A stretch of DNA of 36,394 nucleotides from the NCBI GenBank assembly GCA_022574815.1, contig JACZRH010000001.1, positions 12,778 through 49,171 of the forward strand. Reading direction: 5' to 3'. A program made the position numbers and the translations under genes. Below the pieces are notes generated by a model. The model ran no database searches. It was given only the letters and a program-made list of their open reading frames with translations, and had not been told where the DNA came from. The stretch is from Planctomycetota bacterium. GTDB lineage: Bacteria > Planctomycetota > Phycisphaerae > UBA1845 > Fen-1342. Positions 1 through 36,394 of this stretch are shown one piece after another. Position 1 is the first letter of the stretch; the number at the start of each line of letters is the position of its first letter.

Positions 1-371
1 CCGCCTGCGTTGGTGTTGGGACGCTTAATGTGCAGTTCCAACTGTCTCGCAGTTGTAAGTTCGTGCCAACAAGGGACGTTGCTGGGTGAAGACGTAAATA
101 TTAGATCGGTCGTCTTCGGATAATGCGGCGTCAGAAGCACCTCACTGCCGTGCGGCACTTCCTCCTTGCCGGCATTTATGATCCAGTGCGCCACAGCACC
201 CTCAGAAAGTTGCGGCTTGTGAAGATACTTTTCCAAGTGGCCCTGTCGCCCTGCCCCTGGATCACGTTTGCCGGTTGGGATGCCTGCCCTCCACATTCCC
301 GTTCCAATTCCGGCGCTTCCGCCCACAACAACTGCGATTGAAACCACCAGCGACAGTTCGCCAGCTTTCAT
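1..371 (-). CDS. Hypothetical N-terminally anchored or secreted protein, partial (3' end beyond left edge)
   Basis: An open minus-strand frame starts at the ATG at 371-369 and stays open to base 1, giving 123 codons with the C-terminus outside the window. A good ribosome binding site (AAAGGAG on the minus strand, 379-385) lies 7 nt upstream. The start codon overlaps the stop of the DUF5131 remnant as ATGA. The protein opens MKAGELSLVVSIAVVVGGSAG, a hydrophobic segment that could be a signal anchor, and continues as a soluble region (LEKYLHKPQLSEGAVAHWI). I recognise no family. Codons such as CTT, GCA, GGA and TCT are more frequent than in the rest of the window, so the segment looks less GC-biased than its surroundings. 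Coding status is inferred from the ribosome binding site, the open frame and the coupling. Confidence 0.6.
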   Translation of the reverse strand, partial: MKAGELSLVVSIAVVVGGSAGIGTGMWRAGIPTGKRDPGAGRQGHLEKYLHKPQLSEGAVAHWIINAGKEEVPHGSEVLLTPHYPKTTDLIFTSSPSNVPCWHELTTARQLELHIKRPNTNAG

Positions 372-778
372 AGCACGTCTCCTTTGTTCTCGACGTATGG
401 TCCGATGGCGGCCGCGCTACGGCGCGGCGTCGGATACGCCCGCACGATCTCGCCGTCGAGCTCGATGCCCATCTCGGTCCGCGGCGCGGCCGATTGCTTG
501 TAGAAAAACGCTGCTCCCGCTTCGTCGCAGCGCCGCCGCATGTCCCGCGCCCATTGTACGTCGTGCGGGCGGTATCCGCTGCCCGACTCGCCCCCGTAAA
601 TGATCCAGTCCAGCCCGTCGAGGTCGAGCTCGTCGAGCGGCCCCAGGGCCGGCTCGTAGCTCACGAACCGCACCAGGGCCGGGATGCGGCGCAGATCCCA
701 GGCCCGCATGATGTAATCATTGCTCTCGATCGACGTGCCGAGCCACACGTTCGGCCAGATGTTGGCGCCCCTTTGGAT
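368..778 (-). pseudogene. DUF5131 (phage Gp37/Gp68-like) protein, 5'-truncated remnant
   Basis: The minus-strand frame encodes the C-terminal half of a DUF5131 protein. Visible family features are WPNVWLGTSIES, then VRFVSYEPALGP, DWIIYGGESGSGYRP, and CDEAGAAFFYKQ. Homology begins abruptly around 778-749, a few bases after the stop of the next upstream gene at 787. No start codon or N-terminal half (where the Cys-rich part of the family lies) is present in frame. Full members are roughly twice this length, so about half the gene is missing. The nearest internal start is GTG at 748. DUF5131 proteins are common in phages and mobile elements; their function is unknown to me. The stop (370-368) overlaps the start of the next gene, so the fragment may still be translated or may only carry the coupling. 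Confidence 0.75.
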
Positions 779-786
779 GCACGTGC

Positions 787-1248
787 TTACTTCGCCGAGG
801 CGGCCATGATCAGTTGGTCGTCGCTACCGGGAATCTTGCCGAGGGCGGTCAGTTGGAACTTGCCCGCGTCGACGGTCAGGGTTGTCTTGAAGAGCTGCTT
901 GTCCTTGTTCTCCACCTTTCGCGTCGCGGCGACCTTCATCTTCACGCGCCCCTTCGTGCGTTTGATCGGCGTGATGCTCCCCGAATAGTCGCCGACCAGT
1001 TTGGCTGTGAACGGCTTGCCCGCTTCCACCTTGCCGGATGATTTTTTCTCCAGCTTGAAGCCGGTGAACTTGGTTCGCGCCTTCAGTTCCTTGGCAATGC
1101 TCTTGAGCTCGGGGGAAATCTCCGTGTTCTTGTTTGTCGCCCGGATGGCCCAGATCCGCACGTCGAACTTTTCAGCCTGTGCGAGAGCGGCTTGCGAAGC
1201 GAACGCACTCACCATGAGCACCGCGATATGAATGCGCGTCAGACCCAT
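787..1248 (-). CDS. Small secreted protein of unknown function
   Basis: The product is 153 residues starting at the ATG at 1248-1246. It has a clear signal peptide (MGLTRIHIAVLMVSAFASQA followed by ALAQA, cleavage after AQA). The mature part is Lys/Thr-rich and looks beta-stranded (FKLEKKSSGKVEAGKPFTAK, VKMKVAATRKVENKD). The open frame extends to 1407, but that extension would translate a palindromic repeat (1254-1308) and puts 53 non-signal residues before the signal peptide, so I prefer 1248. It lies downstream of the ECF sigma and anti-sigma genes on the same strand and may belong to that unit. I do not recognise a family. Confidence 0.7.
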   Translation of the reverse strand: MGLTRIHIAVLMVSAFASQAALAQAEKFDVRIWAIRATNKNTEISPELKSIAKELKARTKFTGFKLEKKSSGKVEAGKPFTAKLVGDYSGSITPIKRTKGRVKMKVAATRKVENKDKQLFKTTLTVDAGKFQLTALGKIPGSDDQLIMAASAK

Positions 1249-1253
1249 GTGTG

Positions 1254-1308
1254 GCACCGGCGTCCCGCCGGTGCGGCGCGGCTCTTCGCACCGCCGGGAC
1301 GGCGATGC
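1254..1308. repeat. REP-like pair of facing hairpins, copy A
   Basis: A perfect hairpin with a 9-bp stem (GCACCGGCG, loop TCC, CGCCGGTGC; 1254-1274) is followed 13 nt later by an inverted, slightly degraded relative at 1288-1308 (GCACCGCC, GGGAC, GGCGATGC). The loops TCC and GGA are reverse complements, as expected for two copies in opposite orientation. The same design occurs at 4199-4258. It lies between the anti-sigma gene and the secreted-protein gene. Confidence 0.6.
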
Positions 1309-1409
1309 TCCCCGGAACCCATGCGGAACGCTCTCCAATTCGATGCACGCCGGCTGCGACGTTCTCGTCGTGCTCGAATGTGCTGATAGGCTGGTACTCG
1401 CGCGCATGG

Positions 1410-1910
1410 TCAGGCTCCTTCATCCTGCACGACCCAGATCATCGCGGCCCCGCCGCTGTCGTCCAGCGCGACGAACGTCGTCGCGTCGCCGAAAACCTCG
1501 ATCTCGTGTACTTCCACGTTGCTCGATAATTGCATGGTGTGGTTCGATCCCGGCAACCCCCCCACTCTCCAGAGACCCACCGCCAACAGCAGCGCGGCCG
1601 CTGCGGCTCCCACGGACCAGAAGCGCCGCACGAACCTGAGTTGCGTCCGAACCGGCCGCGAGCCCGTCGTCGCCGAGGCGCTTTCGATACCGTCCCAAAC
1701 CGCGCCCCACTCCGCGTCGGACGGACCCGCTGGCGGCGCAAATCGCGACGATTCCATCGGCGGTTTGGCGCCGGAAAGGCGCGCGGCGCAGGCTGCGCAG
1801 TCTTCCAGATGCGACTCGAGCGAAGAGACCTGCGCATTCGAAAGCCCGTCGAGCCGGCCGGACTCGACCGCCTGCAACGCATCTCGAATGGTCTCGCACG
1901 CGCGGTTCAT
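1410..1910 (-). CDS. Anti-sigma factor with zinc-finger-like motif and single membrane span
   Basis: The product is 166 residues. The N-terminal cytoplasmic part carries an HxxxCxxC motif (HLEDCAAC, about residues 34-41) with an upstream Cys5, as in zinc-binding anti-sigma domains (zf-HC2 type). A hydrophobic span follows at about residues 96-113 (FWSVGAAAAALLLAVGLW), and then a short outer domain ending MIWVVQDEGA. The start ATG overlaps the end of the ECF sigma gene by 4 bp (1907-1910), which implies translational coupling and a cognate pair. By family knowledge the cytoplasmic part would hold the sigma factor inactive until an envelope signal releases it. The signal is not visible from sequence. 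Confidence 0.85.
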   Translation of the reverse strand: MNRACETIRDALQAVESGRLDGLSNAQVSSLESHLEDCAACAARLSGAKPPMESSRFAPPAGPSDAEWGAVWDGIESASATTGSRPVRTQLRFVRRFWSVGAAAAALLLAVGLWRVGGLPGSNHTMQLSSNVEVHEIEVFGDATTFVALDDSGGAAMIWVVQDEGA

Positions 1911-2530
1911 TCCTTTTCCTTTTCCGCATCGGCCGGCGCGAGATCCTCGAGATCGGCCCGCAGCCCCCGCCGCGCATGATAGAGTCGGCTCATGACCGTT
2001 CCCACCGGCACGCCCAGCACTTCCGCGATCTGTCCGTAGGTCATGTCGCCGCTCGCGTACAGGGCCATGACGGCGCGCTGGTCGGGCGGGAGTTTCTCCA
2101 GAGAATCCTGAAGCCGGTCCGCCGTCTCGCGCCGCTCCAGAGCGTCGGACACGCCTTGGTTCGAGCGATTGGAACCCTCGATGGAAGCCTCCGCGGCGGG
2201 TTCGGCGGCCGCGTCGCTGTCGGCGTCGAAGGACGCCGCGATGCGGACTTTCCGGGCGCGCAGCAGGTCGAGCGCCCGGTTGGTGACGATTCGCAAGAGC
2301 CAGGTCTTGAAGCTCGCATCACGCTGAAAGCTCTCCAGCCGCTCGAACGCCTTGATGAATCCGTCCTGCACGACGTCGAGCGCGTCCTCGTGCCGCCCGG
2401 TCACGCGCAGTCCCACGCGGTAGGCGGCCTCGCGGTGGCGCTCGAACAACTCACGCCGCGCATCGCGATCTCCGGCCGCGGCTCGCGTGGCCAGGGAACG
2501 CTCCGGACTATCGACGTTCGAGAGTTTCAC
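1907..2530 (-). CDS. ECF-family RNA polymerase sigma factor
   Basis: The product is about 207 residues from a GTG start (2530-2528, VKLSNVDSPERSL). The frame is open to 2677, but the extra 49 residues show no sigma homology. Region 2 is visible at about residues 28-95 (LFERHREAAYRVGLRVTG, DALDVVQDGFIKAFERL, FKTWLLRIVTNRALDLLR). Region 4 is at about 140-195 (LEKLPPDQRAVMALYASG, MTYGQIAEVLGVPVGTVMSR). Between them is an acidic linker rich in Ala, Asp and Glu. The C-terminus overlaps the anti-sigma start by 4 bp. The gene is divergent from the low-complexity secreted protein gene at 2695, so the 165-bp spacer holds both promoters. A TTG slightly upstream is an alternative start. Confidence 0.93.
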   Translation of the reverse strand: MKLSNVDSPERSLATRAAAGDRDARRELFERHREAAYRVGLRVTGRHEDALDVVQDGFIKAFERLESFQRDASFKTWLLRIVTNRALDLLRARKVRIAASFDADSDAAAEPAAEASIEGSNRSNQGVSDALERRETADRLQDSLEKLPPDQRAVMALYASGDMTYGQIAEVLGVPVGTVMSRLYHARRGLRADLEDLAPADAEKEKE

Positions 2531-2694
2531 ACTATTCAACAGAATCTCGAAAAAAACTCCCGCCGCAAGCTCCCGGCCGAAATCGCCGGAATTTTGGCGC
2601 TCGGGATTGAATAACCGGCCGGGTCGCGTCGTCGATCCAGGTGAGACGAGTATGGAGACCCGGGCCGAGCCCGACAACGAAGAGGAGAACGACT

Positions 2695-3414
2695 ATGAAA
2701 CGCTTTCTTGCAACCCAGACCGGAATCGCCCTTTCGAGCGCTCCGGGCGTGCTGGCCGGCGAGGCCCGGGCCGTCGCCATCGCCACGAACGGCGGCAGCG
2801 CCTCGGCGACGGCGACGGCCGTCGGCAATGCCGATTCGACCGCCATCGCCGGAGCGACTCGAGGCGGCCGCGCCGTGGCGAACAGCAACGCGATCGGACG
2901 CCGCAACGGTTACGCCGAGAGCCGCTCGGTCGCCGTCGCCGACCATGGCTTGGCCGTCAGCAACGCCGACGCCGACGCTCGTGGGATCTTCGGTGGTGCC
3001 GCCCGGGCCGACAGCGAGAGCATCGCCGCCACCATCGGAGGCGTCGCCATCAGCAACAGCCGGGCCCGGGCGCGCGGGACGTTCTTCGGCGGGGCGTACA
3101 GCCGCTCGCGTTCGACCGCACTCAGTGATCACGGGCAGGCGGTCAGCGACAGTCTCGCGGACAGCCGCGGCCGGTTCGGCGGGCACGCTTCGAGCTTCAG
3201 CGACGCATTGGCCGACAGCGTCCGCGGCCGTTCCTCGAGCCGCGTCCGGGCGTTCAGCGATGCGCGCTTCCGGGCGACGGCGCGGTCCGACGGACGCGGC
3301 GTGAGCATCAGCGGCCCGTGGCGCGGCTCACGGGTGCGAGTGCACGCCGAGAGCCGCTCGGTCCACCATGGCTGGAGCCGCGCTCGATCGGCGGTGATTC
3401 GCATCCGCCGATGA
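2695..3414 (+). CDS. Secreted Ala/Ser/Gly/Arg-rich repeat protein, possible beta-solenoid
   Basis: The product is 239 residues from ATG 2695, preceded by a GAGGAG ribosome binding site near 2682. A signal peptide (MKRFLATQTGIALSSAPG, then VLAGEA) is followed by a low-complexity body. From about residue 50 there are four imperfect units of about 30 residues of the form G-x-AVSN-S/A-x-A-x-ARG-x-FGGA-x-S-x-S-x-AL-x-DH (for example GLAVSNADADARGIFGGA, GVAISNSRARARGTFFGGA, GQAVSDSLADSRGRFGGH). Small residues alternate with polar ones, as in beta-solenoid or YadA-head-like repeats, but no family is recognised. The tail is strongly basic and ends VIRIRR. The gene sits head to head with an ECF sigma factor and is followed by a similar gene at 3548; control by that sigma factor is inference. 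Confidence 0.75.
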   Translation: MKRFLATQTGIALSSAPGVLAGEARAVAIATNGGSASATATAVGNADSTAIAGATRGGRAVANSNAIGRRNGYAESRSVAVADHGLAVSNADADARGIFGGAARADSESIAATIGGVAISNSRARARGTFFGGAYSRSRSTALSDHGQAVSDSLADSRGRFGGHASSFSDALADSVRGRSSSRVRAFSDARFRATARSDGRGVSISGPWRGSRVRVHAESRSVHHGWSRARSAVIRIRR

Positions 3415-3547
3415 GCAGCTAGCGATTGGGGTAGGTGCAATCGTCGGAGTCGAAATATTCTTGGACAGTGCGAGCCGCTCTCGGGGCGTCGGGCTCACGG
3501 GCCCGGCGGCTCTGAGGCGGACTCATCAGAGGCAAAGGAGATTGTCA

Positions 3548-4183
3548 ATGAAACGCCTGCACGCAACTCTGACTGTTTTCGCCGGGCTCGTCCTGACGAG
3601 CGCGGCCCTCGGCGGCGAAGCGAATTCCTCGGCGACCGCCGGCAACGGCCGCGGGCGGAACGGCAACGCCGCGGCCAGCGCGGGCTACACCGGCGACATC
3701 GGCTTCGCCCGCAGCGACTCGAACAGCGGACCGATCAGCACGGCCCGCGGGGTCGCGGTCGGCTTCGATGAGCGGGGGCTTTCTCTGTCGGTCAGCAACG
3801 CCATCGCACCCCAGCACGGTCCGTCTATCGCCACGAACTTCAACCTGAGCATCGGAACCGACGGCAGCGTTTCGCACAGCACCGGGTTGGCGATGGCGCT
3901 CGGCAACGGAAACCGATCGGTGACCGCCGGCGGCAGCACGAACTCGCACCGCGGCGGCACGGCCCGCTCGTTCGCAGCGGGTCGATCCGATGGCAACGGC
4001 CGCGTGCTGACGGCGGGCCGGTCCGAAAGCCGCGCCGGCCGGCGCCTTGTGAAAGAGCGGCGGCGCGGCGTCAGGAAGGTCGTGCGCGTGAAGCTCCCAC
4101 GGCGCGCCCGCATTCTCCGGCTAAATCGTCAATCCGGGCCGCGCCAAGTGCGCGTCGGGCGGGTACATCGGCGACATCGATAG
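3548..4183 (+). CDS. Secreted Gly/Asn/Ser-rich protein with basic C-terminal tail
   Basis: The product is 211 residues from ATG 3548, with an excellent AAGGAG site at 3535-3540. It has a signal peptide (MKRLHATLTVFAGLVLTSAA, then LGGEA) and a low-complexity body rich in Gly, Asn, Ser, Ala and Arg (NSSATAGNGRGRNGNAAASA, VAMALGN-like stretches). The last ~45 residues are extremely basic (RRLVKERRRGVRKVVRVKLP and onward to GRVHRRHR). Its first three residues (MKR), the position of its signal peptide and its basic end match the upstream protein at 2695, so the two look like diverged paralogues. No family is recognised. The gene is followed by a paired-hairpin repeat at 4199, which may also end transcription. 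Confidence 0.72.
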   Translation: MKRLHATLTVFAGLVLTSAALGGEANSSATAGNGRGRNGNAAASAGYTGDIGFARSDSNSGPISTARGVAVGFDERGLSLSVSNAIAPQHGPSIATNFNLSIGTDGSVSHSTGLAMALGNGNRSVTAGGSTNSHRGGTARSFAAGRSDGNGRVLTAGRSESRAGRRLVKERRRGVRKVVRVKLPRRARILRLNRQSGPRQVRVGRVHRRHR

Positions 4184-4198
4184 TTGCCTACTATGCGC

Positions 4199-4258
4199 GG
4201 GGAGGGCGGGCGTCTCGCCCGCTTCCCCTCACGGGCGGGCGAGACGCCCGCGCTCCCC
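4199..4258. repeat. REP-like pair of facing hairpins, copy B
   Basis: A 23-nt inverted repeat with one mismatch (left arm 4199-4221, right arm 4236-4258, 14-nt spacer) reads GGGGAGGGCGGGCGTCTCGC and its complement. Each arm is itself a hairpin (CGGGCG, loop TCT or AGA, CGCCCG). This is the same architecture as 1254-1308: two hairpins in opposite orientation with a GGCGTC(C/T)CGCC-like core. It starts 16 bp after the stop of the 3548 gene and could terminate transcription or stabilise mRNA ends. Confidence 0.7.
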
Positions 4259-4355
4259 TTATCGAATCGGATGATCACGCACGGTGAGCGGGTGCGGGCT
4301 ACAGGTCCGTCGTCGGCGCAATTGCAACGGGGCCGGGGCGGGTTAGCATACGCTC

Positions 4356-6248
4356 ATGGCAGACGCGATCGCAGGCTCGCAAGGTGGACAGGCCGTGGCC
4401 GCGACTCAAGCGGCGCCGGAGGCCAAGCCCGGGCAGACCGGGGCCGCCGAGTTTGTCGACGTCTGGTCGCGGACCGAAGCGAAGTACCGCATCCGGGCAC
4501 GGCTGCTGCTGGCGACCAACCTGCTGCTGTTCTGTGGGCTGTGCGTGTTCACCTATTGGCTGCACACGGCCAAACTGCACGATTTCTCGCTGGACAGCTA
4601 CTTTTCCCCGCTGCGCTTCTGGGACAGCGGGGCGCCGAACCTGAATGACTTCGTGCTGTTCCCGATCAGCGTGGCCCAGACGCCGGCGCATGCGATCGTG
4701 CTGGGGCTGCTAGTCGGTACGATCGTGGCGGTCCCGATCGTCGTCGCGATTCTCTATCGCTTCAAGAGTGCGATCCCGTTCGTGGCCGCCGTCGTGGTTT
4801 TCGCGCACATGCCGTGGATGGGCGTGACGCTGATCATGAGTTGCGTGCTCGCCGGCGTGTGGCCCTTCCGAATGTCGTTTCGATTCAGCTCCGCTTTGGT
4901 GGGCATGCTTCCGGTCCTGCTCTATCTGTTCCTGGCCACGCGCGGCTCGGCCGGGCAGGTCGGGTCCGCGTTGTCGCCGACCGAGAAAGCGCTGCTGGCG
5001 TCGCCTTGGGTGCTCGCGATCCTGGCGGCGTGCCTGATGATGGCGACCACGCTGGCGATTGCGCGCTGGGTGGACTATCGCCCCGGCGCGGTTGCGCCGG
5101 TCATCGCGGTGATGTTCGCGGTGCCGCTGGCCATCTTTCACGCTTTTGTCGGCGCCGACGAGGTGTCCTACCGAGTGCTCGAGTCGAATCACGGGCCGCA
5201 CTCGCAACGCTTTGTACCCGTCCAGGACGTCACGCGCGAAGTCCAGGAATTGCTCCGGCCGCGCGACGACCCGTTTGCGCTGCTCGCGCTGCTCGCCGGC
5301 AATCCGCGGCTGGCGGTGCAACGGGTCGAAAGCGAGTTCACGCGTTCGTTTCTGGCGGACCGGCGCGAAGCCGACGAGGCCGCCGGCCAGTTCATTGCGA
5401 CGCACCGCAACAGCCCGTACGTCCCCTGTGCTCTGTACATTCAGGGTCGTGCGCTCGACACGCGGCTCGACACGCGCAAGCTGATCGCCGCGGCCCGCCG
5501 CGAGTTCTATACCGATTTTCCGCACGTGCAGTCCGAAGCCACTTGGTCGGCCCTGCTCACGGGCTACCCCGATTCGCCGCTCGCGATCGCCGCGGGGCTG
5601 CGCCTGGCGCAGCTCCGGTTGCGGCGCAGCGACACCGCGGGCGCCCTGCAAGCGATCGAGACGATTCGGGCGTCCGAAGCGGCGCGGCGCGACTCGACCA
5701 CGCAACCGGCGCCGCGCGGCCTGCTGCGCACGCGGCGCCCCGAGGAGAGCCTCGACCTCGACCCCAAACCCTATCTCTTCGAAGCGCAGCGGCTGAGCGA
5801 GCTGATCGTCGCAAACCGGGACGACCCCAAGTACGGCGCGGCCCCGTTGCAGCAGCTGGCGTGCCTCGACCCGCACCGCTCGCGCTACCTCGAGCAACTG
5901 CTGCGGCTGACGAGCGAGTATCCGGAGAGCTTGTTGATCGACAACATCCTGGTGCGCTGGGCCGCGGCCGCGGATGACCATGAGGAGCGTGCCGATCGGC
6001 TGGCGGCGTGCATTCGCCGCTTTCCGAACGGGGACGCGACGGCCGAGGCCCTGTTTCGCCTGGCGGACCTGGAGATTCAGTCGCTGGCGGGCAGCGACGA
6101 AACGCGTCTGGCCCAGGGAATCAATCGCATGCGCGAGCTGGTGGAGCGCTTCGGGACAACCTGCTGGGGAGAGGCCGCCGCCGAGCGACTGCGGATGCTC
6201 GAGCCGCGCATGCCGGCAGCAGCGCCGGCAGGAGCGGGGCGGCCATGA
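4356..6248 (+). CDS. Polytopic membrane protein with C-terminal helical-repeat domain
   Basis: The product is 630 residues. After a polar N-terminus of about 45 residues there are six or seven hydrophobic segments: about 47-68 (LLLATNLLLFCGLCVFTYWL), 112-135, 140-170, 176-197, 212-235 and 243-265. From about 270 to the end the protein is soluble and Arg/Ala-rich, with helical pairs that look TPR-like (AAGLRLAQLRLRRSDTAGAL, ATAEALFRLADLEIQSLAG). I do not recognise a named family; tetratricopeptide membrane proteins of this kind are frequent in Planctomycetota. Its stop overlaps the ubiX start as ATGA, making it the first gene of a coupled operon with ubiX, ubiA and a GT-C glycosyltransferase. 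No strong ribosome binding site precedes ATG 4356, so the start is moderately certain. Confidence 0.75.
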   Translation: MADAIAGSQGGQAVAATQAAPEAKPGQTGAAEFVDVWSRTEAKYRIRARLLLATNLLLFCGLCVFTYWLHTAKLHDFSLDSYFSPLRFWDSGAPNLNDFVLFPISVAQTPAHAIVLGLLVGTIVAVPIVVAILYRFKSAIPFVAAVVVFAHMPWMGVTLIMSCVLAGVWPFRMSFRFSSALVGMLPVLLYLFLATRGSAGQVGSALSPTEKALLASPWVLAILAACLMMATTLAIARWVDYRPGAVAPVIAVMFAVPLAIFHAFVGADEVSYRVLESNHGPHSQRFVPVQDVTREVQELLRPRDDPFALLALLAGNPRLAVQRVESEFTRSFLADRREADEAAGQFIATHRNSPYVPCALYIQGRALDTRLDTRKLIAAARREFYTDFPHVQSEATWSALLTGYPDSPLAIAAGLRLAQLRLRRSDTAGALQAIETIRASEAARRDSTTQPAPRGLLRTRRPEESLDLDPKPYLFEAQRLSELIVANRDDPKYGAAPLQQLACLDPHRSRYLEQLLRLTSEYPESLLIDNILVRWAAAADDHEERADRLAACIRRFPNGDATAEALFRLADLEIQSLAGSDETRLAQGINRMRELVERFGTTCWGEAAAERLRMLEPRMPAAAPAGAGRP

Positions 6249-6868
6249 AACAGATCGTCATGGCCATCACCGGCGCCAGCGGGGCCCCCTATGCTCGCCG
6301 CCTGGCCGAGTGCATCGTCGAGTGCGACGCGCACCTGCACCTGATCATCTCGCCGTACGGTCGGCAATTGCTCAACGACGAGTTGGGCCTCCGCGACGTT
6401 TCCGTTGCCGGGCTGATCGGGCGGACGGCTTCCAACGCGACGCTCTACGGCTACCACGACGTGGGCGCGAAGATCGCCAGCGGATCGTTTCTGACGGACG
6501 GCATGGTGATCTGCCCGTGCAGCAGCAATTCTCTCGCCGCGGTCGCCAACGGGCTGGGCGACAATCTGATCGCGCGGGCGGCGACGGTCACGCTCAAGGA
6601 AGCCCGGCGCCTGATCATCGTCGCGCGTGAGATGCCGCTCAGTCGGATCGAGATTCACAACATGCTGCGGCTCAGCGAAGCCGGCGCGATTCTCTGCCCC
6701 GCGTCGCCGGGCTTTTATCTGTTGCCCAAATCGGTCGCGGACCTGGTTGATTTTGTCGTCGGCAAGGTGCTCGACCTGCTCGGCCTGCCGCACACGCTCC
6801 ATACGCGCTGGGAGCCGGACCGGCCGGCCGCGGCTTCGCCGGCCGTTCCACGGCGCGGCTCGGAGTAG
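6245..6868 (+). CDS. ubiX: UbiX-family flavin prenyltransferase
   Basis: The product is 207 residues with start ATG 6245 overlapping the previous stop. It has the family hallmarks: an N-terminal flavoprotein loop (MAITGASGAPYARRL), the CPCSSNSLAAVANGLGDNL segment, EARRLIIVAREMPLS, and CPASPGFY near the C-terminus. UbiX joins a dimethylallyl group to reduced FMN to make prenylated FMN, the cofactor of UbiD-type decarboxylases. Its neighbour is a UbiA-family prenyltransferase, so a role in quinone synthesis is likely. In Planctomycetota this would fit the futalosine route to menaquinone, although the UbiD partner is not in the window. The last ~20 residues (Pro/Ala/Arg-rich) look like a non-conserved tail. 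Confidence 0.92.
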   Translation: MKQIVMAITGASGAPYARRLAECIVECDAHLHLIISPYGRQLLNDELGLRDVSVAGLIGRTASNATLYGYHDVGAKIASGSFLTDGMVICPCSSNSLAAVANGLGDNLIARAATVTLKEARRLIIVAREMPLSRIEIHNMLRLSEAGAILCPASPGFYLLPKSVADLVDFVVGKVLDLLGLPHTLHTRWEPDRPAAASPAVPRRGSE

Positions 6869-6871
6869 TCC

Positions 6872-7756
6872 TTGTCCGCGCTCGTGAGCAACGTGCAGCG
6901 CTGGGGCGAGATGGTCAAGTTCGGGCATTCTCTCTTCGCACTGCCTTTCGCGCTGTTGGCGACGTTTCTCGCGGCCCGCCCAGCGCTGCCCGAACTGGGG
7001 CAGCTCGGGTTGATCTTGCTCTGCATGGTCGCGGCGCGCAGCGCGGCCATGACGTTCAACCGCATCGCCGACGCCGCCTTCGACGCGCGCAACCCGCGCA
7101 CCGCCGGCCGGGCCCTGCCGGCCGGTACGATCACACGCGCCGCCGCGTGGGGTTTTTTCGGAGGTTCGTGCGCGGTGTTTCTGCTGGGCTGCGGCGGGTT
7201 TCACTGGGTGTATGGGAACCCGTGGCCGTTTCGGCTGGCTCTGCCGGTGCTGGCGCTGCTGTGCTTCTACTCGTACACGAAGCGATTCACGCGCTGGTCG
7301 CACCTGGTGCTAGGGACCGGCATCTCGTCTTCGACCGTCGCGGCGTGGATCGCGATCAGTCCCGCGACGCTCGGCCCGCCGGCCTGGCTGTTGATGGCCG
7401 CGGTCCTGTTCTGGATCGCCGGTTTTGACATGATTTACGCCTGCCAGGACGTCGAGTTCGACCGCCGGGAAGGTCTCTACAGCGTTCCGGCGCGGCTGGG
7501 GGTTCCGGCGGCGCTTTGGCTGGCGCGCGGGTGTCACCTCGTGACCGTCTGCACGCTCGTGGTGGTCGGGAGCGTTGCGCGGCTCGGCACGTTGTATTAC
7601 GCGGGGGTCGTTTGCGTGGCCGTTCTGCTCGTGATCGAAAACGCCCTGGTCAGCCCGCGCAACCTGTCGCGCATCAACCTCGCGTTCTTTACGGTCAACG
7701 GCGTGGTTGGGCTCGTCTTGGGCGGGCTCGGCATCCTCGACGTAGTGCTGCAATGA
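6872..7756 (+). CDS. ubiA: UbiA-family prenyltransferase (4-hydroxybenzoate polyprenyltransferase-like)
   Basis: The product is 294 residues from TTG 6872, with GGAG at 6862-6865. ATG at residue 15 (MVKFGHSLFALPFALLA) is an alternative that still keeps the conserved start of the family. The two Asp-rich substrate motifs are present: NRIADAAFDARNPRTAGR (about 66-83) and DMIYACQDVEFDRREGLYSV (about 188-207). About eight hydrophobic helices span the length. It attaches a polyprenyl chain to an aromatic acid in the membrane. It resembles the ubiA_other/MqnP-like branch more than E. coli UbiA, but I cannot settle that by eye. It lies 3 nt after ubiX, and its stop overlaps the next start as ATGA. 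Confidence 0.9.
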   Translation: MSALVSNVQRWGEMVKFGHSLFALPFALLATFLAARPALPELGQLGLILLCMVAARSAAMTFNRIADAAFDARNPRTAGRALPAGTITRAAAWGFFGGSCAVFLLGCGGFHWVYGNPWPFRLALPVLALLCFYSYTKRFTRWSHLVLGTGISSSTVAAWIAISPATLGPPAWLLMAAVLFWIAGFDMIYACQDVEFDRREGLYSVPARLGVPAALWLARGCHLVTVCTLVVVGSVARLGTLYYAGVVCVAVLLVIENALVSPRNLSRINLAFFTVNGVVGLVLGGLGILDVVLQ

Positions 7757-9570
7757 CTCGCGCGAAGTCCCATGCTGGCAAACGAATCGAAACCTCGCGC
7801 GCGGCGCGCAACCGTCCGGTCTCCGCCGGGCGCGCGATCGTGCTGTGGTTCGCGCTGATGGCGCCGCTGACCTTCTGGGGGCTCCCGTCTCGCGACCGCG
7901 ACGACCTGTTGTTCGGCGGAGAGCGGGCTTGGGACGCGCAGCGCTATCAAATCGACAGCAAGATCGAGGCCCGCCGCACGCGCAGCGCCGGCGCGGACAC
8001 CGATCTCGACCCGTTGAAAGGCACCGGAGAGATCGTCAATCTGACCGCAACCGAGGCCGACCGGGCGGCGATCCTGCTCGGCTACCGGCTCTACTCGCGC
8101 CAGCCGGACGAAATGATCACGTTCATGGCGCTGCAACAGATGGACCCGCGCGTCCGCGAACCCGTCGAACGGTCGCACTCGCAGCCGACCGACGCGCCGC
8201 GGCCCATGCGCTGGCGCTTTCCCGATCTCGATCCCAAGCTATACCAATACGGCGGCGGCTACATCTACCTGATCGGGGCGGTCGTCGGCGCCACGTCTGT
8301 CCTGGGCATCACGCACCTGAGCGGCGACGCCGGGGTCTACCTGACTCAGCCGGAGCTCTTCGCCCGCTTCTATGTCGCGTCTCGTTTCGTATCGTTGCTC
8401 TTCGGCGCGTGGGTGTTGCTCGCCGTGTCGAAGCTCGCGCGCCGCGCCGCGGGGCGGACCGCCGGCTGGCTCGCGATGCTCTGCGTGGCATGCGCGCCGG
8501 TGTTTATCACCGGCGTGCTCGAAGCCAAGCCGCACATGCCGTCGGTGTGCATGATTCTCTGGGCGGTGCTACGCGGCCTCGATTATGCGCGCTGGGGCCG
8601 GCGGCGCGACGCCCTCTGGGCGGGGGTTCTGGGCGGCTACGCGTTCGGGCTGGTTCTGACGGGCTTGGTGGCCGTGACTGTTCTGGCGGTGCTCTTTTTT
8701 CTGCGGACCGCACACCGACGAGGCGTTCTCCAACATTTGCTCGTAGCGGGCCTTTGCTTCGCGGCGGTCTACGTCCTGACCAATCCGTACCCGGTTTACA
8801 ACGTCTTGTTCGAACACGAATCGCTACGCAGCAATCTCGCGAACTCGACCGCGATGTATAGCGTCGGCCGCTTCGCCGAAGGCGCCGCGCGCGTCGCGGG
8901 GCTGCTGTGCGAGGCCTGCGGCATTTCCGTCTGCCTGGCGGGCCTGATCGGCACCTGGCCGCTGGTTCGACGTCACGGCTGGCCGGTGACGGTCGCGGCC
9001 GCGCCGGGTCTGGCGATTCTGTTGATCTGCGTGGCGATCGGGGCCGGAAAACCGGCTGAATATGCGAGATTCCTCGCGCTGCCCGCAATTCTGCTGTGCA
9101 TTTCGACGGCCGCGTTGCTCGCCGGACTCGCCGCCCGCCGGCGGATCGTCGCGGCCTTGGCAACGGCCGTTGTTCTGGTGTTGATTCCGGCGCCGTCTTA
9201 CGTCCTTTCATTTGTCAATGACACGCGCGGCGCAAACGAAACGCGGTTCGCGGCCGGTCTGTATCTGCGTGAGGCAACGGGCGCCTCCGATTCGATCGGC
9301 GTCCTGCAAGAGCCGGCACCCTATGCGGTGCCCCCGCTGGATTTCGCGGGCGGTTCAATCCTGTTCCTGCCTGCCGACCGGCCCGCCGATCTCAACGTGA
9401 GCGAACTGCCGGGCCGGCTCGTGTACACCGCGGATGACGACCGAGTCCACCGGCAAGCCTGGTGGCAGGCCTACTACGAATTGGATCGCCGCTTTCCCCC
9501 GCTCGGCACGCGTCTCAGCCCGATCACCTGGGCGAACAAGGCGGTCTACGTCTACCGGCGACGGGATTGA
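7753..9570 (+). CDS. GT-C-type membrane glycosyltransferase (PMT/ArnT-like)
   Basis: The product is 605 residues from ATG 7753, overlapping the ubiA stop. After the first span (IVLWFALMAPLTFWGLP) comes an acidic first-loop motif, SRDRDDLLFGGERAW, which is where GT-C enzymes carry their catalytic acidic residues. Around ten further hydrophobic segments follow (for example VSLLFGAWVLLAVSKLA, GLVLTGLVAVTVLAVLFFL, AALLAGLAARRRIVAALATA), then a periplasmic C-terminal domain of about 120 residues ending AVYVYRRRD. Such enzymes move a sugar from a polyprenyl-phosphate donor to protein or lipid outside the membrane. Acceptor and donor are unknown. Coupling to a prenyltransferase gene is suggestive but not proof of a shared pathway. 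Confidence 0.7.
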   Translation: MTRAKSHAGKRIETSRAARNRPVSAGRAIVLWFALMAPLTFWGLPSRDRDDLLFGGERAWDAQRYQIDSKIEARRTRSAGADTDLDPLKGTGEIVNLTATEADRAAILLGYRLYSRQPDEMITFMALQQMDPRVREPVERSHSQPTDAPRPMRWRFPDLDPKLYQYGGGYIYLIGAVVGATSVLGITHLSGDAGVYLTQPELFARFYVASRFVSLLFGAWVLLAVSKLARRAAGRTAGWLAMLCVACAPVFITGVLEAKPHMPSVCMILWAVLRGLDYARWGRRRDALWAGVLGGYAFGLVLTGLVAVTVLAVLFFLRTAHRRGVLQHLLVAGLCFAAVYVLTNPYPVYNVLFEHESLRSNLANSTAMYSVGRFAEGAARVAGLLCEACGISVCLAGLIGTWPLVRRHGWPVTVAAAPGLAILLICVAIGAGKPAEYARFLALPAILLCISTAALLAGLAARRRIVAALATAVVLVLIPAPSYVLSFVNDTRGANETRFAAGLYLREATGASDSIGVLQEPAPYAVPPLDFAGGSILFLPADRPADLNVSELPGRLVYTADDDRVHRQAWWQAYYELDRRFPPLGTRLSPITWANKAVYVYRRRD

Positions 9571-9603
9571 CGTCGTACGTCCAACGCCGGCACGCCAAGA
9601 AAA

Positions 9604-9634
9604 CGGCGCCCACCGGATGCACCGGTGAGCGCCG
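9604..9634 (-). terminator. Rho-independent terminator of the collagen-like gene
   Basis: Hairpin CGGCGC-C-CACCGG, loop ATGCA, CCGGTG-A-GCGCCG: two perfect 6-bp stems separated by one mismatch. On the minus strand it is followed by TTTTCTT (complement of 9597-9603), so it suits the minus-strand gene ending at 9665. It lies between convergent genes and may act on both. Confidence 0.75.
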
Positions 9635-9664
9635 CTCGCAAGAGATCATGTCGTCAGCGCGGTC

Positions 9665-10858
9665 CTACGGCTCCAACACCACGATGGTGAAGTCGGAGTT
9701 GTTGGTTTCGCCGGCGGCCTCGCGGATCGTGATGCGAAGCGTCAGTTCAAACGCGCCGGGGTCGTACGCCTCCATCGCATAAGTCGCGACCAACAAACCC
9801 GTTTCACCGTCGGGCTGACTCCTCGTGGACTTGATCGTGAGCAAGACCGGATAGTCGTTCGGGTTGGCCGGCAGCGGCTCGGCGGCGGCCGACAGATCGA
9901 CCGTTATGAGATAGACGCCGACGAGCAACTTGCCGTTGGGGTCGCGCGCCCGCTGGGACGAGACGATCGTTCCGCCGCTCTGCGTCATGCCGTTCGCGAG
10001 AATCACGCCACGAGCGACGACACCGGCCAAGCCCGGTTCGCCCGGTGTGCCCGGCTCGCCCGGTGCGCCCGGTTCACCCGGTGCGCCCGGTTCACCCGGT
10101 GCGCCCGGCTCACCCGGTGCGCCCGGCTCGCCCGGTTCGCCCGGAGCACCCTGGCAATCGAGGGCGTTGAAGTCCCCGTCGCCGTTGATGTCTTCCTCAA
10201 GGTCGCCGATGCCGTTCCCGTTGAGGTCCCAGCACGCGAGTCCGGGATCGCCGCGCTCGCCTACGCTTCCCTGACAATCCAGCGCGTTGAAGTCACCGTC
10301 GCCATTGCGATCGTCGTCTTCGTCGCCGATGCCGTTGCCGTTCAGGTCCCAACAGGCCAAGCCCGCGACGCCGCGGTCGCCTTGGCAGTCCATGGCGTCG
10401 AAGTTGCCGTCTTGGTTGATGTCTTCCGCAGGGTCGCCTTGGCCGTTTCCATTCAGGTCCCAGCAAGCGAGGCCGGCGCCGCCGCGGTCACCCTGGCAGT
10501 CGCGGGCGTCGAAGTTGCCGTCACCGTTCAGGTCTTCGTTGGGTTGACCGATGCCATCGCCGTTCAGGTCCCAACAGGACACACCCGCTGCACCGTCCTG
10601 GCCGTCAACCCCCGGCGCTCCGTCGTCACCATCCGTGCCCGCGGGTCCTTCCGGGCCGGGTACGGGCGGCTGTGGCTGACCGGCCTGGTCGTCGCCGGGA
10701 GCGGGGTCTTGAGCCTGATTCGCCGAAATGGATGCGGCGAACCAGAACGCATCGAGCAATCCGGCGCTGGCGACATCCAAACAGTCGACGTGCCGCAAGT
10801 CGCCTAGCGTAAGCGCCATGACGATGCAACCTGCGATAGGTGCCGAGCGTAGTTTCAT
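9665..10858 (-). CDS. Secreted collagen-like protein with EF-hand-like CWDLNGNG repeats
   Basis: The product is 397 residues from ATG 10858-10856, with GGAGGAG just upstream; the frame extends to a TTG at 10870 inside the ribosome binding site, which I reject. The N-terminus is a poor signal peptide (MKLRSAPIAGCIVMALTLGD). Next come a Pro/Gly/Asp-rich segment, then four units of 37-40 residues beginning CWDLNGNG and containing DxNxDGxF and DCQG. Each unit thus has two Asp/Asn loops typical of calcium binding and two Cys. A collagen-like Gly-X-Y run (GEPGAPGEPGAPGEPGAPG) of about 40 residues follows, then a C-terminal beta-rich domain of about 135 residues (VYLITVDLSAAAEPLPANPN). A stalk-and-head surface protein is the natural reading. 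Ligand and anchoring are unknown. Confidence 0.82.
   Translation of the reverse strand: MKLRSAPIAGCIVMALTLGDLRHVDCLDVASAGLLDAFWFAASISANQAQDPAPGDDQAGQPQPPVPGPEGPAGTDGDDGAPGVDGQDGAAGVSCWDLNGDGIGQPNEDLNGDGNFDARDCQGDRGGAGLACWDLNGNGQGDPAEDINQDGNFDAMDCQGDRGVAGLACWDLNGNGIGDEDDDRNGDGDFNALDCQGSVGERGDPGLACWDLNGNGIGDLEEDINGDGDFNALDCQGAPGEPGEPGAPGEPGAPGEPGAPGEPGAPGEPGTPGEPGLAGVVARGVILANGMTQSGGTIVSSQRARDPNGKLLVGVYLITVDLSAAAEPLPANPNDYPVLLTIKSTRSQPDGETGLLVATYAMEAYDPGAFELTLRITIREAAGETNNSDFTIVVLEP
10031..10150. repeat. GC-rich tandem repeat encoding Gly-X-Y collagen-like run
   Basis: About 13 tandem 9-bp units (GCCCGGTTC variants, with an 18-bp higher-order unit GCCCGGTTCACCCGGTGC) encode GEPGAPGEP on the minus strand. 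Several units are identical at nucleotide level, so length is likely to vary by slippage and assembly may miscount copies. Confidence 0.9.
10147..10578. repeat. Four-copy 111-120 bp coding repeat (EF-hand-like units)
   Basis: Four tandem units inside the collagen-like gene begin on the minus strand with TGTTGGGACCTGAAC-like codons for CWDLN. Spacings between equivalent points (10221, 10341, 10452, 10563) are 120, 111 and 111 bp. Copies 2 and 3, read from the protein N-terminus, are the most alike; the last copy leads straight into the Gly-X-Y run. Confidence 0.85.
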
Positions 10859-11136
10859 GATCTCCTCCAATCGCTTATGAGTGTTGAATGGCTAGCAATG
10901 CCCTCGTTGAGCGTTCACATTACGGGCGGGTCCCAGGCCAGGCAAATTGCAAATGCCCCCGTGAACACACCCGGCGAAGAATTGTAGGCCTCGTTCCTGG
11001 GTTGTTCAACGGCGCGTCCAAAGGCGGTTGCCGGCCGGTATCGGTCCCAAAAGACATCTTGCGTGAGCGGCACAGACCGCGAACGAGGATTCGCCGGCCC
11101 CATTGAGGGACCGTGTCAGTACACCGGCGCTGACGA

Positions 11137-11472
11137 TTATCGAATCAAAACACCGCTGCGAAAACTCTCGCGCCCCCGATAGAATCCGCCCCCCAACCGG
11201 TCGTGAAAGGACTCCTCGTCGAAAATCACCTCAAAGAAATTCGAGACCTCGCCCAGCCGATAGCCGGTTTCGACCGACGGCCAACTCGAGCGCGTCGCAA
11301 AAACCTCGGCGAGGCGCGCGTGATCGGCGGTCGGGCCCAGCGCGAGGTTGGGAAAACCGATCGCGCGCCCCGAGGCCGCGGCCGTGGCGGAACGCAGCAC
11401 AACCGCCCGCTCGCGGGGAGCGCAACCGCAGAGCATCAAGGCCCCGATCGCAATCCAGGTTGCACGTTTCAT
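11137..11472 (-). CDS. Small predicted lipoprotein
   Basis: The product is 111 residues from ATG 11472-11470; a TTG one codon upstream is an alternative. The N-terminus, MKRATWIAIGALMLCGC, ends in a lipobox-like LCGC, so the second Cys would be lipidated and anchor the protein in a membrane. The mature part (APRERAVVLRSATAAASG, LGEVSNFFEVIFDEESFHDR) shows no family I know. Hydrophobic and acidic residues suggest a folded domain. The upstream ribosome binding site is weak. It lies downstream of the Gfo/Idh/MocA gene on the same strand, 224 bp away, probably as a separate unit. Confidence 0.6.
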   Translation of the reverse strand: MKRATWIAIGALMLCGCAPRERAVVLRSATAAASGRAIGFPNLALGPTADHARLAEVFATRSSWPSVETGYRLGEVSNFFEVIFDEESFHDRLGGGFYRGRESFRSGVLIR

Positions 11473-11581
11473 CAAGGAATTCTACGGGGCCGGCGCGCTG
11501 CCACGTCAAGGGGAGCGTGTGAGCGGCGCCGCCCGATGAGTGCGCCCCGCCGGGCGATGCGCGGTGCTCCTCCGACGGCAG

Positions 11582-11610
11582 CCGCCCCAGGCTTGATTCT
11601 TATGGGGCGG
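11582..11610. terminator. Intergenic hairpin, possible terminator of the oxidoreductase gene
   Basis: A perfect 8-bp stem (CCGCCCCA / TGGGGCGG) with a 13-nt loop lies about 90 bp past the stop of the minus-strand Gfo/Idh/MocA gene. There is no clear T-run on either strand, so termination is only a suggestion. Confidence 0.35.
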
Positions 11611-11696
11611 AGGATTGATGGGAGAATTCCGCGAAAACTGAGCCCGGAGTTGCGAGCGGTATCGGCGGACCTCCGAAACCGGTTCCGGTAACAAAT

Positions 11697-12737
11697 TCAA
11701 GGCAGATCGGAAACGAGTACCGGTGTGTCGGCCGCGATGGCCTGCTCTTCGAGCAAAGCCAACGCGATGCTCGTTCGGGAGGATTCCGGAAGACAACGCT
11801 CCGGTCGGGTCCCTTCCCGAAGGCAAGAGATGAAATAGTCCAGTTCTCGCGACCAGCCCGTCGCCGAATCGCACGCGATACGCCGCGGCTCGTCCTCGCC
11901 TTGGTAGTGCAGCACCGCCGTGCCGTGCAGCGAATTCCAGTCGAGTGTTCCGTCGTCGCCGTGAACGGTGATGGCCATTTCAAAAGGCCACGGCGGCCGA
12001 AAGACCCACCCGCCCTCGAGCACGGCGTAGCAGCCGTTCGAATAGCTCCAGGTTGCCGACACGTGATCCACCCGTCCGGAAGGCCCCGCGCAGCCGCGCG
12101 CGGCGATCGAAGCGGGGATCCCCAGGAGATGCTGAGCGAAGTCGATATCGTGAACGTGCAGGTCGAACAGCGCTCCGCCGCTCTTGCGCCCGTCGAGCAG
12201 CCAATTCCCGGCCGAATAGTCGGGAGCGCTCGCGCGGCGGCGGAGCGACGCGAAACGCACCGGCCCGATACCGCCCGCGTCCACGATCCGCTTGATCGTC
12301 TCGTACTGCGGCCAGAAGCGGATGCACTGGCCGATCATCAAATTGCGCTCGGCGGCTTCGGCGGCTTGGATCATGCGGTCGCAATCGGCGAGCGCCAGCG
12401 CCATCGGCTTCTCGCAGAACACGTGCTTGCCGTGGCGCGCAGCGGCGACGGTCACATCGGCATGCATCGGGGTCGGCAGGGTGATGGCGACGGCGTCGAT
12501 ACGATCGTCCGCGAGCATTTCGAGGGCATCGCCGTACGACCGGACGTCCTGAAAACTCGCGTGTTCCGCGCCGCGCGCTGCGATGTTGCCGACGCCGTCG
12601 GTCCAGTCGCCGGCTCGTCGCCGCGGGTCCGTGTCGCACACGGCCACGACGCGAGCGTGGGGATGCTTGTGCAGGTGGGCGTAATGGGTGCGGCCCATAA
12701 AGCCCAAACCACAGATTCCGAAGCGCAGCTCGCGCAC
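11697..12737 (-). CDS. Gfo/Idh/MocA-family NAD(P)-dependent oxidoreductase
   Basis: The product is about 346 residues from GTG 12737-12735 (VRELRFGICGLGFMGRTHY), with GAGAAGGGA upstream; the frame is open to 13070, but those 111 residues are not family-like. The N-terminal Rossmann fold shows the GLGFMG dinucleotide motif, and the family motif with catalytic Lys appears as CEKPMALALAD (about residues 97-107). The C-terminal half is the alpha/beta substrate domain (NWLLDGRKSGGALFDLHVHD), with the HDIDF segment that usually carries a catalytic His. The length is typical. The substrate is probably a sugar or inositol derivative, but neighbours give no clue. No signal peptide is seen, so it would be cytoplasmic. 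Confidence 0.92.
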   Translation of the reverse strand: MRELRFGICGLGFMGRTHYAHLHKHPHARVVAVCDTDPRRRAGDWTDGVGNIAARGAEHASFQDVRSYGDALEMLADDRIDAVAITLPTPMHADVTVAAARHGKHVFCEKPMALALADCDRMIQAAEAAERNLMIGQCIRFWPQYETIKRIVDAGGIGPVRFASLRRRASAPDYSAGNWLLDGRKSGGALFDLHVHDIDFAQHLLGIPASIAARGCAGPSGRVDHVSATWSYSNGCYAVLEGGWVFRPPWPFEMAITVHGDDGTLDWNSLHGTAVLHYQGEDEPRRIACDSATGWSRELDYFISCLREGTRPERCLPESSRTSIALALLEEQAIAADTPVLVSDLP

Positions 12738-13063
12738 TTTTTCGTTCGTCCCTTCTCCACGGCCCGGCCGAACGCGAGTCCGTCGTGAAACGGAATTCGC
12801 CCAACCGGCCGAACAAAAACGGCACTCCGCAGGCCAGTGTACCGTCTCACGATCCTTGGCGCAGCGGGCAGGCCAAGCGACCTCCCGCCGGTCTCGTCGC
12901 GTTCCGCACCACCCGCTCGGGCACGAGGTCGCTCGGTGGTGGTACAGTGAGCGCCGATTCCACAGCATGCGTTGCCGGGGTGGGCCGCCTGGGTGGGCCG
13001 TGCATCTTGTCCGGCACCAAACGCCCCGCGCCGGCCGGCAACGGGTGGCTGCCGGGAAATCGT
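12738..13063. other. Intergenic region without a convincing gene
   Basis: Between the minus-strand oxidoreductase start and the promoter at 13064, I see no frame with a recognisable product, ribosome binding site or signal peptide. It must hold the promoter of the oxidoreductase, but no clear -35/-10 pair was found on the minus strand. Confidence 0.5.
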
Positions 13064-13094
13064 TTGACAAGACGTAATATGTAGTGTATACTAC
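13064..13094 (+). promoter_or_regulatory. Near-consensus sigma-70 promoter with inverted repeat over the -10
   Basis: TTGACA (13064-13069) and TATACT (13087-13092) are separated by exactly 17 bp. An inverted repeat GTAGT-N4-ACTAC (13081-13094) covers the -10 hexamer and is a natural place for a repressor. The methyltransferase gene starts at 13220, giving a leader of about 120 nt. No regulator gene is adjacent. Confidence 0.7.
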
Positions 13095-13219
13095 GGAACG
13101 TAGTCGATGGTTGTTTCGCGGCGAATTGACATACGAAGCTTCGGTCGCGCAAATGCCGCGTCGGCATCCGACGCCGCGAACGGGCCGACCCGCGCGCGAT
13201 TTAATATGGGAGAGCTCTC

Positions 13220-13873
13220 ATGCGCTACCTGCCGCGAATCGTCCTGTTCGGCGGCTTGTTGCCCGGCATTCTGTTCGGCTGCGCGGGGCGTTGGGATCTG
13301 CCGCTGGTCTGGGCCTATGTGGGGGTCTTGATCAGCGCGAGTGTGGCGGTGCTGCTGGCGATCGACCCCGATCTGCTGCGCGAGCGTGTCAAGCCCGGCC
13401 CCGGCGGCGAGGACCGCAACCTGCGCTTCCTCGCGATGCCCTTCTTTCTCGCGCATCTCGTGATTGCCGGGCTGGATGTCGGACGTTTTCATTGGTCCGA
13501 CACGATTCCAACCTGGGTGCGAGTAGGGGGCCTGCTCGGGGTGGCCTTCGCGTATTCGCTCACGATCTGGGCGATGCGCGTGAATCGATTCTTCTCGCCG
13601 GTGGTGAGAATCCAAACCGAGCGCGGCCACCGCCTGGTCACCAGCGGGCCGTACGCGTGGATTCGACATCCGGGCTATGCGGCGGCGCTGATCATGATCG
13701 GCGCGAGCGGGCTGGCGCTCGGATCCTGGTGGTCCTTCGTACCTGTGGTCGGCGTCGCTCCGTTGATGTTTCGGCGAATCCTCCTGGAGGACCGCTTCCT
13801 GCCCAAGAACCTGGAGGGTTACGCCGATTACGCTCGCCGGGTGCGCTACCGCTTGGTCCCGGGAGTCTGGTAG
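13220..13873 (+). CDS. Isoprenylcysteine carboxyl methyltransferase-like membrane protein
   Basis: The product is 217 residues from ATG 13220, with GGGAGAG upstream. There are about five hydrophobic segments (for example LVWAYVGVLISASVAVLLAI, LALGSWWSFVPVVGVAPLMF). The C-terminal half holds the ICMT/PEMT-type motif: VRIQTERGHRLVTSGPYAWI, then RHPGYAAALIM, and EDRFLPKNLEGYADYARRVRY near the end. In this superfamily the RHPGY and distal ED...Y elements help bind S-adenosylmethionine at the membrane. Bacterial members methylate varied, mostly unknown substrates. The gene has its own strong promoter at 13064, which suggests regulated expression. Confidence 0.85.
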   Translation: MRYLPRIVLFGGLLPGILFGCAGRWDLPLVWAYVGVLISASVAVLLAIDPDLLRERVKPGPGGEDRNLRFLAMPFFLAHLVIAGLDVGRFHWSDTIPTWVRVGGLLGVAFAYSLTIWAMRVNRFFSPVVRIQTERGHRLVTSGPYAWIRHPGYAAALIMIGASGLALGSWWSFVPVVGVAPLMFRRILLEDRFLPKNLEGYADYARRVRYRLVPGVW

Positions 13874-14084
13874 CACTGCGGGCGGTCGTGTCGGCAGCGA
13901 GGAAGATTCGGCGCAACTACGGCCTCCGGCGAATGGCTTGCGGACGAGAGACGCGCGGCTAAGCTCGACCGCGGCCTCCTCCGAATTGGGCTGCAGCCTG
14001 ACCTAAATTTGACCGTCCGAGGAGTGCGAGCGTGAGGAACTTGGCGCGTCCCGCGCGCTGGATGCACGTGCGCGAGCAGACCCC

Positions 14085-15128
14085 ATGCACGTTCTACCGG
14101 ATTACCGCCGCATCGTGCTCTTGACCGACGGTCGTCTCGGCGTGTTTTCGTCGAAGACGGCCTCCTCCTTGTTGCGCTATCGCGGCGACGACGTGGTCGC
14201 GATCATCGATTCGGCGTCGGCCGGCCGGCCGCTGCGTGACAGCATTCCGTGGGCACCGGAGCGGCCGATCGTGACGGATATCGCGGCGACATTGGACTAC
14301 GAGCCGGAAGCGCTGTTCATCGGTGTCGCGCCGTCGGGCGGGGCGCTGACAGCGGAGATGGGCGCACACGTGCGCGACGCGCTACGGGCCGGCATCGACG
14401 TCGTCAGCGGTTTGCACACGCGGGTGGCGGTCGACGCCGAGTGCCGGAAGCTCGCCGAAGCAGGCGGCGCGCGGATACTGGACCTGCGAGAGCCGCCGGC
14501 TGAGCAGATCGTTGCGACGGGCCGCGCGTGCGAGACGCGTTGCCGGCGCATCCTGACCGTGGGGACCGACGGCAACGTCGGCAAGATGGTGGCGGCGCTC
14601 GAACTGACCCGCACGGCTCGCAAGCGCGGGCTCGATGCGCGTTTTCTGGCGACCGGGCAGACTGGAATCATGATCGAAGGCCGAGGGATCGCGATCGACG
14701 CCGTCATTTCTGATTTCGCCGCGGGCGCGGTCGAGGAGATGGTGGTGGCGTCGGGCGAGTGCGACGTGTGTGTGATCGAGGGGCAAGGCAGCCTCGGGCA
14801 CCCGGGGTTTTCCGGGGTCACGCTGGCGCTCTTGCACGGATCTTGTCCGGACGCGATGATTCTGGTCCACCACGCGGGGCGCACGCATTACAAGAACCTA
14901 TCGCGACGGCCATTGCCATCTCTGAGCGCACTCCGATCCGCGTATGAAAACGTCGCCGGGCTGCTGCACCCGAGCCGAATCGTGGCCGTGGCGCTGAACA
15001 CCCACGGATTGGACCGCGCCGCGGCCGCTCGCTGCGCGCGAGACCTCGAACGCGAGCTTGGCATTCCCGTGGCGGACGTGTGGCGCGCGGACTGCGACGT
15101 ACTTCTCGATGCCGCGATTGCGACTTGA
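14085..15128 (+). CDS. DUF1611-family protein (DgcN-like, P-loop fold)
   Basis: The product is 347 residues from ATG 14085; the ribosome binding site is weak. The N-terminal domain reads DYRRIVLLTDGRLGVFSSKT and includes FIGVAPSGGALTAEM; the C-terminal domain starts ILTVGTDGNVGKMVAALELT, a P-loop-like motif. Family members usually have Thr or Ser after GKM, whereas here it is Val. Further family segments are FLATGQTGIMIEGRGIAIDA, VIEGQGSLGHPGFSG and LVHHAGRTHYK. One characterised DUF1611 branch (DgcN) acts with an epimerase in D-glutamate breakdown, but no epimerase gene is near, so I name only the family. It is likely cytoplasmic. Confidence 0.85.
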   Translation: MHVLPDYRRIVLLTDGRLGVFSSKTASSLLRYRGDDVVAIIDSASAGRPLRDSIPWAPERPIVTDIAATLDYEPEALFIGVAPSGGALTAEMGAHVRDALRAGIDVVSGLHTRVAVDAECRKLAEAGGARILDLREPPAEQIVATGRACETRCRRILTVGTDGNVGKMVAALELTRTARKRGLDARFLATGQTGIMIEGRGIAIDAVISDFAAGAVEEMVVASGECDVCVIEGQGSLGHPGFSGVTLALLHGSCPDAMILVHHAGRTHYKNLSRRPLPSLSALRSAYENVAGLLHPSRIVAVALNTHGLDRAAAARCARDLERELGIPVADVWRADCDVLLDAAIAT

Positions 15129-15212
15129 GCTGGAAGATTTACAAACGGGTGGACTTGTCCGATAATGGCGATCGGCGAAGTTTAATCGATCATCTCTTGG
15201 AAGGAGCATGCT

Positions 15213-15575
15213 ATGAAGACGTTCTGCAAAGCGATGACGTTCTCCACGGCGCTGGTCGTATTGACCGGTTGCGGAATTCAGGGCAAGTGGACCGTCGATC
15301 ACGTCGAGCCGGCAGACGCAGCGGGAGATTTCAAGATCGCCAGCGTAGAGCTCATGAAGGGTGGCGACTACACCGCCACCGCGAGTGAAGGAGAGACCGA
15401 ACTGGAATCCTCGGGGCGTTGGGAGTTCAGCGAGGGCAAGCTGACGCTGATTCCGTCAAAAGAAGGGGCGGGCACGCGTGTCTACGATGCGGCCTTGAAG
15501 GATTTTGGCAGGTCTCTGCACGTCACCGCGAAAGTGGGTGACGAAGAGGTCACCGCCGTCATGAAGCGCGACTGA
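15213..15575 (+). CDS. Small predicted lipoprotein
   Basis: The product is 120 residues from ATG 15213, with AAGGAG about 8 nt upstream. The signal peptide MKTFCKAMTFSTALVVLTGC ends in a clean LTGC lipobox, so Cys20 would be lipidated. The mature part (GKWTVDHVEPADAAGDF, ASVELMKGGDYTATAS, SSGRWEFSEGKLTLIPSK) alternates beta-strand-like segments and resembles the small beta-barrel 'GKWxxD...GxWxxxxxxLxL' type of secreted proteins. No precise family is assigned. It is separated from DUF1611 by 84 bp and is probably its own unit. Confidence 0.78.
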   Translation: MKTFCKAMTFSTALVVLTGCGIQGKWTVDHVEPADAAGDFKIASVELMKGGDYTATASEGETELESSGRWEFSEGKLTLIPSKEGAGTRVYDAALKDFGRSLHVTAKVGDEEVTAVMKRD

Positions 15576-15768
15576 TTGGACACGACTGACGGCACGTACG
15601 CCTTGGGGCCTGAGGCCGGTTGACGGCAGCGGGCCCCCCGTCGTAGTACGGCGCCCCTCGGGTTTCGTGCGAAACGCGCGCAGCCAAGGGGCCCGGCCGG
15701 CTGTCGCACAATACCCCGTCGAATACGCTATGTTGGCCCGTGCGCCTTGCCCCGCCGGAGACCGACGT

Positions 15769-18700
15769 TTGAAAGCCAATCCGCCCCAAGCCTTGATCTA
15801 TGGACTGTTCATTGCCTCCGGCGCGACCGGGCTGATCTACGAGTCGGTTTGGGTGCGCGAGCTGGTGCTCGTGTTCGGCGGGTCCACCTACGCCATCACG
15901 ACCGTGCTGGTCGCGTTCATGGCGGGGCTGGCCCTGGGCAGCTATGTGGCCGGGCGGTTCAGCAGCCGCATTCGGCGGGCGGGGCAGGCGTACGGCTTGC
16001 TCGAAATCTTCATCGGGCTCTACGCCCTGCTCGTACCGACTCTGCTGGTCGCCGCCCAGCCGATGTACCGCGCCATGTATCCGCACGTGATGGACATGCC
16101 CTGGCTTCTGACCGGAGCCCGGTTCTTGATCGGGGGGTTCGTGATACTGCTACCGGCGACCGCCATGGGCGCGACGCTTCCCATTCTGGTCCGCTACGTG
16201 ACCGGCCCGGGACGAGCTTTCGGTCGGTCGGTCGGTCAGTTGTACGGCGTGAACGCGCTGGGGGCCGTGTGCGGCGCGCTGGCCACCGGTTTCGTTCTGA
16301 TTCCGACCTTCGGGCTGTCGCAAACGACCCACTTCGCGGCCGCGGCCAATCTGCTGATCGGAGTGGTTGCGATGCTGCTGCTGCGGCCGGCCCGAGAAGA
16401 GCGCGTCCACCGGGAGTCGCCGGGAAGGCGCCCGAGCCGGGCGGCCGACGTCCCAGTGGTTGCGATCACGCCGGCGGTGCGCCGGTTCGTTTTGATCGGT
16501 TTCGCGTGCTCCGGCCTGGCGGCGATGGTTTACCAGATTGCGTGGACGCGGGCCCTGGTTCTGTCGCTGGGTTCGAGCACGTACTCGTTCACGTGCATTC
16601 TGGCGGCGTTCATACTCGGCTTGGCGGTCGGCAGCCTGGCGACCGCGCGGTGGGTGGACGGTTGGCGCAATCCGGTGCGGGTCTTCGGCGCGCTGCAACT
16701 CGCGATCGGTCTCGCGGCCGTTGTGATCGTGCCCATCTACGATCAACTGCCGAGTTGGATGTACGAAATTATATCGAGGCAGCACGCGCGGCACGGCCTG
16801 CTGTTGTTCACCGAATTCCTGCTGATTATCGCGCTGACACTCGTGCCGACCGCGCTGATGGGCGCCATCTTCCCGCTGGTGACGCGGATCGTCGCGACCG
16901 GCCAGCGGGACGCCGGGGCCGCCACGGGTCAGGCCTACTCGATCAACGCCGTTGGGACGATCGTCGGAGCGTTTCTGGCGGGCTTCGTCCTGATACGAAG
17001 CGACGTGCTGGGAGTGCAGAATTCGATCGTCGCCGCCGCGGCCTTGAACGGATTGGTGGGCGCCCTCGCGATGTTTCTGGCGCCGGCCGGCGCCGCCCCG
17101 ATCGGACGGCGCGTGCTCGTGCCGAGCGCGGCCCTGCTCTTGTTGCTGGGCCTGGGGTTCGGCATGAGCGGTTGGGATCGCAACATGCTGACCAGCGGAC
17201 CCTTCGCGGGGCTCGAGGACCCGCGAGCGGCTCGGGAAAAGTACAAGATCCGCTACTTCGCGGAAGGACCCGACATCACGGTCGCGGTCAAACAGACGCC
17301 GAGCGATCCGGATGCGCTGTTCATGTCGGTCAACGGCAAGGTGGACGCGTCGACCGGGTTTCAGGACATGACCACGCAGATCCTGCTGGCCCATCTGCCG
17401 GCGCTGCTGAGCCCCGGCGAGCGGAGTGCGTGCGTGATCGGGCTGGGCTCGGGGATCACACTGGGATCGCTGGCTCGGCATGCGTCCTTCGAGCGAATCG
17501 ACTGCATCGAGATCAGCGGTGAAGTGGTCAAGGCGGCGGCGTATTTCGCGCCGTTCAATTACGACGTGCTCGAGCGAAACGATCCGCGCGTCCATTTGTA
17601 CCGCGGCGACGGGCGGAACCATCTTCTGCTGAGCGACCACAAGTACGACTTGATCACCTCGGAGCCGAGCAACCCGTGGATCGCGGGCGTGTCCAACCTG
17701 TTCACGCGCGAGTTCTTCGAGTTGTGCCAGGCCCGCTTGACCGACGAAGGGCGCTTGTGCGTATGGCTGCACGCTTATCGCATCTCCTACGACGATTTTC
17801 GGATGGTCGTGCGCACGCTGCACGAGGTGTTCGACGACGTGTCGGTGTGGGAGACCGACGCCGACTACCTGATGCTGGCCTCGCGCTCGTCGTCGCCGCT
17901 GCCGCTGGAAAGCATCGTGGACCGCATGCGGCAGCCGGGTGTCAAGCACGACCTGTTCCGCATCGGACAAGCGCAGGCCGGTGAATTGCTGGGGCGCTAT
18001 GTCACATCGGGCGGCGCGCTGCGCGAATGGGCGGCGTCGGCGCCGGTTCACACGGATGACAACGCGCTGCTGGAGTTCTCGGCCCCGCGGCACATGTACA
18101 GGAATGACGAGCTGAAGATCGCCCGGGCGCTGGCCGAGCGGCAGGACTCGGTGTTCGAACGGGTCGTGAAGCCCGCGGCGGACCCGTCGTTGCAGGGAGA
18201 GATTCAGGGGCAGGTTGCCGCGGTCGTCGAAGCCCGTGCGTCGCGCTTCGAGAGCTTGCGTCTGACGGCCCGTCGCGATCCGATCGGCGCGTTGCGGGCG
18301 ATGCTGCGCGGATTGCGCTCGAACCCCGGCAACCCGCAACTGTATCGCCTGGTTCGGTTGCAGCGCCGCGACCTCGAGGCCGGGTCGCCGCGGCTCGCGA
18401 ACCTGCCGGAGACCCAGACCCTGTTCGAGCAGGTCGACCGCTCGCCGGCGCCGACGTTCCTGCGACGTTCGGATGTGCCGGTCTCCGAGATTCTCTCGGA
18501 ACTGACCGACGCCGCGGAACAGGCCGCCCAACGGACACACTGGGCCATCGCCGCCGAACACCTGCATCGCGCGTTGCAACTGGCGCCGCAGGCCGACGGC
18601 GTGTCGGTGTCCTACGCTTCGATGCTGGTGAACGACGGCCGCGTAGACGAAGCCGTGGCCCAGCTCGACGCATTGCTCGCCCGTAATCCGGAGCATGGTC

Positions 18701-18909
18701 CCGCCAATTTCGTCCGCGGAAAGTTGGCCGTTCTGCGCAATGAGCTCGAAACGAGCTTGGTGCATCTGGACAAGGCGCTGGCCTCCGGCCGATTTCGCCC
18801 GGCCGACTTGGAAAAGGACCCCGTCCTGCAGCGCGTGCGTGAAGACGCGGGCTTTCGCGCGCTGCTGGAGCGGTACGCCGAGTCGGACGCGACGCCTCGG
18901 ACCCCTTAG
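15769..18909 (+). CDS. Fused MFS-like transporter / spermidine-synthase-like protein with C-terminal TPRs
   Basis: The product is about 1046 residues from TTG 15769 (LKANPPQALIYGLFIASGAT), chosen because GGAG lies 8 nt upstream; ATG 15730 is an alternative. Residues 1-500 hold two six-helix-like halves, each opening with the same motif (ASGATGLIYESVWVRELVLV and CSGLAAMVYQIAWTRALVLS), an internal duplication. A spermidine-synthase-like Rossmann domain follows at about 530-720, with SVNGKVDASTGFQDM, CVIGLGSGITLGSL, IDCIEISGEV and YDLITSEPSNPWIAGVSNLF. The last ~300 residues contain TPR-like helices (AAEHLHRALQLAPQADG, ANFVRGKLAVLRNELETSLVHL). Such fusions are common in Planctomycetota and related groups; their substrate is unknown and true polyamine synthesis is unproven. 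Confidence 0.88.
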   Translation: MKANPPQALIYGLFIASGATGLIYESVWVRELVLVFGGSTYAITTVLVAFMAGLALGSYVAGRFSSRIRRAGQAYGLLEIFIGLYALLVPTLLVAAQPMYRAMYPHVMDMPWLLTGARFLIGGFVILLPATAMGATLPILVRYVTGPGRAFGRSVGQLYGVNALGAVCGALATGFVLIPTFGLSQTTHFAAAANLLIGVVAMLLLRPAREERVHRESPGRRPSRAADVPVVAITPAVRRFVLIGFACSGLAAMVYQIAWTRALVLSLGSSTYSFTCILAAFILGLAVGSLATARWVDGWRNPVRVFGALQLAIGLAAVVIVPIYDQLPSWMYEIISRQHARHGLLLFTEFLLIIALTLVPTALMGAIFPLVTRIVATGQRDAGAATGQAYSINAVGTIVGAFLAGFVLIRSDVLGVQNSIVAAAALNGLVGALAMFLAPAGAAPIGRRVLVPSAALLLLLGLGFGMSGWDRNMLTSGPFAGLEDPRAAREKYKIRYFAEGPDITVAVKQTPSDPDALFMSVNGKVDASTGFQDMTTQILLAHLPALLSPGERSACVIGLGSGITLGSLARHASFERIDCIEISGEVVKAAAYFAPFNYDVLERNDPRVHLYRGDGRNHLLLSDHKYDLITSEPSNPWIAGVSNLFTREFFELCQARLTDEGRLCVWLHAYRISYDDFRMVVRTLHEVFDDVSVWETDADYLMLASRSSSPLPLESIVDRMRQPGVKHDLFRIGQAQAGELLGRYVTSGGALREWAASAPVHTDDNALLEFSAPRHMYRNDELKIARALAERQDSVFERVVKPAADPSLQGEIQGQVAAVVEARASRFESLRLTARRDPIGALRAMLRGLRSNPGNPQLYRLVRLQRRDLEAGSPRLANLPETQTLFEQVDRSPAPTFLRRSDVPVSEILSELTDAAEQAAQRTHWAIAAEHLHRALQLAPQADGVSVSYASMLVNDGRVDEAVAQLDALLARNPEHGPANFVRGKLAVLRNELETSLVHLDKALASGRFRPADLEKDPVLQRVREDAGFRALLERYAESDATPRTP

Positions 18910-18932
18910 ATCTTGCCTTACTCGAGAAGGAC

Positions 18933-19364
18933 ATGAGCCGTCGCAAAGGAGATCGGAAGATCGAAGGCGTTGTTGCGGTGGTTCATCGCGACGGGCGGTT
19001 TCTCATGATACGCCGGGCCGAGGGCATCCTCGCCGGCGGGGCCTGGTGTTTTGTCGGCGGCGCGATTGAGGCGGGCGAAACGCAGGCCGAGGCTGTCGTG
19101 CGCAAGTTTCGCGAAGAGGTTGCGGGTCACATCCGGCCGATCTCCAAGGTTTGGGAATACACGCGGCCCGACGGTTTGCTGGTCCTGCACTGGTGGCTGG
19201 TCGAGCTGGAGCGGGACACACTGCGGCCCGACCCGGCGGAGGTGGCGGAACTGCGCTGGTGCAGGCCCGACGAGATCGAAGCGCTGCCTCATCTTCTCGC
19301 CGGCAATCACGAGTTTCTGGATGCGGTGGGCCGGCGATTGTTGGGCGCCGCGCGCGATTCCTGA
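18933..19364 (+). CDS. Nudix hydrolase with atypical Nudix box
   Basis: The product is 143 residues from ATG 18933. The Nudix fold is visible: IEGVVAVVHRDGRFLMIRRA as the first strands, then GAIEAGETQAEAVVRKFREE as the Nudix box (about residues 47-66), and ELRWCRPDEIEALPHLL near the end. The canonical box is GX5EX7REUXEEXGU; here the RE pair reads RK, while the metal-binding EE pair is intact. Loss of that Glu could lower hydrolysis or change the mechanism. Family members cleave nucleoside diphosphates linked to other groups; the substrate cannot be told. It begins 23 bp after the large fusion gene and converges on the minus-strand gene at 19401. Confidence 0.88.
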   Translation: MSRRKGDRKIEGVVAVVHRDGRFLMIRRAEGILAGGAWCFVGGAIEAGETQAEAVVRKFREEVAGHIRPISKVWEYTRPDGLLVLHWWLVELERDTLRPDPAEVAELRWCRPDEIEALPHLLAGNHEFLDAVGRRLLGAARDS

Positions 19365-19400
19365 CGACGAGCGCAGCGCGCCGGCGGTGCGCGTGCGGCC

Positions 19401-20096
19401 CTAAGGGGCCTCATCGGGCGGGGCGGCCTCGTTTGCGTTCGCCATCAGCAGCTCGGCGTTCTTCTGGTTGAGAAACCACAGGCCGTCGCGGTTGGGATAC
19501 AGCAAGGGGAAGAGCGTCATCGCTAGCGCGGAGGTGATCAGCGTGACGGCCGCGACGAGCCCGATCCATCGCCGCGTCGTGGGGCTGAAGGGTTTGCTGA
19601 GCGTTTCGAGCCAGCGGTCGAGCGTGTCGTAGAACCACGCCCCCCAGGAACGCTTAGAATCGGTCGTGCGGTCGGTTTCCGGGCGGTCGGCGTCGTGCAA
19701 CGACGCGGTCGTGGCCGGCTTCATGCCCGACTCGGCCGCGGCGCGGGGTGTCTTCGGGGCGCGCTTGGGCCACAACCCAAACAACACTTGGCGAATCACG
19801 GCCCACCGCGACCGACGGCGGGCGGGGGCGCTCGGTTTTTCCGTCTGACCCTCGCAAAGCGCGGCAGGGCCTTGTACGCGCACGACGTCGTCGGCTCCCG
19901 CTCCGCCCATCGGGGAACTGTGCGAGCTGCCGCCCGCGGAGTCCGATTTCACGGGCACGTAATGGACGGGATCGTCGCTACCGTCACCGAGGTCCGGAAT
20001 CGCGTTGTCCTGACCGGGTGTCAACGTCTCGATCTCGGCCAGCGCGGCCTCAATCTCTTCCGATGACAGCAGCGAGTTCGGACCGGTCTGGCTCAA
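19401..20096 (-). CDS. Hypothetical single-span membrane protein
   Basis: The product is about 231 residues from TTG 20096-20094 (LSQTGPNSLLSSEEIEAALA); the frame is open to 20492, but that extension is antisense to the protease gene and Arg/Ser-rich without character. The N-terminus carries an LSSEEIEAALAEIE helix like the short leader of FliM-type proteins, then an acidic disordered stretch, a basic segment (RRRSRWAVIRQVLFGLWPKR), and one span near residues 185-208 (IGLVAAVTLITSALAMTLFP). The C-terminus (LNQKNAELLMANANEAAPPD) is outside or cytoplasmic depending on topology. No family is recognised. It is divergent from the protease gene at 20281 and convergent with the Nudix gene. Confidence 0.6.
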   Translation of the reverse strand: MSQTGPNSLLSSEEIEAALAEIETLTPGQDNAIPDLGDGSDDPVHYVPVKSDSAGGSSHSSPMGGAGADDVVRVQGPAALCEGQTEKPSAPARRRSRWAVIRQVLFGLWPKRAPKTPRAAAESGMKPATTASLHDADRPETDRTTDSKRSWGAWFYDTLDRWLETLSKPFSPTTRRWIGLVAAVTLITSALAMTLFPLLYPNRDGLWFLNQKNAELLMANANEAAPPDEAP

Positions 20097-20141
20097 GGAA
20101 CATCTCGTGCGAATCGGGGAGCGGCTACGGATATGGCATCG

Positions 20142-20177
20142 GCTGGCGGGCCGGCCTAATTCACTCGGCCCGCCAGC
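20142..20177. promoter_or_regulatory. Perfect 12-bp inverted repeat in a divergent promoter region
   Basis: GCTGGCGGGCCG (20142-20153) and CGGCCCGCCAGC (20166-20177) form a perfect inverted repeat around a 12-nt AT-richer loop. It lies between the divergent starts at 20096 and 20281, so it could be an operator or a stem in either 5' leader. Confidence 0.5.
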
Positions 20178-20217
20178 GGTCGCCCGGACCTTTGCCATTG
20201 CGTATGCATTCCCGTGG

Positions 20218-20241
20218 TTCCAATTGAACGCTTCCAATTGA
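20218..20241. repeat. Short direct repeat TTCCAATTGA upstream of the protease gene
   Basis: TTCCAATTGA occurs at 20218-20227 and 20232-20241, start to start 14 bp, each followed by ACG within a base or two. The core CAATTG is palindromic. It ends 39 bp before the TTG start of the protease gene; binding by a regulator is only a possibility. Confidence 0.4.
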
Positions 20242-20280
20242 CGAACAGGAATCAGTCGAGGACGCGATGCGAGGTGCGCC

Positions 20281-22932
20281 TTGTCTACATTTCGGTGGTC
20301 CTTAGCTCTTGTGCTGACCGGCGGCGCCGTGGGTTTACCGGACGCCGGGCGCGTCACGCGCGGCTCCGCCGACCCGCGAAACGCAGCGTATCGTGTCGAC
20401 GGGGACGCTACGATCCTCTTTCCCTGCGCCCGCGCGGCGAACGGCTCGGGCGTTTGCGCCTGCTTCGCGCCCGGCACGTCGCCGGAATACATGAATCAGT
20501 TTGTCGAAGCCTTGCGCGGCGTGCGCGGCGCGGCCTATTCGGCCGGCGGCCGATGGAGTTTCACGTCGAGCGACGGAATGACCGGCGGGAGCGGCGACCC
20601 GATAACGCTGACCTATTCCTTCGTCCCGGACTACAGCACCGGTGATCCGTTGGACAGCAACGTGCTGCACCAGGCTTTCGACGCCGCCTTCGGGTCGCGG
20701 TCCGCGTGGCAGGACTTATTCCGCGCCATTTTCGCCGATTGGTCGGCCATCACCGGCATCCATCTGGTCGAGGTCAGTGATGACGGCGCGGCCTGGCCGG
20801 AGTCACCCGGGGCGGCCGGGCTGCGCGGCGACGTTCGCATCATTTCGTTCGCGATCGACGGTCCGAACAACGTGCTGGCCTACAACTTCTTTCCCGACAC
20901 CGGCGACATGGCGTTCGACAGCGCCGAGAACTGGGCCGCTTCGGCCAACGATTATCGCTTTTTTCGCAATGTGGTGATGCACGAGTTCGGCCACGGGCTC
21001 GGGCTCGACCACATTCTGCCCCGCGATGGCACGAAACTGATGGAGGCCTTTCTCAACCTGGGCTTCCTGGGACCCCAGGATGACGACATTCGCGGGGCCG
21101 ACCGCTCGTATGGCGACCGCGCCGAACCCAACAACTCTGTCGCGGCGGCGGCCAATTTCGGCCCCTTCAATGCCAACGCGGCGTTCGAGAACCTGTCCCT
21201 GAACAGTGCCGCCGACGAGGATTGGTACGCTTTTTCGGCGGTCCCGGGGCAGACGGTCGCGGCCCGAGTCGACCCGGTCGGAGGGCAATACGACCTCGGT
21301 CCGGACCCCGGCACGACCGCGACGATCGATACACTTGCGATCAACCCGCTGCGCATCGACATCTTCGACGCCGCCGGTGCGACGCTATTGCGCACCGCAA
21401 CCGCCGCGGCGCCCGGCCAATCGGCGGAGACCGTTTCGGTCGACGTTCCACCCACGGACAGCGGTATTCTGATTCGCATTTCGACGGACGGCACGGCGAA
21501 CGATGTGCAGCGCTATCGGCTGGTCCTGACGGAGTCGAACGCGACGCTGCGAATCCTCGAGGTCCGCTCGACACCGGTGGACGGTTTTTCGATCACGGCA
21601 TCGCCGGCCGACCTGGCGGGGACGGGGATCCTGACGACGCCCGCCGACGCGACCTACCAGGACGGCACGACGGTCACGTTGACGGCGCCGGCGAGCTCCG
21701 GCAGCTCGTCGTTCGTGCGCTGGAACCTGGACGGCGCCGCGCAGCCCGCGAGCCAGACGGCCCTGACGGTCTCGATGAGCGCGGGGCACACGGCCGAGGC
21801 CGTCTACGTGGTCGGTCTGTCCGTGGACGCCGGCGCGGATGTTGAGATTGTTGCCGGCGAGAGTGCGGAGCTGTCGGCCTTCGCGACCGGCGGAACGCTG
21901 CCGTACGTGTATTCGTGGACGCCGACCGGCACGCTTTCCGACGCCTCGTCGTCTCATCCTGTCGCGGTGCCGGCGCAGACAACGAATTACATCGTCGCGG
22001 TCACGGACGGGTTGGGGAAGCAGACGACGGACCGCGTGCAGGTCAAGGTCGTGGACCCGCTGAGCGCGGATGCGGGGCCGAAGAGGGTCGTCTTTACGGG
22101 CATGAATTTCAAGCTGGCCGGATCGGGCGGCGGGGGGTCACTGCCCTACGTCTACTCGTGGTCGCCGGTGGGCGGATTGTCGGACTCAACCAGCGCGACG
22201 CCGACCGGGGCAGTCAACGCGACCACGACGTATACGTTGACGGTGACGGACGCACGGGGCCGCAGCGCTTCGGATACGACGACGGTCGAAGTGGCGACAG
22301 CAGTCAGCGTGGATGCCGGCGAAGACCAGGTCATCGCGGAAGGCAGTGCGGCCCTGCTCGGCGCCGTGGTCTCGGGCGGCGCGCCGCCTTATTCGTTCGC
22401 CTGGACCCCGCCGGGCGTCGCGGTCGAGGCCAACGGACAGTCGATTCAGGTCTCACCCGGGGAAGACACGACCTACCGCGTGCTCGTCACGGATGCGCTG
22501 GGGCAACAGGCCGGCGACGAGGTCCAGATCGTTTTCGCGCGTTCGCTTTCGATCCGTGTCGGCGCCGATCCGCAAACCATTGCCGCCGGTGAAACGAGTA
22601 CGCTCAGTGGCGGCGCGAGCGGCGGGATCGGACCGTACACATATGTGTGGTCGCCGGCGGACAGTGTCGCGGACTCGATGAGTGCGGTGACGGTTTCGAT
22701 TCCGGTCGAGACGACGACGTACACGCTGACGGTCGAAGACAGCACCGGGCAGCGTCGCTCGGCAACCGTGCGGGTGACGGTCGGGGCAGTGCCCGGGGCG
22801 GCGCCTTCCAACGTCTTGGCGCCTCCGCTGCCGGGGCCTTGCGGTCTGGGAATCGTGGGTTCGATGCCGTTCCTGATTCTCTCGTGCATCTCGGTTCGTC
22901 GACTTGCACGGCGCCCGCGCCCGGAACGCTAG
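20281..22932 (+). CDS. Secreted matrixin-like zinc metalloprotease with PPC and PKD-like domains and C-terminal anchor
   Basis: The product is 883 residues from TTG 20281, with GAGG at 20271. After a signal-like start (MSTFRWSLALVLTGGAVGLP), the catalytic domain (about 90-280) has the metzincin motif HEFGHGLGLDH (234-244) and a Met-turn candidate in KLMEAF (Met254). The preceding VLAYNFFPDTGDMAFDSAEN segment is matrixin-like. Next is a pre-peptidase C-terminal (PPC) domain (about 280-410; DRAEPNNSVAAAA, DEDWYAFSAVPGQT). Then come about four PKD-like repeats (about 510-850), each with a YxYxWxPxG-type core (YVYSWTPTG, YVYSWSPVG, YSFAWTPPG, YTYVWSPAD). The C-terminus is PCGLGIVGSMPFLILSC plus an Arg cluster, resembling a tripartite sorting or anchor signal. 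Confidence 0.85.
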   Translation: MSTFRWSLALVLTGGAVGLPDAGRVTRGSADPRNAAYRVDGDATILFPCARAANGSGVCACFAPGTSPEYMNQFVEALRGVRGAAYSAGGRWSFTSSDGMTGGSGDPITLTYSFVPDYSTGDPLDSNVLHQAFDAAFGSRSAWQDLFRAIFADWSAITGIHLVEVSDDGAAWPESPGAAGLRGDVRIISFAIDGPNNVLAYNFFPDTGDMAFDSAENWAASANDYRFFRNVVMHEFGHGLGLDHILPRDGTKLMEAFLNLGFLGPQDDDIRGADRSYGDRAEPNNSVAAAANFGPFNANAAFENLSLNSAADEDWYAFSAVPGQTVAARVDPVGGQYDLGPDPGTTATIDTLAINPLRIDIFDAAGATLLRTATAAAPGQSAETVSVDVPPTDSGILIRISTDGTANDVQRYRLVLTESNATLRILEVRSTPVDGFSITASPADLAGTGILTTPADATYQDGTTVTLTAPASSGSSSFVRWNLDGAAQPASQTALTVSMSAGHTAEAVYVVGLSVDAGADVEIVAGESAELSAFATGGTLPYVYSWTPTGTLSDASSSHPVAVPAQTTNYIVAVTDGLGKQTTDRVQVKVVDPLSADAGPKRVVFTGMNFKLAGSGGGGSLPYVYSWSPVGGLSDSTSATPTGAVNATTTYTLTVTDARGRSASDTTTVEVATAVSVDAGEDQVIAEGSAALLGAVVSGGAPPYSFAWTPPGVAVEANGQSIQVSPGEDTTYRVLVTDALGQQAGDEVQIVFARSLSIRVGADPQTIAAGETSTLSGGASGGIGPYTYVWSPADSVADSMSAVTVSIPVETTTYTLTVEDSTGQRRSATVRVTVGAVPGAAPSNVLAPPLPGPCGLGIVGSMPFLILSCISVRRLARRPRPER

Positions 22933-23265
22933 ATGACCGCGCTCGAATCCGCGGCACCCTCGTCGGAACCCCGCCTGGAAGGCCCGGGCCCGGCCCGGCA
23001 CTTGCGTGCCGGGTTCTGACGCTGCGTTGTGAGATGGTGAGCACTCCTGTAGACGACCCCTTCCTCAAACGCCGCGCATTCCGACCGCGCGCCGCAGGCG
23101 GCACGATCCTGTGGGCGTGCTCGCGCGGCTCTTTCTGACGGCGGATTCGTACGCCCACCCGCCCGCTGGCGGTCTTCGACAACTTTCGACGCGCTCCGAT
23201 CGACACACGACCGACTCTTTCTTCATAATGCAGGCTAGAATGAGGCGCTGGATCTGGAGTTCTTC
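22933..23265. other. Intergenic region without a convincing gene
   Basis: These 333 bp lie between the protease and the next plus-strand gene. The only structure I see is the hairpin at 22994-23013. The overlapping frames are Arg/Pro-rich shadows with no ribosome binding site. The promoter of the 23266 gene should be here but was not located. Confidence 0.5.
22994..23013 (+). terminator. Hairpin, likely terminator of the protease gene
   Basis: Perfect 8-bp stem CCCGGCAC / GTGCCGGG with a TTGC tetraloop, 61 bp after the protease stop. The following bases (TTCTGACG) contain no long T-run, so it may be a weak or Rho-assisted terminator. Confidence 0.5.
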
Positions 23266-24963
23266 ATGAAGCCCATGCTCTCGCTCATCGCGTTTGGCGT
23301 CGCGCTGCCGATCGCCGTCCTCGCAGACTCGGCGTTGGAGCGGGTCTTGAAGAACGCGCCCGACGACGCCGCGATCGTTTTCGCGCTCCCGAGCATCGAC
23401 CGGTTTGTGGAGGGCGTTGTCGCGTTCGGCAAGGCCATCGGTGTCGATGAGCTCTCTGATTTTGATGTGGACCAGTTTCTCGAGGCGTTCGATGACGCCG
23501 GATTTCCGGCCGAGTTTCTCGACCAGATCGACACCGCCGCCGCTTTCGCCCTGACTCTGCGGCCGGACTCCGATGGACCGCTCTGCGTTCTCGTCGTGAC
23601 GGATCCGAAGGTGTTTGACGCCGCCGCGCTCGAGACGATTCAAAGCAGCCTGCGCGAAGCGGGTCAGCCGACCCTGGTCCGGCTTCGCAACGGCTGTTTG
23701 ATTATCGGAGACGACGAGAGCGACGTGGCGGCCGCGCTCGAGGCGAAAGGTGAATTGGTCGAGCGTTTTGGAGCGGCCACGCGCGGGCTGCTGGACGAGC
23801 CGCGGGTGCTGTTCTATGTGAACGTGCCGGAATGGAACGAGGTCATTGGCGAAGGCCTCCAATTCGCCGAGAGCATGCTTCAAATGGGCATGCAGATGGC
23901 CGGGCCGCAGGCCGAGGCCGGGCTCAAGTTCTGGAAGATGACGTTCGCCGCGACGCGGATGGCGGTGCAAGAGTCGAGGACGTACGCCGTGGCGGGCGTG
24001 ATCGATGCAGACGGCCTGCGCGTACACGACCGGGCCACTTTCGATCCGGACGGCGCCATCGGAGCGTATCTCAAGAGCGTGCGCAAAACGAAGGGAAATC
24101 TGCTGCGCGGGTTGCCGGACGACAATACGGCGATTGCGTTCGGCTGCGAGTGGTCGGTGCCGGAGGGGACCGAAACGCTCAGCGAAAAGATATTCAAGAG
24201 AATGCTCGAATTATCGGATATGCAGGACAAGCTCGAGCCGGGGGAGTTGGCGAGTGCGCTGAAGCTGGCGGCGTCGGTTTACCGCCGCCTGACGGGGTAT
24301 AACGCCGCGGTGAGCGTGGGGCCCGACAGCAAGGGGATGCTCATATCCGGGATGTACTTCAGCTCCGACGCGAAGGCGGTCATGAAGGACATGGGCGGGC
24401 TGTTCGAGTGCAGTTCGAGGTGCATGAGCGTCTTCGCCGCCGATGTGGCGATGAACCTCCAGCGGACCCGTGAGACCATTGGCGCGGTGCAGGCGGACGT
24501 ATACCAGTTCGACTCCGACGACGAGACGTTGCAGGAAATGATGGAAGGGCTCTATGGAGAGTCGCCGCGGTTCTTCGTCGCGCCGCACAAGGAGGGGCTG
24601 CTACACGCGATCGGGTCGGCGAGCAACGCGCGGCTCCGCATGGGCGCGGCACTCAGCGGCAACGCGCCCGAACTCACCACCAATCGGCACATCGTGGCGG
24701 CCGTCAAGGCACTCTCTCCCGATCCTCAGATCGCCTGTTTTGTCGATCTTCCGAATCTGATGGAGCTCCTCATGGGCGCGGCCCGAGCGAGCGGGGTACC
24801 CATCCCCAGCATCAAGTTTCCGAAGACCGATTCGGCATACGCCGCTTTCGGCGTGTATCTCAAACCGGATTCGCTACGAGCCGAACTATTCATCCCCGCA
24901 TCCGCTGTGAAGACCGCGGTCAAGACGGTCAAGATGCTTTCCGGTCACAAAGAGCCTTCCTGA
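23266..24963 (+). CDS. Large secreted protein of unknown function
   Basis: The product is 565 residues from ATG 23266, with GGAG 8 nt upstream. A signal peptide (MKPMLSLIAFGVALPIAVLA) is followed by a mature protein of mixed alpha/beta content. The opening ERVLKNAPDDAAIVFALPSI and later DRFVEGVVAFGKAIG, LVVTDPKVFDAAAL and FVDLPNLMELLMGA suggest repeated modules that start with a 'P.D..A.....L' strand-helix. This resembles DUF3352-like proteins of unknown function, but I assign that only weakly. No catalytic motif is visible. The next gene (NTF2-like, 25074) lies beyond a strong hairpin, so this one is probably monocistronic. Confidence 0.75.
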   Translation: MKPMLSLIAFGVALPIAVLADSALERVLKNAPDDAAIVFALPSIDRFVEGVVAFGKAIGVDELSDFDVDQFLEAFDDAGFPAEFLDQIDTAAAFALTLRPDSDGPLCVLVVTDPKVFDAAALETIQSSLREAGQPTLVRLRNGCLIIGDDESDVAAALEAKGELVERFGAATRGLLDEPRVLFYVNVPEWNEVIGEGLQFAESMLQMGMQMAGPQAEAGLKFWKMTFAATRMAVQESRTYAVAGVIDADGLRVHDRATFDPDGAIGAYLKSVRKTKGNLLRGLPDDNTAIAFGCEWSVPEGTETLSEKIFKRMLELSDMQDKLEPGELASALKLAASVYRRLTGYNAAVSVGPDSKGMLISGMYFSSDAKAVMKDMGGLFECSSRCMSVFAADVAMNLQRTRETIGAVQADVYQFDSDDETLQEMMEGLYGESPRFFVAPHKEGLLHAIGSASNARLRMGAALSGNAPELTTNRHIVAAVKALSPDPQIACFVDLPNLMELLMGAARASGVPIPSIKFPKTDSAYAAFGVYLKPDSLRAELFIPASAVKTAVKTVKMLSGHKEPS

Positions 24964-24984
24964 AATCTCGAGCGCGGCACACGT

Positions 24985-25020
24985 CCGCGGGCACCGGCGA
25001 GCCTTTCGCCGCCCCCGCGG
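24985..25020. terminator. Two-tier GC-rich hairpin between secreted-protein genes
   Basis: Outer stem CCGCGGG / CCCGCGG (7 bp) and inner stem CGGCGA / TCGCCG (6 bp) around a GCCTT loop, with small asymmetric bulges. It begins 21 bp after the stop at 24963. There is no T-run, so termination is inferred from position and stability only. Confidence 0.5.
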
Positions 25021-25073
25021 CCAAGGGCGACGACTAGACCCATTGCGAGCATTCGGAAAAAGGAGAATCCACG

Positions 25074-25547
25074 TTGACACGGATCACACTCTTGGTCGCG
25101 CTGCCGTTGTTGCTGCTGGTGGCGGCTGCCACGCAGACGAAGGATCCCGACCATGAAGCGATCAAGCAAACCGCGCTGGATTACGGCGAGAGCTGGTACG
25201 CCGGCGATGCCGAGCGCATGGAACGGGCCTTGCACCCCGACCTGGCGAAGCGCATCCTGCGACCGGACCCGCGCTCGGGCAAAGGCCGCATCGAACATAT
25301 GAGCGCCATGACGCTCGTGCAGACGACCCGCAAGGGCTCTGGTACGAAGGTCCCGGCCGACAAACGCCGCACCGACGTGACGATTCTGGACGTGTACGGC
25401 AACGCGGCGTGCGTGAAGCTCGAGATGCACGACTGGATCGACTACATTCAAATGTCGAAGATGGGCGGCCGCTGGGTGATCGTGAACGTGCTTTGGGAGA
25501 TCACGCCGGAGGCGAAAAAGCGCTGGGGCATTCCCGCGGAGCTTTGA
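25074..25547 (+). CDS. Secreted NTF2-like protein (putative lumazine-binding/SnoaL-like fold)
   Basis: The product is 157 residues from TTG 25074, with AAGGAG upstream. A signal peptide (MTRITLLVALPLLLLVAAAT) precedes an NTF2-like domain: IKQTALDYGESWYAGDAERM as helix one and two, then ALHPDLAKRILRP, VTILDVYGNAACVKLEMHDW and MGGRWVIVNVLWE as the beta sheet. The pattern matches the 'putative lumazine-binding' NTF2-like group of small exported or cytoplasmic proteins. The fold binds small ligands in many relatives; no ligand can be named here. The DinB-like gene begins 148 bp downstream. Confidence 0.82.
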   Translation: MTRITLLVALPLLLLVAAATQTKDPDHEAIKQTALDYGESWYAGDAERMERALHPDLAKRILRPDPRSGKGRIEHMSAMTLVQTTRKGSGTKVPADKRRTDVTILDVYGNAACVKLEMHDWIDYIQMSKMGGRWVIVNVLWEITPEAKKRWGIPAEL

Positions 25548-25695
25548 ACTTGGCGCAGCAGTCGAGACAGGAAGCGCGACCGAGCGAGAAGCGACACGGA
25601 AGGGATTCATGTATGACCGGAGTCGGACCGTTTTGGATACCCGCCCACGGGCCGCGCACGGCCGACGGCCGACCGAATGAGCCTGGGAGGAGAGC

Positions 25696-26220
25696 ATGAC
25701 CGATCAAGAAACCATCGCCGAAGCCGTGCTCGCAGCCAAGCTGTTGTTCATTCGCTATCTCGAGGGATTCACCGACGAGACCGGCACGCGGCAGATGCCC
25801 AACCTGCCAAACCACGCCGTCTGGTGTCTCGGGCATTGCGCGTTGACGATGCACCGCGCTGCCGAGTTGATCGACGGCAAGCCTCCGTCCGAGGCGGATT
25901 TCGTGCGCGGCGACGGCAGCGGTAGCGACGCACGGCGCTTCGACACCGAGAGCATCTGCTTCGACTCGATTCCGAAGGACGATCCGGCGCGCTATCCGCC
26001 TCTGGCGCGCTCCATTGAGGTGTTCGAGGCCGCGTGCGATCGATTGGCGGCGGCGATGCGCGAAAGTGAGGCGGCCGCGCTGGAGCGCGTCGTGCCGTGG
26101 GGCTCGGGCGAACTTTCGCTGCGAAAGCTCGTCCATCGCGTGAGTTTTCACAACGCCATGCACGCGGGCCAGATCACCGATTTACGCCGCGCCTTGGGCT
26201 TCGGCAGGGTCATTCGTTGA
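25696..26220 (+). CDS. DinB-like four-helix protein
   Basis: The product is 174 residues from ATG 25696, preceded by GGGAGGAG. It has the DinB/YfiT-like four-helix layout. The first helix region reads ETIAEAVLAAKLLFIRYLEG. The second carries NLPNHAVWCLGHCALTMHRA, with His residues in the usual metal-binding position. The last helix holds HRVSFHNAMHAGQITDLRRA, with the HxxxHxGQ motif typical of DinB_2 proteins. These proteins often bind a metal through three His and may act as thiol-dependent transferases, but function is unknown for most. No signal peptide is seen. It converges on the acyl-CoA ligase gene with a 28-bp gap. Confidence 0.85.
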   Translation: MTDQETIAEAVLAAKLLFIRYLEGFTDETGTRQMPNLPNHAVWCLGHCALTMHRAAELIDGKPPSEADFVRGDGSGSDARRFDTESICFDSIPKDDPARYPPLARSIEVFEAACDRLAAAMRESEAAALERVVPWGSGELSLRKLVHRVSFHNAMHAGQITDLRRALGFGRVIR

Positions 26221-26248
26221 GCCGCTGCCGAGCCTGGAACCCTTCACG

Positions 26249-27694
26249 TCAGCCCTTCAGCGCCCGTTTCAGAATCTTGCCGGTCGGCCCGCGCGGCAGA
26301 TCCTTTGCGAAGCGAATTTCGCGCGGGACCTTGAAGCCGGCGAGCCGCGCGCGGCAAAAGTTCCGCAGCTCGGTCTCGTCCGTCGTCAGGTCTTGCTTCA
26401 AAATCACGAAGGCCAGCGGCAACTCGCCGCGGACCTCGTCGGTCATGCCGACGACGGCGGCCTCGGCGACGGCGGCGTGTTCCATGAGCACGTTTTCGAT
26501 CTCGACCGGATACACGTTCTCGCCGCCGACGATCATCATGTCCTTGGCGCGGCCGGTGATGAAGACGAAGCCGTCCGCATCGACGTGCCCGATGTCGCCG
26601 GTCCAGAGCGCCCCGTCGCGCAGCATCGCCGCGGTGGCGTCCGGCTTGTTGTGGTAACCCTGCATGACGCAATGTCCGCGAATGAGCAGTTCGCCGTCTT
26701 TACCGGCCGGCAAGGTCGCCCCCGATTCGTCTACGGCGGTGATCTCGATGCCCGGAAGCGTCATCCCGACCGACCCGGCCCGGAACGCCCAAGGCGTATT
26801 GAGGGAGACGACCGGCGACGTTTCGGTCAGCCCGTAGCCCTCCAGCAACTGCACGCCGAACCGCTCGAAAAACGCGGCGGCGACGCGCGGCGGAAGCGGT
26901 TCGCCGCCGCAGACCGCCAGCGTGATCGAGGCGTAGGTATCGCGGTCGGCTTTCTTCATGTTGGCAAGGACGGCGTACATGCTCGGGATTGCGATGAACA
27001 CCGACACGCCCTTTTCGGCGATGGTGCTCGCGACGGCGACCGGGCTGAAGCGCGGCAGATAGTGCCCGGTCGCGCCGAGCAGCAGCGGCGCGACCGTCAT
27101 GACGGTGAAGCCGAAGCTGTGAAACTGCGGCAGGACGCTCAGGAAAACCTGTTCAGGAGAGATTCGTGCGTGCTGGATGCACGCGTGGGCGTTCTCCAGG
27201 AGATTGCGGAAAGTCAGGCAGACACCCTTCGGGTCGCCGCTCGTGCCGGAGGTGTAGAGCAGCACCGCGACGTCCTCGAACGCCGCTTCGGGCGCGGCGC
27301 GGCGCCCCGGAATGAGCGAGCGGGCGCTGAGCTGTAGGAGCTTCAGGCCGGTTTTTTCGACGGCGGGTGCGAAGCGTTCAATGGTGACGATCAGGTCGAG
27401 ACCCGCGTCGCGAACGATCTTCGCTAACTCTTCCGGCGCAAGCAGGAAGTTGAGCGGGACCGGCGTCTTACCCGCGTACCAACAGGCGAAGATGGCCGCC
27501 GCGCAGGCCGAGGAGGTCGGTGCCAGGATGCCGACGCGGGGCTGCTCGCTTTGCGATTCGATTTGCGCCGCGAGACCGCAGGCGACGGCGCGGAAACTCT
27601 TGAAGTCGAGCGCCAGGCTCGGGTCGCAGGCCGCCGGCTGATCCATGCGTTCGGCGCAGGTCTTTTCGAACTCGTCCAGGAGAGGGTGCATCAT
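26249..27694 (-). CDS. AMP-forming acyl-CoA synthetase (long-chain acyl-CoA ligase-like)
   Basis: The product is 481 residues from ATG 27694-27692, with GGAGGAAAC directly upstream. All core motifs of the ANL superfamily are present: the P-loop LLYTSGTSGDPKGV (about 145-158), GYGLTETSPV, the hinge TGDIGHVDADGFVFITGR, KDMMIVGGENVYPVEIENVL, and the C-terminal catalytic Lys in PRGPTGKILKR. The enzyme would activate a carboxylic acid with ATP and load it on CoA in the cytoplasm. It is a little shorter than long-chain FadD (about 550), so chain length is uncertain. It is the last gene after ribH-nusB-ftsY, 55 bp downstream of ftsY. Confidence 0.93.
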   Translation of the reverse strand: MMHPLLDEFEKTCAERMDQPAACDPSLALDFKSFRAVACGLAAQIESQSEQPRVGILAPTSSACAAAIFACWYAGKTPVPLNFLLAPEELAKIVRDAGLDLIVTIERFAPAVEKTGLKLLQLSARSLIPGRRAAPEAAFEDVAVLLYTSGTSGDPKGVCLTFRNLLENAHACIQHARISPEQVFLSVLPQFHSFGFTVMTVAPLLLGATGHYLPRFSPVAVASTIAEKGVSVFIAIPSMYAVLANMKKADRDTYASITLAVCGGEPLPPRVAAAFFERFGVQLLEGYGLTETSPVVSLNTPWAFRAGSVGMTLPGIEITAVDESGATLPAGKDGELLIRGHCVMQGYHNKPDATAAMLRDGALWTGDIGHVDADGFVFITGRAKDMMIVGGENVYPVEIENVLMEHAAVAEAAVVGMTDEVRGELPLAFVILKQDLTTDETELRNFCRARLAGFKVPREIRFAKDLPRGPTGKILKRALKG

Positions 27695-27749
27695 GTTTCC
27701 TCCGCACCGCGGCGATCGGGTCGTGATTCAGCGAAGCATACGGCCGCCC

Positions 27750-28667
27750 TCAGTTTTCGGCGAAGAGCGCCCGTGTGAAGGTATCGGGGTCAAACGGTTC
27801 GAGGTCGTCGAGGGTCTCGCCGAGCCCGACGAACTTGACCGGGATGTCGAGCTGGTCGCGGATGCCGACGACGATCCCGCCCTTGGCCGACCCGTCGAGT
27901 TTGGCGAGAATCAGCCCGGTCACTTGCGTGACCTCCGAGAAGACTCGGGCCTGATTGATGGCGTTCTGCCCGATGGTCGCGTCGAGCACCAACAGCACCT
28001 CGTGCGGCGCATCGGGGATTCGCTTCTGCACCACGCGGCGAATCTTGCCGAGCTCACGCATGAGATGGTCCTGGGTGTGCAGCCGGCCGGCAGTGTCGAT
28101 CACGAGTACGTCGACCTTGCGGGCGATCGCCGCTTCGCACGCGTCAAACGCGACCGCGGCCGGATCGCTGCCCGGTTGGTGCTTGACGATGCCCACGCCG
28201 GCGCGGTCGGCCCAGATGCCGAGCTGCTCGATGGCGGCGGCGCGAAAGGTGTCGCACGCGCCCATGAGAACCGACTGCCCCTGCTTCTTGAGATAGTGGG
28301 TCAGCTTGGCGACGCTGGTGGTCTTACCCGAACCGTTGATTCCCACGACGAAGATCACGGTCGGCGGCGAGGCCGCGCGGCGCAGCGCCCGATCGGATTC
28401 GCTCCAGGTCGATGCGATGCGGTCGCTCAGAAAGGGGAGTACCTCCTGCGCTTCGCCGATCTTCCCGGCCTTCCACGCATCGCGTACCTCGTCGAGCAGT
28501 CCGGCGACTGCCCGCGGGCCCATGTCCGCCTTGACCATCGCATCGTTCAGCTCGTCGAGCAGGTCTTCGTCGATTTTGCGGCCGAAAGGCAGCACGGCCC
28601 GCAGCCCGGCGGCGATCTTGCCGCGGGTCTTGTTCAGGCCCTTCTTGAAGGCATCAAACAGGCCCAT
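27750..28667 (-). CDS. ftsY: Signal recognition particle receptor FtsY
   Basis: The product is 305 residues from ATG 28667-28665 (MGLFDAFKKGLNKTRGKIAA); the frame extends upstream, but this is the classical FtsY NG-domain start. The N domain is followed by the GTPase: G1 VGINGSGKTTSVAKL, then GACDTFRAAAIEQL, G3 VIDTAGRLHTQ, G4-like LAKLDGSAKGG, and the C-terminal FVGLGETLDDLEPFDP. FtsY binds the SRP-ribosome complex at the inner membrane and drives co-translational insertion. The long acidic A domain of E. coli FtsY is absent, as in most phyla. It overlaps the nusB end by 14 bp. Confidence 0.97.
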   Translation of the reverse strand: MGLFDAFKKGLNKTRGKIAAGLRAVLPFGRKIDEDLLDELNDAMVKADMGPRAVAGLLDEVRDAWKAGKIGEAQEVLPFLSDRIASTWSESDRALRRAASPPTVIFVVGINGSGKTTSVAKLTHYLKKQGQSVLMGACDTFRAAAIEQLGIWADRAGVGIVKHQPGSDPAAVAFDACEAAIARKVDVLVIDTAGRLHTQDHLMRELGKIRRVVQKRIPDAPHEVLLVLDATIGQNAINQARVFSEVTQVTGLILAKLDGSAKGGIVVGIRDQLDIPVKFVGLGETLDDLEPFDPDTFTRALFAEN

Positions 28668-29214
28668 CGTCAGCTTCCCGTTCCGTATCGTTCGAGCGCG
28701 CCGCGGTGTCCACGGTGTCGGCGGGCTCGCCGGCCGGCGGCGGCGCGACCGGCTCCGCGCCGTCAGGCGTCGCATTTTCGTTTCGCCGTCGAATGCCGTC
28801 CAGCACCCCGTTTACAAACGCCGGTGATTCCGCGTCGCCGAATCGCCGCGCCAGCTCGATGGCCTCATTGATTACGACCTGGAAGGGTGTTTCGGGCCGG
28901 GACAGGAGCTCAAAGAGTCCAAGCCGCAGGATGTTGCGGTCGACGGGCGCCATGCGCTGCACGGACCAGCCGGGGACGGCGGCCGCGAGTAATTCGTCCG
29001 CGCGGGCCCGTGCGGACCACGCTCCGATCGCCAAATCTCTCGCGAAGCGCAGCACGGTGCGGGTCGGCGGTTCGTCGAAGTCCAGGTCTTCGTGGTTCTG
29101 GTCGTCGTGCAGGAAGTCGTTCAGCCGGTCGGCGAAATCGTCGCCCAACGCATCGAACAGGCAAAGCGCCTGCAACGTGAGCATGCGAGCCCGCGACCTT
29201 TTCTTCAGCGGCAT
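28654..29214 (-). CDS. nusB: Transcription antitermination factor NusB
   Basis: The product is 186 residues from ATG 29214-29212. The NusB core is clear: MPLKKRSRARMLTLQALCLF at the N-terminus, then PVDRNILRLGLFELLSRPET, PFQVVINEAIELARRFGD and AFVNGVLDGIRR. The core ends at about residue 148, and the remaining ~38 residues form a Pro/Ala/Asp-rich tail not found in typical members. NusB binds boxA RNA with NusE during rRNA transcription. The tail overlaps the ftsY start by 14 bp, and ribH ends 31 bp upstream, so ribH-nusB-ftsY is one transcription unit. Confidence 0.95.
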   Translation of the reverse strand: MPLKKRSRARMLTLQALCLFDALGDDFADRLNDFLHDDQNHEDLDFDEPPTRTVLRFARDLAIGAWSARARADELLAAAVPGWSVQRMAPVDRNILRLGLFELLSRPETPFQVVINEAIELARRFGDAESPAFVNGVLDGIRRRNENATPDGAEPVAPPPAGEPADTVDTAARSNDTEREADDGPV

Positions 29215-29245
29215 GGGCAGCTTGAACTCATGAGGCCGCCGTCGC

Positions 29246-29722
29246 TCATCCCGGTTTGGACAGCAGCGCCAGCAGGTTCGCCATCTCGATCGCGGTGCGG
29301 GCGGCGTCGGTGCCTTTGTTTCCGTGCTTGCCCCCGGCGCGGTCGATCGCCTGCTCGAGCGTGTCGGCCGTGATCACGCCCAGTGCGATCGGGACTTCGG
29401 TCGCCAGCGAAACCTGTGCGACGCCCTTGGTGACTTCGTTGGCGATGTAGTCGAAGTGCGGCGTCTGGCCGCGTATGACGCACCCGAGCGCCAGCACGGC
29501 GGCGTAGCGACCCGACGTAGCCAGCTTCTTGGCCGCCAGCGGGATCTCGAACGCGCCCGGCACCCAGACATGCGTAATGTCGGCCGGCTCCGCTCCGTGC
29601 CGGATCAGCGTGTCGGTCGCCCCGTCGAGCAGCTTGGTCCCGATCAGCTCGTTGAAACGCGAGACGACGATGGCGAAGCGCTGCGAAGTGGCGTCGAGCT
29701 TGGCGGACAGGGTCTGGGCCAT
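29246..29722 (-). CDS. ribH: 6,7-dimethyl-8-ribityllumazine synthase
   Basis: The product is 158 residues from ATG 29722-29720 ([20 protein letters not shown]); a TTG eleven codons upstream is an alternative. Family motifs are present: [42 protein letters not shown] (with the expected His) and [20 protein letters not shown], then [17 protein letters not shown]. RibH condenses 5-amino-6-ribitylamino-uracil with dihydroxybutanone phosphate in the penultimate step of riboflavin synthesis. The length is normal. It leads the ribH-nusB-ftsY cluster. A preceding ribosome binding site is not obvious. Confidence 0.96.
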
Positions 29723-30025
29723 GGAACGGTCCCGTGCGGCCGACAATTCGGCCAAGCGGCAGTGTAGCCCTGAATGCAGCGTCCGGCAATCACCGCGGGC
29801 GCGCCAGCGCGCTCGTCTCCCGCTGCAGCGCGGCAGCGCGGTTGTCCGGGCGGTGCGGTAGAATGTCGCTGAAATTGTGGGCGAACCGGTCGAGCGCGAA
29901 ACACGTGGCCCATCGTCGTTCCGCGCGCAGCGAGGAATTCTGCTGGATACCGAGCCGGATACTTCGCTTCGCGCAGTATGACGTTCGCCGAATCGTGTTC
30001 CCGGACTTGAGTGAGTTGCGCATTT
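29723..30025. other. Intergenic region between divergent ribH and HEAT-like gene
   Basis: These 303 bp hold the start regions of two divergent genes and one copy of a hairpin repeat (29951-29990). No additional gene is supported; small frames are Arg-rich shadows. Confidence 0.5.
29951..29990. repeat. Hairpin repeat, copy 1 (TTCGCTTCG core)
   Basis: The core CTTCGCTTCG is flanked by complementary ATACT (29959-29963) and AGTAT (29975-29979). The same arrangement occurs at 30906-30946, in the same orientation, on the other side of the HEAT-like gene. One stem pair differs as A-T here and G-C there. Confidence 0.5.
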
Positions 30026-30889
30026 ATGGCGAAATCCGATAAATCCAGATCGTCTCGCCCGAGTCGGCGCTTTCGGCGGTGGGTCCTCGGCGCAATCGCG
30101 ACCGCGTCGCTCGGCACGGCATCATTCATTGCCTGGGTCCTGCTGAATCCGAGCAACGACCCATTTCGACGACATCACGCGCGTGTCGCGAGGGACCTGC
30201 TCGATTCGCCCGAAGCCGAGCACCGCAAACGAGGCGCCTGGTACATTGCCGAGAATCGCGCCGCCGACACGGCCCAGCTCTTGCTGGCACGTCATCTGGC
30301 GGAGCGACGCGAGGCCGACCCCGACGTCCGGGAGAGCTTCGTCTATGCGCTCGGCCGCGTCGGAGACCCGCTGCACTTTCCGCTGCTGCGGACGCTGGCG
30401 GTGTCGGGCACCGAGCGCAGCGGATACGTGCGCGCCGCCGCCTGGTTGGCTGCGGCGCGCGTCGATCGCGCTCGTTTCCACAATCTCGCCGAAGCCCAAC
30501 CGTCCGCCGATGACGATTGGGACCGCATCGGGCTGGCGCAAGCGTGGCTGGCGATCGGTGATTGCCGAGGTGTAATGGCCCTGCTCGAGTTTGCCGGGCG
30601 CGGCGATCACAGCCAACGCGTGGTCGCCGCGCGAGCCCTCACACGAGGCGTCCGTCCCGCGCTGGTGGCGGTGGGGCGCTGGCCGATCGATGCGGAACTT
30701 CGCGCAGGAGAGGTGTGGCCGGAGGAACTGGTCGCGGAGGTTCGGCGACGGTGCGGCGAGTTGGACCTTCAGGCGATCGCCGACGAGTCGCGCCCGCACA
30801 TCGAGCAGGCTCGCGCGGTGCAGCGCATCGTCCGCCGGCTGCACGGCGCTCGCGAGCGGTTGGTGGGTCTGCTGTTCTCGAGCGAGTGA
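30026..30889 (+). CDS. Membrane-anchored HEAT-repeat-like protein
   Basis: The product is 287 residues from ATG 30026; a GTG five codons upstream (30011) is an alternative. A basic N-terminus precedes a signal-anchor span ([20 protein letters not shown]). The rest is all-helical with repeats of the HEAT type: [78 protein letters not shown] and [20 protein letters not shown]. Such solenoids serve protein binding. No enzyme motif is visible. It is flanked on both sides by the 29951/30906 hairpin repeats and is otherwise isolated. Confidence 0.75.
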
Positions 30890-30905
30890 ACGAGAGTGCG
30901 TGCTT

Positions 30906-30946
30906 GCCGAGTCCGGAGCAAGATGCTTCGCTTCGTTCAGCACGAC
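30906..30946. repeat. Hairpin repeat, copy 2 (TTCGCTTCG core)
   Basis: The same CCGAG...CTTCGCTTCG core as 29951-29990, with stem TGCT (30924-30927) and AGCA (30939-30942) and an additional upstream stem CTTGC / GCAAG around the CCGGA segment. It starts 17 bp after the HEAT-like gene stop. Confidence 0.5.
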
Positions 30947-31031
30947 GTCTGTTGTCGCCCGCCTCCGCCATAGAAGCGATAACATCCGTGAAATCACGCG
31001 CAGCGCTCAACGATCTGTTCGCCAAATGCGG

Positions 31032-31037
31032 TATACT
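31032..31037 (+). promoter_or_regulatory. Possible -10 element upstream of the PSCyt1/DUF1553 gene
   Basis: TATACT lies 33 bp before the GTG start at 31070. No good -35 hexamer sits at the right distance, so this is a weak suggestion. Confidence 0.25.
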
Positions 31038-31069
31038 CTCGTACTCAAGATTAACCGTTGGGAGAAGCG

Positions 31070-34000
31070 GTGCGCGATCGATCGGGCCGAGTCTGTGCCG
31101 GGGGCCTATGCGGACTTGCTGCCTTGCGCCAGGCGCTGGTCTCGCTGGTTGTGGCCGCGTTGTCTATCGTTGTGGGGGCGGCCGACTCGCCAGCCGGCCA
31201 AGAGGCCGTCGCGATCGTTTTCGAGCGCGACATCCGGCCCATTTTCGCAGACAATTGCTTCGCATGCCACGGTCCGGACGCCGCCGCGCGTCAGGCGGAC
31301 CTGAGATTCGACACCCGATCGGGCGCGACGGCTGAGCTATTCTCCGGCGGGTTCGCGATTGTCCCCGGCGACGCGACCGCCAGCAAGCTGCTCAAGCGCG
31401 TGTCGTCCGACCGCGATGGCTTCCGCATGCCGCCGCCCGAGACGGACAAGCGTCTGACCGAGCGCCAGATCGCACTTTTGCGGAGCTGGATCGAGCAGGG
31501 CGCCGCGTGGCCGCGGCACTGGGCCTTCGTCGCGCCGACGCGTCCGCCGGTCCCGGAGGTGCGGCGGCGGGACTGGCCCCGCAACGCGATCGACCACTTC
31601 GTGCTGGCGCGGCTCGAACGGGAGGGACGCAAGCCTTCCGCCGTAGCGAGCAATGCGACCTTGATTCGCCGGCTGTCGTTCGACCTGAACGGCCTGCCGC
31701 CCACGCTCGCCGAGATCGACGCGTTTGAAAGCGACGCTTCGCCGAGCGCCTACGAAGAGCTGGTCGAACGTCTGCTCGCGTCATCTCGTTATGGCGAGCG
31801 GATGGCGTTGGAATGGCTCGACGCGGCGCGCTACGCGGATACGAACGGCTATCACATCGACAACGAGCGCAGCATGTGGCCGTGGCGCGACTGGGTGATC
31901 CACGCCTTCAACCGCAACATGCCGTTCGACCAGTTTACGATCGAGCAGCTCGCCGGCGACCTGCTGCCCGACGCCGATCTCGCCCAACGCATCGCGACCG
32001 GATTCAACCGCAACCACATGGTGAATTTCGAGGGCGGCGCGATTCCGGAGGAGTACCAGACCGAGTACGTGATCGACCGCGTCAACACGACCGCCACGGT
32101 CTGGATGGGGCTGACGTTCGGCTGCGCCCGGTGCCACGACCACAAGTTTGACCCGATCTCGCAGAAGGACTTCTACAGTTTCTACGCCTTTTTCAATAAC
32201 GTGCCCGAGAAGGGGATCGATGGACAGAAGGGCAACGCCGTCCCGGTAATTCAGGTGCCGACCGCCGAGCAGGCGGCGGAACTGGTCGACTTGCGCGAGC
32301 AGGCCGAGCAGCTCGAGACGCACCTCAACGGCCCCATGCCGGAGGTGGACGCCGCCCAGGTTGAATGGGAGCGGGAGACGGCCGGTAAGCTCCGCGACCG
32401 CTGGTCGGTACTCGAGCCGCTCGCGCCCCGCTCGACGGGTGGCGCGACGCTGACGCCGCTGCCGGACCGGTCGGTGTTCGTCCATGGAAAGAACCCGCAG
32501 AAAGACACCTACGAAGTCGTCGCGCGGACCGATGCGATCGGCATCACGGCGATTCGGCTGGAAGCGCTCAGCGACGAGCGTCTGCCGCACCAGGGCGCCG
32601 GCCGCGCCGAGAATGCCAATTTCGTGCTGACCGGGTTTGAGCTGCAAGCGGCGCCGCTCGGCGATCCGGCCGAGTCCATGAGCATCGAGCTCGTCGCGGC
32701 GCACGCCGACTTTTCGCAGCTAAAGTTCCCGGTCGATCGGGCGATCGACGGAGACCCCAAGAGCGGCTGGGCTGTGGACGGGCACCACCGCCCCGAGCCG
32801 CGCGTCGCGGTGTTCGTTCCGCTCCGGCCGATCGGATTCGCCGGCGGCACGGAGCTGCGCTTTCGCCTGAAGCACGAATCGACGTTCGAGCAGCACACCA
32901 TCGGCCGCTTTCGATTGTCGGTCACGACCGAAGTGGACATTTTCCGCAACAAGTCCCCGTCCCGGCTCGGCGACTGGCGAGTCGTCGGCCCGTTTTCGTC
33001 GCAGACCGGCGCCGAGGCGTTTGGGACCGAATTCGAACCCGAACAAAAGCTCGCCGAGGGTCTGGACCTGACCACGACTTATCGCGGCGGCGCGTTTCGC
33101 TGGACACCGCGACGCGATTTTGTGGACGGAAAAGTCCATCTGCTCAACGGCGAGATTTCGGCGACGTATCTGGCGCGATCGATCCACGCCCCCACGCCTC
33201 GGCGCATGACGCTCTCGCTCGGCAGCGACGACGGGATCAAGGTTTGGGTCAACGGGCGTCTCGTGTTCGAGAAAGACGTGCAGCGCGGCGTTGCGCCGGA
33301 TCAGGAACATCTCACCGTCGAGCTCGAGCGCGGCGAAAACCACCTGCTCATGAAAATCGTCAATTACGGCGGCGGATACGGGTTCTATTTCCGCGTGAGC
33401 CGCGAAGACGGCGGCATTCCGCTCGACGTGGCCCGCATTCTCACCACGACCGCCTCGGACAAACGCGAAGAGCAGCCGACCCGCCGCGTTCGCGATCATT
33501 ACCGCGGCCGGCACTCACCGGCGTGGAAGAAAATGAGCGACGAACTCGCGCTCGTCCGCCGAAAGCATAGCGAGATCGACGCGCGCGTCGCAACCACGAT
33601 GGTCATGAGCGAGATGCAAGAGCCGCGCGCGTCGCATTTCCTGAACCGCGGGCAGTACGACCAGCGCGGCGACCGCGTCACGACCGGTTTGCCCGCCTTT
33701 CTGCCGCCGCTGCCCGAGGACGCCAAGGGTGATCGGCTGACACTGGCGCGCTGGCTGGTGGAACCTGCCCACCCGCTGACGGCACGAGTCGTCGTAAACC
33801 GGCTCTGGCAGATGCTCTTCGGCACCGGGCTGGTGAAGACCGCCGAGGACTTCGGCACGCAAGGCGAATGGCCCAGTCATCCGGAATTGCTCGATTGGCT
33901 GGCGGTCGAGTTCGTCGAGAGCGGCTGGGACATTCGCCACATGCTGCGGCTGATCGTCGATTCGGCCACCTATCGGCAAACCTCCCGGGCGGGCCGCGAA

Positions 34001-34693
34001 AGATATGCCGACGACCCGCAAAATCGACTGCTCGCGCGGGGGCCGAGGTTTCGGCTGCACGCGGAGACGATTCGCGACAATGCGCTGGCCATCGGCGGTC
34101 TGCTCGTCGAAAAGCTCGGCGGGCGCAGCGTCAAGCCCTACCAGCCGCCGGGACTATGGCGTGAGGTTTCCTACAATCCGGACAAGCAGGAGTACACGGC
34201 CCAAGTCTATGTGCAGGACAAGGACGAGAGTCTATACCGGCGCGGGTTGTACACGTTCTGGAAACGGGCCGTTCCGCCGGCGACGCTGGCAACATTTGAC
34301 GCGCCCAATCGCGAGATCTGCACGGTTCGCCGCCCGCGAACAAACACTCCGTTGCAAGCGCTGGCTCTCCTGAGCGATCCGACGTTTGTAGAAGCGGCGC
34401 GCGGCCTGGCGCAGCGCATGATGACCGAGGCCGGGCCGGAAATTGCCGGTTGTGTAGACTTCGCGTTTCGGCTGGCGACGGCGCGCCGCCCGAGTGCGGC
34501 GGAGCGCGCGGCCCTGGTTGATCTCTACCAAGACAGGCGCGCCGCGTTTGGCGCAAATGAGGAAGAGGCGCTGAAACTGCTCAGCGTGGGCGAGTTCCCG
34601 CGCAACGAATCCCTGGAAGCCGTCGAGTTGGCCGCGTGGACTACGGTCGCCAGTGTAATCCTGAACCTCGATGAGACGATCACCAAGAACTGA
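31070..34693 (+). CDS. PSCyt1/DUF1549/DUF1553 cytochrome-like planctomycete protein
   Basis: The product is about 1207 residues from GTG 31070, with GGGAG at 31060-31064; TTG 31058 is inside the ribosome binding site region. A hydrophobic signal segment (ALVSLVVAALSIVVGAADS) leads to a PSCyt1 haem-binding motif, CFACH (about 63-67), and FRMPPPETDKRLTERQIALL. DUF1549 follows (about 165-370; RLSFDLNGLPPTLAEI, AARYADTNGYH) and ends with a second CxxCH in CARCHDHKFDPISQKDFYSF. The middle holds a discoidin-like segment and a PA14-like piece (SLGSDDGIKVWVNGRLVFEK). DUF1553 (about 860-1150) has VVNRLWQMLFGTGLVKTAED and RRPRTNTPLQALALLSDP. Such proteins are secreted planctomycete proteins of uncertain function, proposed for polysaccharide use. 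It is paired with the DUF1501 gene that follows. Confidence 0.94.
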   Translation: MRDRSGRVCAGGLCGLAALRQALVSLVVAALSIVVGAADSPAGQEAVAIVFERDIRPIFADNCFACHGPDAAARQADLRFDTRSGATAELFSGGFAIVPGDATASKLLKRVSSDRDGFRMPPPETDKRLTERQIALLRSWIEQGAAWPRHWAFVAPTRPPVPEVRRRDWPRNAIDHFVLARLEREGRKPSAVASNATLIRRLSFDLNGLPPTLAEIDAFESDASPSAYEELVERLLASSRYGERMALEWLDAARYADTNGYHIDNERSMWPWRDWVIHAFNRNMPFDQFTIEQLAGDLLPDADLAQRIATGFNRNHMVNFEGGAIPEEYQTEYVIDRVNTTATVWMGLTFGCARCHDHKFDPISQKDFYSFYAFFNNVPEKGIDGQKGNAVPVIQVPTAEQAAELVDLREQAEQLETHLNGPMPEVDAAQVEWERETAGKLRDRWSVLEPLAPRSTGGATLTPLPDRSVFVHGKNPQKDTYEVVARTDAIGITAIRLEALSDERLPHQGAGRAENANFVLTGFELQAAPLGDPAESMSIELVAAHADFSQLKFPVDRAIDGDPKSGWAVDGHHRPEPRVAVFVPLRPIGFAGGTELRFRLKHESTFEQHTIGRFRLSVTTEVDIFRNKSPSRLGDWRVVGPFSSQTGAEAFGTEFEPEQKLAEGLDLTTTYRGGAFRWTPRRDFVDGKVHLLNGEISATYLARSIHAPTPRRMTLSLGSDDGIKVWVNGRLVFEKDVQRGVAPDQEHLTVELERGENHLLMKIVNYGGGYGFYFRVSREDGGIPLDVARILTTTASDKREEQPTRRVRDHYRGRHSPAWKKMSDELALVRRKHSEIDARVATTMVMSEMQEPRASHFLNRGQYDQRGDRVTTGLPAFLPPLPEDAKGDRLTLARWLVEPAHPLTARVVVNRLWQMLFGTGLVKTAEDFGTQGEWPSHPELLDWLAVEFVESGWDIRHMLRLIVDSATYRQTSRAGRERYADDPQNRLLARGPRFRLHAETIRDNALAIGGLLVEKLGGRSVKPYQPPGLWREVSYNPDKQEYTAQVYVQDKDESLYRRGLYTFWKRAVPPATLATFDAPNREICTVRRPRTNTPLQALALLSDPTFVEAARGLAQRMMTEAGPEIAGCVDFAFRLATARRPSAAERAALVDLYQDRRAAFGANEEEALKLLSVGEFPRNESLEAVELAAWTTVASVILNLDETITKN

Positions 34694-34735
34694 TGCCGCA
34701 CGTGAAAACGGCCTCCGGCTGGTGTGAGAAGGGCC

Positions 34736-35848
34736 ATGAGTCTCGAACGCGAAATTGAACTGCTGCTCACCCGACGCCAGCTCTTCGGCCGCACCGCCGC
34801 GGGCATCGGCGGTGCCGCGCTGACCGCTCTGCTCAATCCGCGGGCCTTCGCGACCTCGCAGGAACCGGTTGGCGGCGGGCCCGGCCTGCCCGGCTTGCCG
34901 CACTACCAGCCGACCGCCAAGCGCGTCATCTATCTCTTCATGTCCGGCGGCCCGTCCCAGCTCGACCTGTTCGACTACAAGCCCGGCCTCGCCGACGTTC
35001 ACGGGACCGAGCTGCCCGATTCGGTGCGCATGGGCCAGCGCATCACCGGCATGACCGCGAAACAGAAGCAGTTTCCGGTCGCTTCGTCGCTGTTCAAGTT
35101 CGCGCGACACGGCAAGTGCGGGGCCTGGGTCAGTGAGCTGCTACCGAACACCGCGACGATTGTCGACGACATCGCGATCATCAAAACCGTAAACACCGAA
35201 GCCATCAACCACGACCCCGCCATCACCTACTGCTTTTGGCTGCTCACGCGCATGGCGTGGTCTGCCCGCGGAACGTCTTTCTCTCAGGATCTGCGCGATC
35301 TGGGAGTTCGGGTTAGGGCTGACTCTTCTGCGCTCACGGTCATTTCAGAGGTTGCGGATCGCATTCGGAACGAGCTCGCGGGATATCCCTCATCCGGCCA
35401 GTTTGGGGAGATCGCCGCTCTGGCCGTCCGGAGCGCCCTCGCCGAGACGGTCGGACAGCAGGGGCCGACCCTGTTCGGAAGCTCGATGGACGACGTGCAG
35501 CAGGCCTTTCGGGCCTACTCGACACGTGCGCAGTTTGGCGTTCTGGCCCACCGCTTCTTCGCCGACTTCACGGCACGGTGTCTCCGGTCGTTCGTGGATC
35601 GGGAGCTGTCCAACCACGTAGGGCCAGGCCATGCCCTCTCCAACGTCGAACAGAGTGGAGATTTTCTAAAGGCCCTCGACACCCACACGCGCCAGGCGGC
35701 CCGGATCGTCGAGGACTTCGCCGGTGGCTGGTACTCCAAGCACAACTGGGAGTCGAAGGGTGAGATCAGCCGGGACGAGACCCAACGCTTCGTCGAATAT
35801 GCCCTGCGCAAGCTCCGGTCTGAACTCAAGCGGGGTGCGGGCCCTTGA
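34736..35848 (+). CDS. Chimeric ORF: DUF1501 N-terminus joined to an unrelated QueC-associated-type helical protein
   Basis: The product is 370 residues from ATG 34736, with GAGAAGGG upstream. Residues 1-165 are DUF1501: a Tat-like TRRQLFGRTAAGIGGAAL, RVIYLFMSGGPSQLDLFDYK, and TIVDDIAIIKTVNTEAINHD. That family normally continues through a conserved PAITF/Q...GSQ...PSMGAWLSYGLG block. Here it stops after PAITY (35230) and turns into CFWLLTRMAWSARGTSFSQD, with no DUF1501 character afterwards. The tail is helical (FGVLAHRFFADFTARCLRSF, HTRQAARIVEDF, AGGWYSKHNWESKGEISRDE) and ends by overlapping a QueC-like gene. So a planctomycete gene has lost its 3' part and a foreign gene has lost its 5' part at one in-frame joint. 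Whether the joint is biological or from assembly is open. Confidence 0.8.
   Translation: MSLEREIELLLTRRQLFGRTAAGIGGAALTALLNPRAFATSQEPVGGGPGLPGLPHYQPTAKRVIYLFMSGGPSQLDLFDYKPGLADVHGTELPDSVRMGQRITGMTAKQKQFPVASSLFKFARHGKCGAWVSELLPNTATIVDDIAIIKTVNTEAINHDPAITYCFWLLTRMAWSARGTSFSQDLRDLGVRVRADSSALTVISEVADRIRNELAGYPSSGQFGEIAALAVRSALAETVGQQGPTLFGSSMDDVQQAFRAYSTRAQFGVLAHRFFADFTARCLRSFVDRELSNHVGPGHALSNVEQSGDFLKALDTHTRQAARIVEDFAGGWYSKHNWESKGEISRDETQRFVEYALRKLRSELKRGAGP
35231..35848 (+). other. Foreign segment of the chimeric ORF: 3' part of a putative QueC-partner gene
   Basis: From about 35231 the codons change: AGG and CGG Arg, TCT and TCA Ser, GTT Val and GGA Gly appear far more than in the DUF1501 part, where CGC, GCC, GTC and GGC dominate. 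The ~205 residues are mostly helical, with a distinctive EDFAGGWYSKHNWE segment near the C-terminus. The stop overlaps the next start by TTGA, so in its original setting this gene was co-translated with the QueC-like one. By position it corresponds to QatB in Qat operons, but I cannot confirm homology to QatB. Confidence 0.55.
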
Positions 35849-36394
35849 TCTGCGAGGTGCTGATTCGGTGCGATGGCGCCAGTGTGCCGCCAAGTTGGCG
35901 GAGCCTGCCGAGGAAAGATCTGCGGTGTCTAGGTGCGAGGCCGAACCTCAACCTCCACATAGAAAGCCCTTCCCACAGGCTCCTGACGTCGGTGCAGCGT
36001 CGAGCCGCGGATTTGGTGAGGATTGCGGCCTATGTCTACGGAGCCGACCAGTTGGTGAGCCGGGGCGGTGACGCCGATGTCCATGGCGACAAGTGGGAGC
36101 GGGACCTGGCCCTCTGCGTCCCGGTGAGCGACCCGGACTTCTGGCGGAACAAGGAGGTTCGGCTCCGCCTGGAAGAGGTGCTTCGCTTCCTATCTGGCGA
36201 CCGGTGGACGTTTGACTTCTCCAAGGCGACCCCTGAGGCTGAGCAGCTTGCTCTCGGCCTCGATCCGCTGGTGTCACTAGGTGAACCGGACGGCGTGTAC
36301 CTGTTCTCGGGTGGCCTCGACAGCCTGTGCGCTGTGGTGGAGGCGGTGAAGAAGAGCAGAGGTCGTCCGTTGCTCATTGGCCATTCGTCGGCCT
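35845..36394 (+). CDS. qatC: QueC-like PP-loop protein (QatC-like), partial, runs off right edge
   Basis: A frame opening with TTG 35845 (LICEVLIRCDGASVPPSW) stays open to the last base (183 codons), so its stop lies outside the window. The key signature is VYLFSGGLDSLCAVVEA near residues 158-174: SGGxDS is the ATP-binding PP-loop of QueC-type enzymes. Before it come AADLVRIAAYVYGADQLVSR, WERDLALCVPVSDPDFW and LEEVLRFLSGDRWTFDF, an N-terminal extension like that of QatC rather than of housekeeping QueC, which begins almost at its PP-loop. QatC belongs to the Qat anti-phage system (QatABCD). The first codon overlaps the previous stop (TTGA), implying coupling. Codon use matches the foreign tail before it. 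Distinction from other defence-linked QueC proteins needs the rest of the gene. Confidence 0.78.
   Translation, partial: MICEVLIRCDGASVPPSWRSLPRKDLRCLGARPNLNLHIESPSHRLLTSVQRRAADLVRIAAYVYGADQLVSRGGDADVHGDKWERDLALCVPVSDPDFWRNKEVRLRLEEVLRFLSGDRWTFDFSKATPEAEQLALGLDPLVSLGEPDGVYLFSGGLDSLCAVVEAVKKSRGRPLLIGHSSA

Follow-up and report, generated by a model that had tools for sequence, protein, structure and literature searches.

Planctomycetes encode many ECF sigma factors, and to our knowledge the targets of most of them are not known. At curli loci the regulator and the structural genes are divergent, as at the locus described here; curli is controlled by CsgD, whereas an ECF sigma factor would take that place here. 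The promoter consensus of the ECF factor SigW is given as TGAAAC-N16,17-CGTA in the available portion of PMC2375139. According to the accessible text of PMC8103513, a CGT -10 box and an AAC -35 box were hallmarks in the early classification of ECF factors, and later definitions rely on the two domains alone. The Hx3Cx2C zinc motif is reported for about half of the Class I anti-sigma factors (ASDI) in an excerpt of PMC7406223. Our literature search on planctomycete ECF factors, anti-sigma factors and promoters, with subscription papers and preprints outside its scope, found no description of the regulon presented below.

The window, a stretch of 36,394 nucleotides, derives from a Planctomycetota (Phycisphaerae-type) metagenome bin that is 84% complete, and was compared with a sample of 61 genomes of the order, mostly metagenome bins. 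The features of the locus are collected in Table 1. The genes for sigma1, its anti-sigma factor and the exported protein SecC are divergent from those for SecA and SecB. Domain searches and relatives confirmed the original prediction, in which an ECF sigma/anti-sigma pair diverges from two genes for exported low-complexity proteins. The interval assigned to it, 1907-4183, holds sigma1, SecA and SecB, but the anti-sigma gene falls outside. The layout is not due to chance, because SecA and SecB are conserved across the order and, among the 21 genomes in the window's family with both sigma1 and SecA, 16 have the two genes head to head. A conserved five-gene block had also been proposed; the genes do co-occur in relatives, but their order is not fixed, and outside the family the SecA-SecB pair occurs without sigma1. 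A TPR/BamD-like gene (4356-6248) was rejected as a member of the block, as tblastn did not find it next to SecA at any locus in relatives. The inverted repeat directly 3' of SecB may be terminator-like or a dispersed repeat. The window contains no Rfam matches and no tRNA genes.

Table 1. Features of the sigma1 locus, in coordinates of the window.
Feature	Position	Strand	Basis or description
SecC, exported protein of 153 aa, third sigma-operon gene	787..1248	-	adjoins sigma/anti-sigma in relatives
Anti-sigma factor, one membrane segment, HLEDCAAC (Hx3Cx2C) motif	1410..1910	-	weak profile matches, motif, hydrophobic segment
Sigma1, ECF sigma factor	1907..2530	-	domain searches, relatives, nearest solved structure SigW
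Predicted promoter of the sigma operon, sigma1 type, TGAATA-N16-CGTC	2513..2538	-	exact match
Predicted sigma1-type promoter TGAATA-N16-CGTC of SecA(-SecB)	2608..2633	+	exact match
SecA, exported Ala/Ser/Gly/Arg-rich protein of 239 aa	2695..3414	+	conservation, structure model
SecB, exported protein of 211 aa, beta core and basic tail	3548..4183	+	conservation, structure model
Inverted repeat, 24 nt	4199..4258		arms 96% complementary, 12-nt loop

Sigma1 consists of the sigma2 and sigma4 domains only (Pfam Sigma70_r2, E 1.9e-18, and r4_2, E 2.2e-15, both above cut-off). It scores 118.8 bits against a cut-off of 42.9 with the NCBIfam model TIGR02937 (sigma70-ECF), and its best match among solved structures is SigW. 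The probable start is a GTG at 2530, and the open frame extends to a TTG at 2677. The anti-sigma gene overlaps the stop of sigma1 by 4 bases and is kept beside sigma1 in relatives. This overlap and conservation mark its product as the putative cognate partner of sigma1, encoded within one operon, a criterion used for ECF systems. Profile matches of the protein, which bear on a domain that would bind sigma2/sigma4, are weak, with 17.8 bits for zf-HC2 (cut-off 22.2) and 37.1 bits for the NCBIfam 'anti-sigma factor' model NF052375 (cut-off 100), and the Hx3Cx2C motif was found by pattern in 5 of 20 loci, the window counted in. SecC, which the sigma operon encodes as its third gene, was absent from the original prediction. 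Its relatives beside the sigma gene, the anti-sigma gene or both were aligned (21 proteins, 28-41% identity), and SecC itself gave neither a Pfam nor an NCBIfam match.

Across the 61 genomes, SecA and SecB each form a conserved, single-copy family, and neither has a Pfam match. Each occurs in 37 of the genomes, and both are found together in 36. As had been described, both proteins begin MKR and are rich in Ala, Gly, Ser, Asn and Arg (64% of SecA and 60% of SecB); both have signal-peptide-like starts. The basic tails attributed to both are strongly so in SecB, where the last 50 residues hold 22 Lys/Arg vs 1 Asp/Glu, and milder in SecA (13 vs 2). The model of SecA (pLDDT 83.5) predicts a regular all-beta protein of about 15 short strands, and that of SecB predicts a ten-strand beta core (residues about 24-162) followed by a basic disordered tail. 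SecA had no NCBIfam match, and its best hit in a PDB sequence search had an E of 0.29. For SecB, the Pfam search returned nothing convincing and NCBIfam returned one weak serine-rich match (18.3 bits, cut-off 650).

The motif TGAATA-N16-CGTC precedes sigma1 at the same position in 22 of 24 loci, with a 16-base spacer every time. CGTC, present in every exact motif, agrees with the early -10 hallmark of ECF promoters; the -35 box, TGAATA, lacks AAC, which is no longer a defining feature in the accessible text of PMC8103513. With regard to positive autoregulation, the motif lies at the 5' end of sigma1, but in the window this predicted sigma1 promoter spans the likely GTG start codon (2528-2530). 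The transcript start as predicted lies downstream of that codon. Within the window's family, the motif is found before SecA in exact form in 16 of 21 cases, compared to 0.02 expected from dinucleotide shuffles, and the remaining five are close variants, with one or two letters changed or a spacer altered by one base (TGAATT, AGAATA, GAAATA twice, N15). In all five genomes where sigma1 and SecA lie apart, the motif is also retained, with TGAATT in one and CGAATA in another. All ten detached copies of SecB have the motif upstream, as do 3 of the 10 copies adjacent to SecA, all three with a gap of at least 220 bases. It should be noted that these SecA and SecB counts are descriptive, because the motif was originally spotted by eye in those very upstream regions. 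A comparison of the two spacers of the locus for a common ECF promoter had been suggested. The motif does stand before SecA, but the 3415-3547 spacer has none in the window genome, where SecB is most simply read as a gene predicted to be co-transcribed with SecA. The promoters are not unrelated, as sigma1, SecA and detached SecB have one ECF-type promoter in common.

Genome-wide, genes for small Tyr-rich lipoproteins and for exported proteins likewise have the motif upstream. Of 65 further places in the family, a test independent of the motif discovery set, 29 were followed by a start with a Shine-Dalgarno sequence, 18 by an N-terminus resembling a signal and 11 by a small product rich in Tyr. 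The 17 places in family f2 gave 3, 1 and 0, respectively. The number of motifs per genome is about 7 both inside and outside the family; such counts were rejected as evidence, and only the downstream genes differ. A putative envelope-stress circuit with possible surface or matrix proteins as outputs had been suggested; the comparison supports its core, a sigma/anti-sigma circuit with the two exported proteins as outputs, but the regulon extends beyond these two genes.

Sigma1 is present in 21/21 genomes of the window's family with SecA and in 0/16 SecA-bearing genomes of other families. In those families, SecA is preceded in 17 of 18 cases (16/16 genomes plus 1/2 read later) by CTAAC-type-N16/17-TGTCT, the promoter type of a second ECF factor, sigma2; in one genome, G236, CTAAC and TGTCT are about 20 bases apart. 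This type was found before SecA in 0/21 cases in the window's family. The other families also have it before Tyr-rich exported proteins of the same kinds. Among 30 sigma2-type places inspected genome-wide, there were 20 Shine-Dalgarno starts, 19 signals and 9 small Tyr-rich products, vs 5, 1 and 0 at 30 places of a reversed-pattern control, and the CTAAC pattern itself was no commoner than that control. The sigma1-type motif precedes sigma2 in 13 of 23 family loci and in 0/27 elsewhere. In the window's own bin, sigma2 gave no match at E 1e-45, and the gene may be missing from a bin of this completeness. In the window's family, the exported outputs, a conserved set, seem to have come under another sigma factor, sigma1 in place of sigma2; that sigma2 came first we infer by parsimony, without a rooted tree. 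The association of sigma1 with its promoter type is confounded with phylogeny and may reflect one or two events.

Our current hypothesis, which we consider quite probable on this comparative sequence evidence, is that sigma1, held by its anti-sigma factor, drives the TGAATA-N16-CGTC regulon and that the programme passed to it from sigma2 in the family. The membrane anti-sigma factor would hold sigma1 until an outside signal frees it, and freed sigma1 would guide RNA polymerase to TGAATA-N16-CGTC promoters. Its targets would be its own operon (sigma1, anti-sigma and SecC), SecA with trailing SecB (or SecB alone, if it has moved away), small Tyr-rich exported proteins and also sigma2 in roughly half of the family's genomes. 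In other families, without sigma1, the SecA-SecB pair would stand under the promoter type of sigma2. The products may form a surface or extracellular structure. A wider version, possible but tentative, is that the whole programme (SecA, SecB, acidic Tyr-rich lipoproteins and Tyr-rich exported proteins) was handed over as promoters were replaced at many genes, that sigma2 then came under sigma1, and that the start-codon-spanning promoter is a brake in place of the usual positive loop. Because that promoter spans the start codon of sigma1, active sigma1 would yield more anti-sigma factor and SecC and no extra sigma1.

Sigma2 or a third sigma factor could instead read both promoter types, with sigma1 a mere further target adjoining SecA. 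Of the 23 family genomes with sigma1, 21 also carry sigma2, and sigma2 retains its own promoter type (CTAAC/CCAAC...TGTC) at 19 of 23 family sigma2 loci. However, that retention also argues against dual recognition, and the TGAATA type is absent before SecA (0/16) and before sigma2 (0/27) in families that have sigma2 and lack sigma1 and is located at the 5' end of sigma1 itself, making this explanation decidedly unlikely. That the motif is the site of another regulator and no sigma promoter at all appears highly improbable. Its position over the likely start codon of sigma1, with RTG at +8 in 15 of 22 cases, is odd for that gene's own promoter, and at 10 of 24 sigma1 loci the divergent motifs flank a further conserved element, GGAAA-N17-TATnnT. 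Nevertheless, two boxes at a constant 16-base gap, CGTC as the -10 box, start codons 52-165 bases 3' of the motif for SecA and SecB, and a form close to the SigW consensus as excerpted from PMC2375139 speak for a sigma promoter.

A further suggestion, compatible with sigma1 driving the regulon, would make SecA and SecB subunits of functional-amyloid or curli-like fibres, with the circuit acting as a matrix switch. Both are exported low-complexity proteins with predicted strand-turn repeats, co-regulated with Tyr-rich exported proteins, and, as regards the stacked two-sheet beta solenoid of curlins, alignment of the SecA model gives Z 13.7 with Pontibacter CsgA (8c50; 175 residues at rmsd 6.9) and Z 8.3 with E. 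coli CsgA. However, SufB/SufD beta-helices fit SecA better (Z 14.6, rmsd 3.6), its best Foldseek match has an E of 0.15, and the curlin repeat profile gave no Pfam match in SecA or 20 relatives. The fold search with SecB returned no row above Z 7.0, a result that excludes no family. A curli-like identity is rather unlikely on these models.

At this locus, promoter, regulator and a conserved exported set can be read together over about 60 genomes, down to definite genes. SecA and SecB, conserved exported families that are confidently modelled and have no Pfam match, are candidate components of a still unknown cell-surface structure in Phycisphaerae. If the handover is true, this is a readable case in which a bacterial output programme stayed in place and both its sigma factor and its core promoter boxes were replaced, with implications for how regulatory networks change.

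The system resembles SigW/RsiW and RpoE/RseA in having a sigma factor of sigma2 and sigma4 domains only, an overlapping membrane anti-sigma gene, and a promoter of two boxes set 16 bases apart, the -10 box being of the CGT type. It differs from both in the third exported gene of the operon, in a promoter that spans the likely start codon of its own sigma gene and in targets that are exported beta-rich proteins of no known family; from SigW it also differs in the -35 box, TGAATA rather than TGAAAC. With the curli (CsgA/CsgB) and Fap operons it shares small exported low-complexity proteins for which stacked short strands are predicted, although SecA, unlike curli subunits, has no curlin repeat match and a fold nearer SufB/SufD. 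Finally, common outputs under altered control across relatives recall the regulon rewiring between related bacteria described in the available part of PMC2650801; here, what seems to have been swapped is the sigma factor itself together with the core boxes of the promoters, across several classes of output.

The finding of a divergent gene block is real, and it is wider than could be seen in the original prediction of an envelope-stress circuit. In the window, which comes from a 4.48-Mb metagenome bin, all of the main features then listed were found; the anti-sigma gene lies outside the interval assigned to the block. That its product is an anti-sigma factor is suggested by position, membrane segment, and zinc motif, with profile scores below the cut-off; at the 20 loci checked, 19 of the proteins have the membrane segment and five the zinc motif. 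A literature search for a regulon of the ECF sigma factor (sigma1) and the two exported proteins (SecA and SecB) found no description in the papers covered. The inverted repeat near SecB may be a dispersed repeat instead of a terminator, because similar GGCACCGGCGTC...GCCGGTG stretches were seen by eye around 1254-1277 and within the spacer of a relative.

Gene block and neighboring features of the window
Feature	Position	Strand	Remark
Reading frame, presumably resembling a DUF5131/phage Gp37-type protein	368-748	-	
SecC, small exported protein	787-1248	-	After the anti-sigma gene
Putative membrane anti-sigma factor	1410-1910	-	Four-base overlap with sigma1
sigma1, ECF sigma factor	1907-2530	-	
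Predicted sigma1-type promoter	2513-2538	-	Overlaps GTG, the likely sigma1 start codon
SecA	2695-3414	+	Faces the sigma1 operon
SecB	3548-4183	+	Faces the sigma1 operon
24-nt inverted repeat	4199-4258		3' of SecB
UbiX-type flavin prenyltransferase-like and UbiA-type prenyltransferase-like genes	~6240-7756	+	After a TPR/BamD-like protein; by eye

SecA and SecB are each present in 37 of the 61 genomes of the order, always as a single match, and occur together in 36. The two odd cases are G021, where SecA is a contig-edge fragment, and G027, which has a single weak SecB match. Among 298 sampled genomes of the class, 32 carry SecA and every one is from the window's order; the named carriers (21 loci) are uncultured Planctomycetota, labeled mostly Phycisphaerae or Phycisphaerales. 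SecA keeps a length of ∼239 residues with few gaps and 49 to 66% identity among relatives, which is unusual for a low-complexity protein. At a threshold of E 1e-35 or better, sigma1 was found in 24/61 genomes, 23 from the window's family (f1) and one from f3 (G028). Where an f1 genome has both sigma1 and SecA (21 genomes), the two stand head to head in 16 and are unlinked in G007, G010, G015, G019, and G023.

The predicted sigma1-type promoter, TGAATA-N16-CGTC, was first spotted by reading upstream regions. Of the 24 sigma1 loci, 22 have it at the gene's 5' end; in the genomes of the other two (G008 and G028), neither SecA nor SecB was detected. Before SecA in f1, the motif is exact ([TC]GAATA) in 16/21 genomes as compared to 0.02 expected from shuffling; the other five have TGAATT (G010), GAAATA (G016, G026), a 15-base spacer (G020), or AGAATA (G021). 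All five genomes with sigma1 and SecA apart retain it, one as TGAATT and one as CGAATA. For SecB, the motif precedes 10/10 detached copies versus 3/10 copies adjacent to SecA, the window's being among the seven without their own. The opposed -35 boxes lie 66 to 72 bases apart in 11 of 12 head-to-head genomes measured. In G008, a divergent TGAATA-N16-CGTC (L119:1056-1081) leads away from sigma1 into a SecA-free stretch, as if the promoter had outlived SecA.

At 15 of the 22 sigma1 promoters, the window's included, an in-frame ATG or GTG occupies the identical spot within the 16-base spacer; this was seen at 0/17 SecA and 0/13 SecB promoters. By analogy with other ECF systems, the transcript is expected to start a few bases after CGTC, and such a start would miss the sigma1 start codon. 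By our own inspection, the next dozen codons hold no in-frame ATG, GTG, or TTG at 11/22 promoters. Either sigma1 has an unusual translation start, or the sigma1-dependent transcript serves the anti-sigma gene and SecC and not sigma1. A GGAAA-N17-TATnnT element that reads towards sigma1 is conserved between the divergent promoters at 10/24 loci (L095, L099, L094, and others) and is absent from the window; it could be a second promoter for sigma1.

The exact sigma1-type motif has six matches in the window's genome, two of them in the window. One lies 97 bases upstream of a 95-aa Tyr/Glu/Asp-rich lipoprotein (L123:1142-1429) with similar proteins in six other f1 genomes, another precedes an exported CHRD-domain protein (L124:1601-2167; CHRD E 1.1e-24) with a PEP-CTERM-like end (18.9 bits, slightly below the cut-off), and the remaining two fall inside open frames. 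No additional exported protein was found behind the looser GAATA-N16-CGTC (24 places in this genome). Of the 65 motif places read in f1 genomes, counting the window genome's four others and excluding sigma, SecA, and SecB places, 11 are ahead of small exported proteins rich in Tyr, and seven of these proteins are acidic and have a lipobox-like GCD; in family f2, small Tyr-rich exported proteins follow 0/17 places. Signal peptides and Shine-Dalgarno sites were assigned by crude script rules. At six f1 places, the gene behind the motif encodes a second ECF sigma factor, sigma2.

Sigma2 (33% identity to sigma1) is present in 52/61 genomes; among the 23 f1 genomes carrying sigma1, 21 have sigma2 as well. 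It has its own conserved upstream motif of the CTAAC/CCAAC...TGTC type (19/23 in f1, 25/27 in others), and an additional sigma1-type promoter precedes it at 13/23 f1 loci versus 0/27 others. In families f4, f5, f7, and f8, SecA follows a predicted sigma2-type promoter (CTAAC-type-N16/17-TGTCT) in 16/16 genomes and a sigma1-type promoter in none of these 16; the sigma2 type precedes SecA in 0/21 f1 genomes. Two further SecA genes outside f1 match the sigma2 type (G221) or have a longer gap of ∼20 (G236). In ten other-family genomes with SecA, sigma2-type places elsewhere precede sigma2, acidic Tyr-rich lipoproteins, and Tyr-rich and Ser/Arg-rich exported proteins; small Tyr-rich products follow 9/30 places versus 0/30 for a reversed control. 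Thus, the same kinds of output follow sigma1-type promoters in f1 and sigma2-type promoters elsewhere; for the Tyr-rich proteins, the likeness between f1 and the other families is one of kind only. The simplest reading of these sequence patterns is that the program would have been transferred from sigma2 to sigma1 control, a direction that we infer by parsimony; few events may lie behind the family-level association of promoter and sigma factor.

A Pfam search gave no convincing match to SecA or SecB. Profile comparison of the two proteins gave a partial alignment (probability 93.8, 96 columns including the signal peptide). The SecB model has ten strands, with pLDDT mostly >90, followed by a basic disordered tail, and nothing scored above Z 7.0 in its fold comparison. 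The SecA model, built with 20 relatives, has ∼15 strands of about ten residues (mean pLDDT 83.5, pTM 0.78); Foldseek found no match under E 0.15. In VIA-align, the SecA model scored Z 14.6 against SufB/SufD beta-helices (209 residues, rmsd 3.6) and Z 13.7 against Pontibacter CsgA (175 residues, rmsd 6.9). As for the surface or matrix outputs originally proposed, a curli-like or other surface role for SecA and SecB is our guess.
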